Assembly: GCF_013911965.1 (NCBI RefSeq)
Contig: NZ_JACESE010000012.1
Location: forward strand, 1 to 64,000
DNA length: 64,000 nt
Direction: 5' to 3'
Origin: Phenylobacterium sp.
GTDB lineage: Bacteria > Pseudomonadota > Alphaproteobacteria > Caulobacterales > Caulobacteraceae
The notes beneath the pieces are model-generated. The model made no database searches. It was not told where the DNA came from and worked only from the letters and a program-made list of their open reading frames with translations. A program made the translations under genes and the position numbers. Below are positions 1-64,000 of the stretch, piece after piece. The first letter of the stretch is position 1; each line of letters opens with the position of its first letter.

Positions 1-315
<315 letters not shown>

Positions 316-540
316 AGTTGACATCTGACCCAACGTCTCACAACGCCGACACCCGAAAGCATCGACGCCACTTGGCATTGGTCTACGTAGTTCTTGACGA
401 GTTCCCATCCACCGCAAAACCCCGAAAGGCCCCGCGGCGACATGGTATTGTCTTCAAGAGACCGCAGATTTCGTCAGCGTCCAGATAGGCCATAAAGCCT
501 ACCGCCAGAACGCCGCCGCCTGCGTTTCTCTTTCCTTTTC

Positions 541-556
541 AACAATGTCAAAGACC
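541..556 (-). promoter_or_regulatory. boxA-like antitermination element in the rrn leader
   Basis: The minus strand reads GGTCTTTGACATTGTT in the 16S leader. It resembles the boxA element at which NusB/S10 load on rRNA transcripts. It lies about 55 nt downstream of the -10 hexamer, the expected place. Assignment rests on similarity to the consensus only. Confidence 0.45.
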
Positions 557-610
557 GTGACCGGCTCTCGCCCGCCCCACTGTTTAGCGCCGGTGGCCGG
601 CGGAGGCGGC

Positions 611-639
611 TATCTAGTGGCCGACCTCGGAGGTGTCAA
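611..639 (-). promoter_or_regulatory. Housekeeping-sigma promoter of the rRNA operon
   Basis: On the minus strand a perfect -35 TTGACA (639-634) is followed by exactly 17 bases and a -10 TAGATA (616-611). It points at the 16S gene and would give a leader of about 295 nt before the mature 5' end. The motif match and its position are seen directly; use as the rrn promoter is inferred, and additional rrn promoters are possible. Confidence 0.75.
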
Positions 640-981
640 TCGGCCTTTTCAGGCTTTCTTTACGCCGCCCCCTTAGGAGGAATTTGGCGCAAAAATCACT
701 TCGGGCCGCCGAGGGGCTACCCTCCAAGTCCGCAGCGATTCGATTGAAGGACCGGAACCTAGCGAGTTCGAAGCTGGAAATCAAGGCCCTTTCGGCGCCC
801 CTCTTGCCGCTTCAGACCCCGTCGGCCCGGCGAGGCGCGGTTTCTATGCGCCCCCCCGCGCCGAGTCAATCGCATCGGCCCCGCAATCGTCGCGACCTTT
901 TCGCCTCCGGCGTTCCGCGCCTTGCAGAAGCTTCGGCTCGGCCCCTATGAGAAGACGTGGCGCTAAGGAGGCGCCGCTGCG
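640..981. other. Intergenic stretch between rrn promoter and Rrf2 gene
   Basis: No convincing gene is seen between the rRNA promoter and the Rrf2-type regulator. The one open frame (633-950, plus strand) is Arg/Pro-rich, has no Shine-Dalgarno sequence and overlaps the rrn -35 region, so it is treated as chance. Near the right end, AAGGAGG (966-972) is the ribosome binding site of the next gene. Confidence 0.6.
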
Positions 982-1422
982 ATGCTGTCCCAGAAGACCC
1001 GCTACGCCCTGCGCGCCCTGGTGGAACTTGCCCGGGTCGAAGGAACGCAGCTGACCTCCGGCGAACTGGCCGTGCGCGCGGACGCGCCGCGCAAGTTCCT
1101 GGAGGCGATCCTGCTTGAGCTTGCGCGCAACCGCATCGTGATCAGCCGGCGGGGCAAGTTCGGCGGCTACACTCTTTCCCGAGGCGCCGGCGACATCTCC
1201 TTCGCCGAGGTCATACGGGTGTTGGACGGGCCGCTGGCCCTCGCCCCCTGCGTCAGCCGCACGGCCTTCCGCAAGTGCGACGACTGCCCCGACCTCGCCA
1301 CCTGCTCCCTCCGGGAGGCGCTCCTGCGCGCCCGCGATGCGACCGCCGAGGTTCTGGAGGGCTACAGCCTGGCCGACGCGGCGGCCGGCGCCGGCGCCGA
1401 AGTCCTGCGGCAGCCGGCCTGA
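982..1422 (+). CDS. Rrf2-family transcriptional regulator
   Basis: A 146-residue Rrf2/IscR-type DNA-binding protein. The N-terminus (MLSQKTRYALRALVEL) is the typical Rrf2 winged-helix start, and the GGY..SR segment near residue 55 is the family wing. The C-terminal half carries four cysteines spaced C-x10-C-x2-C-x5-C (residues about 91-111), more than the three found in Fe-S-binding IscR, so iron-sulfur or thiol sensing is plausible but not shown. AAGGAGG lies 9-10 bases upstream of the ATG. It stands alone between the rrn promoter and a convergent CBS gene, with no isc/suf genes nearby, so its targets are unknown. Confidence 0.88.
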   Translation: MLSQKTRYALRALVELARVEGTQLTSGELAVRADAPRKFLEAILLELARNRIVISRRGKFGGYTLSRGAGDISFAEVIRVLDGPLALAPCVSRTAFRKCDDCPDLATCSLREALLRARDATAEVLEGYSLADAAAGAGAEVLRQPA

Positions 1423-1446
1423 GGCGCGCGGCCTGAGGCGGGCGGA

Positions 1447-1875
1447 CTAGCCCGCCGCGATATAGGCCTTGAGCTCGTCGGCCACGGCCTCGACCTCGGA
1501 AATCTTGTGCTTCACCAGGTCGCCGATGGAGACGATGCCCAGCAGCTTGTCGTCTTCGCACACCGGCAGGTGGCGGATGCGCCGATCGGTCATCCGCTCG
1601 AGCAGGGCGTCGACCGTCTCCTGCGGGCGGGCATAGAGCACGTCGCAGGTCATGCAGCTGGAGACCGGCCGGTCCAGGGCCCCGGCGCCCGCCTCGGCCA
1701 CGATGCGGACGAGATCGCGCTCGGACACGATGCCGACGACGCGCCCGCCGTCCACCACTACCAGGGCGCCCACCCGCCGGGCGTGCAGCAAGGCGGCCAC
1801 CGCAGCGACGGTGTCGCCGGGCGTGACGGTGAAGACGAGGTCGCCCTTGGCCTTCAGGATCTGGGACACCAGCAT
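1447..1875 (-). CDS. CBS-domain protein (tandem CBS pair)
   Basis: A 142-residue stand-alone Bateman module with two CBS domains (about residues 8-62 and 75-132). Each carries the usual GIVSxxDLV signature (GIVSERDLV and GIVSIGDLV). Such proteins usually bind adenosyl ligands (AMP, ATP, SAM) and modulate a partner, but no fused effector domain is present and no partner is evident. It is convergent with the Rrf2 gene (24 bases apart). The rhomboid gene lies upstream on the same strand with a gap of about 95 bases, so they may or may not be cotranscribed. Confidence 0.9.
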   Translation of the reverse strand: MLVSQILKAKGDLVFTVTPGDTVAAVAALLHARRVGALVVVDGGRVVGIVSERDLVRIVAEAGAGALDRPVSSCMTCDVLYARPQETVDALLERMTDRRIRHLPVCEDDKLLGIVSIGDLVKHKISEVEAVADELKAYIAAG

Positions 1876-1970
1876 GGTTCTACCTCTCCCTTATCCCCTC
1901 AAGAACGCAGCCTGTCGCATAACGTCGGTTCTGGCAATCGCCAGGACAATCAGGATGTTGCGAGGCCGCG

Positions 1971-2639
1971 TCAGGCGCGGGCGCCCTGCCCGCGCCGCGC
2001 GATCCAGACGGCCGGCCCGATCAGAAGCAGTCCGGCCAGGAAACCGAAGACATGCGCCTCCCAGGCGACGGCCTGACCCGCGTCCAGTCCGGGCGAGGCG
2101 CCGAGGAGTCCGACCACGAGGTTGAGCCCGATCCAGGCGGCGGTCATCGCCAGCACGCGGGGAGCGAACACCGGCGCCAAGCCGCCGCGCCCGGCCAGGA
2201 TCCGGGTCGCCGCCCCGATCAGGCCGAAGACCGAGCCCGACGCCCCCACCAGAAGAACGTCCGCTCCCGGATGCAGCCTCGCAAAGCCGTAGTTGGCGAG
2301 CGCGCCGCACACGAGGAAGAATGCGAAGAAGACGACGGGACCGAGACCGCGAACGCCCAGCAGGCGGGCCACCGGCGCCCCGAAGGCCAGGGCGCCGGCC
2401 GTATTCATCAGGACGTGCGCCAGGTTTCCGTGGACGAAGAGGGCGGTGAAGAGGCCCGGCCAGCCGCCCGTCTCCAGGCCCGCCGGCGAAAAACCGAACG
2501 CCTGATAGGCGGCCTCGCCCAGGACGAAGACCTGCAGCGCATAGGCGCCCAGGAGCGCGCCCACCAGCGTCATGGACGGCCACGGCGCCTTGAAGACCGG
2601 CTCGCGGCGCGGGGGGATTTCGCCTTCAGGAATGGTCAC
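1971..2639 (-). CDS. Rhomboid-family intramembrane serine protease
   Basis: A 222-residue polytopic membrane protein with about six hydrophobic helices. The catalytic serine is in the GASGS motif (S134) and the catalytic histidine in a later helix (H196, AHVFGF). An early HGNLAHVLMN segment matches the rhomboid L1/TM2 signature (HxxxxHxxxN). The family cleaves membrane proteins within the bilayer; the substrate is unknown. It is divergent from the hfa operon and shares a 136-base upstream region with it, which carries the sigma-54 promoter on the other strand. Confidence 0.92.
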   Translation of the reverse strand: MTIPEGEIPPRREPVFKAPWPSMTLVGALLGAYALQVFVLGEAAYQAFGFSPAGLETGGWPGLFTALFVHGNLAHVLMNTAGALAFGAPVARLLGVRGLGPVVFFAFFLVCGALANYGFARLHPGADVLLVGASGSVFGLIGAATRILAGRGGLAPVFAPRVLAMTAAWIGLNLVVGLLGASPGLDAGQAVAWEAHVFGFLAGLLLIGPAVWIARRGQGARA

Positions 2640-2710
2640 TTAAACCCAGAGTCCTCTCTAGCCTTAACGAAATCGCCAGGGTTGGCGCCGCCATATCGGG
2701 CCTGTCCGAA

Positions 2711-2730
2711 TTTGGCACGTCGTTTGCTTA
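2711..2730 (+). promoter_or_regulatory. Sigma-54 (RpoN) promoter of the hfa operon
   Basis: The sequence TTTGGCACGTCGTTTGCTTA contains TGGCACG, four bases, then TTGCT, an essentially perfect -24/-12 element with GG and GC ten bases apart. The -12 GC ends at 2727, so transcription should start near 2738-2740, about 37 bases before the hfaA ATG at 2776. Several TTAA(C) half-sites lie in the same intergenic region (2640, 2664, 2728, 2768), none at the N7 spacing of a full CtrA site. Confidence 0.75.
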
Positions 2731-2775
2731 ACGACCGTGCGCCCGTCACGCCCACTGCGGAGTTCGCTTAAGCCC

Positions 2776-3216
2776 ATGGCCGTCGCCCCCCTCGCCGCCA
2801 GGCCCGCGCTCTGGCTTTCCGCTCTTCTCGTCGGCGCCGCCGGCGCCGGCGCGGCCCAGGCGCAGTACATGACCACCAACTCCGCCGACTTCAACGCCGG
2901 ATACGGGCGCTACGCCGGCAGCGAGAACCAGCCGGTGGACGTCTCCACCCGCGACGCCAACGGCAACCGCGTCATCGTCGACGGCGTCATCCTGCGCGGA
3001 GAGGACCAGTCCTCCTTCGCCCGCTCCTGGGGTTCGGGCGACGCCTATTCCGGGGTCGGCTCCAGCAGCGGCGGGGCCAGCGCCATCGGCAACAATCTCG
3101 TGGTGGTGACGCAGGGCAACTACAACACGGTCATCGTCAACTCGAGCCAGATCAACAATGGCGACGTGATCGCCAACAGTCAGATCAATTCCGGCGGGGT
3201 CGGCGATGACAACTAG
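2776..3216 (+). CDS. hfaA: Holdfast anchor protein HfaA
   Basis: A 146-residue secreted protein with a signal peptide (cleavage probably after AQAQ, near residue 29). The C-terminal half is rich in Asn, Gln, Ser and Gly with curlin-like N/Q patterning (IGNN, TQGNYN, SSQINN, NSQIN). In Caulobacter, HfaA is an outer-surface anchor component that ties the holdfast polysaccharide to the cell pole and forms stable oligomers, with resemblance to curli subunits. It is first in hfaABD: its stop overlaps the hfaB ATG by 11 bases. The ATG at 2776 is preferred because it starts the signal peptide. A sigma-54 promoter lies just upstream. Confidence 0.88.
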   Translation: MAVAPLAARPALWLSALLVGAAGAGAAQAQYMTTNSADFNAGYGRYAGSENQPVDVSTRDANGNRVIVDGVILRGEDQSSFARSWGSGDAYSGVGSSSGGASAIGNNLVVVTQGNYNTVIVNSSQINNGDVIANSQINSGGVGDDN

Positions 3217-4210
3217 CCGCCTCACCCGCACCGCCCTGGCCCTGGCGGCCTCGGCTCTGACGCTCAGCGCCTGCGCCACGCCAGTGGCCGGCCCCGGCGG
3301 CAACTACAGCCGGCCCATCGGCGGCGCGCCAGTGACGGCCAACCCGACGCCCTATTCGGACGCGCTGGTCTGCATGGCCAACTATGCGCGGGCCAGCAAC
3401 GTCACCGCCCCGCGCATCGCCGTCGGCCGGATCGCCGACTACACCGGCAAGACGGAGTCCGACGGTTCGGGCCGGAAGATCACCCAGGGCGCCTCGCTGA
3501 TGGCCATGTCGGCCTTCGCCAAGGCGGGCATGCCGCTGGTCGAACGCTTCGACACTTCGGTGTCCGAGCTCGAGCTGAAATACGCCAACAACAAGCTGAT
3601 CTCCGACGTGCCCAACCGGGCGCCCAACGAGCCGGCCGACTATCGCCGCATCCTGGCCGGCCAGGTGCCCGGCTCCGACTTCTATGTCGCCGGCGGCCTG
3701 ACGGAGCTGAACTTCAACATCCGGTCCTCCGGCTTCGACATGGCGGGGGGCGACCCCGACCCGGAGGATCTGAAGGGCACGCTCGGCGCGCGGCTCTTCA
3801 TCATGAACATCGGCATGGACCTGCGGCTGATCAACACCCGCACGCTCGAGGTCGTCGACGTCATCTCCTACCAGAAGCAGGTGATCGGGCGCGAAGTGGG
3901 GGTGGGCCTGTTCGACTTCCTGGGCGGCAACGTCTTCGACGTCTCGGCCGGCACCGGCGCCCTGGAGCCCATGCAGCTGGCGGTCCGCTCCCTGGTGGAG
4001 CGCGCCGTGGTCGAGATGACGGCCAACCTCTATGGCATGCCTGGTCCGCAGGCCTGCCTCTCTTCCGACCCCCTGGGCGGCGGCACCGTCGGCCTGACCG
4101 GCGCCTACGTGCCCGCCTACAACAACCTCGGGACGAACAATGCGCAGACCCGCGAAGATCCTAACCGCTGGAATTCTCGTCGCGATTCTGCCGTGCGCGG
4201 CCGCTACTAG
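3206..4210 (+). CDS. hfaB: Holdfast anchor lipoprotein HfaB, CsgG family
   Basis: A 334-residue lipoprotein with a lipobox LSAC at residues 20-23 (Cys23 lipidated). The body is a CsgG-like domain; CsgG forms the outer-membrane pore that secretes curli subunits. In Caulobacter, HfaB is needed for HfaA and HfaD to reach the surface. It overlaps hfaA by 11 bases and hfaD by 71 bases, so the three are tightly coupled. The last residues, Asn/Arg-rich, are encoded in the stretch shared with the hfaD signal peptide, which suggests the C-terminal tail is under relaxed constraint. Confidence 0.93.
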   Translation: MTTSRLTRTALALAASALTLSACATPVAGPGGNYSRPIGGAPVTANPTPYSDALVCMANYARASNVTAPRIAVGRIADYTGKTESDGSGRKITQGASLMAMSAFAKAGMPLVERFDTSVSELELKYANNKLISDVPNRAPNEPADYRRILAGQVPGSDFYVAGGLTELNFNIRSSGFDMAGGDPDPEDLKGTLGARLFIMNIGMDLRLINTRTLEVVDVISYQKQVIGREVGVGLFDFLGGNVFDVSAGTGALEPMQLAVRSLVERAVVEMTANLYGMPGPQACLSSDPLGGGTVGLTGAYVPAYNNLGTNNAQTREDPNRWNSRRDSAVRGRY

Positions 4211-5375
4211 CCAGACGCTCGACAGCGTCATCGTCAGCGATCAGGTCCAGGTCGACGATATCTTCTCCGGCCAGAGCCTGGACGTGGTCGAGGTAACCGA
4301 GACCACCACCGCAACGACGACGGCGACCGGCAACGCCTTCCAGGGCTCGGGCGAGGGCGTGACGCTGGACGTCCGCGCCAACCAGAACCTGCAGGCCGAC
4401 GTCACCGCCGACACGCGGCTCGACGCGGCGGTCTATTCCGGCCAGACGACGGTGCTGAGCACCGCAGCGACCGGCAACACCGGCGACTCCAACATCTATG
4501 GCGGCGTGCTGACGGGCGTCTACAACCAGACGACGGGCCCGGGCACGATCTACGGCCACAGCCATGTCGAGGCCCCCGACGCCGAGGCGGGCGACGTCTC
4601 GGCCTCGGTCCAGGCCTCGGGCAACAGTCAGGGCTTCGGCGTCTCCTATGGCGCGGTGGGCGCCCTGGTGAACCAGACGAACGAAGCCGACGTGGTGGCC
4701 GATGGCGGCGGGACCTACGGCTATGTCACCGGAGACGCCACCTTCGCCGGCGCGGCGGCGGGCAACAACGTCACCAGCACGGCCGTCGGCGCGGCCGGCG
4801 AACGCTACGTCATCAACCAGACGAACTCGGCCGGCCTGACCCAGGCCAGCCAGTTCACGGCCTTCGGCAACGGCTATCTGACGACCACCAGTTCGACCGC
4901 CACGGGCAACAACATCGCCGCCACCAACGAAGGCGGCCTTCTGGACGTCACGACGACCCAGGAGAACCAGACCTATGTGCGGGCCCAGACGGAGTCCTCG
5001 GGCTACCAGTTCGGCGCCGGGGCGAGCCTCGCCTATGGGGTGGGCAATTCTCTCCTGGCCGGCAACTATGGTCCGGAGACGGTGATCGACGCGGTCCAGC
5101 TGAACGACGGCGGCGGCGTGGAGGTGATCGCCGGCTATACGGGCGCAGAAGGCTATGACGCATCGGCCTCGGCGACCGCCATCGGCAACGCCGCCACCGG
5201 CTATGCCTGCAGCGACTGCGACGGGCGCATCACGGCGACCAGCCAGCAGGTGAACAATGTCGATGTCGGCGCCACGGCCAATGTGACGGTCACCGGCTAC
5301 GCCCGGTCGGCCACCGGCGTCGCCAACGCCATCGGCAACACCGCCACCTATTATGTGAGCCAGCCGAGCCCGTAG
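4140..5375 (+). CDS. hfaD: Holdfast anchor protein HfaD
   Basis: A 411-residue secreted surface protein. The ATG at 4140 starts a good signal peptide (hydrophobic core AGILVAILPCAAA), although it lies 71 bases inside hfaB in another frame. The mature part is low in charge and full of Thr, Asn, Gly and Ala. An AxGN or ATGN motif recurs about every 30-50 residues, interleaved with NQT motifs, giving a repetitive beta-rich protein like a beta-solenoid or amyloid. In Caulobacter, HfaD is the membrane-associated anchor partner of HfaA and depends on HfaB. It is the last gene of the operon. Confidence 0.9.
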   Translation: MRRPAKILTAGILVAILPCAAATSQTLDSVIVSDQVQVDDIFSGQSLDVVEVTETTTATTTATGNAFQGSGEGVTLDVRANQNLQADVTADTRLDAAVYSGQTTVLSTAATGNTGDSNIYGGVLTGVYNQTTGPGTIYGHSHVEAPDAEAGDVSASVQASGNSQGFGVSYGAVGALVNQTNEADVVADGGGTYGYVTGDATFAGAAAGNNVTSTAVGAAGERYVINQTNSAGLTQASQFTAFGNGYLTTTSSTATGNNIAATNEGGLLDVTTTQENQTYVRAQTESSGYQFGAGASLAYGVGNSLLAGNYGPETVIDAVQLNDGGGVEVIAGYTGAEGYDASASATAIGNAATGYACSDCDGRITATSQQVNNVDVGATANVTVTGYARSATGVANAIGNTATYYVSQPSP

Positions 5376-5477
5376 GGCCGCAAGGCGCTCGCCACATTCC
5401 GCCGACTTGCCGCCTTGCCCTCGCCTCCTGCCGCGGCGATGGTGAACCCCTGTTCTTGCGCGTCTGCGGATTTTTCG

Positions 5478-8357
5478 ATGACCTTCTTTCCGCGAGCGGC
5501 GTCTGCGCTCCTCGCCGCCCTCGCCCTGGCCGCCTGTTCGGCCCTTCCCGATCTTCGCCCCGACTTCGCCGCCGCCCCGGCCGCCGAAAGGCCGATCAAG
5601 CTCGCTCCGGACGAGTGGCCCCAGGCCCGGTCCGACATCGCCGTGGATCCGGACATCCGCTTCGGGACCCTGCCCAACGGCATGCGCTACGCCATCCGCC
5701 GGCAGACGATCCCTGAGGGACAGGCCGCCCTGCGGCTGCGCATCGACGCCGGCTCGCTGATGGAGGCCGACGACCAGCAGGGCCTGGCGCACTTCCTCGA
5801 GCACATGGCCTTCAACGGCTCCGAGGCCGTGCCCGAAGGGGAGATGATCAAGATCCTCGAGCGGCTGGGCCTGGCCTTCGGCGCAGACACCAACGCCTCC
5901 ACCAGCTTCGACGAGACGGTCTACAAGCTCGACCTGCCGCGGACGGACGCCGAGACGGTCGACACCAGTCTCATGCTGATGCGCGAGACGGCGCGCAATC
6001 TGCTGATCGCCCCCGACGCGGTGGATCGCGAACGCGGCGTCGTCCTGTCGGAGGAGCGCGCCCGGGACACGCCCGCCTATCGCACCTACAAGGCGCGCCT
6101 GGCCTTCCTCCTGAAGGGGCAGAGGGTCAATGAGCGCTATCCGATCGGCGTGACGCAGGTGCTGCAGGACGCGCCGGCCGAGCGGATCCGCGACTTCTAC
6201 GAAGCCTATTACCGGCCCGAACGGGCCGTGATCGTCGCCGTCGGCGATTTTGACGTCGATCTCATGGAGCGGGAGATCCGCGAGGCCTTCGCCGACTGGG
6301 CGCCCGCCGTGGACGACGGCGGCGATCCGGAGCTCGGCACGGTGGCCGACCGCCAGCTGGAGGCCAAGGTCCACGTCGAGCCTGGCGTGCAGGAATCCCT
6401 CCAGGTGGCGTGGGTGCGCCCGCCGGACCAGCGGCCCGACACGCGCGCCACCCGGGTCGCCGATCTGACGGAGCAGCTGGGCTTTGCGGTCCTCAACCGC
6501 CGGCTCTCCTCCCTGGCGCGGGCGCCTGACCCGCCCTTCCTCGGCGCTGCGGCCTTCGTGAACGACGAGTTCGACTCCGCCGAGACCACGAGCCTGATCG
6601 CCAACGCTCAGGAGGGGCGCTGGCGTGAGGCGCTGGCGGCCATCGAACAGGAGCAGCGGCGCGCCGTCCGCTACGGCGTCCGCCAGGACGAACTCGACCG
6701 GGAGATCGCCGAGCTGCGCGCCCGCCTGAAAGCCGAGGTGGCCGGCGCCGCCACCCGTCGGCCCGCCGCCCTGGCTCAGGAGATCCTGGGCGCCGCGGCC
6801 GAGGATCAGGTGGTCACCAGCCCCGCCCAGGATCTGGCCCTCTTCGAGGAGACGGTGGCGAGCCTGACCGCCGAGCGCGTGAGCGCCGCGCTCAAGGCGG
6901 CCTTCCAGGGCGAAGGCCCGCTCATCTTCCTGGCCACGCCCACTGCGGTGAACGGCGGGGAAGCCGCCGTGCTCGAGGCCTTCGAGGCCGCCCGCAAGAC
7001 GCCGGTCGCCGAGCCTGCCGCCCTTTCGGCTCTGGAGTGGCCCTATGGCGGCTTCGGCGCGGTCGGCAAGGTCGTGGAGACCCGTGAAGTGGCCGACCTG
7101 GACACGGTCTTCGTCCGCTTCGAGAATGGCGTGCGGCTGACCGTCAAACCGACCCGGTTCCAGGACGACGAGATTCTGGTGCGGGTGAATGTGGGCGACG
7201 GGCAGCAGAGCCTGCCCAGCGACGCGCCGAGTCTCGCCTGGGCGGCCCAGGCCTTCACGGAGGGCGGCCTTGGCCAGATCACCGCCGAGGACATCGAACG
7301 GGTGCTCGCCTCCAACGTCTACGGCGCGCGCCTGCGCGTGACCGACGAAGCCTTCGTGCTGTCGGGCTCCACGCGGCCGGAGGACCTGGACGTGCAGATG
7401 GAGGTGCTCGCCGCCTATCTGGCCGATCCGGCCTGGCGGGAGGAAGCCTTCGCCCGCATCCAGGCGGCGGGTGCGACGATCCACGAGCAGTACGAGTCGA
7501 CCGCCGGCGGCGTCCTGTCGCGCGATCTGGCCGGACTGCTCCACTCGGGCGATCCGAGGTTCCAGTTCCCCTCCAAGTCGCAGATCGCCGACGCCGAGCT
7601 TTCGGCCCTCCAGGCGCAGCTCGCCGGGCCGCTCGCCACGGCGCCCGTCGAGGTCGTCGTGGTCGGCGACACGACGGTGGACAAGGCCATCGAGGCCGTC
7701 GCCCGCACGTTCGGCGCCCTGCCGCCGCGTCCGGCGCCGCAGGACGCGGCGCTGGCGCAGGGCGTTCGCTTCCCCGCGCCGACCGCCGAGCCGGTCGTCC
7801 GCACCCACAAGGGGCGTCAGGATCAGGCCATCGGCTTCGTGGCCTGGCCCACCACCGACTTCTTCGCCGATCCGCAGGCGGCGCGGGAGGCGGCGGTGCT
7901 GGGCGAGGTCCTGCGCCTGCGTCTGCTCGACGAGCTGCGCGAGAGCCAGGGGGCGACCTATTCGCCGTCGGTCGGCTACAACCACTCCTATGTCTGGGAA
8001 GGCTGGGGCTACATGTCGGCCAGCGTGGAAATCCCGCCCGCCGGTCTGCCCGCCTTCTTCGACGATGTGGCGAAGATCGCGGCCGATCTGCGCGCCACGC
8101 CCATCTCGAAGGACGAGCTGGAACGCGCCAAGCAGCCGCGCATCGAACGCATCGAGCGCGCCCGGGTCGGCAACGAGTACTGGCTGAGCGAGCTTTCCGG
8201 CGGCCAGGCGGACCCGCGCCGGCTGGACGCCATCCGTGCGGCGGTTCCCGGCACGGAGCGGGTCACGAGCGAGGACGTCCAGCGCGCCGCCCGGCGGATC
8301 CTGAACCCCGCCGCAGCCTGGAAGATGGAGGTCGTGCCGGAGGCGCCGGCCTCCTAG
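5478..8357 (+). CDS. M16-family zinc metallopeptidase, lipoprotein (pitrilysin/insulinase-like)
   Basis: A 959-residue protein with a lipobox LAAC (Cys20), so probably membrane-anchored in the periplasm. The inverted zinc motif HFLEH is at residues 105-109, with the expected downstream acidic ligand region (VVLSEERARD, around residue 183). As in double-domain M16 peptidases, an inactive M16 repeat follows in the second half. The family degrades peptides in a clamshell chamber. The ATG at 5478 is chosen because it begins the lipoprotein signal; no strong ribosome binding site is seen, and an upstream start is possible. Its TAG stop interlocks with that of the convergent M28 gene. Confidence 0.9.
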   Translation: MTFFPRAASALLAALALAACSALPDLRPDFAAAPAAERPIKLAPDEWPQARSDIAVDPDIRFGTLPNGMRYAIRRQTIPEGQAALRLRIDAGSLMEADDQQGLAHFLEHMAFNGSEAVPEGEMIKILERLGLAFGADTNASTSFDETVYKLDLPRTDAETVDTSLMLMRETARNLLIAPDAVDRERGVVLSEERARDTPAYRTYKARLAFLLKGQRVNERYPIGVTQVLQDAPAERIRDFYEAYYRPERAVIVAVGDFDVDLMEREIREAFADWAPAVDDGGDPELGTVADRQLEAKVHVEPGVQESLQVAWVRPPDQRPDTRATRVADLTEQLGFAVLNRRLSSLARAPDPPFLGAAAFVNDEFDSAETTSLIANAQEGRWREALAAIEQEQRRAVRYGVRQDELDREIAELRARLKAEVAGAATRRPAALAQEILGAAAEDQVVTSPAQDLALFEETVASLTAERVSAALKAAFQGEGPLIFLATPTAVNGGEAAVLEAFEAARKTPVAEPAALSALEWPYGGFGAVGKVVETREVADLDTVFVRFENGVRLTVKPTRFQDDEILVRVNVGDGQQSLPSDAPSLAWAAQAFTEGGLGQITAEDIERVLASNVYGARLRVTDEAFVLSGSTRPEDLDVQMEVLAAYLADPAWREEAFARIQAAGATIHEQYESTAGGVLSRDLAGLLHSGDPRFQFPSKSQIADAELSALQAQLAGPLATAPVEVVVVGDTTVDKAIEAVARTFGALPPRPAPQDAALAQGVRFPAPTAEPVVRTHKGRQDQAIGFVAWPTTDFFADPQAAREAAVLGEVLRLRLLDELRESQGATYSPSVGYNHSYVWEGWGYMSASVEIPPAGLPAFFDDVAKIAADLRATPISKDELERAKQPRIERIERARVGNEYWLSELSGGQADPRRLDAIRAAVPGTERVTSEDVQRAARRILNPAAAWKMEVVPEAPAS

Positions 8358-9310
8358 GGCGCGGCCTCCGGCGCGGACGGGGCAGGCCGCTTCGCGGCCT
8401 CGGCGATGGTCGAGAGTTCGGCGTCGAACCGCCGGGCCGCCAGGACCACGGTGGCCACCGCATCGGCGAAAAAGTCCCGCGGGATGCCGCCGACGTCGTC
8501 CGTCGGCTGGTGGTACTCCGGGTGGTCCTCGACGCCGAAATAGGCCCAGGGGACGCCCGCCGCGCCCAGGGCCGCATGGTCGGAGGCTTCGCTCCAGTCG
8601 TCGTGGCCCGTCCACGGCGGGCCATCGTGCCCCAGCCGCAACTGGACAGGCGCGGCGGCGGCGACGGCCTCCAGCCGCGGTCGCAGCCAAGGAAAGTGCG
8701 CCGCGCCGGCGGCGTAGAGCTCGCCCTCGGCGCTCTTCGAAATCATGTCCAGATTGATCGCCAGGGCGATCTGCGAAAGCGGGACCGGAGGATTGGCGGC
8801 CAGCGCCTTGGCGCCCGCCAGGCCCAGCTCCTCGGCGTCGAGGACGGCGAACAGCACGGTGTGTCGCGGGGCCTCCTCGGCGAAGGCCTCGGCGATGGCC
8901 AGCAGGCCCGCCACGCCCGAGGCGTTGTCGTCGGCGCCGTTGAAGATCTCACCGTCCTTGACGCCCAGGTGGTCGTAATGGGCGGTGATCAGGAGCACCG
9001 GCCCAGGCCCCCGGCCGGGGATCTGGCCGACCAGATTGACGCCCTCCCGGCTTGCGCCGTCCGCAGAGGCGAAGACGAAGGGCGCCTGAAACCGGCCATA
9101 GGCCGGCTGTACGCCGATCTCGGCGAAGCGCTGCAGAATGTGGATGCGGGCGGCGGCGGCGCCGTCGGTGCCGGTGGCGCGGCCCTGCATCTCGTCGGCG
9201 GCCAGGACCTGCACATCCTGCAACGCCCGGTCGCCCGGGGCCGCCCAGGCCGATGAGGTCAGGCAGGTGGTTGCGGCGAACAGGCACGCCGCCAGAAGTC
9301 TCGTGGTCAT
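8354..9310 (-). CDS. M28-family zinc exopeptidase, secreted
   Basis: A 318-residue protein with a signal peptide (cut near SSAWA-A, residue about 23). The M28 co-catalytic zinc motifs occur in order: HYDHLG, GADDNASG, DAEELGL, NLDMI, SDHAALG and EYHQPTDD. Members are aminopeptidases or carboxypeptidases that release single residues, here likely in the periplasm. The ATG at 9310 begins the signal peptide. It is convergent with the M16 gene with a shared CTAG at the stops. Together the two could break oligopeptides down to amino acids, but that is inference from proximity. Confidence 0.92.
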   Translation of the reverse strand: MTTRLLAACLFAATTCLTSSAWAAPGDRALQDVQVLAADEMQGRATGTDGAAAARIHILQRFAEIGVQPAYGRFQAPFVFASADGASREGVNLVGQIPGRGPGPVLLITAHYDHLGVKDGEIFNGADDNASGVAGLLAIAEAFAEEAPRHTVLFAVLDAEELGLAGAKALAANPPVPLSQIALAINLDMISKSAEGELYAAGAAHFPWLRPRLEAVAAAAPVQLRLGHDGPPWTGHDDWSEASDHAALGAAGVPWAYFGVEDHPEYHQPTDDVGGIPRDFFADAVATVVLAARRFDAELSTIAEAAKRPAPSAPEAAP

Positions 9311-9378
9311 CTTGGCTCCGCTCGCCCCCGCCTGTTGATCGCCCGGCGGCCCTGCGGAGGCAAGCTTGACCACGCGTC

Positions 9379-10224
9379 TCAGTAGACGGTGCCTCCGACG
9401 CCCCCGTCGAGGCTGAGTGCCATCGAGCTGGAGGATTCGGACACCTCCTCCTCCTCGCGGTAGGCGGTGTAGGTCTCCGTCGAGACCATGGTCAGGATCT
9501 TCACGCCGGCGCCGAAGCGACGCAGCAGGGAGCGCTCGTTGCAGTCGCGGGCAGGCTTCTGCGGACGGCAGGTCACCTGACCGCCCGGCGCGTGATAGAG
9601 GGCCTCGTCCTTGCCGCAGACGAGGGTCTGGCCGCCGGAGAAATCGACCTCGCCCGAGAACTCGGCGATGGTCGCCTGCAGCCATGTCCCGGCCAGGCAG
9701 CGGTAGAGCTCGCCGTCGTAGAGGTCCTGCACCTCCCGCTCGGGGAACACTTGCGAGGCGGGGTGCGGCGTCTGCCGCGCGTCGATGCAGACCGCCTGGA
9801 TGACGACGCGGCGCGTGCGGGTCCGGCTGGCCTCGTAGGCCACCCGCTTCTTCCTGCGCGAGCCCTCGACGTTCAGGCCCTGGATCAGGCCGGTGGCCAC
9901 GGGCGGGGAGTAGTAGCCCCCTCCCCCGCCGCCGCCGTAATAGACGGCCGCGCCGCCGCCCGCCCCCGCCCCGGCGCGGGCCGAGGCCGTGACGGTCGCA
10001 CTGGCGCTGGCGTTGACGACCACCGTGGGGGCGACCACCACATTGACGCCCGGCACCTTCACCCCGTGCCCCGGCGTGCAGCAGACGGGCGGCGCCGGCG
10101 GCGTGCAGCAGGTCGGCGGCGGCGGCTCACAGCACTGGGCCTCCGCACGCTCGGGCGTCGCGCTCGCCAGAAGGAACAGGCCGAGGCCCAGAACGAGGCC
10201 CAGCAGGGTCTTTTGCGGCGCCAT
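9379..10224 (-). CDS. Cys/Pro-rich secreted protein of unknown function
   Basis: Not a family I recognise. The product has 281 residues with a clear signal peptide (LLGLVLGLGLFLLASA, cut near AEA-Q). Right after it comes a compact block with three Cys pairs separated by proline runs (CCEPPPP, TCCTPP, VCCTPGHG). A Val/Ala/Gly-rich region and a seven-glycine run flanked by tyrosines (YYGGGGGGGYY) follow. The C-terminal half is more ordinary with a few cysteines and ends in Ser/Glu-rich sequence. Position 10224 is chosen because it starts the signal peptide. It lies near the hfa operon, so a surface role is possible but unproven. Confidence 0.7.
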   Translation of the reverse strand: MAPQKTLLGLVLGLGLFLLASATPERAEAQCCEPPPPTCCTPPAPPVCCTPGHGVKVPGVNVVVAPTVVVNASASATVTASARAGAGAGGGAAVYYGGGGGGGYYSPPVATGLIQGLNVEGSRRKKRVAYEASRTRTRRVVIQAVCIDARQTPHPASQVFPEREVQDLYDGELYRCLAGTWLQATIAEFSGEVDFSGGQTLVCGKDEALYHAPGGQVTCRPQKPARDCNERSLLRRFGAGVKILTMVSTETYTAYREEEEVSESSSSMALSLDGGVGGTVY

Positions 10225-10401
10225 GACGGCCTCCAAAACGGTCACTCGGACCTTGCAAGAATCAGGCCGCGTCGCCCTTCCGGACGACTTGGCCTGCGCC
10301 CTTCCCGAAGCGCGTCCCATCGGGGGACAGGGGCGGCATGGCCCGCATCTTTCTGCAAGCCCCATGCGGCCACGTATTGGCCGCGACCGGAGCCGGCAGC
10401 G

Positions 10402-10953
10402 ATGTCGATGTGCCATTCAAATACAGAACGGTTGATAGACTATTGGCGCGAGCGCGCTCGACCCGGCGCGCCGCCGGCACGCACGGCGATAAGTCCGGCC
10501 GATTTCGCCGATCTGCTGCCGCAGGTGATGATGGTCGGCCGCGTCTCCTCGGGCGTCTATCCGATCCGCCTGGTGGGCGGCCTGGTCAGCGAACTGCACC
10601 AGCGCGACCTGCGCCAGCAGAACGCCATCTCGCTGTTCGGGCCCCGCGAGCGCATGGACCTGCAGTCGGCCCTGGAGATGGCGCGGCGCCGTCCCGAGCC
10701 GATCGTCGTCACCGCCCAGGCCCGCGCCGAGGGCGTCTCGATCGGCATGGAGATCCTGTTCGCGCCGCTGGCCGGCCCCGACGAAGGCCCCGACCGCTTC
10801 CTGGTCCTCTATCAGCCGCTCGCCATGGTCTCACGCCTGCGCGGCGCGCCGATCCTGAGCTTCGCCATCGAGGAGATCCGCAAGGGCGGCCCCGCCAACG
10901 AAGCGGCCCCACGCCTGCGCCTGGCCACGCTGGACGGTCGCCGCATCGCCTGA
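10402..10953 (+). CDS. PAS-domain protein (PAS_5 family)
   Basis: A 183-residue soluble protein resembling the alphaproteobacterial PAS_5 group (PF07310). It has an N-terminal TERLIDYWRE helix typical of the group, a central PAS-like fold with the segment RLVGGLVSELHQRDLRQ, and a short C-terminal tail. No output domain is fused. The ATG at 10402 follows a GGAG-containing site; the ATG at 10408 is an alternative. It is convergent with the TauE/SafE gene (8 bases between stops). In related bacteria these proteins are orphan sensors of unknown signal, so function is open. Confidence 0.8.
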   Translation: MSMCHSNTERLIDYWRERARPGAPPARTAISPADFADLLPQVMMVGRVSSGVYPIRLVGGLVSELHQRDLRQQNAISLFGPRERMDLQSALEMARRRPEPIVVTAQARAEGVSIGMEILFAPLAGPDEGPDRFLVLYQPLAMVSRLRGAPILSFAIEEIRKGGPANEAAPRLRLATLDGRRIA

Positions 10954-10961
10954 CGAGGCGG

Positions 10962-11714
10962 TCAGGCCGTAAGTGCCTCCCACAGGAGTTGGCCGCCGAC
11001 CAGGATCATGAGGATGTAGATGGCCAGGTAGAAGCGGTCGGGACGGATGCGCCGGACGAGCCATACGCCGGCCAGGGTCGAGACGACGGCGACCGGCGCC
11101 AGCACGGCGGCGGTCATCAGGTTCTCGCGCGTGAACTGGCCGAGCGCCAGATAGGCGGGGACCTTCAGCCAGTTCACTGTCGCAAAGAAGATGGCGGTGG
11201 TCCCCACCAGCACCGGCGGGGCGAGGTTCTTGGGCAGCACCCACATCTGGAACGGCGGCTGGCCGGCATGAGCGATCTGGCTCGTGAAACCAGCCGCCAC
11301 GCCCAGGGCGGCGCCGAGGGCCGGCGGCGCGTCCTTCGGCGCCCGGACGCCGCCGCCTCGCATCAGCCAGAGCCGGTGAAGGGCGAAGACGATGCTGATC
11401 GCGCCCAGCACGCCGAGCACCACGGTGGCCGAGACCTGGGCGGCCAGCAGATAACCGAGCAGGATTCCGATCCCCGCCGTCGGGATCATCAGGGCCAGCA
11501 CGCCGCGGTCCCAGCTGCGCCGGAAGGCCCAGACGCCGACCACGTCCTGCAGGATGAGGATGGGCAACAGGATCGCCGCGGCCTTGACCGGAGAGATGGC
11601 GAGCGCCAGCAGCGGCATGGCGATCGCGCCCACGCCGGCGAAGCCGCCCTTGGCCAGGCCCATCAGGACCACGGCCGGCACGGCCATGGCGTAGAAGAAG
11701 GGATCGGTCAGCAC
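10962..11714 (-). CDS. TauE/SafE-family membrane permease (probable sulfite/organosulfonate exporter)
   Basis: A 250-residue integral membrane protein with about eight hydrophobic helices. It carries the family pattern of two homologous halves with a Gly-rich GLAKGGFAGVG segment at the N-terminus and GFTSQIAHAGQPPFQ in the second half. TauE/SafE proteins export sulfite, sulfoacetate or related anions. The GTG at 11714 is preferred over an ATG that would sit inside the preceding gene. The upstream aldo/keto reductase ends 25 bases away on the same strand, so cotranscription is likely. The substrate cannot be read from sequence. Confidence 0.85.
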   Translation of the reverse strand: MLTDPFFYAMAVPAVVLMGLAKGGFAGVGAIAMPLLALAISPVKAAAILLPILILQDVVGVWAFRRSWDRGVLALMIPTAGIGILLGYLLAAQVSATVVLGVLGAISIVFALHRLWLMRGGGVRAPKDAPPALGAALGVAAGFTSQIAHAGQPPFQMWVLPKNLAPPVLVGTTAIFFATVNWLKVPAYLALGQFTRENLMTAAVLAPVAVVSTLAGVWLVRRIRPDRFYLAIYILMILVGGQLLWEALTA

Positions 11715-11739
11715 CGGGTGCGGCTCCGCCCCGCCGCGC

Positions 11740-12702
11740 TCATCCTCCCGCAGGCGCTGGCGCGCTGGCCTCGTCGAGGCGACGCAGGTCTGCATCCGAG
11801 AGCTTCAGCCGCGCCGAGGCCATGAGATCGTTCAGCTGATCGACGCTTGTGGCGCTGGCGATGGGGCCCGTGAGGCCCGGCTGAGCCATCACCCAGGCGA
11901 GCGCCACCTGGGCGTTGGTGGCCGCATGGCCGGCGGCGACCTCGTCGAGGGCGGCCAGGATCTTCAGGCCCCGATCGTCGAGGTACTTCTTCACGCCACG
12001 GCCGCGGGGGCTCTTCGACAGATCCTCCTCGGAACGGTACTTGCCAGTCAGGAAACCGCTGGCGAGGCCGTAATAGGGGATCACCCCGACCTCCTCCTCG
12101 AGGCACAGCTTCTGCAGGCCCGCCTCGAAGCCGGCGCGATCATAGAGGTTGTAGAGCGGCTGTTCGCTCTCATAGCGCGGCAGGCCCTTGGCCCTGGCGA
12201 CGTCCAGCGCCGATTTCAGCCGTTCGGGCGTGAAGTTGGAGGAGCCGATGGCCCGCACCTTGCCGGCCTTGATCAGCCGGGCATAGGCCTCGGCCGTCTC
12301 CTCCTGAGGCGTGTCGGGATCGTCGCGGTGGGACTGGTAGAGGTCGATATAGTCGGTCTTCAGGCGCTTGAGCGAGGCCTCGACCGCCTGCTCGATGTAC
12401 TTGGCCGACAGGCCCTTCATCCCCTCGCCCATCTCGGAGCCGACCTTGGTGGCGAGCACGATCTTGTCGCGCCGGCCGCCCTGGGCGAGCCAGTTCCCGA
12501 TGACCGTCTCCGAGGCCCCCGCGCCCGCCGGCGACCAGCGGGAATAGACGTCGGCGGTGTCGACGGCGTTGAAGCCGCCGTCGACGAAGGTGTCGAGGAT
12601 GGCGAAGGAAGTCTTCTCGTCGGCCGTCCAGCCGAAGACGTTCGTGCCCAGCACCAGGGGTGCGATCTTCAGCTCCGAGCGACCCAGTCGGCGCAGTTCC
12701 AT
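11740..12702 (-). CDS. Aldo/keto reductase
   Basis: A 320-residue NADPH-dependent oxidoreductase of the AKR TIM-barrel superfamily. The catalytic tetrad positions are visible: Asp in NAVDTADVYS, Tyr of the same segment, Lys in VLATKVGS, and His in YQSHRDD. The C-terminal cofactor-binding segment (VIPYYGLASGFLTGKY, then ASATSVDQL) follows. It resembles the AKR11-14 type of general aldehyde/ketone reductase. It is followed closely by the TauE/SafE permease and preceded, 39 bases away, by the GMC oxidoreductase, so the three probably form a unit. Confidence 0.92.
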   Translation of the reverse strand: MELRRLGRSELKIAPLVLGTNVFGWTADEKTSFAILDTFVDGGFNAVDTADVYSRWSPAGAGASETVIGNWLAQGGRRDKIVLATKVGSEMGEGMKGLSAKYIEQAVEASLKRLKTDYIDLYQSHRDDPDTPQEETAEAYARLIKAGKVRAIGSSNFTPERLKSALDVARAKGLPRYESEQPLYNLYDRAGFEAGLQKLCLEEEVGVIPYYGLASGFLTGKYRSEEDLSKSPRGRGVKKYLDDRGLKILAALDEVAAGHAATNAQVALAWVMAQPGLTGPIASATSVDQLNDLMASARLKLSDADLRRLDEASAPAPAGG

Positions 12703-12741
12703 GAGGACCTCCCTCCCCTTGTTATGATCAGGCGGTCTCCG

Positions 12742-14400
12742 TCAGGCGGCCTGCAGACCTCCTTCATAGACCGGCGCGTCCTCGGCCGGCAGGGCCGGGC
12801 GCTTGAGGATCATATCCGAAGCCTTCTCCGCGATCATGATCGTCGGCGCATTGGTGTTGCCGCCGATCAGGGTCGGCATGACCGAGGCGTCGATCACCCG
12901 CAGGCCGGCGATCCCGCGCACCTTCAGCTCGGCGTCGACGACGGCCATGGCGTCGCCGTCCGCGCCCATCTTGCAGGTGCCGACCGGGTGATAGATCGTC
13001 TCGGCCGTGCGCCGGATCCAGGCGTCGATGTCTGCGTCGCTGGCGACCGCCGGCCCCGGATTGATCTCTTCGCCGCGATAGGGGTCGAGCGCGCTCTGGC
13101 GGGCCACGTCGCGCATCATCTTGACGCCTTCGCGCACCGCACGCCGGTCCTCTTCGGTGGCCAGGTAGTTGGCGAAGATGGCCGGATGATCCATGGGATC
13201 GGCCGAGCGCAGGCTGACCTTGCCGCGGCTTTCGGGGCGCAGCTGGCAGACGTGGAAGGTGAAGCCGTCCTTGGCGATGGCCACCTTGCCGTGCTCCTGC
13301 ATGATGGCGAGCACGCAGTGGATCTGCAGGTCGGGCCGGTCAAGGTCGGGCCGCGAGCGCAGGAAGGCGCCCGATTCCAGGAACTGCTGCCGGCCCGGCC
13401 CCTTGTTGAAGAAGACATAGTTCATGCCGACGCCGAGGGTGCGCAGGAGCCCCTTGCGCATGGAATAGGCCGTGATCGGCAGCGGGCATTCCCAGTTCAG
13501 CGTCACATCCAGATGGTCCTGGAGATTGGCGCCGACGCCCTTCAGTTCGTGGACCACCGGGACGCCGTGCTGGCGCAGGTCGTCGGGATCGCCGATGCCG
13601 GAGAGCTGCAGGATCTGGGGCGACTGGACCGCGCCGGCGCAGAGCAGCACCTCGGCGTTGGCATGCGCCACGCGCTTGGCCTTGGTCTTGTCGTCAATGA
13701 ACTCGACGCCGGTCGCCTTGCCGTTCTCGACGACGATGCGGGTCGTGCGCGCGCCGGTCAGGCAGGTCAGGTTGGGCCGCTTCAGGGCCGGATGCAGATA
13801 GCCGCGGGCGGCGCTCCAGCGCTGGCCATCGTGGATGGTGAGCTGATACGGCCCCCAACCTTCCTGCTGGAAGCCGTTGAAATCCTTGGTGATCGGATGC
13901 CCCGCCTGGCGGCCGGCCTCGATCGTCGCCGCGTAGATCGGATTGGTCGACGAGGCCTTGGAGACCTTCAGAGGCCCCTCTCCGCCATGCCATTGGTCGC
14001 CGCCGCCCTCCAGCGCCTCGGAGCGTTTGAAGTAGGGCAGCACCTCGGCATAGGACCAGCCGGTCAGGCCCATCTGGCGCCACTGGTCGTAGTCGCGCGC
14101 GTGGCCGCGGATATAGATCATGCCGTTGATCGAGGACGACCCGCCCCAGCCGCGGCCGCGCGGCCACCACAGCTTCCGATCGTCGAGATGGGGCTCGGCC
14201 TCGGTCCAGAAGCCCCAGTTGTAGGGGCCTTCCTTGCTGATCAGCCCGCCGACGCCGGCCGGCATGCGGACCATGACCGAGTTGTCGCGGCCGCCGGCCT
14301 CCAGCAGCAGGACCTTGTTGGCCGGGTCCTCGCTCAAGCGATTGGCGAGCACGCAGCCGGCGGAGCCGGCCCCGATGATGATGTAGTCGTACCGGTCCAT
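12742..14400 (-). CDS. GMC-family FAD oxidoreductase (choline/alcohol dehydrogenase-like)
   Basis: A 552-residue flavoprotein. The N-terminal FAD-binding GAGSAGCVLANRLSE motif, the GGSSSINGM signature 1, the second GMC signature (GAVQSPQILQLSGIG) and the C-terminal active-site segment with HPVGTCKMG and GGNTNAPTIMIAEKASD are all present. The family oxidises primary alcohols, for example choline, polyethylene glycol or alkanols, to aldehydes. An aldo/keto reductase and an enoyl-CoA hydratase lie on either side on the same strand, which suggests alcohol or fatty-chain catabolism, but the substrate is not determined. Confidence 0.93.
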   Translation of the reverse strand: MDRYDYIIIGAGSAGCVLANRLSEDPANKVLLLEAGGRDNSVMVRMPAGVGGLISKEGPYNWGFWTEAEPHLDDRKLWWPRGRGWGGSSSINGMIYIRGHARDYDQWRQMGLTGWSYAEVLPYFKRSEALEGGGDQWHGGEGPLKVSKASSTNPIYAATIEAGRQAGHPITKDFNGFQQEGWGPYQLTIHDGQRWSAARGYLHPALKRPNLTCLTGARTTRIVVENGKATGVEFIDDKTKAKRVAHANAEVLLCAGAVQSPQILQLSGIGDPDDLRQHGVPVVHELKGVGANLQDHLDVTLNWECPLPITAYSMRKGLLRTLGVGMNYVFFNKGPGRQQFLESGAFLRSRPDLDRPDLQIHCVLAIMQEHGKVAIAKDGFTFHVCQLRPESRGKVSLRSADPMDHPAIFANYLATEEDRRAVREGVKMMRDVARQSALDPYRGEEINPGPAVASDADIDAWIRRTAETIYHPVGTCKMGADGDAMAVVDAELKVRGIAGLRVIDASVMPTLIGGNTNAPTIMIAEKASDMILKRPALPAEDAPVYEGGLQAA

Positions 14401-14465
14401 GACCGCCCCTCCCTGAACGCTGTTTAGTTACACCATTGCGCGGCTCTGAGGCCTTCGCAACCGCC

Positions 14466-15248
14466 TCAACGCCCCTGCCAGTTGGGCTTGCGCTTCTCGG
14501 CGAAGGCGCGGGGGCCTTCCTTGAAATCCTCCGAACGCAGCATGGCGGCGGTGGCGGGGTAGCGCATCTGGCCGGCCATCGCGGCCTCCAGCGAAGGTTC
14601 GTCCAGGCCTTTGAACACCGCCTCCTTGGAGGCGCGGATCGACATCGGCGACAGCTCGCAGATCTGGGCCGCCCAGCGGCGGGCCGCATCCATCAGGTCG
14701 GCGGCGGGGACCACGTCGTTGACGAAGCCGAGCGCCTGGCCCTCGGCCGCCGCCACGCGCCGGCCGGTCAGGATCATGCCCATGGCGGCCTTCAGCCCGA
14801 TCTGGCGCGGCAGGCGATGCAGGCCGCCAGCCAGCGCCGCCAGACCCACGCGCGGCTCCGGCAGGGCGAAGGTGGCGGTGTCGGCGGCGATGATCAGGTC
14901 GCAGGCGAGCGCGATCTCGAAGCCGCCGCCCATGGCCACCCCGTTGACCGCGGCGATGAGCGGCTTGTTGAGATCGAACCTCTGGGTCAGGCCCGCAAAG
15001 CCGCTGGGCGGCAGGCCCATGCCGCCGCCGCTCGCCTGATGCTTCAGGTCGTTGCCGGCGGAGAAGGCCCGCTCCCCCGCGCCGGTGACGATCGCCACCC
15101 ACTGATCCGGATCGGCGGCGAAGGCGTCGAACGCTTCGTGCAGCTCGAAGTGGGCCGGCGCATGCAGGGCGTTCATCACGTCCGGTCGGTTGAGGGTCAC
15201 CACCGTCACCGGCCCCTCGCGGTCGATCTTGATGTGCTCGTAGGCCAC
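14466..15248 (-). CDS. Enoyl-CoA hydratase/isomerase family protein (crotonase)
   Basis: A 260-residue crotonase. The oxyanion-hole segments GERAFSAGNDLK and NGVAMGGGFEIALACD are present. The two acidic catalytic positions are occupied (Glu in GGGFEIA and Glu in LPEPRVGL), consistent with hydratase activity on 2-enoyl-CoA. The GTG at 15248 is chosen because GGGAGGA sits 6 bases upstream; a longer frame lacks a ribosome site. It lies upstream of the GMC oxidoreductase on the same strand, with a gap of 65 bases. The CoA substrate (fatty acid, terpene, amino acid) is unknown. Confidence 0.92.
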   Translation of the reverse strand: MAYEHIKIDREGPVTVVTLNRPDVMNALHAPAHFELHEAFDAFAADPDQWVAIVTGAGERAFSAGNDLKHQASGGGMGLPPSGFAGLTQRFDLNKPLIAAVNGVAMGGGFEIALACDLIIAADTATFALPEPRVGLAALAGGLHRLPRQIGLKAAMGMILTGRRVAAAEGQALGFVNDVVPAADLMDAARRWAAQICELSPMSIRASKEAVFKGLDEPSLEAAMAGQMRYPATAAMLRSEDFKEGPRAFAEKRKPNWQGR

Positions 15249-15418
15249 GGTCGTCCTCCCATTCTTGTCGGCGGAGGCTGGGCGAGGCGCCCTTGGGTCC
15301 GTCAAGGCCGGCGCGGCGCCGGCTGGCGTTCACAGGCCCGTGAGGCGCCGGCCCGGCGCCTTTGCGGCCATGGCGCGTTGGCCCAGGTCAATCGCGCCCG
15401 ACACTCCTGGAGGTCCCT

Positions 15419-16765
15419 GTGACGCAAGTTCGATCCAGGCCGCCCCGTGTGGTCATCGCCGGCGCTGGCTTCGCAGGCATGCAGGCGGCCAAGGCCCTGG
15501 CCGAGGCGCCGGTCGAGGTGGTGGTGATCGACCGCCAGAACCACCAGTCGTTCCAGCCCCTGCTCTATCAGGTGGCGACCGCGGCGCTGACGCCGGCCGA
15601 TGTCGCCTGGCCGATCCGATGGATGCTGCGGGGCCAGAAGAACGCTCAGGTGTACATGGCCGAGGCGCAGGGGATCGACCGGGCCCGGCGGCGGCTGATC
15701 ACCTCGGGCGGGGACTTCGCCTACGACTGGCTCGTGCTCGCCACCGGCGCCACCCACGCCTATTTCGGACATGAGGAATGGGCGGCCTTCGCGCCGGGCC
15801 TGAAGCGGCTGGAGGACGCCACGGAGATTCGCCGGCGCGTCCTGATGGCCTTCGAGCAGGCGGAGCTGGCCGACACGGACGACGAACGTCGCGACCTGAC
15901 CACCTTCGTCATCGTCGGCGGCGGCCCGACGGGGGTGGAGATGGCCGGCGCCATCTCCGACATCGCCCGTCAGGCCCTGCCCCCTGACTTCCGGCGCATC
16001 GATCCGCGTGAGGCGCGCGTGATCCTGGTCGAGGCGGGACCTCGCATTCTGTCGGCCTTTCCGGAGGACCTGAGCGACTACGCCCGGCAGGCCCTGGAGA
16101 AGCGGGGCGTCAAGGTCCGCACCGGCGCGGCCGTCACCGAGATCGACGCGAGCGGAGTGCGGATCGGCGAGGAGACGCTCCACGCCGGCGCGGTCGTCTG
16201 GGCCGCCGGCGTGGCGGCTTCGGCGGCGGGCAAGTGGCTGGACGCCGAGCAGGACCGCGCCGGCCGCGTCTTGGTCTCGCGCGACCTCTCCGTTCCGGGC
16301 GCGCCGGAAATCTTCGCCATCGGGGACACGGCCCTGGCGAAGACCGAAGACGGCAAGCCCGTGCCCGGGCTCGCGCCGGCGGCCAAGCAGATGGGGGCCT
16401 ATGTCGGCCGGGTGATCGCCGCCCAGGCGGCCGGGACTGCGCCGCCGGAGCCCTTCGCCTACAGGCACCAGGGCGACCTGGCGACCATCGGCCGCGACGC
16501 CGCCATCGTGAAGCGGAACGACATGCAGCTGACGGGCTTCGTCGGCTGGGTCTTCTGGAGCGCGATCCACATCTTCTTCCTGATCGGGACGCGCAACCGC
16601 ATCGCCGTCGCCTTCAGCTGGTTCTGGGAATATGTGACCTTCGGCCGCCGCTCTCGCCTGATCACAGAGCCTGCGGCGCCGGGCTGCTTCGAACCCAAGA
16701 GCCAGGGCGGCCGCCCGACGGCCGACCGCGCCGCAGCCGCCACGGCGCGCCGGGTCTGGTCGTAG
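15419..16765 (+). CDS. ndh: Type II NADH:quinone dehydrogenase (NDH-2)
   Basis: A 448-residue single-subunit FAD enzyme that passes electrons from NADH to quinone without pumping protons. Two Rossmann motifs are visible: GAGFAGMQAAKAL for FAD near the N-terminus, and VIVGGGPTGVEMAGA for NADH near residue 165. The FAIGDTA motif near residue 300 binds FAD. The C-terminal region has a hydrophobic stretch that would lie on the membrane. The GTG at 15419 has a TGGAGG site 8 bases upstream. It is divergent from the enoyl-CoA hydratase gene. Confidence 0.93.
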   Translation: MTQVRSRPPRVVIAGAGFAGMQAAKALAEAPVEVVVIDRQNHQSFQPLLYQVATAALTPADVAWPIRWMLRGQKNAQVYMAEAQGIDRARRRLITSGGDFAYDWLVLATGATHAYFGHEEWAAFAPGLKRLEDATEIRRRVLMAFEQAELADTDDERRDLTTFVIVGGGPTGVEMAGAISDIARQALPPDFRRIDPREARVILVEAGPRILSAFPEDLSDYARQALEKRGVKVRTGAAVTEIDASGVRIGEETLHAGAVVWAAGVAASAAGKWLDAEQDRAGRVLVSRDLSVPGAPEIFAIGDTALAKTEDGKPVPGLAPAAKQMGAYVGRVIAAQAAGTAPPEPFAYRHQGDLATIGRDAAIVKRNDMQLTGFVGWVFWSAIHIFFLIGTRNRIAVAFSWFWEYVTFGRRSRLITEPAAPGCFEPKSQGGRPTADRAAAATARRVWS

Positions 16766-16794
16766 CGCCGCGCGCGCCAGGAGGCGTCCGGGGT

Positions 16795-16820
16795 GGAACA
16801 GGCCCCGCCGCCGCCGGGTT
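16795..16820 (+). promoter_or_regulatory. EcfG-like promoter (GGAAC-N17-GGTT)
   Basis: GGAAC at 16795-16799, 17 bases, then GGTT at 16817-16820. The alphaproteobacterial general-stress sigma EcfG/SigT recognises GGAAC-N16/17-CGTT, so one base of the -10 differs. Transcription would start about 50 bases before the 106-residue protein gene. It is one of several such motifs in this window. Confidence 0.45.
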
Positions 16821-16878
16821 GACCCACTCCGCAGCTCAACGCGCCGCCCCGGCGGCCCGAGACGAAGAGGAGGCTCCC

Positions 16879-17199
16879 ATGAAGCGGACCGATGAGGGAC
16901 AGGACCCCGGCGCTGACCGCCAGGACGCGCGCGAAAACCGCCGCGCGCTCGAGCACGGTTCCAGCAACTCGACCGCCGACTATGCGGTGGAAGGGCGGCC
17001 CAACCCCGAGGACCGCTACATCGACGCGCCCTACGCCCGCCCGGCCAAGCCCCTGGCCCCGGACGAAAAGCCCGATCAGCTCGCCGACAAGGTCGCGCAG
17101 ACGAAGGACGCCGAGGAGGCCCGGACCGACGAGTCCGTGGAAGAGAGCTTCCCCGCCAGCGATCCCCCCAGTTTCCAGCCGAAGCGCGACGGAAGCTGA
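16879..17199 (+). CDS. Small hydrophilic protein with C-terminal ESFPASDPPS motif
   Basis: A 106-residue, highly charged protein with no signal, membrane segment or recognisable fold, probably largely disordered. The C-terminus has ESFPASDPPS, a motif I have seen at the ends of many short alphaproteobacterial proteins of unknown role. GAGGAGG lies just upstream of the ATG at 16879. The EcfG-like promoter 60 bases upstream suggests general-stress control, which fits the hydrophilin-like composition; this is inference. It is convergent with the next gene. Confidence 0.75.
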   Translation: MKRTDEGQDPGADRQDARENRRALEHGSSNSTADYAVEGRPNPEDRYIDAPYARPAKPLAPDEKPDQLADKVAQTKDAEEARTDESVEESFPASDPPSFQPKRDGS

Positions 17200-17230
17200 T
17201 CGCCCCCGAGGCGCGCCGCCCGGAGGCGGC

Positions 17231-17695
17231 TCAGGACCGCCCTTCCGGCGCGCCGTCCAGGCTCAGCCGCACCCACACCGGCCCGCGGCCAAGGACGGGA
17301 AAGGCCACCTGCAGGCTCCGGAGTTGCCGCCTTCGGTCGCGGACCACCACGCGATACTGGCGGGGACGGCGCCATTGCCCGTTGAGCGGCGCCCAGATGC
17401 GCCGAGCGCGCAGGGCCGTCAGCCGATGTCCGCGCGCGACGGCGACGATCGTCTCGAAGTCCGAGGGCCTGGAGGCGAGCAGTCTCCAGGCCAGGACGCA
17501 GGCGGCGGCGAGCAGGAGGCCGCCGCCAGAGACCGCGGCCAAAGGCGCGCCGGCGACGATCAGGCCCAGCGTGCCGACGCCCGCCGGCAGGAACCAGACG
17601 ATCGCCACATCGTGCGGGTGCGGCGCCTGGAGACCGGCATCTTCAGCGGCCTGCGGGCCGCCGGACCAGCCGGCCTTCCTGGCGCCTCCGGTCAT
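17231..17695 (-). CDS. Putative membrane protein of unknown function
   Basis: Function not recognised. The 154-residue product has two adjacent hydrophobic helices (about residues 30-48 and 53-72) separated by a short turn. A basic cytoplasmic-looking C-terminal domain follows, rich in Arg and Trp (RRIWAPLNGQWRRPRQYR). The layout resembles the DUF2244 type, but the motifs do not match well enough to assign it. It starts 9 bases after the end of the response regulator on the same strand, so the two are probably cotranscribed. Confidence 0.65.
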   Translation of the reverse strand: MTGGARKAGWSGGPQAAEDAGLQAPHPHDVAIVWFLPAGVGTLGLIVAGAPLAAVSGGGLLLAAACVLAWRLLASRPSDFETIVAVARGHRLTALRARRIWAPLNGQWRRPRQYRVVVRDRRRQLRSLQVAFPVLGRGPVWVRLSLDGAPEGRS

Positions 17696-17704
17696 CGCCA
17701 GCCC

Positions 17705-18163
17705 CTAGTGCACCAGGCCGCGGGGGCCGCCGGGCCGGATCACGTCGCCACAGAGCTGCTCCATCGCCTCGAAGAGCTGCCGCGCCGAGAAGGGCTTGGA
17801 GATGACCGCGTCCATGCCGGCGGCGAGGCAGGCCTTCTGATCCTGCCAGGTCGCACAGGCGGTGACGCCCAGGATCGCGGTCCGCTCGCGCGGCTCGGTC
17901 TTCTCGGCGTGGCGTATGATCCGGGTGAGCGCCAGTCCGTCGAGGAAGGGCATCTTCACGTCCATCAGGATCAGGTCCCAGCGCGCCTGGCGCCAGGCCT
18001 CCAGCGCCTCGGAGCCGTCGCTTGCGATCACCGGGCAGGCGCCGGCGAAGTCGAGCAGCGCCGCCAGGAGGCGCTGGCTCCTGAGATCGTCATCGGCGAC
18101 GAGGACACGCAAGGGGCCCTCGGCCCCGTCCGTTCGGGCGAAATCTTCCGAGTGGGGCGTCAC
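17705..18163 (-). CDS. Single-domain response regulator
   Basis: A 152-residue receiver-domain protein. The acidic pocket (VADDD), the phospho-acceptor Asp68 (LILMDVKMP), the conserved Thr region (GVTA) and Lys (SKPF) are present. No output domain follows, so it acts through protein contacts, as CheY-like or phosphorelay intermediates do. The sequence is most like the receiver modules of hybrid kinases. It is divergent from the OmpR-type regulator at 18432. Two orphan hybrid kinases at 44-49 kb are possible partners, but nothing in sequence links them. Confidence 0.9.
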   Translation of the reverse strand: MTPHSEDFARTDGAEGPLRVLVADDDLRSQRLLAALLDFAGACPVIASDGSEALEAWRQARWDLILMDVKMPFLDGLALTRIIRHAEKTEPRERTAILGVTACATWQDQKACLAAGMDAVISKPFSARQLFEAMEQLCGDVIRPGGPRGLVH

Positions 18164-18431
18164 GCCGGGCCTCCGCTTTCCGCCGCGACGAAGCCGTCCG
18201 TCGTGGCGTCCTGACCCGCGCTCTTAGCCCGAGCGACGCCATCTCCAGTCGGCCGCCGGCTCGATTTCACAACTTCTTACATTCTGTTCCCCGCGCGTTG
18301 CGAACACGCCGGCCGACCGACATGTTAACGGTGCAGCTGCGCCGTGGAGCGGTCGGCGCGAGGGCGCGCGCTCCCACGCGCCTCGCCCTCACCGACGGCA
18401 TGAGCAGTCCGTTCAGGGGGATGGAACGGCG

Positions 18432-19142
18432 GTGAGGGTCGCGATCCTTGAAGACGAGTCGGCGCACGCCGACCTGATCGAGGCCGTGCTGAGGGCCGAG
18501 GCTCATTCGGCGGTCCGCTTCCGCGCCGGCCGCGAACTGATCACGCGCCTTCGGCAGGAGACCTTCGATCTGCTGCTTCTCGACTGGAATCTCCCCGACC
18601 TGTCGGGTCTGGAGGTGCTCAACTGGGTGCGGACGTCGCTGGCCTCGCCCCCGCCGGTGGTCATGATCACCGCCCGCAACGCCGCGGCCGACGTCGTCTC
18701 GGCGCTGGACGGCGGCGCCGACGACTTCGTGGTCAAGCCGATCGAGCGAAACGTGCTGACGGCCCGCATCCGCGCGGTCCTGCGGCGCGCCTACCCCAGC
18801 GAGACGGCGGTCGGCCGCGAGACCGTCGCCGGCTATCAGTTCGACCCCATGACCGAGACGGTGTCCTGGAGTGGCCAGTCGGCCAAGCTCACCTCCAAGG
18901 AGTACGCCCTGGCCCTGACGCTGTTCCGGAACCTCAACCGGCCGCTGGGGCGCGCCTACCTTCTGGAGAGCATCTGGGGACGCCACCCGAACCTGGCGAC
19001 CCGAACGCTGGACGCCCACGTGTCGCGCGTGCGCCGCAAGCTGAGACTACGGCCGGAATTCGGCTATCGGCTGGCGCCCGTCTACAGCTACGGCTATCGC
19101 CTGGAAGCGATCCACGAACAGCCCGACGAGGCGGACGCGTGA
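18432..19142 (+). CDS. OmpR/PhoB-type response regulator
   Basis: A 236-residue regulator with a receiver domain (residues 1-118; LEDE acidic pocket, phospho-acceptor Asp51, Lys in VVKPIER). A C-terminal winged-helix DNA-binding domain follows (about residues 130-228), with the TSKEYAL and LDAHVSRVRRKL segments of the OmpR family. The start is GTG at 18432. Its TGA overlaps the GTG of the FecR/LysM gene as GTGA, and that gene overlaps the CHASE2 kinase in the same way, so regulator, extracytoplasmic protein and kinase are translationally coupled and likely one signalling unit. Confidence 0.93.
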   Translation: MRVAILEDESAHADLIEAVLRAEAHSAVRFRAGRELITRLRQETFDLLLLDWNLPDLSGLEVLNWVRTSLASPPPVVMITARNAAADVVSALDGGADDFVVKPIERNVLTARIRAVLRRAYPSETAVGRETVAGYQFDPMTETVSWSGQSAKLTSKEYALALTLFRNLNRPLGRAYLLESIWGRHPNLATRTLDAHVSRVRRKLRLRPEFGYRLAPVYSYGYRLEAIHEQPDEADA

Positions 19143-20449
19143 GAACGATGCTGCGCCTGCTGTCCGCCCTTCTCGTCTGGCTCGCGGCGCAATCGGCAGC
19201 CGCAGCCCAGCCGCAGGAGCCCATGGCCGCCTATCAGGTGGTGGCCGGCGACACCCTGATCGCGCTGGCCGGCCGCTATATGGAACAGCCTTCGGACTAT
19301 CTGCTCGTCCAGCAGCTGAACGGCGTCGCCGATCCGCGCAGGCTTCAGCCAGGCACGGTCCTGCAGATTCCGGTCCGCCTGCTGCGCGGCGCCCCGGTCG
19401 CCGCACGGATCGCCGCCTTTCGAGGCCAAGTCACGATCACCGGCCGGGGCGGCGACCGGGCCGCCCGGGTCGGGGCGTCCGTCGGCGAAGGCGCCCTGAT
19501 CACCACCGGTCCGAACGCCTTCGTCACCGTCGAGCTCGCCGACGGGTCGCGCGTCTCCCTGCCGTCGCAAAGCCGGATCCGCGTTGAGCGGCTGCGGCGC
19601 CTTCGGCTGACCGGCGAGATCCATCGCGTCTTCCGCCTCGAGGACGGTCGCAGCACCTCGGTCGTCACCCCGACGCCCGACGCGCGCGGCCGGTTCATCA
19701 TCACGACGCCCGTCACGGTCGCGGCGGTTCGCGGCACCGAGTTCCGCGTCGGCTACGATCAGGAGGCCGGCCGCGCCACGCTGGGCGTCGTCGAGGGCCA
19801 TGTGGCCGACCGGGCCCTGGGTGAGGCGGCCGAGACAATGGTGCCGGCGACCTTCGGGCGAACGAGCGACGCGACCGGCGGCGGGGCGCCCGAACCGCTT
19901 CTGCCCGCCCCCAGGCTGATCGATCCCCAGCGCGAGCAGAGCGAACGGCAAGTCCGCTTGCGCACGACGGCCGTAGAGGGCGCCGGGGCCTATCGCGCCC
20001 AGCTCGCCACCGACCCCGACTTCATCGACGTCTTCGCAGAGCAGCGCAGCCGGACGCCCGACTTCGTCTTCGAGGGGCTGGAAAACGGCCACTACTTCGT
20101 ACGCTTCACGGCCCTGACGCCCGGCGGGCTGGAAGGCCTGCCGGCGGCCTACGGGGTCGGCCGATGGCTCAACGCCGTCGACCTTCTGGCGCCGGAGCAG
20201 ACGAGCGCGGGCCTCGACTTCCGCTGGCGGGCCAGCGGCGCAGGCGAGGCGCTCTACCGGTTCCAGCTCTCGGCCCAGCCGGACATGTCCTCGCCGCTGG
20301 TGGACGTCGACAACCTGTCGGAGGCTCGCTTCGGCCTCGCCGCGCCACCGGCCGGCGTCTACTACTGGCGAGTCTTCGTCCGGCGCTTCGACGAGCGGCA
20401 GATTTCGGAAACGTGGTCATCGGTCCAGCGCCTCCAGATCGGCCGGTGA
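19139..20449 (+). CDS. Secreted FecR-domain protein with LysM module
   Basis: A 436-residue protein with a signal peptide (cut near AAAA-QPQ, residue about 23). A LysM peptidoglycan-binding module follows (about 31-80, YQVVAGDTLIALAGRYM). Next is a FecR domain (about 95-215) with VGEGALITTG, LPSQSRIRV and TPVTVAAVRGTEFRV. The C-terminal part looks like two fibronectin-III-like modules ending in YYWRVFVRR. It probably sits in the periplasm bound to the wall. FecR-LysM proteins often pair with CHASE2 sensors, as here; it may present the signal to that sensor. The start GTG overlaps the upstream stop. Confidence 0.9.
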   Translation: MRTMLRLLSALLVWLAAQSAAAAQPQEPMAAYQVVAGDTLIALAGRYMEQPSDYLLVQQLNGVADPRRLQPGTVLQIPVRLLRGAPVAARIAAFRGQVTITGRGGDRAARVGASVGEGALITTGPNAFVTVELADGSRVSLPSQSRIRVERLRRLRLTGEIHRVFRLEDGRSTSVVTPTPDARGRFIITTPVTVAAVRGTEFRVGYDQEAGRATLGVVEGHVADRALGEAAETMVPATFGRTSDATGGGAPEPLLPAPRLIDPQREQSERQVRLRTTAVEGAGAYRAQLATDPDFIDVFAEQRSRTPDFVFEGLENGHYFVRFTALTPGGLEGLPAAYGVGRWLNAVDLLAPEQTSAGLDFRWRASGAGEALYRFQLSAQPDMSSPLVDVDNLSEARFGLAAPPAGVYYWRVFVRRFDERQISETWSSVQRLQIGR

Positions 20450-22743
20450 GTCCGGAGCCGGCGCCCGCCGCCGCCCGCGCCCGCGCCTTCGCCGCCGAAT
20501 GGCGTCTGACAGCGGCGCTCGCGCTTGCCCTGACGGTCGTGCTCGCGCTGACCGGCGCGACCCAACGCCTGGACAGCATCCTCTACGACGGGGTCCTGCG
20601 CGCCACGCCGCGCCCGGCGAGCGAGCGCATCATCCTAGTCACCATCGACGATTACAGCCTGGCCGAACTCGGCGCCTGGCCTTGGCCGCGCAGCGTTCAC
20701 GCCCGGCTGCTCGACCGGCTGGCCCAGGCCCGCCCTCGCGCCATCGGCTACGATGTCCTCTTCATCGAGCCCGCCCGGGACCCTGCGGAAGACCAGGCGC
20801 TCGCCGGCGCCCTGCGTCGGGCCGGCCACGTGGCCCTTCCGCTGATGGTCGTCACGCCCGGCTTCGACGGGCGGGCCTACGACCTTGTCGAGCCGCCCGG
20901 CGCCGTCGGGCGCTCGGCCGCCGCCCTCGGCCAGGCCAATCTGCACTTCGACGCCGACGGCGTAGTCCGGCGGACCGCGCCGTTCGAACAGGCCGGCGAC
21001 CGGCGCATCCCCCAGCTCATGGTCGCGCTGCACGCCATCGGCGAGGGCGTCGCGGCGCCGGCGGCCGAGCGGCCGACGCAGGACGGCGTCCTGATCCGGC
21101 CGCCCCCGCAGCTCGTCCCCTTCGTGGGCCCGCCCGGCAGCCATCGCGCGATCCCGGCGGCCGCGGTCCTGAAGGGCGAGGCGCCCCCCGCCCTGTTCGC
21201 AGACCGTTATGTTCTGGTCGGCGCGACCGCCAGCGGCCTGCACGATCGCTACGCCACGCCGACGAGCGGCCCGGCCCAGCTGACGCCGGGAATCGAGATC
21301 CACGCCAATATCCTGCAAGCCCTGCTGGAGGGCCGCGCCATCCGGATCGCGCCCCCGGCGCTCCTGGCGCTCCTGTCCTGCCTGCCGGTCATCGCCTTGC
21401 TGCTAGCGCTGAGGCGCCTGGGGCCGCGGGCGAACCTCGTCGCCGGCGCCGGCCTCGTCCTCGGCTGGATCGCCTTCAGCGCCCTCCTCCTCCTGGTCTT
21501 CCGCATCTGGGCGCCGCCCGCGCCCGCCGCCGTCGGGCTTGTGACCCTGTTGCCGCTCTGGGCGTGGCGCAGGCTGGCGGCCGCCAACCGCTACATGGCC
21601 GACGAGCTCGGCAGGTTCGCGCTCGAGCCGGACATCCTCGGCGCCAGCGGCCCCGACCCGCCTGCGGCCGACGTGGTGGCGCGTCAGATCGGCCTGATGG
21701 AGGATGCGATCGCGCGGGCGCGCGATCTCCGGCGCTTCGCCGCCGACGCGCTGGAGAGCCTGCCCGACCCGACCTTCATCCTCAATGCGGGGGGCTGGGT
21801 TCTCTTCGCCAACGCCGCGGCCGCCGCCCAGGTTGGCGAGGCCAAGGGGCGGCGGCTGGAGGACCTGCTGGCCGGCTGGTCGAGGCGCGCCGGCCCGCCC
21901 GTTCCGCAGGCGGGCGTCCCGTCCGCCGGCGAGGAGCTGACCTCGCCGGCCGGCGCGGTCTTCCAGGTCGAGCGCGCGCCTTACGAGAGCGACGGCCCTG
22001 GCGCGGCGGCCTGGATCGTCCGCCTCTCCGACGTGACGGACGCCCGCGCCGCAGCCGCCCAGCGTGAGCGGCTGCTGAGCTTTCTGAGCCACGACATGCG
22101 CGCGCCGCAGGCGGCGATCCTCGCCCTCCTGGAGACGCCGGCCGAGCCGCCCGTGCCCCCGCGCCTCGCCGAGAGGATCGGCGGCCATGCCCGTCGCACC
22201 CTCGACCTGGCCGACAACTTCATCCACCTGGCCCGCGCCGAGGCCAACGCCCTGACCCTCGAACCCCTCGACCTCGCCGACCTGGCGGTCGAGGCGGTCG
22301 AAGCGCTCTGGCCGCTGGCGCAGAAGGCCGGCGTCGCCCTGGCGCTCGAGGGGGACGATGTGGCCCTGCCGATCTGCGGCGACCGCAGCCTCATCGCCCG
22401 GGCGCTGACCAACCTGATCGAGAACGCGCTCAAGCATGGCGCGCCCGCGACCCCGGTCGGCTGCGCCCTCCGGCAGGATGGCGCGTTCGCCGTCTTCGAG
22501 GTGGCCAATGCGGGCCCCGCCATGCCGCCAGGGCAGGCCGAGGCGATCCTCAGGCCCTTCGTGCGCGGCCGCAGCGGCGGCGGCGGCGTCGGGCTGGGCC
22601 TGGCGCTCGTCCAGGAGTGCGCCAGCCGGCACGGCGGCGCTCTGTCGCTCCACAGCCCGCCGGCCGGCGGCGCGGTCTTCGCCCTGCGGCTGCCCCTGGA
22701 CCCGGCCGAAGTGGCCGAACCGCCGCCGTCGCCGGACGGCTGA
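20446..22743 (+). CDS. CHASE2-domain sensor histidine kinase with PAS domain
   Basis: A 765-residue membrane kinase. One N-terminal helix (about 22-40) is followed by a periplasmic CHASE2 domain (about 45-300, ILVTIDDYSLAELGAWPW) and three closely spaced helices (about 305-375). Then come a PAS domain (about 430-530), HisKA with phospho-acceptor His549 (SHDMRAP) and HATPase_c. The N-box NLIENALKHG and the G2 box GGVGLGLAL are intact. In the G1 box the usual DxG is NAGPAMPP, so the adenine-contacting Asp is Asn. The GTG at 20446 overlaps the FecR stop as GTGA. It likely phosphorylates the regulator at 18432. Confidence 0.9.
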   Translation: MSPEPAPAAARARAFAAEWRLTAALALALTVVLALTGATQRLDSILYDGVLRATPRPASERIILVTIDDYSLAELGAWPWPRSVHARLLDRLAQARPRAIGYDVLFIEPARDPAEDQALAGALRRAGHVALPLMVVTPGFDGRAYDLVEPPGAVGRSAAALGQANLHFDADGVVRRTAPFEQAGDRRIPQLMVALHAIGEGVAAPAAERPTQDGVLIRPPPQLVPFVGPPGSHRAIPAAAVLKGEAPPALFADRYVLVGATASGLHDRYATPTSGPAQLTPGIEIHANILQALLEGRAIRIAPPALLALLSCLPVIALLLALRRLGPRANLVAGAGLVLGWIAFSALLLLVFRIWAPPAPAAVGLVTLLPLWAWRRLAAANRYMADELGRFALEPDILGASGPDPPAADVVARQIGLMEDAIARARDLRRFAADALESLPDPTFILNAGGWVLFANAAAAAQVGEAKGRRLEDLLAGWSRRAGPPVPQAGVPSAGEELTSPAGAVFQVERAPYESDGPGAAAWIVRLSDVTDARAAAAQRERLLSFLSHDMRAPQAAILALLETPAEPPVPPRLAERIGGHARRTLDLADNFIHLARAEANALTLEPLDLADLAVEAVEALWPLAQKAGVALALEGDDVALPICGDRSLIARALTNLIENALKHGAPATPVGCALRQDGAFAVFEVANAGPAMPPGQAEAILRPFVRGRSGGGGVGLGLALVQECASRHGGALSLHSPPAGGAVFALRLPLDPAEVAEPPPSPDG

Positions 22744-22755
22744 AGCGGCGCGCCG

Positions 22756-22781
22756 GGAACCCATCGGACGTCACCTCGGTT
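22756..22781 (+). promoter_or_regulatory. EcfG-like promoter (GGAAC-N17-GGTT)
   Basis: GGAAC at 22756-22760, 17 bases, then GGTT at 22778-22781, in the 69-base gap after the CHASE2 kinase stop. It would start a transcript about 25 bases before the ATG at 22813. One base of the -10 differs from the EcfG consensus CGTT. It suggests that the two small membrane genes downstream can be expressed separately from the kinase operon. Confidence 0.45.
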
Positions 22782-22812
22782 CGGCTCTCGCCCCCAACGA
22801 CTGGAGAGCCTC

Positions 22813-23145
22813 ATGACCGACGACGACTATGTCCCCGGCTCGATGGATATCGACGAGCAGGCGCGGACCTATCACCGCTTCCTCTTCCTCGTTCGCTGGG
22901 CCGTGGTGGCCCACGTCGTGGCCGGCACGACCTTCGTGATCGCCTTCTGCACCAGCGCCGGCTGGATGTCGGCTCTGATCGTGGGCGCCATCCTGCTGGC
23001 GATCGGCGTCTTCGTGGCGCGCCGCCTCGACTCCGACGGGCCGGTCGCCCAGGCCGCCGCCCCGCTCATGACCACCCTGGCCGAGAACCACGATCCCATC
23101 GCCCGCCAGACCGGCAAGGCGCCCCACCTGACGCCCGTTTCCTGA
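22813..23145 (+). CDS. aa3-type cytochrome oxidase subunit IV-like small membrane protein
   Basis: A 110-residue protein. The N-terminal part (MDIDEQARTYHRFLFLVRW, from residue 11) resembles the bacterial aa3 oxidase subunit IV family (COX4_pro_2), which is normally a single-helix protein of about 45-70 residues. Here two helices are present (about 27-50 and 52-68), with a hydrophilic tail of about 40 residues containing NHDP. No oxidase genes are nearby, so the resemblance may reflect fold only. It lies downstream of the CHASE2 kinase behind its own EcfG-like promoter and 10 bases before another tiny membrane gene. Confidence 0.6.
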   Translation: MTDDDYVPGSMDIDEQARTYHRFLFLVRWAVVAHVVAGTTFVIAFCTSAGWMSALIVGAILLAIGVFVARRLDSDGPVAQAAAPLMTTLAENHDPIARQTGKAPHLTPVS

Positions 23146-23155
23146 GGAGCTGCCC

Positions 23156-23326
23156 GTGAGTCACGTCACCACCACCGAAACCGCCGCCCATCCGCGTCCC
23201 GCCGCCCAGCGTTCGGGCGGCGTGAACGGAGAGATCATCTTCCTCTGGGTGGCCATCCTGCTGGCGCTCGCCTTCTGGGCGCCGCTGACCTTCATCGTCG
23301 ACAGCGGCATCCTGGCCGCCGGCTAG
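23156..23326 (+). CDS. 56-residue single-helix membrane protein
   Basis: A short gene with a GTG start at 23156 preceded by GAGGAG at a 6-base distance, and a TAG stop at 23324-23326. The product has a hydrophilic Thr/Pro-rich N-terminus, one membrane helix (about residues 27-48, IIFLWVAILLALAFWAPL) and a short tail. No family is recognised. It follows the COX4-like gene by 10 bases and is probably cotranscribed. Its stop shares CTAG with the convergent TIGR02588 gene. Ribosome site, spacing and helix together make it a real gene candidate. Confidence 0.65.
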   Translation: MSHVTTTETAAHPRPAAQRSGGVNGEIIFLWVAILLALAFWAPLTFIVDSGILAAG

Positions 23327-23730
23327 GGCGCGGTGTAGCCCTCGATCCGCAGGTCCAGCACATAGGCCTGCGGATCGCGGGTGAAGAGGAAGGCGCCCTC
23401 GCGACGGGAGTCCCGGGGCAGATAGTCCAGCACGGCTTCGGCCCGTTCCACCACCTCTCCATCCTCGAGGAGTTCGGCCGCCAGCTGCACCGATGCGGCC
23501 GTCGCGTCGCCTTCGTTCCGGGCCTCGAAGCGCAGGGCGTAGCGGCCCTCCACCGGGACCACCGACACCTGTTCGATCATCAGCACGGGCGGCCGCTTCG
23601 GTCCCGCAAGACCGTAGGCGGCCATGTAGCCGGCCGCGCCGAGCACCAGGACCAGGCCCAGCAGGGCGACCGCCCATTCGAGGCGGGAGGTCTTCTCGGC
23701 GACCTTCGGCCGCTCTTCGTCCTGGCTCAT
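23323..23730 (-). CDS. TIGR02588-family protein, partner of TIGR02587
   Basis: A 135-residue protein with one N-terminal membrane helix (about residues 18-42). A soluble domain follows, with the pattern YALRFEARNEGDATAASVQL typical of a beta-sandwich. It matches the TIGR02588 conserved family, which is known to occur as the second gene of a two-gene operon with TIGR02587. Its ATG overlaps the TGA of that gene as ATGA, and its stop interlocks with the 56-residue gene. Function is unknown in the family. The topology suggests a domain exposed outside the inner membrane. Confidence 0.8.
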   Translation of the reverse strand: MSQDEERPKVAEKTSRLEWAVALLGLVLVLGAAGYMAAYGLAGPKRPPVLMIEQVSVVPVEGRYALRFEARNEGDATAASVQLAAELLEDGEVVERAEAVLDYLPRDSRREGAFLFTRDPQAYVLDLRIEGYTAP

Positions 23731-24602
23731 AGGATCAGTCTCGCAAGTGCGGCGCCGACGCCGCCCGGGAAGGCCAGCACGATCCCGGCGCTCAGGCCCT
23801 CCTCGGTCGACAGCCCGTCGAGCCGGCCGAACAGCCACAGAACGGTCAGGCTGACCAGCAGGACGATGGCGTAGCCGGGAATGGTGAACTTCAGCAGGGC
23901 CCCGGCCATGTGCGCATCCGGCGTGCCGCCCCGGAAGTTCACGGCGTAGACCAGGGCGTGCATGAGGAGGAGCGTCGCCGCGAGCAGGGTCAGCTCCTGC
24001 CAGACGGTCATCTTGTAGGCGATCAGCACCATCTCCTCGGTGGGCGCGACGTTGAACGACAGGAAGAGCGCGCCGACGCCCATCAGGAAGAGCTCCCCGG
24101 CGTAGGAGACCGGCTCCTCGGAGCGATCCTGGGACTGGCCGCCGAGCTGGCTGCGCGCGAGCATGGCGCCCAGCGCGCCGGAGGGGATCTGGAGGACGAG
24201 CTTTCCGATGGCTTCGGACAGGCTCATCTGAGGGCCGACGACGCCGAAGATGCTCAAGGTCGCCGCCGCGGCGACGGCGGCCACGACGATCGCGACGAGG
24301 GCGTCGGCGACATCGCCCGCCAGGTCCGCCGTCCGGCGGAAGCCGCCGAAGCGGGACAGCGCCACCAGGATCGGCAAGGTCAGCACCAGCAGCAGCGCGA
24401 TCCGCAGCGGCTGCATGTAGAAGCCCAGCCACCACATCTCCATGGTCATCAGCATGGGCAGGGTGAAGATGAGCGCCCCGGCGAAGGCGCGGCCCAGGCC
24501 GACCAGGAACTGCCGGTTGTCGAGCGGCACGGCGACGGGTTCGCCCCGCCGCGCAGGCTGCGGTGCGGACTCCGCTGAGCTTTGAGGCGTCGCCTGCTCC
24601 AT
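23727..24602 (-). CDS. TIGR02587-family integral membrane protein (DUF2391)
   Basis: A 291-residue protein with about seven hydrophobic helices after a hydrophilic N-terminus of about 35 residues. It matches the TIGR02587 family of unknown function. Polar segments between helices include FNVAPTEEM and AVNFRGGTPDAHMAG. The ATG at 24602 is chosen because GAGGAGG lies 3-4 bases upstream; a longer frame starting near 24830 would run through the promoter. It is coupled to the TIGR02588 gene by ATGA. A strong EcfG-type promoter 44 bases upstream suggests general-stress control of the pair. Confidence 0.82.
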   Translation of the reverse strand: MEQATPQSSAESAPQPARRGEPVAVPLDNRQFLVGLGRAFAGALIFTLPMLMTMEMWWLGFYMQPLRIALLLVLTLPILVALSRFGGFRRTADLAGDVADALVAIVVAAVAAAATLSIFGVVGPQMSLSEAIGKLVLQIPSGALGAMLARSQLGGQSQDRSEEPVSYAGELFLMGVGALFLSFNVAPTEEMVLIAYKMTVWQELTLLAATLLLMHALVYAVNFRGGTPDAHMAGALLKFTIPGYAIVLLVSLTVLWLFGRLDGLSTEEGLSAGIVLAFPGGVGAALARLIL

Positions 24603-24645
24603 GACCTCCTCGGCGCATGTCCCTCGACGGACCTTGGCCGTGCGG

Positions 24646-24671
24646 AACGGGGGAGCGCGAAGGACGGTTCC
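24646..24671 (-). promoter_or_regulatory. EcfG-type general-stress promoter (GGAAC-N17-CGTT) for the TIGR02587/88 pair
   Basis: On the minus strand GGAAC (24671-24667), 17 bases, CGTT (24649-24646): an exact match to the alphaproteobacterial EcfG consensus. The inferred start lies about 38 bases before the ATG at 24602. On the plus strand an overlapping GGAAC-N17-GGTT (24644-24669) points at the OmpA-like lipoprotein gene, so this may be a divergent stress promoter. Confidence 0.6.
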
Positions 24672-24819
24672 GCGCCGTTGCGCGCCGATGAGCCGTTGAA
24701 GCCGCCGGCCCGGCAGGGAACAGGCGAAGGCACGGCCTTGTTCACCCCCTGCCGCCGGGTGAGCCGGTGGCGACCCGCCGGCGGCGCGCCGGCGATCATC
24801 TGGCATGGGAGGCCCGAAG

Positions 24820-25359
24820 ATGGCGCACATCGACCTGCGCGCACCCGCCCTCGCACTCGTCCTGGCGCTGGGCGCCTGCGGTCAGGAGGACGGCGAACTC
24901 GACGAAGCCACCATCGACGCCGGGGCCATGCGCACCCCCCCGAACACCCAGGCCTCGCCGCGTACGCCCACGACGATCGCCAACGGCACGACGGTCTATG
25001 CGACGGAGATGGCTCGCGAGCTGCAGGCCTTCCTGGAGTCCGGCGAAGCGGCGCCGCGCGAGTTCGAGCTGACCGCGATCAGCTTCGTGCAGGGCGTGCA
25101 GGTGCGTGAGGACCCCGACGGCACGATCGCCAACCTGGTGACCATCCTGAACGCCCATCCCCAGGCGCGCGTGCAGATCGTCGTCCCCCACACGAACCCG
25201 CAGTCCGACCGCGTCAGCGAGGCCTCCGAGGACCGGGCCGCGCGGGTGGCTCAGGTCTTCGTGGAGAACGGCCTGGACCCGGCCCGCATCACCAGCGCCG
25301 GGCGCAACGCACCGGCCGAAGTCGTTCCGCACGCCGTGCTCGTCGTCACCCAGAAGTAG
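24820..25359 (+). CDS. Lipoprotein with OmpA-like C-terminal domain
   Basis: A 179-residue lipoprotein with lipobox LGAC (Cys20). After a low-complexity linker, residues about 75-175 resemble a divergent OmpA/MotB peptidoglycan-binding domain: IVVPHTNPQSDRV, then EDRAARVAQVFVENGLDPARITSAG, equivalent to the RAxxVxxxLxxxGVxxxRIxxxG pattern. The ATG at 24820 has GGGAGG 7 bases upstream; an ATG 15 bases earlier lacks this. It probably anchors the outer or inner membrane to the wall. It leads the next small gene by 16 bases and may share a divergent EcfG-like promoter with TIGR02587. Confidence 0.75.
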   Translation: MAHIDLRAPALALVLALGACGQEDGELDEATIDAGAMRTPPNTQASPRTPTTIANGTTVYATEMARELQAFLESGEAAPREFELTAISFVQGVQVREDPDGTIANLVTILNAHPQARVQIVVPHTNPQSDRVSEASEDRAARVAQVFVENGLDPARITSAGRNAPAEVVPHAVLVVTQK

Positions 25360-25375
25360 GTTGAAGGAGGCCCGT

Positions 25376-25657
25376 ATGGCCGAGCCTGTCGAACTGCGTA
25401 TCGAGTCCCACGCCGGAACGTGGCGCCTGCTTCGCGACGGCCGCGAGGTCCACAGCTTCGGCCATGTGGAGCGCGCCACCCATGAAGCCGTCCGCCTGGC
25501 GCACGAGCTGATCCACACGGGCGAGCCGGCGACGGTCGCCGTTCAGGCGGCCGACGGCCGGCTGATCGCGATCGACCTGACCGAGCCCGAGCGCAGCCGC
25601 GAGGCCGGCGGCGACGAGCAGGCGGCGATCACGCCCGACCGCGGCCCCAGCGGTTAG
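25376..25657 (+). CDS. Small DUF2188-like protein
   Basis: A 93-residue soluble protein. The pattern TWRLLRDGREVHSFGHVERATHEAVRLAHELI followed by VQAADGRLIAI is shared with short DUF2188-type proteins (Trp, a charged strand, an Ala-rich helix, then a DGR strand). No function is known. AAGGAGG sits 5 bases before the ATG. It is probably cotranscribed with the lipoprotein upstream. Its TAG overlaps the TAA of the convergent GNAT gene within TTAG. Confidence 0.65.
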   Translation: MAEPVELRIESHAGTWRLLRDGREVHSFGHVERATHEAVRLAHELIHTGEPATVAVQAADGRLIAIDLTEPERSREAGGDEQAAITPDRGPSG

Positions 25658-26196
25658 GCGGCGTCGCCGCGAGAAGGCGCAAGAAGCTTGAAATAGATCC
25701 GCGTGCCGCTCAGGCCGCCGTGCGGCTTGAGCGCGAACTGCGGGATTTCGCCGGCGAACTGGTAGCCGCAGCGCTCGTAGAGGCTCCCCGCTCCGCCGTC
25801 GCTGGCCGTGTCGAGGACGAGCAGGTGGCGATGGTGCTGGCGCGCCAGACGCTCGGCCTCGGCGAGCAGGGCCGTGGCCACGCCGCGGCCGCGGGCGCTG
25901 GGCCGCGTCATCATCTTGGCGATCTCGCCCCGGTGCGGCTGATTGGGCGGCGTGTCGAGCAGGAGGGTCACCGTGCCCAGCAGGGCGCCGCCGCCGTCCC
26001 AGGCGCCGAGGACGATCCGCTCGCCGCGGGCGGCTGAGGCCAGCGACCCCGCCCAGAAGGCCCGCGCAACCTCCGGCGCGAGCGGATGCATGAAGCTGAC
26101 CGAGCCGCCGTCGGCCACCACCTCGACAAGGATGTCGGCGAGCTGGTCGAGGGTGGCCGCCGCCTCGCCAAGCGGCCGGATCGTGAAAGTCGGCAT
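25654..26196 (-). CDS. GNAT-family N-acetyltransferase
   Basis: A 180-residue acetyl-CoA-dependent transferase. Motif A (MMTRPSARGRGVATALL, Q/RxxGxG/A type) binds the CoA pyrophosphate near residue 105, and motif B (GSLYERCGYQFAGEIP) follows near residue 145. The substrate is unknown; this subgroup commonly acetylates small amines or antibiotics. The ATG at 26196 lies 2 bases after the stop of the XRE-cupin gene, so the pair is translationally coupled, and it should share the palindromic operator at 26746-26785. Confidence 0.9.
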   Translation of the reverse strand: MPTFTIRPLGEAAATLDQLADILVEVVADGGSVSFMHPLAPEVARAFWAGSLASAARGERIVLGAWDGGGALLGTVTLLLDTPPNQPHRGEIAKMMTRPSARGRGVATALLAEAERLARQHHRHLLVLDTASDGGAGSLYERCGYQFAGEIPQFALKPHGGLSGTRIYFKLLAPSRGDAA

Positions 26197-26198
26197 GA

Positions 26199-26765
26199 TC
26201 AGCTCCGCGCCAGAGCCACGAGATAGATGCAGGGCGAGGTCGAGACGTTTTCGAAGACCACGTCGCTGGGCGGACCAAAGCCCAGGGCGTCGCCGGCTCT
26301 CAGCTCGCGTCGCGCCGCGCCTTCGGTGAGGCTCAGTTCCCCGGATATGACCCACAAGACCTGCCGAATCTGGGCGTAGGAGCTTGCCGGCATGCGGACC
26401 TCGCGGCCCGGCGGCAGCTCGACCCGGACCAGCTCCACCGGGTGGTCGGGACGGGTGAAGACCTGCTGACGCACATAGCCCGTGGCCGGGTCGCGCCAGA
26501 TGGGCTGGTCAGCGGCGCGCTGCAGGCCTCCGGCGTCGGACTCGGCCCGAACAAGCAGGCCCGCCAGGGTGAGGCCGAAGGCGCTGGCCAGCCGCACCAG
26601 GGTCACCGCCGTGGGGCTTATCTCCTGGCGCTCGATCTTGCTGATCGTGGCCTTGGCGACGCCGGCGCGATCGGCCGCCTCGGCCAGGGACCAGCCCCGC
26701 AACTCCCGTTCCAGCCGAATGCGGGCGGCCAGGCGCTCCCCCGCGTCGTCTATTATAGTGTCCAT
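26199..26765 (-). CDS. XRE-type regulator with C-terminal cupin sensor domain
   Basis: A 188-residue transcription factor. The N-terminal HTH (about residues 10-65, GWSLAEAADRAGVAKATISKIER) is a classic XRE fold. Residues about 105-185 form a cupin_2 barrel (VELPPGREVRMP, VLWVISGEL, GDALGF) that would bind a small effector. Such regulators often repress their own operon and an acetyltransferase. The first codons (MDTIIDD) are themselves the right arm of an 18-bp inverted repeat, and the promoter spacing implies a leaderless transcript. The GNAT gene follows 2 bases after its stop. Confidence 0.92.
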   Translation of the reverse strand: MDTIIDDAGERLAARIRLERELRGWSLAEAADRAGVAKATISKIERQEISPTAVTLVRLASAFGLTLAGLLVRAESDAGGLQRAADQPIWRDPATGYVRQQVFTRPDHPVELVRVELPPGREVRMPASSYAQIRQVLWVISGELSLTEGAARRELRAGDALGFGPPSDVVFENVSTSPCIYLVALARS

Positions 26766-26785
26766 GCGGACACTATAATAGACGA
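26746..26785. promoter_or_regulatory. 18-bp-arm perfect palindrome over the start codon of the XRE gene (probable operator)
   Basis: The left arm TCGTCTATTATAGTGTCC (26746-26763) and its exact complement (26768-26785) are separated by ATGC. The ATG of the XRE gene (26765-26763 on the minus strand) lies at the centre. The AT-rich arms stand out from the GC-rich surroundings. The site overlaps the -10 and the first codons, so a protein bound here would block transcription. The regulator encoded right there is the obvious candidate ligand. Confidence 0.85.
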
Positions 26786-26799
26786 TCGCCGGGCCGCAA
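26772..26799 (-). promoter_or_regulatory. Promoter of the XRE-GNAT operon, probably leaderless
   Basis: On the minus strand -35 TTGCGG (26799-26794), 16 bases, -10 TATAGT (26777-26772), then 6 bases and the ATG at 26765. Transcription would begin at or within a base of the start codon, and no Shine-Dalgarno sequence is present. The -10 lies inside the palindrome arm. Confidence 0.55.
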
Positions 26800-26816
26800 G
26801 GCTCCGCTTTTCGGCC

Positions 26817-28643
26817 TCAGCGGCCGGCGATGTAGGCGTCGACGCGCGCTTCGACCACGTCCAGCGGCAGGGCGCCCTCCTCCAGGATCACCTCGTGGAA
26901 GTCGCGAAGATCGAACCGCGGGCCCATCGCCGTCTTGGCCTTCTCCCGCAGCTCCAGGATCTTCAGCTGGCCGATCTTGTAGCTCGTCGCCTGGCCCGGA
27001 TTGGTGAAGTAGCGGTCGACCTCGCTCTGGATGTCGCGCTCGGAGTTCAGGGTGTTGGCCCGCATGTACGCGACCGCCTGGTCGCGGCTCCAGCGCTTGG
27101 CGTGGATGCCGGTGTCGAGCACCAGGCGCGCGGCGCGCCAGAGCTCCAGCGACAGGCGTCCGAAGTCCTCGTAGGGGTCCTGATAGAAGCCGGCCTCCTT
27201 GGCGAGCTTTTCGGCATAGAGGCCCCAGCCTTCCAGATAGGCGCCGTAGTAGCCGAACCGGCGGAACATCGGCAGCTCCTCCTGCTCCAGGCTGCGGGCG
27301 ATCTGGAAATGGTGGCCCGGCGCGCCCTCGTGATAGGCGATCGCCGCCAGCTGGGGCTTGAGCACCTGGCTCATGTCCGAGAGGTTCACGTAGAAGATCC
27401 CCGGCCGCGAGCCGTCCGGCGTGCCGGGATTGTAGAAGGCGACCGAGGCCGTCTTCTCGCGGAACGGCTCCACGGCGCGGACTTCCAGCGCCTGCTTGGG
27501 CAGGGTGGAGAACTGAGTGTCGGCCACGGCCATGTAGCCGGCGATCAGGGCCTTGGCGTCGGCCAGGTACTGCTGCTGGCCTTCCGGCGTCGAGGGGTAG
27601 TGGAACTTCGGGTCGGTCTTCACATAGGTGAAGAAGTCTTCCAGCGAGCCTTCGAAGCCGACCTTCTGCTTGATGGCCTCCATCTCCCCGCGCACGCGCG
27701 CCACCTCGGAGAGGCCGGTCTGATGGATCTGATCGGGCGTCAGGTCGGTGGTCGTGAAGAAGGCGACCATGTCGGCGTAGTAGGCGTCGCCGTCGGTCAG
27801 GGCCCAGACGCCGTTCACGTCCTTGGCCTTCGCCGACATCACCTCCAGGGCGGCCAGATAGCGTTCGAAGCCCCGCCGCCAGGGCCCCTGAAGGGCCGCG
27901 CGGCCGTCGTCCAGCAGCTTGGCCTTCACCTCCGGCGCCGCATCGAGGGCGGCCACCTTCTTCTGGAAGTCGGCCCAGACGGCGTTGTCCTCACCCGTCC
28001 CGAAGGGCGCGCCCGTGATCTTGTTCCTCGCATCCGGGATGACGCGCGCGAAGACGAAGGCCGGCGGCAGGAAGCCGTCCTTCGTGCGCGTCTCGATCTC
28101 GGCGGCGATCTCGCCCCCCACCCGCTCCACCGCCTGCAGGCGGGCGACATAGGCTTCGGCGTCCGCCACCGTGTCGACGCGGTGGTTGTTGATCAGCATC
28201 ACGGGAAGCTGGTCGAGTCCGCTGCCGTTGGAGGAGACGGCGTAGTTCTGCCAGTACCACTTGTCGGCGCGGCGCTGGTTCTCCACCGACTGCTCGAAGA
28301 GATCGTAGGAGAGCTTGGAGTCCTCGCTCAGCCGGCTGCGGTCGAACTGACGCTTCATCTGCGCCAGCTGACGCTCGGCGAGCGCCAGAGCCTCGTCCTG
28401 GCCGGCCTTGGTGTAGTCGCCAAGTTCGCCATAGCGCTCCTTCATGCCGAGCGCCGTCAGGGTCTCGGGGCTCAGGCGTGCGCTTTCCAGAAAGGCGTCC
28501 TGGAAGAAGGCGGCGAGCCGGGCGTCCTCGGAGGCCGCCGGCGCTGCGGCCGGCGGCGCGGCGGCCGGCGCGGTCTGCGCCATGGCCGGCGCAGCCACGA
28601 GGGCGAGGCCGAGCGCCAGGGTCGAGGTGAAGGTGCGAGTCAT
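26817..28643 (-). CDS. DUF885-family secreted metallopeptidase-like protein
   Basis: A 608-residue protein with a signal peptide (cut near AMA-Q, residue about 22) and an Ala/Pro linker. It matches the DUF885 family, thought to be zinc peptidases. The histidine-rich motif YHEGAPGHHFQIA, about residue 430, supplies the likely metal site (HExxxxHH). GYYGAYLEGWGLYAEKLA is the second conserved block. Members are common in Caulobacterales, often in several copies. The ATG at 28643 starts the signal peptide. It lies 51 bases upstream of the XRE gene on the same strand, but that gene has its own promoter. Confidence 0.88.
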   Translation of the reverse strand: MTRTFTSTLALGLALVAAPAMAQTAPAAAPPAAAPAASEDARLAAFFQDAFLESARLSPETLTALGMKERYGELGDYTKAGQDEALALAERQLAQMKRQFDRSRLSEDSKLSYDLFEQSVENQRRADKWYWQNYAVSSNGSGLDQLPVMLINNHRVDTVADAEAYVARLQAVERVGGEIAAEIETRTKDGFLPPAFVFARVIPDARNKITGAPFGTGEDNAVWADFQKKVAALDAAPEVKAKLLDDGRAALQGPWRRGFERYLAALEVMSAKAKDVNGVWALTDGDAYYADMVAFFTTTDLTPDQIHQTGLSEVARVRGEMEAIKQKVGFEGSLEDFFTYVKTDPKFHYPSTPEGQQQYLADAKALIAGYMAVADTQFSTLPKQALEVRAVEPFREKTASVAFYNPGTPDGSRPGIFYVNLSDMSQVLKPQLAAIAYHEGAPGHHFQIARSLEQEELPMFRRFGYYGAYLEGWGLYAEKLAKEAGFYQDPYEDFGRLSLELWRAARLVLDTGIHAKRWSRDQAVAYMRANTLNSERDIQSEVDRYFTNPGQATSYKIGQLKILELREKAKTAMGPRFDLRDFHEVILEEGALPLDVVEARVDAYIAGR

Positions 28644-28784
28644 GCGTTTGTCCCCCAATGCGTCACACAGGCTTAGGATGTGACGCCGCACGCCCGAAGT
28701 GAATTTTCGGAAAGGCGGAGAGGCCGCTGGCGGAACGTCAGACGGCGTCGGCGACTTGCAACCGACGGGACAAGGAGAAACACC

Positions 28785-29780
28785 ATGCGATCTGCACATG
28801 CGCTCGTGCTGACGATGGCGGCGCTGGCGCTGGTCGGCGCCGGTCCTGTCGGAGATGAAGCCGACCTTGCCCGAGGCCGCGCGCTGGGCGACCTGACCTC
28901 CGCAGAAAGCCTGCGATCGCTGGCGGCCGCAGCCACGCCACAATTGGCCGGCGTGGTCGAAAGCGCCGGCGGCCCCGCCGCCATGGCCGCAGGCCTGGGC
29001 CAGCAGCTGGGCGCGCGCGAAGCGAAACTCGGCGAGAACGTCCTGACCCTGAACGGCGCGACCGTCTACCGGCGCCTGGACAGGCATGCGCAAGGACTGG
29101 CCGTCACGACGCTAGCCTGGACGGCCGACGGCAAGGTCTCGGCCGCCCAGGTGCGGCCCGCGCCGGCCGCGCCGGAGGACGCCGGCCCGCCGCGGACCGT
29201 CGCCCTGCCGTTCGGAACGCCTTCAGACGGACAATGGCTGACTTACTGGGGTGGGGATGAGGCTGCGGCCAACTACCATCTGGCCGCTCGCGACCAGGCC
29301 TTCGCCTACGACTTCCTGGTGGTGCGGGACGGCGCCACCTTTCGTGGGCCCGCCAGCGACCCAGCCGCCTACCACTGCTGGGGCGAGCCTGTCCTCGCCC
29401 CGGCCGACGGCCAGGTGGTCGAGGTCGTCTCAGACATCCAGGACAATCGCCCGGTCGGCGCCATGAACGCTCAGGCGCCGGCGGGCAACCACGTGATCAT
29501 CGACCAGGGCGAAGGGGTCTATGCCCTGCTGGGGCACCTTCAGCGCGGTTCGATCGCAGTCGAGGAGGGAGAGCGGGTGCGGGCCGGCCAGCGGCTCGGC
29601 GCCTGTGGCAACAGCGGGGCGTCCTCCGAGCCCCATGTGCACTTTCATCTGCAGGATCGTGGGACGTTTGGTCCGCCGGCCCGCGGCGTTCCGGCCGTCT
29701 TCTCAGGTCTCCGGATCGACGGCCAGGCCCGGGAACATGGCCGGCCCGTGCGCGGCCAGACGGTCGCTCCGTCGCGCTAG
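28785..29780 (+). CDS. M23-family (LytM-like) peptidoglycan endopeptidase, secreted
   Basis: A 331-residue protein with a short signal peptide (about residues 1-19). The C-terminal half is an M23 domain with GEPVLAPADGQVVEV, GNHVIIDQG, LLGHLQRGSI and the terminal EPHVHFHLQD zinc/catalytic HxH motif. The first zinc ligand would be His within NYHLAARDQAFAYD. Such enzymes cut peptide cross-links in the wall; some are inactive regulators. The N-terminal 130 residues resemble an NTF2-like or DUF3887-type domain but I cannot assign it. AAGGAG precedes the ATG. Its TAG interlocks with the AraC gene stop. Confidence 0.87.
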   Translation: MRSAHALVLTMAALALVGAGPVGDEADLARGRALGDLTSAESLRSLAAAATPQLAGVVESAGGPAAMAAGLGQQLGAREAKLGENVLTLNGATVYRRLDRHAQGLAVTTLAWTADGKVSAAQVRPAPAAPEDAGPPRTVALPFGTPSDGQWLTYWGGDEAAANYHLAARDQAFAYDFLVVRDGATFRGPASDPAAYHCWGEPVLAPADGQVVEVVSDIQDNRPVGAMNAQAPAGNHVIIDQGEGVYALLGHLQRGSIAVEEGERVRAGQRLGACGNSGASSEPHVHFHLQDRGTFGPPARGVPAVFSGLRIDGQAREHGRPVRGQTVAPSR

Positions 29781-30694
29781 ACCACAGAACCGATCCAGCG
29801 CTGCGAGGCGTCGGCCGCCTCCCGACGGGCGCGGCGGTAAGCGCTGGGCGTCGTGCCGAAGGCGCGACGAAAGGCGGTGGCCAGGTGGGAGTGGCTGGAA
29901 AAGCCGAGCCGGACGGCGATGGAGGCGAGGTCGAGATCGGTGGCCTGCAGCATCTCGCGCGCCCGCGCCAGCCGCCGCGAGAGGATGAAGCGGTGCGGCG
30001 TCTGGCCGGTGGCGCTCTCGAAGGCCCGGGTGAAGTGGGTTCGGCTCAGGCCGGCGATGTCGGCCAGTTCGGCGACGGCGAGCGGTTCGGGGAGATGATC
30101 CTCGATCGCCTGCACCACGCGCCGCAGCCGCGCCGGCGGCAGGGGGGCCGAGCGCGGCCGAGGCGAGGGTTCGCCCGCCACCTGCAGGGCCCGGAGCAGC
30201 ATGGTGCGGGCCAGACCGGTCAGATAGTCGCCGTGGTCGAGCCGCTCGCCGAGCACCACCCGGCGCATTTCGTGGGCGAGCGCGCGCAGGCCTGGATCGG
30301 CCTGCTCCTGCGGCTCGGCCTCGCCCAGGCCCTGCACCGCCTCGCGGAGCGGATGGGGCAGCCGGTCATAGGCCACGGCCAGCACCTCCATGGGACCGGC
30401 CTCGTCGCAGTCGGCGCTCAGGCCGGGGGGCAGAAGGACGAAGGCTTCGGGCGGCGTCTGCGCGTCCGCCGCACGCCGGCCGCTGAACCGGTAGAGCAAC
30501 AGGGGCTGCTCGCCCTTCCAGTCCAGGCTGAACGGACCGGGGGCCTGGTGGCGGATGCGCACGCCGCCGTACTGCACATAGGCCACCTCCCCGTCACGCA
30601 ACGCGGTCGGGACGGAAGACGCGCCGGCGGCGGCGAGCCCTTGGGATGGCGGCGATGACATGGGGACGGCCTGAACCTTTAGCTTAGCCGTCAT
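29777..30694 (-). CDS. AraC-family transcriptional regulator
   Basis: A 305-residue regulator. The C-terminal ~100 residues are the double HTH of AraC/XylS proteins (LAVAELADIAGLSRTHFTRAFESATGQTPHRFI, then SIAVRLGFSSHSHLATAFRRAFGTTPSAYRR). The N-terminal part has a cupin-like ligand-binding character. An ATG at 30694 and another at 30661 are both possible; neither has a strong ribosome site. It is divergent from the outer-membrane protein gene at 30858. That gene or the M23 neighbour may be a target, but this is a guess. Confidence 0.9.
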   Translation of the reverse strand: MTAKLKVQAVPMSSPPSQGLAAAGASSVPTALRDGEVAYVQYGGVRIRHQAPGPFSLDWKGEQPLLLYRFSGRRAADAQTPPEAFVLLPPGLSADCDEAGPMEVLAVAYDRLPHPLREAVQGLGEAEPQEQADPGLRALAHEMRRVVLGERLDHGDYLTGLARTMLLRALQVAGEPSPRPRSAPLPPARLRRVVQAIEDHLPEPLAVAELADIAGLSRTHFTRAFESATGQTPHRFILSRRLARAREMLQATDLDLASIAVRLGFSSHSHLATAFRRAFGTTPSAYRRARREAADASQRWIGSVV

Positions 30695-30857
30695 GTAGGT
30701 CGCCAGGGCGGCGGCGCAATCGACGCGGCCCAAACGATTTCCGCACAGCGATGAAAACGGCGCGTCGCCGATGCAAGCGGCGGCGGCGAGGCCTGCACAT
30801 CTGATCGTCCAGTCGCCCAGATCGCCTGGGCCGTAACGAACTACGAGTGCAACGACA

Positions 30858-31433
30858 ATGAAACTGACCTCTCTCGCCGCAACCCTGCTTTCCGCCACCG
30901 CCCTGACCGCCGGCGCGGCCGCCGCCCAGCCTTCGGACTGGTACGTCCGTGGCGACATCGGCGGCACGTTCCAGGCCGAGATCGACGCCTCGCCGACGGT
31001 GGAAGCCGATGACGGACTGATCGTCTCCGGCGGCGCCGGCGCCCACCTGACGCCCAACATCCGGCTGGAGGGCGAACTCGCCTACCTGCAGGCCGACGGC
31101 GACGGCGGCGGCGATCTCAAGACCACGGCCGCCTTCCTGAACGGCTATTACGACTTCAACCCCGACGGCGTGTGGCGGCCCTATGTGGGCGCGGGCGTCG
31201 GCTACGGCTCGGTCGAGCTCGACGGCGGCGGCGTCGACGATGACGACGCCGGCCTCGCCTACCAGTTCAAGGCGGGCCTCGCGCGGCCGCTCGGCCAGCG
31301 GGCCATCGGCGAGATCGGCTACCGCTATGTGACCGTCAGCGAGGTCGAGCTGGGCGCCGGCGCCAGCCGCCTGGACGGGGACTTCTCCAGCCACGCCGTG
31401 ACGGTCGGCCTCCGCTACCCGCTGGGGCGCTGA
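30858..31433 (+). CDS. Outer-membrane beta-barrel protein (OmpA-like 8-strand type)
   Basis: A 191-residue protein with a signal peptide (cut near AAA-Q, residue about 24). Alternating amphipathic strands follow, with acidic Gly/Asp loops (GDGGGD, GGGVDDDD). It has the typical barrel segments WYVRGDIGGTF, RPYVGAGVGYG, IGYRYVTV and a terminal aromatic-poor HAVTVGLRYPL strand. It resembles porin-family/OMP_b-brl small barrels. There is no peptidoglycan-binding domain. The AraC-type gene is divergent. Role unknown, probably structural or adhesive. Confidence 0.85.
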   Translation: MKLTSLAATLLSATALTAGAAAAQPSDWYVRGDIGGTFQAEIDASPTVEADDGLIVSGGAGAHLTPNIRLEGELAYLQADGDGGGDLKTTAAFLNGYYDFNPDGVWRPYVGAGVGYGSVELDGGGVDDDDAGLAYQFKAGLARPLGQRAIGEIGYRYVTVSEVELGAGASRLDGDFSSHAVTVGLRYPLGR

Positions 31434-31491
31434 GCCCCGCCCCGCCGGTCGGCCGCGAGGCCGGCCGGCGTCGCCTTTGGAAGATGAGCCC

Positions 31492-31998
31492 ATGCGCATC
31501 CTGATGAGCGCCTTCGCAGCGGCCGGCAGCCTCGCCCTGGCCAGCTGCGGGCCGCCGGCCTCGATCTTCAGCGACGGCGCCTCGGCGCTGCCGGCGCACG
31601 ACCTGCTGGTGGTGGAGGCCGACACGCTGGTGATCGACGGCCAGCGCATCCGTCTGGCCAATGCGGTGGCGCCCAAGGCGCCGCCGTTCGCCGGCTGTTG
31701 GGCCGAAGCGGTCGCCGCCCGCGAAGCCCGCGCCGCCGCCGAGGAGCTCCTGGCCCAGGCCTATGACATCCGGCTGGCCACGACGGCCCGCGCAGCGCCG
31801 GACGGCTCGCCCCTGGCCCAGGTGGCCCTGGACGGCGAGGATCTCGGCCAGGCGCTCATCGAGAGGGGCCTCGCCGTACGTCGCGCCTCGGAGCCCTTTC
31901 AGTGGTGCGCCCCGGTGGACATGGCCCGAATGAGCGACCCCTACCTCGCCTCGCCGTGGAAACAGCCGGCGGCCTTCGCCGGGAACGGAGCCCCGTAG
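31492..31998 (+). CDS. SNase-like lipoprotein with degenerate active site
   Basis: A 168-residue lipoprotein with lipobox LASC (Cys19). Residues about 38-130 follow the thermonuclease (SNase) OB-fold pattern: VEADTLVIDGQRIRLANAVAPK aligns with GDT..xVRLxGIDAPE. The Arg equivalent to SNase Arg35 is kept (RIRL). The Asp/Glu of the DAPE motif are replaced (AVAPK) and the YGR Arg near APDGSPLA is missing, so nuclease activity is doubtful. A GGAAGATGAG site precedes the ATG at 31492. It lies 58 bases after the barrel gene on the same strand. Confidence 0.72.
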   Translation: MRILMSAFAAAGSLALASCGPPASIFSDGASALPAHDLLVVEADTLVIDGQRIRLANAVAPKAPPFAGCWAEAVAAREARAAAEELLAQAYDIRLATTARAAPDGSPLAQVALDGEDLGQALIERGLAVRRASEPFQWCAPVDMARMSDPYLASPWKQPAAFAGNGAP

Positions 31999-32031
31999 CC
32001 GGGGCGCAGCGCCGTTCCCGCCGCTATCCGG

Positions 32032-34272
32032 TCAGGCGCCCATGGCGGCGCGCAGCCGCTCCTGCTGCAGCCGCGCCGGCGAGGCCGGGGCGGCGACGGA
32101 TCCGACCTGGAACTGCCCCATCAGGCGCTTCAGCTCGTTCGCCTCGCCGGCCAGGGCGCCGCTGGCGGCGGTGCTCTGCTCGACCATGGCGGCGTTCTGC
32201 TGGGTCATCTGGTCCATCTGATTGACCGCGGTGTTGACCTGCGCCAGGCCGGTGGCCTGTTCCTGCGCCGAGCCGGCGATCTCGGCGACCAGGGCGTTGA
32301 TCTCGTTGACCTGAGCGACGATGCCGCTGAGCGCCTCGCCCGTCCGGGCCACGAGGCTGACGCCCGCTTCCACCTGGGTCGAGGAGGTGGAGATCAGCTG
32401 CTTGATCTCGCGAGCCGCATCGGCCGAGCGCTGGGCCAGCGCCCGGACCTCCGAGGCGACGACGGCGAAGCCGCGGCCGGCTTCCCCGGCGCGGGCGGCC
32501 TCCACGCCGGCGTTGAGCGCCAGGAGATTGGTCTGGAAGGCGATCTCGTCGATGACGCTGATGATCTGACCGATCTCCCGAGCCCCCTGCTCGATCTGCT
32601 CCATGGCCTCGACGGCCGAGCGCATGACCGCGCCGGACTCTTCGGCCGAGGCCTTGGCCGACGCCACCGCGCTGCGGGCCTGGCCCGCGCCCTGAGCGGT
32701 CCGATTGACGGTGGCGGTGATCTCGTCGAGGGCGGCGGCCGTCTCCTCCAGGCTCGCCGCCTGCTGCTCGGAGCGCCGCGAAAGGTCGTCGGCGGCGCTG
32801 CTGATTTCGGCGGCCGCGGCGGTGATCGCGCCGGTCTTGCTGGCGACGGCCGACACCGCCTGTTCGAGGCTGGCGGCCGCGGCGTTGAAGTCCGTCTTCA
32901 GCTGGGCGTACTCGGTCGAAAACGCCGCGCTGATCCGGGCGCGCAGATCGCCCTTGGAGAGTTGGGACAGCGCCCCCTGCAGAGCTTCGACGACGATCGC
33001 CTGCTCGCGGGCGGTCCGCTCCTGCTCGGCCTGATTGGAGCGCCGCTCGGCCTCGGTGGCGGTCCGCAGCGCCTCCTGCTCTCCGCGCGCCTTGACCCCG
33101 TCGGCCAGCTCGTGGCGCAGATCCTCCAGGGCGCGGCCGATCTGGGCGATCTCGTCCTGACCGTCCGATGCGGCCACCGGTTCGTCGTAGCGTCCGGAGG
33201 CAAGCGCCTGAACCGACCGGACGAGGCGCGACAGCGGCTGGGCGACCATCTTCCGCACGGCCAACATCAGGCAGGCCAGCACCGCCCCGATGATCACCAC
33301 GCCGCCGAGCAGCAGGCCGATGGCGAGATTGCGCGCCGGGGCGTCGACGGTCTTGGCCGGCGCATCGACGACGACGGCCCAGGTGGCGTTCGAAGCCTGC
33401 AGATTCACCGGCACGATGCGCCGCGAAAGCGCCTCTCCCCCCTCGCGGACGCCGCCGACCTTGAGGCTCTCGGCCTGCGCGATCGCCGTCTTGACGGTCT
33501 CCGCCCCCGCGTCGGCATAGGGCTTCATATGCAGTTCGTGATTGGGATGCGACACCCAGGCGCCGGCGCCCGAGAGGAGAAGCACCCGGCCGTCGCCAAA
33601 CGGCTTCAGCCCTTCGAGCTGCGCCGTCAGATCGTTCAGGGCGATGTCCAGCCCCGCCACGCCGATCAGCTCGCCGTCGGAGAAGACGGGCGCGGTGATC
33701 GAGGTCATCAGCACGGTCTTGCCGTTCACCTCGTAGGGATAGGGCTCGGTGATGGCCGGCTTACCGCTCTTGGCCGAGAGCGTGTAGAAGGCCTCGTCGA
33801 AGACGTCGGCGTCCTCGGGCGGCTCCATGATGTCGGCGCCGTCGACCCGGGCCCAGTAGGCCTCGAACCGACCGCTGCTGTTGGAGCCGAGGTCGGCGCG
33901 GCCGACGAATTCCGCGTCGCGGCCGTCGAAGGCCTCCGGCGCGGCGAAGAACCAGCTGCCCATCACCAGGGGGGAGGCGTCGAGGTTGGGCTTGAGCATG
34001 GCCATGACCAGGGCGCGGTCACGCACGCCGCCGGCATGGGCGGCGCCGATCGCCTCGGCCATGCTGTTCGCCGTGGCCTGGACGCTCGTCAACTCGCCGC
34101 TGATCGTCTCGGCGGCGGCTTCGCCAAGGGCCGAGCCATAGGCGTCCGACAGCTCTGTCGCGACGCTGCGGGTCTGCAGGCCAATCCAGAGGCAGGCGGC
34201 GATAAGGAGGGCGCCGATCACCGCGCCCAGGACGATCATCAGCTTTTCGGAGAGAGAGCGGCGTGCGAGCAC
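32032..34272 (-). CDS. Methyl-accepting chemotaxis protein with dCache sensor domain
   Basis: A 746-residue chemoreceptor. TM1 is at about residues 12-32, the periplasmic dCache domain at about 35-310 (the [27 protein letters not shown] segment), and TM2 at about 318-342. A HAMP linker follows, then a long signalling coiled coil. The tip motif [21 protein letters not shown] is present and intact. No CheR-tethering pentapeptide is seen at the C-terminus. dCache domains commonly bind amino acids or other small ligands; the ligand here is unknown. A 24-bp inverted repeat lies just upstream of its start. No che operon is in the window. Confidence 0.95.
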
Positions 34273-34292
34273 GGTGACCTGGACCTTCTGAC

Positions 34293-34316
34293 GGTGAAGC
34301 TTGTTAGAGCTTCACC
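34293..34316. repeat. 24-bp perfect inverted repeat upstream of the chemoreceptor gene
   Basis: GGTGAAGCT (34293-34301), a 6-base spacer, AGCTTCACC (34308-34316). It ends 20 bases before the ATG of the chemoreceptor. The next bases are not T-rich in either direction, so it is not an intrinsic terminator. It may be an operator or a hairpin near the ribosome binding site. Confidence 0.6.
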
Positions 34317-34394
34317 CTGATCCTGGTTAATCTTTCGCCACCATCATCTTCACACCGCCGTTGCTTGTCCGCGCGCACACGCGCCGCTCCCGGC

Positions 34395-35930
34395 TCAGGC
34401 GGGCTTCAGTCCCCGCTCGCCGTCCTCGACGACGAAGGCGGCCAGGTTGCGGATCGGCGACTGCGGAACGAGTGCGCTCTCGACCGCCCGGAAGCGGACG
34501 GCGCAGGTCTCCCGCGTCAGATCGACGAGGCCGTAGCCCCTCACCTCGCCGTCGCCGAACTTCAGATGCGGGTTGGCGCTCTGGAGCAGCGCCATGGCGG
34601 CGTTGCTGCGCCCGAGCGAGCTGATCGAGCCGCCGACGAACTCGCTGGCGATGACCGGGCCCTCGGGATCGAGCTTCAGATCGCCGGCCACGAAGGTGTG
34701 GATGTCGCCGCCCAGCACCACCGGATTTGAGACCTGCGCACGCCGCCACTGTTCGAGGATCCGGTTTCGCGTCGCCGGATAGCCGTCCCAGCCGTCATTG
34801 CTCCACAAAGGGCCCGGAATGACCCCCTCGCCCATCAGGGTCTGCTGGGCGAGCAGGTTCCAATGGCCTTGGGTGCTGGCCAGCCGCTCCATGAGCCAGG
34901 CTTCCTGTTCCGGCCCCAGCAGGCTGCGTGTCGGATCGCGGCGCTCGTCGCAGTCGGGGATCAGCTTGCCGTTCGCCTGCGCCTGACAGGTCCGATGGGG
35001 GCGATGCTGGCGGTCATCCAAGAGCTGGATCTCGGCCAGACGACCCCAGGTCAGGGCGCGATAGAGCTGCATCTGCGGGCCCACCGGCAAGGCGGCGCGG
35101 CGCAGCGGCATGTGTTCGTAATAGGCTTGGTAGGCGGCCGCCCGCCGGCGCAGGAAGAGCGCCGGGTCGACGTCGTCCTGGGACTGGTCGCCGCCGTAGT
35201 CGTTCTCCACCTCGTGGTCGTCCCAGATGACCATCCACGGCGCGGCGGCGTGGGCCGCCTGGAGCTGCGGGTCGGACTTGTAGGCGCCGTAGCGCACGCG
35301 ATAGCCGGCCAGGTCCATCGGCTCCGGCCCCGGATGGCGCCGGACGCCCTTGTCGGTCGCATCGCCCTCGTAGATGTAGTCGCCCAGGAAGAGCACCAGG
35401 TCCGGCGCGTCGGCGACCATGTGCGCATAGGCCGGATAGTAGCCCGCCTCGTACTTCTGGCAGGAGCCGTAGGCGATGCGCAGGCGGGCGACATCGGCGC
35501 CGGCCAGCGGCGCGGTGCGGGTGCGCCCGGTGGGGCTGGCATGGCCGCCGGCGTAGAAGCGGTAGAAGTAGACGCGGTCGGGTCTTAAGCCCGAAACCTC
35601 GACATGGACAGAGTGGCCGGCCTCGGCGACGGCCAGCGTCTGGCCGCGGGCGGCCACCCGCGTCAGGGCCTCATCCTCGGCGATCACCCAGTCGACGGCC
35701 GCCGGCGCCGGCGCCATGCCGCCGTCCGGCGAGAGCGGACGCGGCGCGAGCCGCGTCCAGAGCACCACCCCGTCGGCGGTGGGATCGCCCGAGGCGACGC
35801 CCAGCTGGAAGGGATCCTCGCCCAGCCGCGCCTGCGCCAGCGCCGGGGTCCAAGCCTGCGGGACGAGCGCCCCGCCGGCGATGGCCGCGGCCTGGAGCAG
35901 CAGGCGGCGGCGGGCGAGCGGTCCTACCAT
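34395..35930 (-). CDS. phoD: Alkaline phosphatase D-type metallophosphatase (PhoD family)
   Basis: A 511-residue secreted phosphatase or phosphodiesterase. The N-terminus (PLARRRLLLQAAAIAGGAL) has twin arginines before a hydrophobic stretch, so Tat export is likely, as for other PhoD enzymes that bind Fe/Ca. Conserved PhoD segments are visible: GVASGDPTADGVVLWTR, AYGSCQKYEAGYYPAYAHM, LGDYIYEGD, WDDHEVENDYGG and VLGGDIHTFV. Its ATG overlaps the last codons of the TonB-receptor gene by 7 bases. The pair probably handles uptake and cleavage of an organic phosphate. Confidence 0.93.
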   Translation of the reverse strand: MVGPLARRRLLLQAAAIAGGALVPQAWTPALAQARLGEDPFQLGVASGDPTADGVVLWTRLAPRPLSPDGGMAPAPAAVDWVIAEDEALTRVAARGQTLAVAEAGHSVHVEVSGLRPDRVYFYRFYAGGHASPTGRTRTAPLAGADVARLRIAYGSCQKYEAGYYPAYAHMVADAPDLVLFLGDYIYEGDATDKGVRRHPGPEPMDLAGYRVRYGAYKSDPQLQAAHAAAPWMVIWDDHEVENDYGGDQSQDDVDPALFLRRRAAAYQAYYEHMPLRRAALPVGPQMQLYRALTWGRLAEIQLLDDRQHRPHRTCQAQANGKLIPDCDERRDPTRSLLGPEQEAWLMERLASTQGHWNLLAQQTLMGEGVIPGPLWSNDGWDGYPATRNRILEQWRRAQVSNPVVLGGDIHTFVAGDLKLDPEGPVIASEFVGGSISSLGRSNAAMALLQSANPHLKFGDGEVRGYGLVDLTRETCAVRFRAVESALVPQSPIRNLAAFVVEDGERGLKPA

Positions 35931-38479
35931 TGCGCCGAAACCCCCAGATAGTAGGTGCGCCCGTAGCGCTCGTAGTTGGTGAGCCAGTCCTCGCGCCCAC
36001 CCTGGTACTCGCGCAGCACCTCGTCATTCAGATTCTGCGCTTCGAAGGTCAGCGAGATCTTGTCGGTGAGCGCATAGCTGACCTTGGCGTCCAGACGGCG
36101 GTAGTCGTCGTCGAAGGTGTCGGTCTCATCGCTCGAGCCCAGCCCCTGCACCGCCTTGCCGGTGTGGTGGTAGGAGAGCGCCGCCTCCAGCGGGCCGCCC
36201 TGGTAGAAGAGCTGGGCGCCGTAGAGCAGGTCCGACTGGGCGGGGAACGGAACCTCGCCGCGGCCCGGCACGGTCAGGCTGGAGTCGGTCACCGTCACAT
36301 TGCCCGAGACGCCGAACCCGGACCAGACGCCGGGCAGGAACACGAACTGCTGCTGATAGGCCAGCTCCAGCCCCTTGATCTCGCCCTCCTCGGCGTTGCG
36401 CGGCTGCGCGTATTCGAGCCGTTCGAAGTAGCGGCCATCGAGGGTCACGCCCGTGAGCGTCTCGGAGAAGGTGAAGATCGGGTCGTCGATCTTCTTGTAG
36501 AAGGCGCCCAGCGAAACGAGGCCGCCCGGCGCGAAGTACCATTCGGCCGAGAGGTCGAAGTTCTCCGACAGGAAGGGCTTCAGATCGACATTGCCCTCCT
36601 CGAGCGCGCCGTCGAAGCGGCCCGGGGAGAGTTCCAGGAACTCCAGCTCGCCGCCCGGCCGCATCTGCGGGTACTGCGGGCGGCCGAGCGTGTGGGTGTA
36701 GGCCGTGCGGATCACGACGTCGTCGGCCGGCCGGAACTGCAGGTGCAGGTTGGGCAGGAAGTTGGTGTAGTCGCCCGAGCGCGACACCGGGGTCACCACG
36801 CCGTCCGCCAGGCGGAAGCCCGCGACGTCGGTCTCGGTGTGCTCGATGCGCCAGCCGCCGATCACGCGCACGAGGCCGAAATCGACATTGGCCATGGCGT
36901 AGCCGGCCAGGACCCGCTCGGTCAGGTCGTAGTCGCTGAGCACGTCGTTGGCCAGGCTGTCGCCGAGGTTGGCCACCATCAGCGGACCGCCGAGATTGGC
37001 GTCGGTGAAGGCGTTCATCGCATCGGCGTCGATGGTGAAGCGGTTCAGGTAGGTGTAGTCGCCGAGGTCGACCTCCATCGGCGGGCCCTGCAGCCCATGG
37101 TCGGCCAGGGTGAAGCGGTTGGCCGAGGCGCCGCGCGTCCAGACATTGGTGCGCCCGTCGAAGGACTTGTCGGTCTCGCGCAGCTTCATGCCGAACTTGA
37201 AGAAGCTGTCTTGGCCGACGTCGATGTCGCGGCGGATGTTGAAGCGGGCGGACTTGTTGGTTTCCTCGCCGGACTCGTCCTGGGCCGTGTACTGGCGGAA
37301 GCCCAGCGCCGACGCCTGCGCATTGCGCGGTTCGGCGGTGTAGAGCAGCGGCCCCATGTCGAAGTCGACGGTGAAGCTGCCGCCGCGGAACTGCCAGGCC
37401 TGGTTGGGTTCGACGAGTTCGTTGTAGCCGTAGGAGAGGTCGTAATCGAAGGCCCACGGCCCGCGTTCGTGGACACCGCCGACCGAGTAGGTGGAGATCG
37501 ACTTCTCCTTGTATTCCAGCCGCAGATCCTGACGGGACTCCACGCCGGTCGCCACGCCGGTCTCGCCGTCGGCGTTCAGCGTCAGCCGGGTGAGGTTGGA
37601 GGCGAAATCCAGCCGCCAGCGCTGGCGGTACTCGTCCTCGGTGAAGCGGGAATAGAGGCCCCGGGCGTAGAACTGGTCGACGTCGTTGGGGCGGAACTCC
37701 AGGGCGCCGCTGGCCCCGATCCGCTCGCGCTTGAGATTGTAGTTGGTGAACTTGATGTTGGTCGGCAGGCCGCCGCGGGCGACGCCGGGCACGCTGCGCC
37801 AGTCGTCCGGATAGAGGCCGTCGGTGCGATAATCGCGATAGGCGTAGCTGGCCCCGAGCAGAAGGCCGAAGCGGCCGTCGCCGAAGATGCCGCCCGCCGC
37901 CAGGTCGGCCTCGACGGGGCTCTTCTCGTTGAAGTCCTGATAGCCGACCTGGGCGCCGGCGCGGGCGAAGACGTTCTGGCGATAGTCGAAGGGCGACTGG
38001 GTGACGAGATTGATCGTGCCGCCGATCCCCTGGGCGTCCATGTCGGGCGTCACCGCCTTGACCACTTCCAGACGCCCGAGAAGCTGGCTGTTGACCACGT
38101 CCAGCGGCAGGGCGCGGCTGTCGCCGTCCGGGTTGCCGACCTCGACCCCGTTCAGGGTCACATTGTTGAGCTGAGCCGGCGTGCCGCGCACTGAGACGTA
38201 GCGGCCCTCGCCCTGGTCGTAGGCGACGCCCACGCCCGGAAGGCGCTCCAGGTTTTCCGCGACATTCTTGTCGGACAGCCGGCCCAGTTCGTCGGCCGAG
38301 ATCACGTCGGCGACGGCGAGCGCCTCGCGCTTGACCTCGATGGCCCGCTGCTGGGAGAGCCGCTGGCCGGTCACGACCAGTTCGGCGACCGCGCCGTCGT
38401 CCTGGGCGAAGGCCGCCCCGGACCAGGACACGGCGATGAGAAGCGCAAGCCGGCTGGCCGCACGTTTGTCGATGCGCAT
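35924..38479 (-). CDS. TonB-dependent outer-membrane receptor
   Basis: An 851-residue receptor with a signal peptide (cut near AAFA-Q). A TonB box region (VAELVVTGQR) is followed by a plug domain (about 45-160, LPGVGVAYDQGEGRYVSVRG and a VVKAVTPDMDAQGIGGTINL segment). A 22-strand barrel ends in the aromatic YYLGVSAQW. It belongs to the Caulobacterales group of TonB receptors for carbohydrates or other large nutrients. The ATG at 38479 is preferred over a TTG 12 bases earlier. The overlap with phoD suggests a phosphorylated substrate. Confidence 0.94.
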   Translation of the reverse strand: MRIDKRAASRLALLIAVSWSGAAFAQDDGAVAELVVTGQRLSQQRAIEVKREALAVADVISADELGRLSDKNVAENLERLPGVGVAYDQGEGRYVSVRGTPAQLNNVTLNGVEVGNPDGDSRALPLDVVNSQLLGRLEVVKAVTPDMDAQGIGGTINLVTQSPFDYRQNVFARAGAQVGYQDFNEKSPVEADLAAGGIFGDGRFGLLLGASYAYRDYRTDGLYPDDWRSVPGVARGGLPTNIKFTNYNLKRERIGASGALEFRPNDVDQFYARGLYSRFTEDEYRQRWRLDFASNLTRLTLNADGETGVATGVESRQDLRLEYKEKSISTYSVGGVHERGPWAFDYDLSYGYNELVEPNQAWQFRGGSFTVDFDMGPLLYTAEPRNAQASALGFRQYTAQDESGEETNKSARFNIRRDIDVGQDSFFKFGMKLRETDKSFDGRTNVWTRGASANRFTLADHGLQGPPMEVDLGDYTYLNRFTIDADAMNAFTDANLGGPLMVANLGDSLANDVLSDYDLTERVLAGYAMANVDFGLVRVIGGWRIEHTETDVAGFRLADGVVTPVSRSGDYTNFLPNLHLQFRPADDVVIRTAYTHTLGRPQYPQMRPGGELEFLELSPGRFDGALEEGNVDLKPFLSENFDLSAEWYFAPGGLVSLGAFYKKIDDPIFTFSETLTGVTLDGRYFERLEYAQPRNAEEGEIKGLELAYQQQFVFLPGVWSGFGVSGNVTVTDSSLTVPGRGEVPFPAQSDLLYGAQLFYQGGPLEAALSYHHTGKAVQGLGSSDETDTFDDDYRRLDAKVSYALTDKISLTFEAQNLNDEVLREYQGGREDWLTNYERYGRTYYLGVSAQW

Positions 38480-38600
38480 GGAGACCCCCAAGATTTGTTG
38501 CGGGGGTGCTTAGTGACCGTTCATGGCAGGTGCGCTTCGGTTTGGTGACGCCCCCGCGACGGCGCTTCGACTTGTCGGGTCACAGGGCGCAATCGAGACG

Positions 38601-39128
38601 TCACATCGGTCTCAGCTCTCGGGCGTAACGCTTCCAGTTCTCGACATAGTGGTGCGCCGAGGCCGTCAACACACGGGCCTGGTCGGCGCTGACCTCGCGC
38701 ACCACCTTGCCCGGCGCGCCCATGACCAGCGAATTGTCCGGGATCTCCTTGCCCTCGGTGATCAGGCAGTTGGCGCCGATCAGGCAGTTCTTCCCGATCT
38801 TCGCTCCGTTGAGGATGATCGAGCCGATGCCGATCAAGCTGTTGTCGCCGATGGTGCAGCCATGGAGCATGACCATGTGGCCGACGGTGACGTCGCGGCC
38901 GATGGTGAGCGGCCAGCCGGTGTCGGTGTGCAGGACCGAGCCGTCCTGGACGTTGGAGTTCTCGCCGATGGTGATGGGATCGTTGTCGCCGCGAAGCGTG
39001 GCGCCGAACCAGACCGATGCGTTCTTCTTGAGAATCACACGCCCCATGACCGCGGCGGTGGGCGCAATCCAGTATTCATCGTCTCCGGGCAGTTCCGGCG
39101 CCACATCGCCCAAGTTATAGACACTCAT
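38601..39128 (-). CDS. Gamma-carbonic anhydrase-like hexapeptide protein
   Basis: A 175-residue left-handed beta-helix protein with imperfect hexapeptide repeats ([55 protein letters not shown]). It keeps the His residues expected to bind metal in gamma-CA proteins ([12 protein letters not shown]). Members include active carbonic anhydrases and other acyltransferase-fold proteins, so activity needs testing. The ATG at 39128 is preferred because 11 upstream codons have no ribosome site. A CtrA-type site lies 34 bases upstream of the ATG. Confidence 0.88.
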
Positions 39129-39161
39129 CCGTACACCCCATTCTTGATCAAAACGTCGCAC

Positions 39162-39176
39162 TTAACCGCCCGTTAA
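39162..39176. promoter_or_regulatory. CtrA-type binding site (TTAA-N7-TTAA)
   Basis: TTAA at 39162-39165, seven bases (CCGCCCG), TTAA at 39173-39176: an exact match to the CtrA cell-cycle regulator box. It lies between the divergent gamma-CA and phoH genes, and either could be the target. A GANTC (CcrM methylation) site follows 27 bases away. Confidence 0.65.
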
Positions 39177-39387
39177 ACACGCTAGCATCATATTAGCGGT
39201 GCGATTCGAACCGAGCATAGACTCGGCGCGTTTCCCTCGCCGGCCCGGTTTCCGGTCCGTAGCTTTGCGTTGGACGGCGTGCATGGCGCTGCGACTGCGG
39301 CTTTTGCGGGTTCCTCCCGCACCGGACGGCCCCGCGCCGTCGCCGGGACGCGCCTACATTCGTCCCTTTCATCTTCTGCCGATCCCG

Positions 39388-39419
39388 AAGGGCGGTCCGT
39401 TGCGGACTCGCCCTTTTTT
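39388..39419 (+). terminator. Intrinsic terminator/attenuator in the phoH leader
   Basis: AAGGGCGGTCCG (39388-39399), loop TTG, then CGGAC, a single T bulge and CGCCC (39409-39413), followed by TTTTTT (39414-39419). It is a strong GC stem with a U-tract in the plus direction. The only plus-strand transcripts reaching it start in the intergenic region upstream, and phoH begins 22 bases downstream. So it either attenuates phoH or ends a leader RNA. Confidence 0.7.
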
Positions 39420-39440
39420 CATGGCCCCATGGAGGCTTTC

Positions 39441-40202
39441 ATGACCAAGCGAGCCCTGAAGCGACAGCTGCGCGAAGGCGCCTTCGACGCCGAGCAATTC
39501 GACGACTCGAAAATCCGCCGGCTGCCCGTGGATCGCGGCTGGTCGCCGCTGGGCGGCGCCGATGAAGGGCGCGAGCAGGGCTATCTGAAAACCATCAAGG
39601 CCAAGTCCCCGGGCCAGGAAGAGCTGATCAAGGCCATCGACGCGAAGAACCTCGTGCTCGCGCTTGGTCCCGCCGGTACGGGCAAGACCTATCTCGCCAT
39701 CGCCAAGGCGGTGGAGGCGCTGGAAGCCGGCCGCGTGGGTCGCATCGTCCTTTCGCGTCCGGCCGTCGAAGCCGGCGAGTCCCTCGGCTTCCTGCCGGGC
39801 GAGATGGAGGACAAGCTCGCCCCCTATCTGCGGCCGCTCTACGACGCGCTGTCGGACCGCCTCTCGATGAAGCGCGTCCGCGCGCTGATGGCCGAAGGCG
39901 CCATCGAGATCGCGCCGGTGGGCTTCATGCGCGGCCGCACGCTGAACAACGCCTTCGTGGTGATCGACGAGGCGCAGAACTGCACCTACGTGCAGCTGAA
40001 GATGCTGCTGACCCGCCTGGGCTGGCACTCCACCATGGTGGTCACCGGCGACCCGGCCCAGTCCGACCTGCTGCCCGAACTCTCGGGCCTGGGCCCGGTG
40101 GCCGAAAAGCTCGACGAGGTCGGCAATGTCGCGGTCGTCCGCCTGAAGGACCGCGATATCGTCCGCCACCCGCTGGTCGCCGAGATGCTCGGCGTCCTCT
40201 AG
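39441..40202 (+). CDS. phoH: PhoH family ATPase
   Basis: A 253-residue P-loop ATPase of the PhoH family. Walker A GPAGTGKT is at residues 76-83, Walker B is in VVIDEAQNC, and the conserved VTGDPAQSDL follows. The N-terminal 60 residues are basic and without a PIN domain, so it is not the PhoH2 toxin type. PhoH proteins are linked to RNA metabolism; the specific role is unclear. The ATG at 39441 has GGAGG 7 bases upstream. A leader terminator sits 22 bases before it. The TetR gene is convergent. Confidence 0.92.
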   Translation: MTKRALKRQLREGAFDAEQFDDSKIRRLPVDRGWSPLGGADEGREQGYLKTIKAKSPGQEELIKAIDAKNLVLALGPAGTGKTYLAIAKAVEALEAGRVGRIVLSRPAVEAGESLGFLPGEMEDKLAPYLRPLYDALSDRLSMKRVRALMAEGAIEIAPVGFMRGRTLNNAFVVIDEAQNCTYVQLKMLLTRLGWHSTMVVTGDPAQSDLLPELSGLGPVAEKLDEVGNVAVVRLKDRDIVRHPLVAEMLGVL

Positions 40203-40224
40203 GCCCGTGTTCGCGCCCGGGCGG

Positions 40225-40839
40225 TCAGCCCCGCCCGGGACCCTCCCCTCCCGCCATGGCGGTGAAGCCCGCCTTCAGGAAGGTTTGAGCGGCGTCACGC
40301 GTGGCCTCCGGCGGCCGGCCGACGAGTTCGGCCAGGGAACGGCCGATCAGGCCGACGCCCATGGCCAGGGATACGGCGACGAGAACCAGGTCGGTCGCCG
40401 AACGCGCCTCGATTCCGCGCTGCGCCATCGGGCCTGAGATCACCTCCTCGACCGCCGAGCGCACCACGGTGAGCCGTCGCGCCTCGCCGGTCAGTTCCAG
40501 CCAGGCGGCCAGGCGTGCGCCGCGCGGCGATTCGAAGGTGTCGAAGAGGACCTGCCCGACGCTCTCCAGCTGCAACTGGGGATCGTCGGGCCGCTCGGCC
40601 TCCAGGATCTGGGCGACCAGCTGACGGATCATCGCCTCGGCGAGCGCGGCCTGCACGCCATCGATCGAGCCGAAATGGTGGAGCACCGTAGCGTGCGAGA
40701 CGCCGGCCGCCTTGGCCACGTCCACCAGCTTCAGCGCCTGCGGCCCCCGATCGATCAGCAGACCCTCGGCGGCGCTGAGGATGTTCGCGCGGGCGGCCTC
40801 GGGCGATCGGCGGACACGGCGGGCGGGCTCTATTGACAT
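40225..40839 (-). CDS. TetR-family transcriptional repressor
   Basis: A 204-residue regulator. The N-terminal TetR HTH is at about residues 12-58 (ANILSAAEGLL, then VAKAAGVSHATVLHHFGS). The rest is a variable, Ala-rich ligand-binding domain. The ATG at 40839 is chosen because it lies inside a partly palindromic site shared with the divergent promoter, which is typical autorepression geometry. It is divergent from the PF10118 hydrolase at 40914, its probable target. The ligand is unknown. Confidence 0.9.
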   Translation of the reverse strand: MSIEPARRVRRSPEAARANILSAAEGLLIDRGPQALKLVDVAKAAGVSHATVLHHFGSIDGVQAALAEAMIRQLVAQILEAERPDDPQLQLESVGQVLFDTFESPRGARLAAWLELTGEARRLTVVRSAVEEVISGPMAQRGIEARSATDLVLVAVSLAMGVGLIGRSLAELVGRPPEATRDAAQTFLKAGFTAMAGGEGPGRG

Positions 40840-40851
40840 TTTTGTAGATAG
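40830..40851. promoter_or_regulatory. Putative TetR operator overlapping start codon and divergent -35
   Basis: CTATtgACAtt/ttTGTagATAG: an imperfect 22-bp inverted repeat with 7 of 11 positions matching. It covers the TetR gene ATG (40839-40837) and contains TTGACA (40833-40838), a -35 for the divergent gene with CAGATT (40855-40860) as a possible -10. Confidence 0.45.
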
Positions 40852-40913
40852 CACCAGATTCCAGGGACAGGACACCTCGCGGAGCCGGACTCCGCGCGCC
40901 AAGGGACCACGTC

Positions 40914-41768
40914 ATGACCGCCAAGACCACGCCTGCCGATGTCGAGGTGACGCCCCGCGACATCCGTTTCGACGCCACGCCTCCGGCTTCCGGCCATTGG
41001 CTGGACGGCGACCCGGTGGCGACAGCGGTTTTCAACGCCCTGTCGCTGACCTTTCCCGACGGCGAGCGGATGTTCATGGACGCGGTGCGGCACTACCGGG
41101 ACAAGGTCTCGGGCAAGCTGGCCGAAGACGTCCGCGGCTTCATCGCCCAGGAGGCGATCCACTCGCGCGAGCACCATAGCCTGAACCAGCTGATCGACCG
41201 GGACCGCTATCCCGCGGCCGAGATCGAAGCGCAGGTGCGCGAGCGGGTGGCCTTCAGCCGTTCGCGCGGCCCCATGGCCATGCTGATCTCCACGATCGCG
41301 CTGGAGCATTTCACCGCCATGATGGCCGAAACCCATATCCGGCATCGCGACGAGCTCTTCCTCAAGACCGACCCGGCCATCGAGCGCCTCTGGCGCTGGC
41401 ATGCCCTGGAGGAGACCGAACACAAGGCGGTGGCCTACGACGTCTTCATGGCGGCCACCAAGGACTGGTCGCCCTTCCTGCGCTACCGCCGGCGGTGCAT
41501 GGCGATGATCTTCATCACGCTCATGTTCACCCGCAACATCACCCGCTACGCCGCGCGCCTGCTGGAGGCCGACGGCTACGCGCCCGAGGCGGCGCTGAAG
41601 GCGGTCAAGCGCTTCGTCTGGGGCGATCCTGGCATCTTCCGCCGCGGCTGGAAGACCTACTTCGCCTGGTACCGCCCGGGCTTCCATCCCTGGGATCAGA
41701 AGGAGACGGGTCCGACTCTTGCGGCCTGGCGGGCGGAGTTCGACGCCGCCGCCCTCAAGGCGGCCTGA
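40914..41768 (+). CDS. Predicted metal-dependent hydrolase (PF10118 family)
   Basis: A 284-residue all-helical protein of the PF10118 family. Repeated His/Glu patterns on helices (QEAIHSREHHSLNQL, ALEHFTAMMAETHIRHRDEL, RWHALEETEHKAVAYDVF) would form a di-iron, ferritin-like centre. The enzymatic reaction is not established in the family. It is divergent from a TetR gene that probably represses it. The upstream region holds a -35 TTGACA. The next small gene follows after 66 bases and has its own EcfG-like promoter. Confidence 0.85.
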   Translation: MTAKTTPADVEVTPRDIRFDATPPASGHWLDGDPVATAVFNALSLTFPDGERMFMDAVRHYRDKVSGKLAEDVRGFIAQEAIHSREHHSLNQLIDRDRYPAAEIEAQVRERVAFSRSRGPMAMLISTIALEHFTAMMAETHIRHRDELFLKTDPAIERLWRWHALEETEHKAVAYDVFMAATKDWSPFLRYRRRCMAMIFITLMFTRNITRYAARLLEADGYAPEAALKAVKRFVWGDPGIFRRGWKTYFAWYRPGFHPWDQKETGPTLAAWRAEFDAAALKAA

Positions 41769-41789
41769 GCGGGCGCAGGGTCGCACGGA

Positions 41790-41815
41790 GGAATCCTTTT
41801 CGGGCGAGCGGCGTT
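41790..41815 (+). promoter_or_regulatory. EcfG-like promoter (GGAAT-N17-CGTT)
   Basis: GGAAT at 41790-41794, 17 bases, then CGTT at 41812-41815, 20 bases before the ATG of the small gene at 41835. The -10 is perfect and the -35 differs from GGAAC at its last base. It is a weaker candidate than the one at 24646. Confidence 0.35.
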
Positions 41816-41834
41816 CAAAGCCCAGGAGGTGCCC

Positions 41835-42074
41835 ATGGCCCAAGCCGAACCGCCCCGTCGCTTCAGCGTCCACGCCGACCGAGGCCCCGCGCCCTGCGTC
41901 CGGATCGTCGAGGAAGCCAGCTTTGAAGCCGCCGCGCTGGCCTATCTCGAAGACTTCCACCCGCCGGCGGACGCCGAAGGCGATGTCAGCCTGATCATCC
42001 GCGATCTCGGAAACGGCGGGGAATGCTGCCTGCGGGTGGACCTGCACAGCGGCCAGACCGAACCTTGCGAGTAG
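41835..42074 (+). CDS. 79-residue conserved hypothetical protein
   Basis: A small acidic protein with no known domain. The sequence has a mixed alpha/beta look: FSVHADRGPAPCVRIVEE, a helix with AALAYLEDFHPP, then VSLIIRDLGNGGECCLRVDL. A CC pair is near the C-terminus. AGGAGGT sits 5 bases before the ATG. It may be expressed in general stress (EcfG-like motif upstream). It is convergent with the gene at 42090. Confidence 0.65.
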   Translation: MAQAEPPRRFSVHADRGPAPCVRIVEEASFEAAALAYLEDFHPPADAEGDVSLIIRDLGNGGECCLRVDLHSGQTEPCE

Positions 42075-42089
42075 GACGGGGCGGCGCGA

Positions 42090-42629
42090 TCAGACCCGCT
42101 CGGTCCCGCCAGCCTTGCGATAGGCGTCCCGCGCCTTGGCCACCCTGGCCGCGGCGGCCTTGTGGGCGGCGACATAGGCGGTCTGCGCCGCCGACCTGCG
42201 CGCCTCAAGCGCCTCGGCTTCGCGCCGTAAGGCCGCCTCCTCCTGCTTGCGCGCTTCGTTGAGCGCTTCCAGGGCGGCCTCCGCGGCGTCGAGCCGGGAG
42301 CGGTCGGCCGGCGGCGGCGGCCTCTTGGCCGCCCTGGTCTTCGCGCCGGGCTTCGCACGCGGCCGCTTGGGCGCTGCGGGAAGGCTGGGAAGGCCTTGCG
42401 GATCGATCGCGTAGGGATCGTCCGATCCCACCGCCCGCCGCAGCGGAATCCCGGGGTGCTCGACGGCGGCGGCGGCGGCGGCCTCGTCCTCGGTCAGCCG
42501 GGCCTCACCGGTCTCGAACAGGTTCTGCTTCAGCCCCCAGGCCCGCAGCGCCGCCGCCTGGCTCGGCGCGGCGACCACGGTGTCGTAGAAGCCGAGCCGC
42601 GTCTGGAACACTTTGAGCCTGCGCGCCAT
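42090..42629 (-). CDS. Hypothetical protein with Ala/Lys/Glu-rich helical C-terminus
   Basis: No family recognised for the 179-residue product. The N-terminus (MARRLKVFQTRLGFYDTVVAAPSQAAALRAWG) reads like a small folded domain with the pattern W-G-x-K-x-x-L-F. A Lys/Pro-rich linker (RPRAKPGAKTRAAKRPPPP) follows, then about 75 residues of Ala/Glu/Arg-rich heptad-like sequence, a probable long helix or coiled coil. The upstream DUF1810 stop overlaps its ATG by one base (TGATG), so translation is coupled. Confidence 0.7.
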   Translation of the reverse strand: MARRLKVFQTRLGFYDTVVAAPSQAAALRAWGLKQNLFETGEARLTEDEAAAAAAVEHPGIPLRRAVGSDDPYAIDPQGLPSLPAAPKRPRAKPGAKTRAAKRPPPPADRSRLDAAEAALEALNEARKQEEAALRREAEALEARRSAAQTAYVAAHKAAAARVAKARDAYRKAGGTERV

Positions 42630-43066
42630 CAGCCGGACCCCTCCGGCGCCAGCAGATGCAGCGTCTTGGCGTCCGGCCGGCCGCCGCACCACCGCGCGAG
42701 GGCCGCACGGTAAGGCCCGCTCGGCGCGGCGCTCGCAATCAGGGTCATGGACGAGCAGAACTTCAGGTCGTCCGGCGCCCCGAAGAGGGCGTGCAGCGAG
42801 GGTGCGCCACAGGCTTGCACCGCGGCCACGGCGGCCTCCAGCCTCGGGCCCAGGACCGGGTGAGCGAGATAGGCGCGCGCCTCGTCGAGCGAGCCGAGGC
42901 CGTAGTAGGCGGCGGTGGAGGAGGCGCCCAGTCCTCTGAGCTGGGGAAAGATGAACCACATCCAGTGGCTCCGCTTTCGCCCGGCGCGGATCTCCTCAAG
43001 GGCGGCCTCGAAGGCGCCGGCCTGGGCGGCGACGAAGCGCTCCAGATCATAGGGGTCATCGGTCAT
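42629..43066 (-). CDS. DUF1810 domain protein
   Basis: A 145-residue protein of the DUF1810 family, with the conserved start DLERFVAAQ, then EIRAGRKRSHWMWFIFPQLRGLG and the C-terminal FGAPDDLKFCSSMTLI block. The family is a compact helical fold of unknown biochemical role, sometimes called calpastatin-like. It is translationally coupled to the downstream hypothetical gene by TGATG. Confidence 0.88.
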   Translation of the reverse strand: MTDDPYDLERFVAAQAGAFEAALEEIRAGRKRSHWMWFIFPQLRGLGASSTAAYYGLGSLDEARAYLAHPVLGPRLEAAVAAVQACGAPSLHALFGAPDDLKFCSSMTLIASAAPSGPYRAALARWCGGRPDAKTLHLLAPEGSG

Positions 43067-43147
43067 GTCGGCGCGGCCGCACGGCTCATCCTCCCTCGCC
43101 CGCCCCGCGCGCAGCGCCCCGACGCGCCGGCCGGGCGTGGCGGCAGC

Positions 43148-44095
43148 CTAACGCGCCGCCGCCGCCACGCGCTCCACAGCGGCCACGATCGCCGCATTGT
43201 GCGCGTGGGAAAGGATCGTCGCATGCCCCGCCTCGCGCACGGCGGCGTAGGCGCCGGCCTCGGAGGCGCGGGCCGGCGCGGCCTGCGCCTGCGCCCACAC
43301 CCCGGCGCCGTTCTCCGGGGCGGGACCGGCGGTGACCACGGCCACCGGCAGACTGGGCGGCAGGCCGCCTGCGGCGCGCGCATGGGCTGCGCCGTCCAGC
43401 CAGTGAACCGCCTCGTCGGCGGCGTTGCGCGCGTGGCGGCCAGACACGAACATGGCCTGCTTTTCCCGCACGGCCCCCGCGTCGGCCAGACCGATCCGAT
43501 CGCCCAGGAAGAACAGCGGCTTGGCCAGGCCGACGGAGTTGGCCCCCGCCACCGCCTGGGAGAGCCGGCCGAAGACGCGCACGAAGCGGGCCACCAGCGG
43601 AATCTCCACCGCTTCTGGCGTCGTCGCATCGACGAGGACGAGGCCGGCGACGCGATCGGGATGCTGGGTCGCCAGCAGGCGGACGTGCTGTCCGCCCATG
43701 GAGTGGCCCAGAAGGATGACGGGGCCCGTCACGCCGGCGGCGTCCATCAGCCGGACGGCGTCATCGACCACGGCCTGGCTGTCGCGCGGGCGCGGTCCGG
43801 GATCGGAGTAGCCGAGGCCGGCGCGGTCATAGGCGCAGACACGCAGGCCGCGCGCGGCGAGCGCGGCCTGCAGGTCGCCGAAGTCGGCGGAGAAGCCGAA
43901 CGCGCCCGCCTCCAGCCAGACCGTCGGCCGCTCGCTCTTGGCCGGACCGGCGCAGACCAGGCGCATCTTCCGCCCGCCGACCTCGATCCGCTCGCCGCGG
44001 ACGGTTCGCGGCGCGAACAGGCCCTCGATGAGCAGGCCGGCGCCCAGCCAGAGCGCCAGGCCGAACGCCAGGGCGGCCAAGAAGGTCTTCAACAT
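43148..44095 (-). CDS. Alpha/beta hydrolase, membrane-anchored
   Basis: A 315-residue protein with one N-terminal hydrophobic helix (about residues 5-27), followed by an alpha/beta hydrolase fold. The nucleophile elbow is GHSMGG (Ser about residue 130). The acid is probably the Asp in VLVDATTP or nearby, and the terminal His is in REAGHATILSHAHN. The family covers esterases, lipases and haloperoxidase-like enzymes; the substrate cannot be told. It stands between the DUF1810 pair and the large hybrid kinase, 52 bases after the latter's stop on the opposite side. Confidence 0.87.
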   Translation of the reverse strand: MLKTFLAALAFGLALWLGAGLLIEGLFAPRTVRGERIEVGGRKMRLVCAGPAKSERPTVWLEAGAFGFSADFGDLQAALAARGLRVCAYDRAGLGYSDPGPRPRDSQAVVDDAVRLMDAAGVTGPVILLGHSMGGQHVRLLATQHPDRVAGLVLVDATTPEAVEIPLVARFVRVFGRLSQAVAGANSVGLAKPLFFLGDRIGLADAGAVREKQAMFVSGRHARNAADEAVHWLDGAAHARAAGGLPPSLPVAVVTAGPAPENGAGVWAQAQAAPARASEAGAYAAVREAGHATILSHAHNAAIVAAVERVAAAAR

Positions 44096-44152
44096 GAGCG
44101 GGCGTGTCCGATGCCGATCGCAAGCTGCGAGCGACTTCCTTAAGGCCTCGCC

Positions 44153-47011
44153 TCAACCTGCGAAAGCGACGTGTCCGGACGTCTCGCTTGCGGCCGGCCG
44201 TCCGCTGAGCGCGGCGGCGACCGTTTCCAGGAAGGCCTCTGGCTGGATGGGCTTGGAGACGAAGCCGTCCATGCCGGCCTCGGCGCAAGCGTCCCGGTCC
44301 GACTGCATCGCATTGGCGGTCATGGCGACGATCGGCGCCGCGCCGGCCGGCCCGGGCAGCCGGCGGATTCGCCGCGTCGCCTCCAGCCCGTCCATGACCG
44401 GCATCTGCATGTCCATGAGGATGAGGTCGTAGGCGCCGCGGCTCGCCGCCTCCACGGCCAGGGCGCCGTTGACCACGCAGTCGACGCTGAAGCCCACCTC
44501 TTCCAGCAGGGTTCGGGTGAGCAGGGTGTTCACCTCATTGTCCTCGGCGAGCAGGATCTTCGCCTCCGGCCGCTCCGTTTCGCCCGCGGCCGGATCGGCG
44601 GCGACGGGCTCGGCCGCGTCCGTCCCCGACTGAGCGCGCGCGGCGACCAGGCGGCCGAGCGTCTCGATCAGCAGGTGCTGTCTCACCGGCTTGGTGAGGA
44701 AGGCGTCGAGCGCCGGCCAGTTGGCCAGTTCGGCGCGGCTCGGCGCGCCCATGGACGAGGCCATGACGATGAGCGGCTGGCGCAGGGTTCGGGCGGCGCG
44801 GATCTGACGCGCGACCTCGTCGCCGGCCATGGCGGGCATCATGTGATCGAGCAGGACGAGATCGAAGGCGGCCTCGGGCGCCTCGGCCTCGCGCAGCCGC
44901 CGCAGGGCCTCCGGGCCGGACGCGGCTTCGGCGACGATCGCCCCTTCGGCCTCGAGCTGACGCCGGAAGATGTCGCGATTGAGGGCGATGTCATCGACCA
45001 CGAGGACGCGCGCGCCTCGCAGCTGGTCGGGCCGGGACGGCGCCGCCGCCGGCGCCTGGACCGCGCGCGGCAGGTCCAGTTCGAACCAGAAGACGCAGCC
45101 GCCGCCGTCGCGGTCCTTGACGCCGATCCGCCCCCCCATCAGTTCCACCAGCTGGCGGCAGATGGACAGGCCAAGGCCGGTGCCCCCATAGCGGCGCGTG
45201 ATCGATCCGTCGGCCTGATGGAACTTCTGGAAGAGGCCGAGCTTGGCCTCTGGCGTCAGGCCCGGACCGGTGTCGGAGACTTCGACCCGCAGCCGCGCTG
45301 CGCCGGTCGGGCGCGGCTGGGACTTCACCTCCACGGCGACGAAGCCCCGCTCGGTGAACTTCACGGCGTTGGACACCAGGTTGAGCAGCACCTGGCGCAG
45401 CCGCGTGGGGTCGCCGGTGAAGGCGCCCTGGGCGCCGTCGTCGAGATAGCAGGCGATCTCCAGGTGCTTCTCGGCGGCCTTGGGCGCCAGCAGCTCGGCG
45501 ACGTCCTCCACCAGGTTCGTCAGGTCGAAATCGATGGCCTCGAGATCGACCTTGCCCGCCTCCAGCTTCGAGACGTCCAGGATGTCGTTGATGATGGCGA
45601 GCAGGCTTTCGGCCGAGGTCTTCACCGTCTCGGCGTACTGGCGTTGCTCGGCGCTCAGGGGCCCGCGCAGCAGCAGAGCGTTCATGCCGATCACGCCGTT
45701 CATCGGCGTACGGATCTCGTGGCTCATATTGGCCAGGAATTCGCTCTTGGCGCGGTTCGCCGCCTCGGCCGCGTCGCGGGCCTTGGCCATCTCGACCTCG
45801 GCCAGCTTCCGGCCGGTGATGTTCTGGAGCGCGCCGATCAGGCGGCGGGGCTTGCCGCGCTCGTCGAGGATGAGCTCGGAGGAGGAAAAGGCCCAGATGA
45901 CCTTCCCGTCCGTGCGGTTGATCCGGTACTCGACGCGATAGGGCTTGCCCGTCTTCAGGTGGTCTTCCCAGGCGGCCATGGCGGCGGGACGGTCGGCCGG
46001 ATGGATGCTGCCCCAGACGTCAGCATAGAGGTCCTCGAACGTCAGGGCGCGTTCGAAGAAGGTGTCCTCCGCGCCGACCTTGAGCAGCTCGCGGGCGCGA
46101 TAGTCGACCTCGTAGACGTGGATGTCGGCCAGTTCGGCGGCGAACCGCATCCGCTGCTCGGAACGCTGTGCGCGGTCGAGCGCTTCGACAAGGTCCGAAA
46201 TGTCCTGCGAGAGAAAGAGGAGTCCGCCGATTTGTCCGTCGGGATCTCGCCAGGGCGTCACCTCGGCCCGCAGCCAGATGCGGCGGCCGTCGCCTGCCTG
46301 CAGTTGCACCTGATCGACCTGGATCGGCTCACCCGCGAGACAGGCGGCGATCCTGCCGCTCCAGCGCTCGGTCACCTCCGGCAGGAGGTCGCCCAGCCGC
46401 GCGCCCAGGACGTCCTGGCCGGTCAGGCCCAGTTCGGCGCTCCAGCGCGGGCTGGCGTGCAGAATCCGAAGATCGCGGTCGGTGACCGCCAGCGCCACCG
46501 GCGCAGAGGCCATGAGATTGAAGAGAAGCTGCTCGGCGGCGTCGGCCTCGGCGCGGTCCCAGGCCTGGGCGCGTGCGGCGATCAGGCGCTCGGCCGTGCT
46601 GGCCACCCCCTCGGCGAGATCCTCCAGTATGGCGGCCAGAGCCTCGTCGGGCAGGCGTGGCTCGCGGCCGAAGACGGTGAGCCGCCCCCGCTGCCGCGCC
46701 TGGGCGAACGGCATGGGCGCACTGGCGCAGAAGGCCATCTCGGCGACCCCCAGGTCCGCATTCCGTTCTTTCGAATTCCACCAAACCCCTTGCTGGAAAA
46801 GGGATTCCGGCCCCGCGTCATGAACCAGCTCAAGAACGCCGTCGAGGCCGCATTTGAAGGCGTCGTCGCCATCATGGAGGACGATTTCGACCTGATCGGC
46901 GGCAAAATGAGCCCGCGCGGCCTGCGCCATGCGACGAAGGGTCGGCCGCAGGGCGTCAGCGTCGAACCGCGGCCCTACGCCGCCTCCCCAGAGCTGAACG
47001 GTGCCGAACAT
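44153..47011 (-). CDS. Hybrid sensor histidine kinase with two receiver domains
   Basis: A 952-residue cytosolic kinase. Residues about 15-150 look like a GAF-type sensor. Two PAS domains follow (about 165-275 and 285-405, the second with a PAC-like VIWAFSSSELI). Then HisKA with phospho-acceptor His431 (MSHEIRTP) and HATPase_c (NLVSNAVKF, DTGPGL, GGTGLGLSI). Two receivers close it, with Asp722 (LLDHMMP) and Asp867 (LMDMQMP). There are no membrane helices. No Hpt domain or partner is adjacent. It is divergent from another PAS-kinase-receiver gene, 159 bases away. Confidence 0.94.
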   Translation of the reverse strand: MFGTVQLWGGGVGPRFDADALRPTLRRMAQAARAHFAADQVEIVLHDGDDAFKCGLDGVLELVHDAGPESLFQQGVWWNSKERNADLGVAEMAFCASAPMPFAQARQRGRLTVFGREPRLPDEALAAILEDLAEGVASTAERLIAARAQAWDRAEADAAEQLLFNLMASAPVALAVTDRDLRILHASPRWSAELGLTGQDVLGARLGDLLPEVTERWSGRIAACLAGEPIQVDQVQLQAGDGRRIWLRAEVTPWRDPDGQIGGLLFLSQDISDLVEALDRAQRSEQRMRFAAELADIHVYEVDYRARELLKVGAEDTFFERALTFEDLYADVWGSIHPADRPAAMAAWEDHLKTGKPYRVEYRINRTDGKVIWAFSSSELILDERGKPRRLIGALQNITGRKLAEVEMAKARDAAEAANRAKSEFLANMSHEIRTPMNGVIGMNALLLRGPLSAEQRQYAETVKTSAESLLAIINDILDVSKLEAGKVDLEAIDFDLTNLVEDVAELLAPKAAEKHLEIACYLDDGAQGAFTGDPTRLRQVLLNLVSNAVKFTERGFVAVEVKSQPRPTGAARLRVEVSDTGPGLTPEAKLGLFQKFHQADGSITRRYGGTGLGLSICRQLVELMGGRIGVKDRDGGGCVFWFELDLPRAVQAPAAAPSRPDQLRGARVLVVDDIALNRDIFRRQLEAEGAIVAEAASGPEALRRLREAEAPEAAFDLVLLDHMMPAMAGDEVARQIRAARTLRQPLIVMASSMGAPSRAELANWPALDAFLTKPVRQHLLIETLGRLVAARAQSGTDAAEPVAADPAAGETERPEAKILLAEDNEVNTLLTRTLLEEVGFSVDCVVNGALAVEAASRGAYDLILMDMQMPVMDGLEATRRIRRLPGPAGAAPIVAMTANAMQSDRDACAEAGMDGFVSKPIQPEAFLETVAAALSGRPAASETSGHVAFAG

Positions 47012-47170
47012 TCGAAACTCAACAAAATGGGTAATACGGTCAGGTTCGGCCCCCGGTAGTTAACGACCCGTCAAACGTCCCTTGGATGTGTCGACCTCGG
47101 CGCCGCCCCGGTTCGTCCGGCTCGCGGAGAAGGGGATGACCTCCGCGCCATATGCCGCCATGAGTAGAGA

Positions 47171-49162
47171 ATGACTGTTCAATCGTCCGAGGCTTCGGAT
47201 ACGCCGCCCCCCCGCGCCGGCGCGGGTCAGGCCGCGGCGTCCGCACGAAGCTGGGCCCCGGAAATGGAGGACCGCTACCGGCTCCTGATCGAGTCGATCA
47301 CCGACTATGCGATCTACATGCTCGACGTCGACGGCGTCGTGGCGAGCTGGAATCCCGGCGCTGAGCGGTTCAAGGGCTACGCGGCCGCCGAGATTCTCGG
47401 CCAACACTTCTCTCGCTTCTACACCCCGGAGGATCGGGCCGCGGGCCTGCCCGAACGGGCCCTGCGGACGGCGGCTCAGGCGGGCCGATTCGAGGCCGAG
47501 GGCTGGCGTCAGCGCAAGGACGGCGCCCTCTTCTGGGCGCACGTGGTCATGGACGCCATCTACGCGCCCGACGGCGCCCTGCTCGGCTTCGCCAAGATCA
47601 CGCGCGACCTGAGCGAGCGGCGAGAGGCCGCCGCCGCCCTGGCGCAGAGCGAGCAGCAGTTTCGGCTGCTGGTCCAGAGCGTGACCGACTACGCCATCTT
47701 CATGCTCGACCCCGACGGACGGGTGATGAGCTGGAACCCGGGCGCGGAACGCATCAAGGGCTATGCGCCCGACGAGATCATCGGCGAGCACTTCTCCCGC
47801 TTCTATCCGCCCGAAGACCAGACGGCCGGCGTGCCCGCCGCGGGCCTGGCCATCGCAGCCGCCGAGGGGCGATGGGAGCATGAAGGCTGGCGCATCCGCA
47901 GGGACGGCGAGCGGTTCTGGGCCCATGTGGTCATCGACGCCGTCCGCGACGAGGCCGGCGAGCTGATCGGTTTCGCCAAGGTGACGCGCGACGTCACCGA
48001 GCGCATGGAGGCCCAGAAGGCCCTGGACGAGACGCGGGAGGCGCTTTTCCAGGCTCAGAAGATGGAGGCGCTCGGTCAGCTGACCGGCGGCGTGGCGCAC
48101 GATTTCAACAACCTGCTGATGGCCGTGCTGGGCTCGCTCGAGCTTGTCCGCAAGCGGTTGCCCTATGATCCGGGTGTCACGCCGCTCCTGGAGAACGCCA
48201 TTCACGGCGCCGAGCGCGGCGCCAACCTCATCCAGCGGATGCTCGCCTTCGCCCGCCGCCAGGAACTGAAGATCGAGGCCGTCGACCTGGCCACAACGGC
48301 CGAGGGCATGGTCAGCTTCCTGCGGCGCTCATTGGGTCCGCGGGTGCGCATCGATCTCGACCTTCCCAGGGGCCTGCCGCTCCTGAGGACCGATCCCAAC
48401 CAGCTTGAGGCGGCGCTGCTCAATCTGTGCGTCAACGCCCGCGACGCCATGGAGGACGGCGGGGTCATCACCATATCGGCGACGGAAGAGACTCTGGCCG
48501 CCGGCCGCGGCCTGGCCGAGGGCCGCTATGTGCGGATCCGCGTCTCCGACACCGGGTGCGGCATGGATGAGCCCACCCTGGCCCGCGTGCTGGAACCGTT
48601 CTTCACCACCAAGGGCGTTGGTCAGGGCACCGGCCTCGGCCTGCCCATGGTGCACGGCCTGGCCAACCAGTCCGGCGGCAAGCTCGATATTGTGAGCCGG
48701 CCCGGCGCCGGCACCGCCGTCGACCTGTGGCTCCCGGCGATGAGCCGCGAGGCGCCTGCGGACATGGATCGGAGCCCGGCGGCGGCGCCCGAGGCGAAGC
48801 CCCCCGTCCCGCTGACCATCTTGGCGGTGGACGACGACCGGCTGGTGCTGAACAACACCATCGCGCTGCTGGAGGATCTCGGGCACGAGGTCTTGCAGGC
48901 GACCTCCGGCGAGGCCGCGCTCGGCCTGCTGACGGACGATATCGACCTTCTGGTGACCGATCAGCTCATGCCGCAGATGACCGGCGATGAGCTGGCCCGT
49001 CGGGCGCGGGCGCGCCAGCCCGACCTGCCGGTCCTGCTCGTCAGCGGCTATGGCGAGCTCTCCGAGGAAGGCGGCCCCCAGCCGCCTCGCCTGGCCAAGC
49101 CTTTCACGCAAGCCGAACTCGCCGAGGCGATCGCTGAGCTCACCGGACACAAGCGACAGTGA
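47171..49162 (+). CDS. Tandem-PAS hybrid histidine kinase with C-terminal receiver
   Basis: A 663-residue soluble kinase. Two PAS/PAC domains (about 33-150 and 157-275) are near copies of each other: SITDYAIYMLDVDG / SVTDYAIFMLDPDG, SWNPGAERFKGY / SWNPGAERIKGY, and GQHFSRFYTPED / GEHFSRFYPPED. HisKA follows with phospho-acceptor His310 (GGVAHDFNNLL), then HATPase_c and a receiver with Asp597 (LVTDQLMP). The Cys-containing LOV motif is absent, so a flavin photosensor is unlikely. The ATG at 47171 is 159 bases from the divergent hybrid kinase. Confidence 0.93.
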   Translation: MTVQSSEASDTPPPRAGAGQAAASARSWAPEMEDRYRLLIESITDYAIYMLDVDGVVASWNPGAERFKGYAAAEILGQHFSRFYTPEDRAAGLPERALRTAAQAGRFEAEGWRQRKDGALFWAHVVMDAIYAPDGALLGFAKITRDLSERREAAAALAQSEQQFRLLVQSVTDYAIFMLDPDGRVMSWNPGAERIKGYAPDEIIGEHFSRFYPPEDQTAGVPAAGLAIAAAEGRWEHEGWRIRRDGERFWAHVVIDAVRDEAGELIGFAKVTRDVTERMEAQKALDETREALFQAQKMEALGQLTGGVAHDFNNLLMAVLGSLELVRKRLPYDPGVTPLLENAIHGAERGANLIQRMLAFARRQELKIEAVDLATTAEGMVSFLRRSLGPRVRIDLDLPRGLPLLRTDPNQLEAALLNLCVNARDAMEDGGVITISATEETLAAGRGLAEGRYVRIRVSDTGCGMDEPTLARVLEPFFTTKGVGQGTGLGLPMVHGLANQSGGKLDIVSRPGAGTAVDLWLPAMSREAPADMDRSPAAAPEAKPPVPLTILAVDDDRLVLNNTIALLEDLGHEVLQATSGEAALGLLTDDIDLLVTDQLMPQMTGDELARRARARQPDLPVLLVSGYGELSEEGGPQPPRLAKPFTQAELAEAIAELTGHKRQ

Positions 49163-49206
49163 CGGCCTGCGCGCGACCTGGGCGCGCCGCACCCAGGCGC
49201 GACGAC

Positions 49207-49413
49207 CTAGGGCAGGTCCTCGGCCAGGATCGCCATTTCGAAGAGGAAGGAGCCGTCCTCGTCCTCGTCCTCGTAGACGACGCCGATGAACTCGTCGGCG
49301 ATATAGACTTCGGCGGAGTCCTTCTGCTTGGGCCGCGGCACGAGCGTGATCCGCGCGTTGGCGAATGTGCCGCGCAGGTGTCCTTCGATCTTGCGCATGG
49401 CGCGTTCGTCCAC
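49207..49413 (-). CDS. DUF3126 family protein
   Basis: A 68-residue acidic protein matching the alphaproteobacterial DUF3126 family (RKIEGHLRGTFANARITLVPRPKQKDSAEVYI, then DEFIGVVYEDEDEDGSFLFEMAIL). Function is unknown. The GTG at 49413 is preferred because AAGGAG lies 7 bases upstream and the length fits the family; a longer frame from 49437 is possible. It lies between a hybrid kinase gene (convergent) and cysE. Confidence 0.88.
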   Translation of the reverse strand: MDERAMRKIEGHLRGTFANARITLVPRPKQKDSAEVYIADEFIGVVYEDEDEDGSFLFEMAILAEDLP

Positions 49414-49500
49414 GGGGAACTCCTTCCAAGTCACCAAGAGAGCCGCGAACCTAGACGCTCGCGGCGCTCGGGGAAACCTGGGCCGGGACGGAAAATCGCC

Positions 49501-50343
49501 TCAGATGACGTAGTCGTACACAGCTTCGGCCAGGGTGTGGTCCATGCTGCGGGCCGGCTCGTCGCAGGTGGGGCAGTTGACCAGACGTGCGGGCACGCCG
49601 GCCGCCGTGCAATGGGCGGGCACGGGCTTGAGCACGACCGAGCCGGACGCGATCTTGGCGTGGTCGCCGATGGTGATGTTGCCCAGCACCTTGGCGCCGG
49701 CGCCCAGCAGGACGCCGCGGCCGATCTTCGGATGGCGGTCGCCGCGCTCGGCGCCGGTGCCGCCGAGCGTCACGCCCTGCAGGAGCGAGCAGTCGTCGCC
49801 GATCACGGCGGTCTCGCCGATCACGATGCCCGTGCCATGGTCGATGAAGACGCCCGAGCCGATGCGGGTGGCGGGGTGGATGTCGACCTGGAACACTTCC
49901 GACATCTTGCTCTGAAGATAGAAGGCGAGCGTGTCGCGCCCCTGCCCCCAGAGCCAATGGGCGATGCGCTGGGTCTGCAGCGCCAGGAAGCCCTTGAAGA
50001 AGAGGAAGGGCTGGACGTAGCCCTTGCAGGCCGGATCGCGTTCGAAGACGGCCTTTAGGTCGGCCTCGGCGATGTCGACCAGTTCGGGCGCGGCGTCGTA
50101 GGCCTGCTCGGCGATGTCGCGCAGGCTCATGGCCCGCAGCTCCTGATCGCCCAGCTTGCGGGCCAGCTGGTAGGAGAGCGCATCGCCCAGGGTGTGATGG
50201 CTGAGGATCACCGCGTTCAGCAGCGAAGCGAGCGCCGCCTCGTCGCGGGCGGCCCGCTCGGCCTCGTTGCGCAGCGCCGGCCAGACCGGCGGCGCATGCC
50301 CCGGCTCGATGATCTCCAGGCGCTTGGTCTCTTCCCGGCCCAT
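49501..50343 (-). CDS. cysE: Serine O-acetyltransferase CysE
   Basis: A 280-residue cysteine-biosynthesis enzyme that transfers acetyl from acetyl-CoA to L-serine. The N-terminal helical domain (about 20-140) and the C-terminal left-handed beta-helix (DIHPATRIGSGVFIDHGTGIVIGETAVIGDDCSLLQGVTLGGTG) are complete. The catalytic Asp/His pair is in this block (DHGTG and nearby). GGGAGAG precedes the ATG at 50343. It is 10 bases downstream of the Nudix gene, a likely operon. Confidence 0.96.
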   Translation of the reverse strand: MGREETKRLEIIEPGHAPPVWPALRNEAERAARDEAALASLLNAVILSHHTLGDALSYQLARKLGDQELRAMSLRDIAEQAYDAAPELVDIAEADLKAVFERDPACKGYVQPFLFFKGFLALQTQRIAHWLWGQGRDTLAFYLQSKMSEVFQVDIHPATRIGSGVFIDHGTGIVIGETAVIGDDCSLLQGVTLGGTGAERGDRHPKIGRGVLLGAGAKVLGNITIGDHAKIASGSVVLKPVPAHCTAAGVPARLVNCPTCDEPARSMDHTLAEAVYDYVI

Positions 50344-50353
50344 GGCTCTCTCC

Positions 50354-50962
50354 CTAGCTCAGCATCCGGCGGGCGAGATCCGCCGGCAAGGCCCCTTCAC
50401 GAGCCATATGGTAGACGCGCAGCAGCATCGCCACCGTGAGCATATCTAGAATATGTCCGGCAAGGGCGGCGTTCAGCGCCTCGGCGAAGGGCGCGCGCAC
50501 CACGGCCAGGTCCTCGGTCTCGTCCGGATCGGTCGCGACGGGGGTCAGGTCCATGGCCAGAAAGCCCACGGCGCGCTCGTCGGTGACCGAGTTGGAGAGC
50601 TGCGCCGTCAGCACCTGACGCCAGGTGGCCGCGGCCAGGCCCACCTCCTCGCGCAGCTCACGCTTGGCCCCGTCGAGGGGATCTTCGCCCAGGGGCCCGC
50701 CCCCTTCGGGGATCTCCCAGCTGTAGTCACGGTGGGGAAAGCGGTTCTGGCCCACCAGGGTGATGGTTCCGTCCTCGTGCAGCGGCAGGACGGCGAGGGC
50801 GAGGTTCTGGAACTTCACCACGCCATACACCGCCTTGCGCCCGGTGGGCGCGACGGCGTCGTACTCATCCAGGGCGATCCACGGGTTGGCGTAGAGGCGG
50901 CGCGGCGCGCCCGCCGCCCAGGGCGAACCATGGGGCTGGAGCCAGGAGGGTTTTTGCGACAT
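50354..50962 (-). CDS. Nudix hydrolase (ADP-ribose pyrophosphatase-like)
   Basis: A 202-residue Nudix hydrolase. The Nudix box Gx5Ex7REUxEExGU is fully present at residues 87-109 (GGGPLGEDPLDGAKRELREEVGL). The N-terminal region with NPWIALDEYDAVAPTG and a KFQNLALAVLPLHEDGTITLV strand resembles ADP-ribose or GDP-sugar pyrophosphatases. Metal-dependent cleavage of a nucleoside diphosphate linked to X is expected; the substrate is not determined. It is upstream of cysE in a likely operon. Confidence 0.9.
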   Translation of the reverse strand: MSQKPSWLQPHGSPWAAGAPRRLYANPWIALDEYDAVAPTGRKAVYGVVKFQNLALAVLPLHEDGTITLVGQNRFPHRDYSWEIPEGGGPLGEDPLDGAKRELREEVGLAAATWRQVLTAQLSNSVTDERAVGFLAMDLTPVATDPDETEDLAVVRAPFAEALNAALAGHILDMLTVAMLLRVYHMAREGALPADLARRMLS

Positions 50963-51040
50963 ATTCTCAACTGGAACCGAGTTGGCGCCCACCCATCTTG
51001 AACGTGAGTCGCCTGCCCAGAGTTTTCGAAAAGGACCGTC

Positions 51041-51652
51041 TTGGCCATCTCCCTCCCCGATCCCGCCCCGCTGGGCGCGCCGCTTCCCCTTTCCGCCCGT
51101 CCCGAGGTGCTGGAGTTCCTGGCCACGCGCCGCTCGGCGACCGCCCTGACCCTGGCCGCGCCCGGTCCCGAAGAGGCCGAGCTCGACATCCTGCTTCGCC
51201 TGGCCGCGCGGGTCCCCGACCACGGCAAGCTGACCCCCTGGCGGATGATCGTGCTCTCGCCCTCGGCCAAGACCGAATTCGCCGCGCGGCTCGAAGCCCT
51301 GGCGCAAGGCCGCGGCGACGCCAAGGCCGTGACCAAGCTGGGCAAGCTGAAGGCGCCGCCCATGGGCGTGGCGGTGATTTCGCGGCCGCAGCTGGGCGAC
51401 ATTCCCGAATGGGAGCAGCTGATGTCGGCCGGGGCGGTCTGCGCCAACCTGCTCTATGCGGCCACCGCCATGGGCTATGGCGCCAACTGGATCACCGACT
51501 GGTACGCCTATGACCCGGGCGCGATGCGGATCCTGGGCCTGGAGGCCGGCGAGCGGGTTGCGGGTTTCATCTTCATCGGCACGGCCAAGGAGCCGCCGCT
51601 CGAGCGGGACCGGCCCGACTGGCGGCGCCTCGTCACCGCCTGGACGGCCTGA
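51041..51652 (+). CDS. Nitroreductase-family FMN oxidoreductase
   Basis: A 203-residue flavoenzyme of the nitroreductase fold (PF00881). FMN-contact segments are RRSATALTLAAPG near residue 30, RVPDHGKLTPWRMIVL near residue 58 and the GLEAGERVAGFIFIG block near the C-terminus. It is like the RutE/YdjA branch of short NTR proteins. The start is TTG at 51041 with AAAAGGA upstream; no ATG near the N-terminus fits. It is divergent from the Nudix gene. The substrate is unknown. Confidence 0.88.
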   Translation: MAISLPDPAPLGAPLPLSARPEVLEFLATRRSATALTLAAPGPEEAELDILLRLAARVPDHGKLTPWRMIVLSPSAKTEFAARLEALAQGRGDAKAVTKLGKLKAPPMGVAVISRPQLGDIPEWEQLMSAGAVCANLLYAATAMGYGANWITDWYAYDPGAMRILGLEAGERVAGFIFIGTAKEPPLERDRPDWRRLVTAWTA

Positions 51653-51963
51653 TCGGCCAAGGCGCGCCGGCCGCGCCAGCCCAGAAACGCAAAGACCGGA
51701 CGGCGCCGATCGGCGCCGCCCGGCCCAAGGTGACACGCCCGAGGAGAGTTGGGCCTAACCCATATAGCGTATTATCCGACGCCTCGCCAGAGATGGGCCG
51801 CTTTGTCGCGGCGGCGGCGAGACCAGCCCAATCTGGGCGCCCCGAATTTCAAGGCTAAGCTTGCCGTTAAGCTGTCGCTGAACTTGCGGCGGAAGCCTCG
51901 ACAACTTGTCCGACGGTTCGCCCGTCATGCCGCCGCGCAGCGGAAGGCGACGGGCGCAGCCCC
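51653..51963. other. Intergenic region with perfect GC palindrome
   Basis: A 311-base region between the nitroreductase and queF genes (convergent). It contains an 18-bp perfect palindrome CGGCGCCGATCGGCGCCG (51701-51718) without loop. No terminator U-tract or credible gene was seen. One 77-codon frame (51749-51982) is Arg-rich, runs into queF on the other strand and is considered spurious. Confidence 0.5.
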
Positions 51964-52419
51964 TCAACCGCGGCCGCGATAGGCGGCCACGCCTTGATCG
52001 GGAATCCAAAGCCCCTGCGGCGGCGGCCCGGACTGCCAGAAGACGTCGATGGGAATGCCCCCTCGCGGATACCAGTAGCCGCCGATCCGCAGCCAGTGGG
52101 GCTGCGCCACCTCGACGATCTTGCGGCCGATGGCGACGGTGCAGTCTTCGTGGAAGGCGCCGTGATTGCGAAAGGCGCCGAGATAGAGCTTCAGGGACTT
52201 CGATTCGATCAGCCAGTCCTTCGGCGCATAGTCGATGACCAGGTGGGCGAAGTCCGGCTGGGCCGTGACCGGGCAGAGCGAGGTGAACTCCGGCGCGGTG
52301 AAGCGGGCGAGATAGAGGGTGTCGGCCTGCGGATTGGGCACGCGCTCCAGCACCGCGTCTTCGGGGCTGGCGAAGCCGCGAACCTCGCGACCGAGCTGGG
52401 TCAGTTGGGTCTCTTCCAT
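51964..52419 (-). CDS. queF: NADPH-dependent 7-cyano-7-deazaguanine reductase QueF
   Basis: A 151-residue unimodular QueF that reduces preQ0 to preQ1 in queuosine synthesis. The active-site Cys is in [12 protein letters not shown], with the conserved Asp just after. The NADPH-binding motif [22 protein letters not shown] is intact. Length and motif order match the short QueF class. No other queuosine gene is nearby, and no riboswitch was recognised. Confidence 0.96.
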
Positions 52420-52572
52420 GGGCGGGCTTTAGACCCGGCCCGCGCGCCCTGCAACGTGCGCCCTGCGCCGCACCGGCGCCTTGGGCTCTTTTGGCGCGGC
52501 GCGCTTGTGGCTATGCCGGTCGAATGCGCGGCACGTGTCCTAAGAGAGCGCGCGAAAGTGGAGGAGGCCCCG

Positions 52573-53376
52573 ATGAGCGGCAAGGATTTCCAGGACTATG
52601 TGGTGGTGGTGACCGGCGCCTCGACGGGGCTTGGCCGGGCGATTGCGGTGGAGACGGCCGCACGCGGCGCGGCCGCCGTTGTGGTCAACTACGCCCGCAG
52701 CCGCGAGGAAGCTGAGGAAACCGCTCGGCAGGTGGAGCAGGAAGGCGCGAAGGCGGTGCTCGTCCAGGGCGACGTCGCCGAGGACGCCGACTGCCGAAAG
52801 ATCGCCGCGGCCGCCGAGCCCTTCGGCCGGGTCGACGCCCTGTTCAACAACGCCGGGATCACCAAGTTCGCGCCCAACCACGCCGATCTGGACGCGGTGG
52901 ACGCCGAGGACTTCCTCTCGCTCTACCGGGTCAATGTCGTCGGGGCCTATCAGGCCATCCGCGCCTGCCGAAGCCTTCTGGAAGCCGCGCCGCAGCCGGG
53001 CGCCGTCGTCAACACCTCCTCCATCGCCGGGGTGATGGGCGTGGGCTCGTCGGTGCCCTACGCGGCGTCCAAGGGGGCGCTGACGACCATGACGCTGTCG
53101 CTGGCCCGCGCGCTCGCCCCGAAGATCCGCGTCAACGCCGTCTGCCCCGGCTTCATCGACACGCCCTGGTTCACCAAGGGACTGCCGGAGGACCGCGCCG
53201 AACGGATGCGCCAGGGCGCGGCCGCCTCCACGCCGCTGAAGGCCGCCTCCACCGCCGAGGACGTGGCCGGAGCGACCGTCTTCCTCGCCTCGCCTGCGGC
53301 GCGCCACATCACCGGCGAGACGCTGCTCGTGGATGCGGGGACTCACCTGGGCTACGCGCCGATGGGGATGCGTTAA
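52573..53376 (+). CDS. SDR-family NAD(P)-dependent oxidoreductase
   Basis: A 267-residue short-chain dehydrogenase. The cofactor motif TGASTGLG is at about residues 15-22, NNAG near 94, a catalytic Ser in NTSSIAG, and the YAASK Tyr/Lys pair near 160-164. The PGFIDTPWF segment binds the cofactor. It is a classical SDR of the 3-oxoacyl-ACP reductase type; the substrate is unknown. GGAGG precedes the ATG at 52573. Confidence 0.92.
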   Translation: MSGKDFQDYVVVVTGASTGLGRAIAVETAARGAAAVVVNYARSREEAEETARQVEQEGAKAVLVQGDVAEDADCRKIAAAAEPFGRVDALFNNAGITKFAPNHADLDAVDAEDFLSLYRVNVVGAYQAIRACRSLLEAAPQPGAVVNTSSIAGVMGVGSSVPYAASKGALTTMTLSLARALAPKIRVNAVCPGFIDTPWFTKGLPEDRAERMRQGAAASTPLKAASTAEDVAGATVFLASPAARHITGETLLVDAGTHLGYAPMGMR

Positions 53377-53568
53377 GCAATTGTGGCAAAAATGTAACGC
53401 GGGTCTGCCATCGTTTTTGGCGCCGCGCATGCTGAATGCTGATTTAACGAACAGCGGCTATGGAGGCGATCGCGAGCGGCGTGCCTGAATTGATCTGCCA
53501 GCCTTCACCATGAGGATGAAGACCGTCGGTCGGGCCATGCCGGATCGGGAACTCAAGGGGATAAACGA

Positions 53569-54255
53569 ATGAAAACCATTAAGCTTACGCTTCTCGCCGC
53601 TACCGCTTCCATCGCCTTCAGCGGCGCCGCCGCGGCCCAGGAATCGCCCGTCAGCTTCAACTTCGGCGTCGCTTCGGACTATGTGTTCCGCGGCGTCAGC
53701 CAGACCGACGAGGGCCCGCAGGTGTTCGGCGGCGTCGACGTTGCGATCGGCGAAATGGGTTATGCCGGCGTCTGGGCCTCGAACGTGGACTTCGGCGACG
53801 ACACCGACGGCGAAGTGGACGTCTATGTCGGCGTGACGCCGACGGCCGGTCCGGTCTCGCTCGACTTCTCGGCCATCTACTATGGCTATGTGAACGCCCC
53901 CGACGGCTCGGACTACAACTACTGGGAGTTCGCCGCGGCCGGCACCATGCCGGCGGGCCCGGCTGAGGTCGGCGCTGCGGTCTACTACTCGCCGGAATTC
54001 TTCGGCGGCATCGGCGACGCCTTCTACTACGAAGTCAACGCCGCCGCCCCGCTGACCGACATGCTGAGCCTCAGCGGCGCGGTCGGCCGTCAGGAGTTCG
54101 ACGGCGGCGGCGACTACACCACCTGGAACGTCGGTCTGGGCGTGGCCTTCAACGAGACCATCGGTCTCGACCTGCGCTGGCACGACACCGATGAAGACAC
54201 CCTCGGCTCCATCGCCGAAGGCCGTTTCGTTGCGAGCCTGACCGCCGCCTTCTAA
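53569..54255 (+). CDS. TorF-family putative porin (TIGR02001)
   Basis: A 228-residue outer-membrane protein with signal peptide (cut near AAAA-Q). The first mature strand, SFNFGVASDYVFRGVSQTDEGPQVFGG, is the TorF/TIGR02001 signature. About ten amphipathic strands end with FVASLTAAF (terminal Phe). AAGGGG lies 8 bases before the ATG. A strong intrinsic terminator follows 28 bases after its stop, so it is a single-gene unit. The upstream region carries one TTAAC half-site and a long leader. Confidence 0.88.
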   Translation: MKTIKLTLLAATASIAFSGAAAAQESPVSFNFGVASDYVFRGVSQTDEGPQVFGGVDVAIGEMGYAGVWASNVDFGDDTDGEVDVYVGVTPTAGPVSLDFSAIYYGYVNAPDGSDYNYWEFAAAGTMPAGPAEVGAAVYYSPEFFGGIGDAFYYEVNAAAPLTDMLSLSGAVGRQEFDGGGDYTTWNVGLGVAFNETIGLDLRWHDTDEDTLGSIAEGRFVASLTAAF

Positions 54256-54283
54256 GGCGTCGCGCTGCAAAATCGTGCACGCT

Positions 54284-54319
54284 GAAAGCCGTCGCCGAAA
54301 GGCGGCGGCTTTCTCATTT
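54284..54319 (+). terminator. Intrinsic terminator after the TorF-type porin gene
   Basis: GAAAGCCGTCGCC (54284-54296), loop GAAA, GGCGGCGGCTTTC (54301-54313); all positions pair apart from one G-T wobble. The tail TCATTT follows. A GNRA-type loop adds stability. Confidence 0.8.
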
Positions 54320-54483
54320 CGACCATGTTTCCACCACGATCGGTGGCAATGTTGCGCGCCGCCGGGCAGAAGGCTGATCCACCGGCGCCGGCGACGCCCG
54401 GCTCGTCCCCAGATTGAGATCGATTGGACGGGCTCGCCTGCCCGTTTATGGTGCCCATGAGTAGGAATCGCGGAGCTTGGCCC

Positions 54484-56421
54484 ATGAAGCGCATGGCCTT
54501 CCGGGCGGAAACCGTTTTCGCCGATCTCGCCATCGCAGGACTGGCCTTCATTTGCGCCTATCTGCTTTCGCCATCCGCTCTGCCCGATCTCGGTTTTGAC
54601 GGCGAACCCTCGCTCAACCTCGTTCAGCTGACCGGGATCTACGCCGCCCTCGCCGGCGTCTTCACCGCCCTGTTCCGCCGCGAACTGTCCCCCTGGCGCT
54701 ATGCTTCCATTCCCGACGCGCTCGTCATTGCGCGCATCGCCGCGCTGACGGCGATCGTCTTCCTGCTGACCGTCTGGGCGCTCGATCGGGCCAGCACCCT
54801 GCCCCGCTCGGCTCTGGCGCTCGCCGCCGTCTTCCAGGCCACGGGCTGTCTGGGCCTGCGCGTCCTTCGCCGGGCCGTCCACGAGCACGCCCTGGTCTCG
54901 ACCATGGCGCCGTTCCGCGCCGCGCGCGAACGCGCCCAGGCCACGCCGCTGCTGCTGATCGGTCCGCCGGCGCTGGCCGACACCTATCTGCGCGACAGCG
55001 CCCGCGCCCACGACCGGCGCTACACCGCCGTCGGCATTGTCGGGGTCAACCCACGCGATGTCGGGCAGCAGGTGCGCGGCGTCTGCATCATCGAGAGCCT
55101 GGAAAAGCTCGACGACGCGCTCGCCGATCTGCGGCGCTGGAACCGCTATCCGCGTGCGGTGCTGTTCCTCGAGGAGCCGGCCAAGCTCAAAGGTCTGACG
55201 GCCGATCACCTCGGCCACTTCAAGGCCGACGGCGTGCGCATGCTGCGCCTGCCGAGCATCGTCGACCTGACCCAGGCCGAGCGCGTGCCGCTGATGCCCA
55301 TCCGCGACATCAGCGTCGAGGAGCTGCTGGCCCGCGCCCCGATCGAGCTGGACTGCGGTCCGGTCGCCGACCTGATCCGCGGCCGTCGCGTCCTGATCAC
55401 CGGCGCCGGCGGCAGCATCGGCAGCGAACTGGCCCGCCAGGTGGCCGGCTTCGGCTGCGGACACCTGTCGCTTCTCGACTGTTCGGAGACCGCCCTCTTC
55501 GAGATCGACCGCGAACTGGCTGAGACGCGGCCGGGCATGTCGCGCACCGCCGTCCTCTGCGACGTCCGTCACGCCGGCCGGCTGGACGCCGCCTTCGCCG
55601 CCCAGAAGCCGGATCTCGTCTTCCATGCCGCGGCGCTCAAGCATGTGGCCATGGTCGAGCGCCATCCGTGCGAAGGCGTGCTGACCAACGTCATCGGCAC
55701 ATGGAACGTGGCCGAGGCCGCGCGCGCCTGCGGGGCGGCGCAGATGGTGCTGATTTCCACCGACAAGGCGGTCGATCCCTCCAACGTCATGGGCGCGACC
55801 AAGCGGCTGGCCGAGGCGGTGATCCAGGCCCAGCAGTCGAGCGGCGCCGGCACCCGGTTCGCCGCGGTGCGCTTTGGCAATGTGCTGGCCTCGGCCGGTT
55901 CTGTGGTGCCGATCTTCAAGTCGCAAATCGAACGCGGCGGCCCGGTGACCATCACGCATCCGGACATGACCCGCTTCTTCATGACCATCCCGGAGGCCGC
56001 GCAACTGGTTCTTCACGCGACGGCGGCGAGCGCGGAGGACGCCGCCCAGACGCGCCTCTTCCTGCTGGAGATGGGCGAGCCGGTGCGGATCATGGACCTG
56101 GCCCGGCAGATGATCGCCCTTTCGGGCTGCACGCTCGGCAAGGACATTGAGATCGAGGTCACCGGCCTGCGGCCCGGCGAGAAGCTCACCGAGACCCTCC
56201 TCGACGAGACGGAGACGGCGACCCCGTGCGCGCCCAAGGTGATGCAGGTGATCTCCAACTCGGCCCTGCGCATCACGCCGGGTCACCTGCAGACGCTCGA
56301 AGCCCTGGCCGAGCAGGCCGACGCGGAGGGCGTGCGCACGGCGCTCTTCGAACTGGTCGGCCAGATCCGCGGTCAGCGCCCGGGCGGCGCGCCCAAGCTC
56401 AAGGTCGTCGCAGGCGGCTAA
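54484..56421 (+). CDS. Nucleoside-diphosphate-sugar epimerase/dehydratase (CapD/WbpM type)
   Basis: A 645-residue membrane-bound sugar nucleotide enzyme. Four N-terminal helices (about residues 10-125) precede a CoA-binding-like middle domain and a C-terminal SDR domain with TGAGGSIGSELARQ near residue 305. The active site has the large-dehydratase pattern STDKAV...MGATKR, with Met instead of Tyr. Such enzymes act on UDP-GlcNAc or related sugars for surface polysaccharide. The ATG at 54484 follows GGAG; an ATG 27 bases earlier is possible. It opens the envelope polysaccharide region. Confidence 0.9.
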   Translation: MKRMAFRAETVFADLAIAGLAFICAYLLSPSALPDLGFDGEPSLNLVQLTGIYAALAGVFTALFRRELSPWRYASIPDALVIARIAALTAIVFLLTVWALDRASTLPRSALALAAVFQATGCLGLRVLRRAVHEHALVSTMAPFRAARERAQATPLLLIGPPALADTYLRDSARAHDRRYTAVGIVGVNPRDVGQQVRGVCIIESLEKLDDALADLRRWNRYPRAVLFLEEPAKLKGLTADHLGHFKADGVRMLRLPSIVDLTQAERVPLMPIRDISVEELLARAPIELDCGPVADLIRGRRVLITGAGGSIGSELARQVAGFGCGHLSLLDCSETALFEIDRELAETRPGMSRTAVLCDVRHAGRLDAAFAAQKPDLVFHAAALKHVAMVERHPCEGVLTNVIGTWNVAEAARACGAAQMVLISTDKAVDPSNVMGATKRLAEAVIQAQQSSGAGTRFAAVRFGNVLASAGSVVPIFKSQIERGGPVTITHPDMTRFFMTIPEAAQLVLHATAASAEDAAQTRLFLLEMGEPVRIMDLARQMIALSGCTLGKDIEIEVTGLRPGEKLTETLLDETETATPCAPKVMQVISNSALRITPGHLQTLEALAEQADAEGVRTALFELVGQIRGQRPGGAPKLKVVAGG

Positions 56422-56459
56422 AGCCTGAGGGACGACCGATCACGCCGCCTGCGCGACGA

Positions 56460-56496
56460 AAAAGGGCGACCACACCGCGGCCGCCCTTTTCTTGTT
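56460..56496 (+). terminator. Intrinsic terminator after the CapD-like gene
   Basis: AAAAGGGCG (56460-56468) pairs with CGCCCTTTT (56482-56490). The 13-base loop contains a small GC stem, and CTTGTTT follows. It ends the plus-strand unit just after the dehydratase and before a minus-strand gene. Confidence 0.7.
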
Positions 56497-56531
56497 TCAC
56501 ACCCTGCGGGTCCGGCGGACCGGACGGCGGT

Positions 56532-56741
56532 TCAGGCCTGCCCCGCCGCGGCCAGCCGGCGGCCCGGGCCGGAAAGGCCGATCCAGGCCACGTGTCGCAT
56601 AACCCGGTCCACGGCGGCCTTGGCGGTGTCCTGACACGCATCCAGGCCTGAGGCTACGATTTCGCCGGCCTCGTCATAGACGCGCCAGGCCCAGCCCTTT
56701 TCATCGTGGCTCATGGAGTAGGCGAGCAGCGGCTCGGTCAT
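56532..56741 (-). CDS. 69-residue conserved hypothetical protein
   Basis: A small soluble protein of unknown function. The first half has beta character (LLAYSMSHDEKGWAWRVYDEAGEIVASG), like a short WxWRVYDExG family domain, followed by a helix with Ala-rich repeats. AAGGGAG lies 8 bases upstream of the ATG at 56741; a longer frame to 56783 has no such site. It sits between the terminator of the CapD-like gene and pckG. Confidence 0.65.
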   Translation of the reverse strand: MTEPLLAYSMSHDEKGWAWRVYDEAGEIVASGLDACQDTAKAAVDRVMRHVAWIGLSGPGRRLAAAGQA

Positions 56742-56866
56742 TCCCAGACTCCCTTGCTGCATTGCAACATTATCCGACATCACACCGCTCAGGAACGGTC
56801 TGTGTCAACAAACGATCCCGCTCGCGCCGCAACAATGCCGTGATTGCTGCGCCGTTCACCACGCGC

Positions 56867-58723
56867 CTACTCCGCCGCCGCCACGGCTTGGCCGCGCAGC
56901 TCGCGCTCCAGCCGGGCCAGCAGCGCCTTCTGCTCGTCCCACAGCGCCTTGGGCAGCCGCTCGCCGAACTTCTCGTAGGCCGGGCCGATGAGTTCGGCCT
57001 CCTGCATCCAGATTTCGGGATCGACCGTGAGCAGCAGCTGAAGCTGCGCCTCGCTCAGGGACAGGCCGGAGAGGTCGAGGCTCTCCGCCGTCGGCAGCCG
57101 GCCGATGGGGGCGTCTACGGCTTCGGCGCGGCCGGCCAGGCGGTCGATGATCCACTTCAGCACACGGCTGTTTTCGCCAAAGCCCGGCCAGACGAACTTG
57201 CCCTTCTCGTCCTTGCGGAACCAGTTGACGAAGTAGATGCGCGGCAGCTTGGCCGGATCGGCCTTGGCGCCGACGTCGAGCCAGTGCTGGAAGTAGTCGC
57301 CCATGTTGTAGCCGCAGAAGGGCAGCATGGCGAAGGGATCGCGGCGCAGCTCGCCGATGGCGTTCTCGGCCGCGGCCGTGCCTTCGGAGGCGACGTTGGA
57401 AGCCATGAAGACGCCGTGACGCCAGTCGAAGGCCTCGGTGATCAGCGGCACGGCGCTGGCCCGGCGGCCGCCGAACAGGATGGCCGAGATCGGCACGCCG
57501 GCGGGATCTTCCCACTCCGGGGCGATCACCGGGCACTGGTCGGCCGGCACCGTGAAGCGGGCGTTGGGATGGGCGGCGGGCGTCTCGGACGCCGGCGTCC
57601 AGGGATTGCCGCGCCAGTCGGTCAGTTCCGGCGGCGGCTCGGCGGTCAGGCCCTCCCACCACACGTCGCCGTCGGGAGTCAGAGCCACATTGGTGAAGAC
57701 GCAGTTGGCGTGCAGGGCGTCGATGGCGTTCTTGTTGGTCTCGACGCCCGTGCCGGGAGCCACGCCGAAGAAGCCGGCTTCGGGATTGACCGCATAGAGG
57801 CGGCCGTCTTCGCCGAAGCGCATCCAGCAGATATCGTCGCCGATGGTCTCGGCCTTCCAGCCGGCGAGCGTCGGCTGGAGCATGGCCATGTTGGTCTTGC
57901 CGCAGGCGCTGGGGAAGGCCGCGGCGATGTAGCGGACCTCGTTCTGCGGCGAGGTCAGCTTCAGGATGAGCATGTGCTCGGCCAGCCAGCCCTCGTCGCG
58001 GGCCATGACCGAGGCGATGCGCAGGGCGAAGCACTTTTTGCCCAAGAGGGCGTTGCCGCCGTAGCCCGAGCCGTAGGACCAGATCTCGCGCGTCTCGGGG
58101 AAGTGGACGATGTACTTCTCGTCGTTGCAGGGCCAGGCGACATCCTGCTCGCCGGGCGCCAGCGGCGCGCCGAGCGTGTGGACGGCCGGCACAAAAAAGC
58201 CGTCCTCGCCGAGCTGGTCGAGGGCGGACTTGCCCATCCGGGTCATGACGCGCATCGAGATGGCGACATAGGCGCTGTCGGTGATCTCCACGCCGATGGC
58301 GCTGATCTTCGAACCGAGCGGGCCCATGCAGAAGGGTACGACGTACATCGTCCGGCCCCGCATGCAGCCGTCGAACAGGCCCTCAAGCTTGGCGCGCATC
58401 TCGCCCGGCTCGGCCCAGTTGTTGGTCGGGCCGGCGTCGATCTCCTTGGCCGAGCAGATGAAGGTGCGGCTCTCGACACGGGCGACGTCGCGCGGGTCGG
58501 AGGCGGCGTAGAAGGAATTGGGACGCTTCTCAGGGTTGAGCCGCTTGAGCGTGCCGGCGGCGACCAGTTCCTCGGTCAGGCGGCTCCATTCGGCTTGCGA
58601 GCCGTCGCACCAGTAGACGCGGTCGGGCTTGGTGAGGGCGGCGATGTCCGCAACCCAGGATTTCAGCTGCGCATGGCCCGTGGGCGCGTCGTCCAAACCC
58701 GGCGTCTTGGTCGCTTCCGTCAT
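56867..58723 (-). CDS. pckG: GTP-dependent phosphoenolpyruvate carboxykinase
   Basis: A 618-residue GTP-type PEPCK converting oxaloacetate to PEP with CO2 release, the first committed step of gluconeogenesis. The kinase-1a P-loop FPSACGKTN is at residues 270-278. The conserved [27 protein letters not shown] and GDDICWMRF segments are present. The ATG at 58723 has GGAG 7 bases upstream; one 12 bases earlier is also possible. A possible promoter (TTGCAC, 16 bases, TATGGA) lies about 60-90 bases upstream. Most Alphaproteobacteria use the ATP enzyme, so the GTP type is informative. Confidence 0.96.
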
Positions 58724-58948
58724 GAGGGTCTCCATCACCTGGCCGTCAGCACGCGCGGCGAGCCGCCGCAGATGTCCGAATATGAACAAGTCCATAATGC
58801 GTGCGAGGCCAAGTGCAAACCATGCGCCGCAGCGAAAGTTCATTTCCTGCAGAGACGGCGCAGATGCGGCGCCCGCAGGACGAAGCTGAAGGGAATTCGG
58901 ACCTTACGCCGCGGCGCCCTCCCCAGTTGGTCGCCCGCATGGCGACCG

Positions 58949-59107
58949 CTACGACCGCTTCCGGACAGCCGACAGCAAAGAGCCTGCGCCGGCGGCCACG
59001 GTGATGAGGGGAAGGCTCGCCAGCCAGACAAGTCCGAGGCCCATGAGTCGCCCCAGGGCGAGGACGCGCCCTGCAGGGTGGGACCGCCGCATCGCAAGGT
59101 GGGCCAT
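58949..59107 (-). CDS. Possible 52-residue membrane protein
   Basis: A short frame, not certain to be real. ATG at 59107, TAG at 58951-58949. The predicted product has a basic start (RRSHP), one membrane helix (about residues 20-42, LMGLGLVWLASLPLITVAAG) and a basic end (VRKRS). The ribosome site is weak (GGCAGG, 10 bases upstream). It lies between ugd and pckG on the same strand. Listed because helix and charge distribution suit a real small membrane protein. Confidence 0.35.
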   Translation of the reverse strand: MAHLAMRRSHPAGRVLALGRLMGLGLVWLASLPLITVAAGAGSLLSAVRKRS

Positions 59108-59239
59108 GTTTTGATCGCCTGCCGCCCGAGATGACTTCCAGCCCCAGGAAAGGGTGAAGACACGGCCAAGCTCAAGGCTGGGCGTTCTCAGATCGGGCGT
59201 AAACCTGGCCAGACTGGGCGCCTGCCCAACCTTCGTCCC

Positions 59240-60544
59240 CTAGGGACGCCCGATGCTGACATACTGGAAGCCTTCCTGACGCATGTCGGCAGGCTTGTAG
59301 ATATTCCGGAGGTCGACCAGCAGCGGGGTGGTCATGTCGGCCTTGAGGCGGTCGAGGTCGAGCGCCCGGAACTGGTCCCATTCGGTGATGATGACCACGG
59401 CCTCGGCGTCCTTGGCCACGGCGTAGGGATCGGCAGCGAAGTCGACGCCGGGCAGCAGGTGGCGGGCCTCCTTGTCGCCTTCGGGGTCGAAGGCGGTGAC
59501 CTGGGCGCCCAGGGCCTGAAGGGCCGGGATGATGTCGAGGCTCGGCGCATCGCGCATGTCGTCGGTATTGGGTTTGAAGGTCAGGCCCAGCACGCCGATC
59601 TTCTTGCCCTTCACATCCCCGCCCATGGCCTGGACCACCTTGCGGGCCATGGCCTTCTTGCGCTGGTCGTTGACGCGGACGGTGGTCTCGATCAACTCCA
59701 CCGGCGCGCCGAAGTCGGTGGCGGTGCGCACCAGGGCCAGCGTGTCCTTGGGGAAGCACGAGCCGCCATAGCCCGGGCCGGCGTTCAGGAACTTGCCGCC
59801 GATGCGGCCGTCCAGTCCGATGCCGCGGGCCACGTGCTGCACGTCGGCGCCCACCGCTTCGCAGAGGTCGGCCATCTCGTTGATGAAGGTGATCTTCATG
59901 GCCAGGAAGGCGTTGGCCGCATACTTGATCAGTTCGCTCGTCCGGCGGCCGGTGAAGACGATCGGCGTCTCGTTCAGAAAGAGCGGCCGGTAGAGCTCGC
60001 TCATCACCGGGCGGGCCCGCTCGTCCTCCAGCCCCACCACCACCCGGTCGGGCCGCTTGAAGTCCTCGATGGCCGCGCCTTCGCGCAGGAACTCCGGGTT
60101 GGAGACCACCGCGAACTGCGCATCGGGCCGGCGGGCCTTGATGATCTTCTCGATCTCATCGCCCGTGCCCACCGGGACGGTGGACTTGGTGACCACCACG
60201 GTGAAGCCGTCCATCAGGTCGGCGATCTCCTCGGCCGCCGCATAGACATAGGAGAGGTCCGCGTGCCCGTCGCCGCGCCGCGAGGGCGTGCCCACCGCGA
60301 TGAACACCGCATCGGCCTCGCGCACCGCCTTGGCCGCCTCGGTCTCGAAGAACAGCCGCCCCGCCGCCACATTGCGCGCCACCAGCACGTCCAGCCCCGG
60401 CTCGTAGATCGGGATGCCGCCCGAGCGCAGCCGCTCGATCTTGCCCGCATCCTTGTCGATGCACGTCACCACATGGCCAAAATCGGCAAAGCAGGCCCCG
60501 CTCACGAGGCCCACATAACCGGTGCCGATCATCGCAACTTGCAT
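59240..60544 (-). CDS. ugd: UDP-glucose 6-dehydrogenase
   Basis: A 434-residue NAD-dependent enzyme that oxidises UDP-glucose twice to UDP-glucuronate for surface polysaccharide. The N-terminal GTGYVGLVSGACFAD motif binds NAD, and the catalytic Cys263 is in GYGGSCFPKD. The C-terminal GLTFKPNTDDMRD block completes the fold. GAAGGAGG precedes the ATG at 60544. A Wza-like export gene lies upstream on the same strand with a gap of 158 bases, likely cotranscribed. Confidence 0.97.
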   Translation of the reverse strand: MQVAMIGTGYVGLVSGACFADFGHVVTCIDKDAGKIERLRSGGIPIYEPGLDVLVARNVAAGRLFFETEAAKAVREADAVFIAVGTPSRRGDGHADLSYVYAAAEEIADLMDGFTVVVTKSTVPVGTGDEIEKIIKARRPDAQFAVVSNPEFLREGAAIEDFKRPDRVVVGLEDERARPVMSELYRPLFLNETPIVFTGRRTSELIKYAANAFLAMKITFINEMADLCEAVGADVQHVARGIGLDGRIGGKFLNAGPGYGGSCFPKDTLALVRTATDFGAPVELIETTVRVNDQRKKAMARKVVQAMGGDVKGKKIGVLGLTFKPNTDDMRDAPSLDIIPALQALGAQVTAFDPEGDKEARHLLPGVDFAADPYAVAKDAEAVVIITEWDQFRALDLDRLKADMTTPLLVDLRNIYKPADMRQEGFQYVSIGRP

Positions 60545-60702
60545 CGACGCACCCCTCCTTCACCGGCCGATCATGGCCATCTCGGCGCTCCCTTTGGTCT
60601 GGGTTGCGCCCCCTGGCAAGGTGAAGCCTTGACCGGCGGACTCGGTTCAACGCCGACCACAGTCGGACCCGCGAATGATCACGGGCCCGCCGATCGGTCG
60701 GA

Positions 60703-61272
60703 TCAGAAGAACCGTTCGGTGATGCGGATGGTGTCGCCGGGCGCCACGGGCGTTTGGGGGGTGAGCGGATATTCCCGCTCAAGCGAAGAGTCCGCCCGCT
60801 TGATGAACACTCGGCGGGTGTTGGCGCGATAGGTGAAGCCGCCGGCGGTGGCGACGGCGTTCAGCACCGAAAGCCCGTTGGTGTACGGGTACTCGCCCGG
60901 GGTCTCCACCTCGCCGAGGATATAGAAGGGCCGGTAGTTCAGGACCTCGACGCTTACGCGCGGGTCCTTCAGATAGCCGTCCTTCAGCACCGTCTCGATG
61001 GCGGTCTGGAATTCAGGAATGGTGAGCCCGGCGGCCTTCACCTCTCCCACGAGCGGCAGCGAGACATTTCCCGAGCCGCCGACGAAAAACTCCCCGGTCA
61101 GCGCCTCTTCGCCAAAGGTGATCACGCGGATCTTGTCGCCCGAGCCCATCCGGTAATCCGGCACGACACGAACCTCGGCGGCGCTCACATCTTGCGCCGC
61201 GACGCCTCCAGGCGCGGCCACCGCCCACAGCGTCACAGCCGCCAGGGCCAGCAGGGACATAACTCTCCGCAT
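60703..61272 (-). CDS. Polysaccharide export protein, Wza/GumB family (outer-membrane)
   Basis: A 189-residue exported protein with a signal peptide (cut near VAA-Q). A Poly_export domain (YRMGSGDKIRVITFGEEALTGEFFVGGSGNVSLPLVGEV) is followed by a SLBB-like repeat (FYILGEVETPGEYPY). It is shorter than E. coli Wza, like GumB or the short HfsD-type proteins of stalked bacteria. It would form the outer-membrane exit for a secreted polysaccharide. The ATG at 61272 starts the signal. It is divergent from the BTLCP gene. Confidence 0.9.
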   Translation of the reverse strand: MRRVMSLLALAAVTLWAVAAPGGVAAQDVSAAEVRVVPDYRMGSGDKIRVITFGEEALTGEFFVGGSGNVSLPLVGEVKAAGLTIPEFQTAIETVLKDGYLKDPRVSVEVLNYRPFYILGEVETPGEYPYTNGLSVLNAVATAGGFTYRANTRRVFIKRADSSLEREYPLTPQTPVAPGDTIRITERFF

Positions 61273-61536
61273 CTACTCCAAGCTCCGAAATTTATCCGTG
61301 TCCCTCAGGGACGCTTTCTACCGCAGCGCAACCAAACTGGAAACTCCCAAGCCTGGCGGCATGGATAACAAACTCGAAACACAACACTTACAAACAGTAA
61401 AATCTGAATTCACGCTGTCTCAAGGTTAAACTCAGCGAAAGCACGTTTGGTTGTAGAAATTACACCAAGAAACTACAGCAAGACTTAATCGGCTTCATCG
61501 TAAACGAGCACCACAATAACTCCAGAAGGGGGTGAT
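61273..61536. promoter_or_regulatory. AT-rich divergent promoter region of the polysaccharide genes
   Basis: A 264-base region clearly richer in A and T than its surroundings, especially 61360-61510. It separates the Wza-like gene (minus) and the BTLCP gene (plus). A small hairpin GTCCC-TCA-GGGAC is at 61300-61312. The sequence is consistent with H-NS-like or divergent-promoter DNA. I could not fix definite -10/-35 pairs. Confidence 0.5.
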
Positions 61537-62550
61537 GTGGTGGCGTCTAGAAAGACTCTATTTACCAGCGGCATTACAGTTATTGCCGCGTTTACTCTAT
61601 CAGCCTGCGCGACCATGCCGGAGCCGAGCGCTCCGATGCGCCTCGGAGAAGCGGCGGCCCCGCCGACAGCGTTCCTGGAATTCTGCCAACGCCTTCCGTC
61701 CGAGTGCGGCGGAGCGCCCGCCGAGGTCGTGCGAACGGTCGCTACGACCGAGCTTGCTCAACGCAACGCCGCCGAGGCGCGCTTCGTCCAAGGCCGGAAG
61801 CGCAACAACCCGGTGGCGACGGCCGCTGTGGGCGTCCAGAGCGTCTCCTGGTCGCACGCCTTCGAGGAGGCGCGACGCCGGCGCGAAGCCCTGGCCGCGC
61901 CGCTGCCGGCGGCCCGCTATGACTGGTCGGCCCACTTCGCCGCGGCCCGCGCCGAGAAGTCCGACGCCGTCGCCCTGAAAGCTGATCGGTCTGCGTCAGG
62001 GTTGGAAGGCGGAGAGACCCTGGCGTGGAGCGGGAAAGTCGCGCCGGCGACCTTCCAGAACGCGGTCCTGCCCCTCACCTCGCCGTCGGAGGTCGCCCCG
62101 GCGCCGGCCATGACGCCGAGCCTTTGGTCCACCCTCAATCGGGTGAATGACAAGGTGAACCGGGCCATCGCGCGAAAGACCGACATCGCCCACTACGGCC
62201 GCATCGACTTCTGGACCACGCCGTTGGCGGAAGGCGTCGCCGCCGGCGACTGCGAAGACTATGTGCTGGAGAAGAAGCGCGCCCTGATAGAGTCCGGCCT
62301 GCCGGCCAGCGCCCTTTCCATCGCGGTCGTGACGACGAGCTGGGGCGAAGCCCACGCCGTCCTGCTCGTCGCCACCGACCAAGGCGAGTACGTCCTCGAC
62401 AACACGACCCCTTGGATCGTGCCGTGGCGCAAGGCCAATCTGCGTTGGCACGAGCGGCAGGTCGCGGGCAGCGCCTTCCGCTGGGCCAATGTGGAGGACG
62501 GCCTTCCTCTCACCCTGGCCAGCCGGTCCTTGCCGGGCGGCGGTCGCTAA
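61537..62550 (+). CDS. BTLCP-family transglutaminase-like cysteine protease, lipoprotein
   Basis: A 337-residue lipoprotein with lipobox LSAC (Cys24). The C-terminal half is the bacterial transglutaminase-like Cys protease domain (DUF920), with the catalytic Cys in GDCEDYVLEK, His in WGEAHAVLL and Asp in YVLDNTTP. These proteases commonly act with exopolysaccharide or adhesin (LapG-type) systems. AAGGGGG sits just before the GTG start at 61537. It is followed 6 bases later by the Wzy-like gene, a likely operon. Confidence 0.9.
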   Translation: MVASRKTLFTSGITVIAAFTLSACATMPEPSAPMRLGEAAAPPTAFLEFCQRLPSECGGAPAEVVRTVATTELAQRNAAEARFVQGRKRNNPVATAAVGVQSVSWSHAFEEARRRREALAAPLPAARYDWSAHFAAARAEKSDAVALKADRSASGLEGGETLAWSGKVAPATFQNAVLPLTSPSEVAPAPAMTPSLWSTLNRVNDKVNRAIARKTDIAHYGRIDFWTTPLAEGVAAGDCEDYVLEKKRALIESGLPASALSIAVVTTSWGEAHAVLLVATDQGEYVLDNTTPWIVPWRKANLRWHERQVAGSAFRWANVEDGLPLTLASRSLPGGGR

Positions 62551-62556
62551 GTCTTA

Positions 62557-63942
62557 GTGCCGCAGCAGAGATTCGACGGAGACACGGCGTTGGCGGCGAG
62601 AAGGCGAAGCGGGGACGCCGAGACCGAGAGCGAGCGCGCTCGCCTTTGGCCGCCGCCGCAAGGCTTTGGCCTTGCGCTCGCCGCCATCGCCCTCGTCTTC
62701 GCCGGCCATCTCGCCTTTGGCGCCCTGCTCGCCATCCCGGCCCTGATCGGCGCAACGGCGTCGGCGGCCCTGCTGCTGGTCTGCCTGGCGACGCCGGCGC
62801 TGCGCCGCGACCTGCTGCGCATCCGGGGCCTGCTCGCGCCGGGGGGCCTGTTCCTGATCGTGATGGTCCTGGGGGGCCTCTCGCTCACCCCTTACGCCCC
62901 CGGGGGAGCGCACCCGGTCTGGGACTTCGTGGGCGTCCGACCTGGGGCGGCCACCATCGACCGGTCAGCGACCCTGCTCGAGCTGGCCAAGCTGCTCGGC
63001 CTTGCTTGCCTGTTCCTTGTCGGCGTCACCACCGGGGCGTCGGATGAACGCGCCCGTACGGCGGTCAACCTCTTCATACTGGCGGCCGCCGCCTTCGGGG
63101 CCTACGCCTTCATCGGGTTCGTAACCGGGAGCATCCATCAGAGCCAGAACGGCCGGCTTGAGGGGACGCTGATGAGCCCGAACACCGCCGGGACGTTTTT
63201 CGCGCTCGCCTCGGTGGTGGTGCTGGGTCCGCTGCTGCGCCGCCTCAGAGGGCGCTCGGCCGCAACGGCCCTGCAGGCCGCGCCGGGCTACTGGGCCGCA
63301 CTCCTCATACTTCTGGCGTGCCTTCTGATGACCGCCTCGCGCGGCGCGGCGCTCGCCAGCGCCGCCGCCGTCGCCGCTCTGTTCGTGCTTCTCGCCTGGG
63401 CCGGACGCCTCAAATGGACGCGTGCGAGCCTGGTCCTCCTCGCCGGCGCCGTCGCCCTGGCGCTCGCCGTCGCCCTCTTCGGCGAAACGCTGATGGCACG
63501 CTTCACGCGCGTCGAAGAAGACGCCCTCTCGCGGGCGGACCTTTTCCGGCTGCACTGGAACGCCTTCCTCGCCTCGCCGTGGTCTGGCTACGGGCTCGGT
63601 ACGTTCGACACCATCCATCGGACCCTGCTCGACAGCAGCTCGGTAGAGGCGCTCTGGCGGGTTCGAGCGACGCACAACGTCTATATTCAATGGCTTGAGG
63701 AGACCGGCGTGTTCATGGCCGCGGCCATGTTCGCCTGTATCGGCTTGATCATCTTGACGGCGAGCGTCCGCGGTCTGCGGCGAAGCCGCATGACGCAGAT
63801 CCTTTTCGCCCTCATCGCAGCCGACATGGTCTTCATCGTTCATGGCCTGTCGGACTTCGCCTTGCAGACGCCATCGATGGCGATGATGTGGAGCTATCTG
63901 CTCGGGCTGCAGTTCGGTCTTTCGCAAGGATCGCAGAGATGA
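62557..63942 (+). CDS. O-antigen ligase/Wzy-type polysaccharide polymerase
   Basis: A 461-residue polytopic membrane protein with about ten to twelve helices. The Wzy_C/WaaL signature lies in the big periplasmic loop (RLHWNAFLASPWSGYGLGTFDTIHR, then THNVYIQWLEETGV). It polymerises repeat units or ligates chains of a surface polysaccharide; in holdfast systems HfsC/HfsI play this role. The start is GTG at 62557, 6 bases after the BTLCP stop. Its TGA overlaps the ATG of the next gene as ATGA. Confidence 0.88.
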   Translation: MPQQRFDGDTALAARRRSGDAETESERARLWPPPQGFGLALAAIALVFAGHLAFGALLAIPALIGATASAALLLVCLATPALRRDLLRIRGLLAPGGLFLIVMVLGGLSLTPYAPGGAHPVWDFVGVRPGAATIDRSATLLELAKLLGLACLFLVGVTTGASDERARTAVNLFILAAAAFGAYAFIGFVTGSIHQSQNGRLEGTLMSPNTAGTFFALASVVVLGPLLRRLRGRSAATALQAAPGYWAALLILLACLLMTASRGAALASAAAVAALFVLLAWAGRLKWTRASLVLLAGAVALALAVALFGETLMARFTRVEEDALSRADLFRLHWNAFLASPWSGYGLGTFDTIHRTLLDSSSVEALWRVRATHNVYIQWLEETGVFMAAAMFACIGLIILTASVRGLRRSRMTQILFALIAADMVFIVHGLSDFALQTPSMAMMWSYLLGLQFGLSQGSQR

Positions 63943-64000
63943 GCCGGGCGCGCGTGACGGTCCTGGCCTTGGCGGGCCTTCTGGCGACGACGACGGTGGC
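63939..64000 (+). CDS. Start of a further gene, truncated at the window edge
   Basis: An ATG at 63939 overlaps the TGA of the Wzy-like gene (ATGA). The 20 visible codons give a basic start and a hydrophobic stretch (RVTVLALAGLLATTTV), a probable signal peptide or membrane anchor. It continues beyond the window, so nothing more can be said. Confidence 0.6.
   Translation, partial: MSRARVTVLALAGLLATTTV

Follow-up and report, generated by a model that had tools for sequence, protein, structure and literature searches.

A candidate two-box operator that may extend from a predicted leaderless promoter into the first codons of an XRE-cupin regulator

XRE-cupin proteins of Pseudomonas aeruginosa have been reported to act as local repressors with sites at adjacent core promoters, and one of them, PA1884, is described as controlling the adjacent GNAT gene PA1885 (PMC7901475). 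For another such setting, DbuR of Pseudomonas putida is reported to protect 44 bp of DNA, including a 20-bp palindrome and the predicted -10 element (PMC12724383). Leaderless transcription has also been documented in Caulobacter crescentus, with 375 leaderless mRNAs reported (PMC4117421). The locus considered here lies on the minus strand of a 64-kb window, i.e., the whole stretch of DNA that was analysed, and consists of an XRE-cupin regulator of 188 aa (26199-26765) followed by a GNAT acetyltransferase of 180 aa (25654-26196), the presumed regulated target, which begins 2 nt past the regulator stop; this gap had been pointed out in a first-pass annotation of the DNA, and the ORF coordinates agree with it. 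The N-terminal XRE/HTH_3 domain of the regulator (residues 16-69, 26559-26720), presumed to be its DNA-binding part, was confirmed by domain search (PF01381, 53.5 bits vs. a cut-off of 23), as was the GNAT domain of the downstream protein. The Cupin_2 match at residues 114-183 (26217-26426), the presumed effector sensor, is marginal, scoring 24.9 bits vs. a cut-off of 27.2, with a rerun giving 27.1, or 27.4 (over the cut-off) with neighbours. A search of solved structures with the regulator returned 15 matches (best E 1.8e-5) to the HTH parts of SinR, HipB, DdrO and others including 1y9q, none of them informative on the operator. Two other identities were considered and dropped. The regulator scored 30.9 bits vs. 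211 against the PuuR equivalog (NF007408), in the HTH part only, and a similarity to PuuR-type operators, for which the literature search gave no usable support, was likewise set aside. A defence-system reading was abandoned because all 13 PADLOC matches on the regulator fall in its HTH half and the GNAT has none.

Across the start codon of the regulator lies the longest perfect-arm inverted repeat of the window (loop up to 20), with 18-nt arms at 26746-26763 and 26768-26785 that are 100% complementary and separated by 4 nt. The first-pass annotation had described it as 18 of 18 matching positions around an ATGC spacer, centred on the ATG and with the codons for MDTIIDD as one arm, and the inverted-repeat listing and the coordinates reproduce this description exactly. 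Since the regulator ATG occupies 26765-26763 on the minus strand, the axis of the palindrome falls between base -1 and base +1. The 40 bp comprise two boxes, O1 at -20..-1 (TCGTCTATTATAGTGTCCGC, 26766-26785), which covers the -10 hexamer, and O2 at +1..+20 (ATGGACACTATAATAGACGA, 26746-26765), which corresponds to codons 1-7 (MDTIIDD) and is complementary to O1 at 18 of 20 positions. In 30 dinucleotide-preserving shuffles of the window, the longest perfect arms measured 10 to 14 bp vs. the real 18, and a chance origin was rejected on this ground. At up to one mismatch, the 13-base core of the arms matches just these two arms in its own genome, which argues against a mobile or multicopy repeat and is as expected of a local autoregulator. 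A terminator reading was likewise rejected, the sole terminator-like match being on the plus strand with its stem at 26732-26747 and the palindrome merely as its tail. No TTG box of a divergent plus-strand promoter was seen in a by-eye look.

Relatives of the regulator were collected at several taxonomic levels. Genomes with a match, the window's own included, numbered 32 of 299 in the family (E<=1e-20), 19 of 101 in the genus (1e-30), 12 of 385 in the class (1e-45) and 23 of 398 in the phylum (1e-45). Matches at 1e-40 were present in 127 of 146 genomes of the genus of G877, of which the best 30 places were used, and in 13 of 198 genomes of the family of G899; a genome-contig scan contributed 14 loci. 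The searches of the family, genus, class and phylum and of the family of G899 gave no relative closer than about 71-72% protein identity. Regulator relatives also occur on 135 plasmid records, all under 60% identity. Start regions were laid out for 72 distinct loci and then for 40 more, with a start assigned in 70 of the 72. Left out of the 72-locus set were L033, L034, L035 and L042 (on the same contigs as L004, L006, L012 and L013), the fragment L051, four weak paralogues or pattern matches of the own genome (L002, L003, L047, L048) and two identical cores, L036 (= L049) and L038 (= L056). Groups A (43 loci), B (34, mostly the genus of G877) and C (6) leave out loci below 47% identity, those with the start or boxes off the aligned register (L037, L040, L041, L049, L058, L062, L063, L075, L078) and L121 (identical to L039); L087, L100, L105, L111 and L116 fall in no group.

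The promoter had been proposed earlier as TTGCGG-N16-TATAGT ending 6 bases before the ATG, and these positions hold: a -35-like TTGCGG at 26799-26794 is followed by 16 nt, a -10-like TATAGT at 26777-26772 (i.e., at -12..-7) and 6 nt to the ATG. A generic sigma-70 scan of 26600-26950 reported no promoter-like site and TTGCGG matches TTGACA at 3 of 6 positions, so that the promoter call rests on position and conservation. Groups A and B together comprise 77 loci, 69 of which have their best TATAAT-like hexamer at -12..-7 (with ties resolved in favour of -12) and 64 a CTTG, CTTT or CTTC starting between -37 and -35, the window having its own at -35. An SD-like core in -14..-4 was found in 2 of the 77. 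The -10 hexamer ending at -7 predicts initiation at the start codon itself, on the A of the ATG, and the fixed position of the hexamer together with the rarity of SD-like cores suggests that the regulator mRNA is leaderless. The window shows the arrangement typical of such starts, a -10 hexamer ending 6-7 nt before the start codon without an SD, and the leaderless start put forward in the first-pass annotation is accordingly the best reading of these sequences. A different organisation, with a leader, is suggested for two loci, L062 and L078, by a run of TCCATTATAGTAGAC some 36-50 nt before the aligned start.

Among the closer relatives, O1 (-20..-1) has the approximate sequence TCGTCTnnTATAATAGACGA and forms a dyad with its centre at -10.5, on the -10 hexamer, while O2 (+1..+20) reads about ATGGATACTATAGTAGACGA, codons 1-7 for MDTIVDD. 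Across the 33 loci with at least 57% identity, mean dyad symmetry peaks at the centre -10.5, with 0.63 of 10 pairs (next 0.43), and, the start codon aside, conservation is strongest at T-17, C-16, G+16 and A+17 (31 loci each), followed by A-11 (30) and C-3 (29). O2 is a partly complete copy in which the right part of O1 recurs after 20 bp, and because O1 is itself a dyad, the two boxes taken together are also imperfectly palindromic around the start codon. The left half of O2 usually reads GGAT or GGAC rather than GTCT, making O2 a half-operator in most loci, with a mean self-dyad of 3.8 of 10 in the 33 loci. The window departs from this pattern in O1, where the outer half TCGTCT is conserved in the family and the inner half is GTGTCCGC vs. 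the family consensus ATAGACGA, a replacement that leaves O1 alone a weak dyad (5 of 10 pairs); a search of its own genome that allowed up to one mismatch found no family-type site GTCYNNTATANNRGAC. Judged from sequence, a palindromic site of about 15-25 bp at the regulator's own core promoter, as is characteristic of XRE-cupin proteins, is present in the relatives as the O1 dyad, and in the window the palindrome spans 40 bp.

This arrangement does not extend to all loci. By eye, the boxes of L037, L040, L041, L058, L062, L063, L075 and L078 are not in this register, and these left-out loci with other arrangements count against a universal two-box architecture. Five of the six group C loci (L067-L071) carry a ACTATAGT/ACTATATT core a few bases further upstream, and their O1 in this register shows no dyad (0-1 of 10). 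Five more distant loci of the genus g22 (L028, L029, L030, L031, L032) were seen by eye to have other AT-rich repeats, of the TTCTC..GAGAA type, near the start, and given these the operator type seems to change with lineage.

What is conserved among the homologous loci is the 20-bp dyad over the -10 hexamer with its partial copy in codons 1-7, and not the perfect start-centred symmetry. The first-pass annotation had held that relatives with the gene pair but without the repeat would speak against its reading, and such relatives were found as regards the perfection of the repeat: start-centred symmetry reaches 18 of 20 positions in this genome, and none of the 109 other loci exceeds 15 of 20. 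Thirty of those 109 have imperfect start-centred repeats matching at 12-15 positions, and halves resembling those of the window are found at L019 (14/20), L020 (12/20) and L039 (14/20). The exact palindrome is a local peculiarity of this genome, and the interest of the locus lies in what is conserved, the operator-like box in the coding sequence. The exactness itself may be neutral, a template-switch correction having equalised the arms without any function beyond that of the older boxes; this explanation, which is compatible with a two-box operator, comes fairly close to an even chance in our estimate without reaching it. It agrees with the occurrence of exact arms only in this genome and with the imperfect repeats in the 30 other loci, whereas the changed inner halves could alter the placement of dimers, and with the closest relatives found at about 71-72% protein identity the event is beyond reconstruction.

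The constraint on the coding side was measured by a recoding test, in which codons 3-7 were scored against all of their synonymous spellings, weighted by codon usage, with a leave-one-out motif built from the upstream DNA only (-14..-1) of the other loci. The test set of 31 loci consisted of the 33 at >=57% identity minus L037, for which no start was aligned, and L049, whose boxes are displaced by one base. The native codons 3-7 scored at p<0.01 in 23 of the 31 loci, with a median p of 0.00055, and in 11 of the 31 no synonymous spelling outscores the native one. The loci are related and the counts are not independent, the control for kinship being other codon windows of the same genes: 28 other five-codon windows gave p<0.01 in 0-3 of 31 loci. 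The test on GNAT starts gave 0 of 20 at this level. When the register was shifted, the mean motif score was positive only at +7..+20. Codons 2-7 are also rich in ACT, ATA, GTA, TTA and CTA, five AT-rich codons that gene bodies hardly use: they make up 55 of 186 there vs. 30 of 5401 body codons and 1 of 120 of GNAT codons 2-7. In the window, no spelling beats ACT ATA ATA GAC GAC (p 1.1e-5, the last base being outside the motif). Eight of the 31 loci miss p<0.01, including L004, L008 and L010 at 68-71% identity. In the larger sets, 33 of the 43 group A loci pass with a start-symmetric motif and 30 with a direct motif, as compared with 10 and 5 of the 34 group B loci, so that the case for DNA-level constraint is strong in the former group and modest in the latter; to this extent, the codons are conserved as a DNA motif beyond the need of the protein, as an intragenic operator would demand. 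The earlier proposal that the coding sequence itself is the operator is thus borne out as far as an operator-like sequence under DNA-level constraint is concerned.

The same codons could in principle be explained by translation, with the upstream dyad O1 as the only operator and the AT-rich rare codons past the ATG serving leaderless translation through an unstructured 5' end rather than binding protein. Caulobacter leaderless mRNAs are reported to have their unstructured region shifted 3' of the start (PMC4117421), and folding of the predicted leaderless mRNA leaves its first 17 nt unpaired. It also fits that O2 is an incomplete dyad in most loci, and the GNAT control starts, which are not leaderless, provide no test of a translation-driven AT bias. 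However, the codons match the upstream motif in one exact register, and that motif would be untranscribed if the mRNA is leaderless. Moreover, among AT-matched spellings the native codons 3-7 still rank high, with a median p of 0.06 (about 0.5 expected) and values below 0.25 in 22 of 31 loci, and AT content alone is therefore an insufficient explanation. An operator confined to O1 is, on this evidence, unlikely. It is less probable still that the palindrome acts as RNA, with read-through from the DUF885 gene, which lies on the same strand and ends about 50 nt upstream of the regulator ATG, forming a hairpin of 18 bp with the start codon concealed at the 4-nt loop so that only leaderless transcripts are translated: the 50-nt stretch with both arms folds at -34.5 kcal/mol (z -9.8), but the 18-bp pairing is found only here (<=15/20 in the other 109 loci), and the boxes are conserved without it.

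The pairing of the regulator with a GNAT gene, noted in the first-pass annotation, recurs in two of the three groups, a GNAT relative being found downstream in 35 of 43 group A loci (within 60 nt in 33 of the 43) and, at a distance of 328-390 nt, in 31 of the 34 of group B, but in none of the 6 group C loci. With the window GNAT alone as the query, a match was obtained in 31 of the 72 loci whose flanking DNA was examined, two of them remote, and no GNAT was found in the next 1.2 kb in 17 of the 83 grouped loci. Group A regulators pair with at least two kinds of GNAT. The downstream GNAT proteins (PF00583) of L005, L007, L017, L019, L022 and L055 are unlike the kind in the window, those of L005, L007 and L017 being of a REDDL..PQTQ type and that of L022 similar. 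A small ORF with a GGPPL motif lies between regulator and GNAT in 33 of 34 group B loci and in L065 and L114; it measures about 100-117 aa in the full-length readings of L097 and L065, and no Pfam match was found for that of L097. We give very little credence to the pair being a type II GNAT-Xre toxin-antitoxin module with the palindrome as its autoregulatory operator, for which the short intergenic gap and the existence of such modules, e.g., PacTA (PMC9561280), could be cited, since no antitoxin model reaches its cut-off (couple_hipB 28.6 vs. 71.65, HipB 19.7 vs. 79), the C-terminal half of the regulator is cupin-like (at a marginal score), this regulator type occurs with different GNATs, with a small gene between in group B or with no GNAT within 1.2 kb, and for PA1884/PA1885, the nearest analogue that has been characterised, the published description is of a repressor with its target (PMC7901475).

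Groups A and B differ in the recognition helix, which reads SKAMLS[TA]IE in group B vs. [SA]K..ISKIE and the like in group A, and also in both boxes. The outer half of O1 is TTTCGaTATA in group B vs. GTCT..TATA in group A, and O2 holds TATAGCGAA in group B vs. TATAgTaGAC in group A, as a result of which the residues TIVDD become DIAND. With the helix (ISKIE in A, LS[TA]IE in B), the upstream box changes and so do the encoded residues (TIVDD, DIAND). The left part of O1 in group B fits the right part of O2 of group B at 8.27 of 12 vs. 5.41 for that of group A, whereas the left part of O1 in group A fits O2 of either group almost equally (7.23 of 12 for A, 6.92 for B). When loci were permuted within groups, the value observed for same-locus pairing was reached in 4 of 2000 permutations for group A and 39 of 2000 for group B. 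The covariation between the groups is lopsided and is suggestive rather than conclusive. Only tentatively may the promoter box, the first seven codons and the recognition helix be regarded as one co-evolving unit, in which the N-terminal peptide would be dictated by the DNA-binding preference of the repressor that it begins.

The reading that we regard as likely for the observed anatomy, with both boxes conserved, the codons constrained as DNA and the -10 hexamer fixed in position, is a two-box operator of an autorepressing XRE-cupin regulator/GNAT operon that runs into the regulator's own coding sequence on a leaderless mRNA. Transcription would start at the A of the ATG, with O1 (-20..-1) covering the -10 hexamer up to the transcription start and O2 (+1..+20) written in codons 1-7, the two centres being 20 bp, or about two helical turns, apart. 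Since a leaderless mRNA leaves no untranslated room, such an operator would have to run into the coding sequence. Dimers of the regulator would bind O1 and O2 together, side by side and presumably cooperatively, from about -20 to +20, and would thereby exclude RNA polymerase and keep both the regulator and the downstream GNAT off until an effector at the cupin domain lifts the repression. In this genome the two boxes are near-exact inverted copies of each other (18 of 18 in the arms), a state to which a single template-switch correction may have brought an imperfect ancestral repeat. The term self-repressing acetyltransferase module, used in the first-pass annotation, is a reasonable inference from the characterised XRE-cupin repressors (PMC7901475). 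Upstream-only surveys of XRE motifs would miss part of such operators, as might the one that took 200 bp upstream per reading frame (PMC12565409). If the two-box reading is true, promoter, repressor site, start codon and protein N-terminus all coincide in a single stretch of DNA in several alphaproteobacterial lineages. Synonymous changes in the regulator gene would then be predicted to alter its own regulation, and neither the protein's N-terminus nor the switch could evolve independently of the other.

The C proteins of restriction-modification systems are of the XRE type and are not known to carry a cupin domain. They resemble the arrangement proposed here in being small HTH proteins with a leaderless mRNA, adjacent operators (OL/OR) and autorepression at high occupancy, and differ in that the C boxes are described as lying upstream of the C gene and that activation occurs at low occupancy (PMC4824078). 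Two alphaproteobacterial operons, acuR-acuI-dddL (TetR family, PMC3017554) and nreAXY (CsoR/RcnR family, PMC12724321), match the proposed arrangement in beginning with a repressor gene, being leaderless and having the operator on the promoter. The AcuR half-site GTCTATTA resembles GTCTATTATA at the window locus (PMC3017554), but these repressors belong to other protein families and their operators are reported upstream of the start codon (PMC3017554, PMC12724321). DbuR shares the XRE-cupin type and an AT-rich 20-bp palindrome over the predicted -10, and its 44-bp footprint is about the size of O1 and O2 together; this footprint, however, is described upstream of dbuA, divergent from the regulator gene, and not across the regulator's start codon (PMC12724383). 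The Pseudomonas XRE-cupin repressors (PA1884-PA1885, PsdR, PauR and ErfA) combine an HTH with a cupin domain, the architecture predicted for the window regulator; they are described as binding at core promoters, with palindromic sites for PsdR, PauR and ErfA, and as acting on a neighbouring target, a GNAT gene in the case of PA1884, which is the arrangement proposed here (PMC7901475). In contrast to that proposal, a second box in the regulator's own first codons or a leaderless start is not reported in the available parts of that account (PMC7901475), and the open-licence PMC literature searched, as far as its texts were accessible, gave no report of an XRE-cupin regulator with a second operator box within its initial codons. 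What would be new for this putative XRE-cupin autorepressor is an operator of which one part lies in a leaderless promoter and the other in the opening codons of the regulator gene itself.
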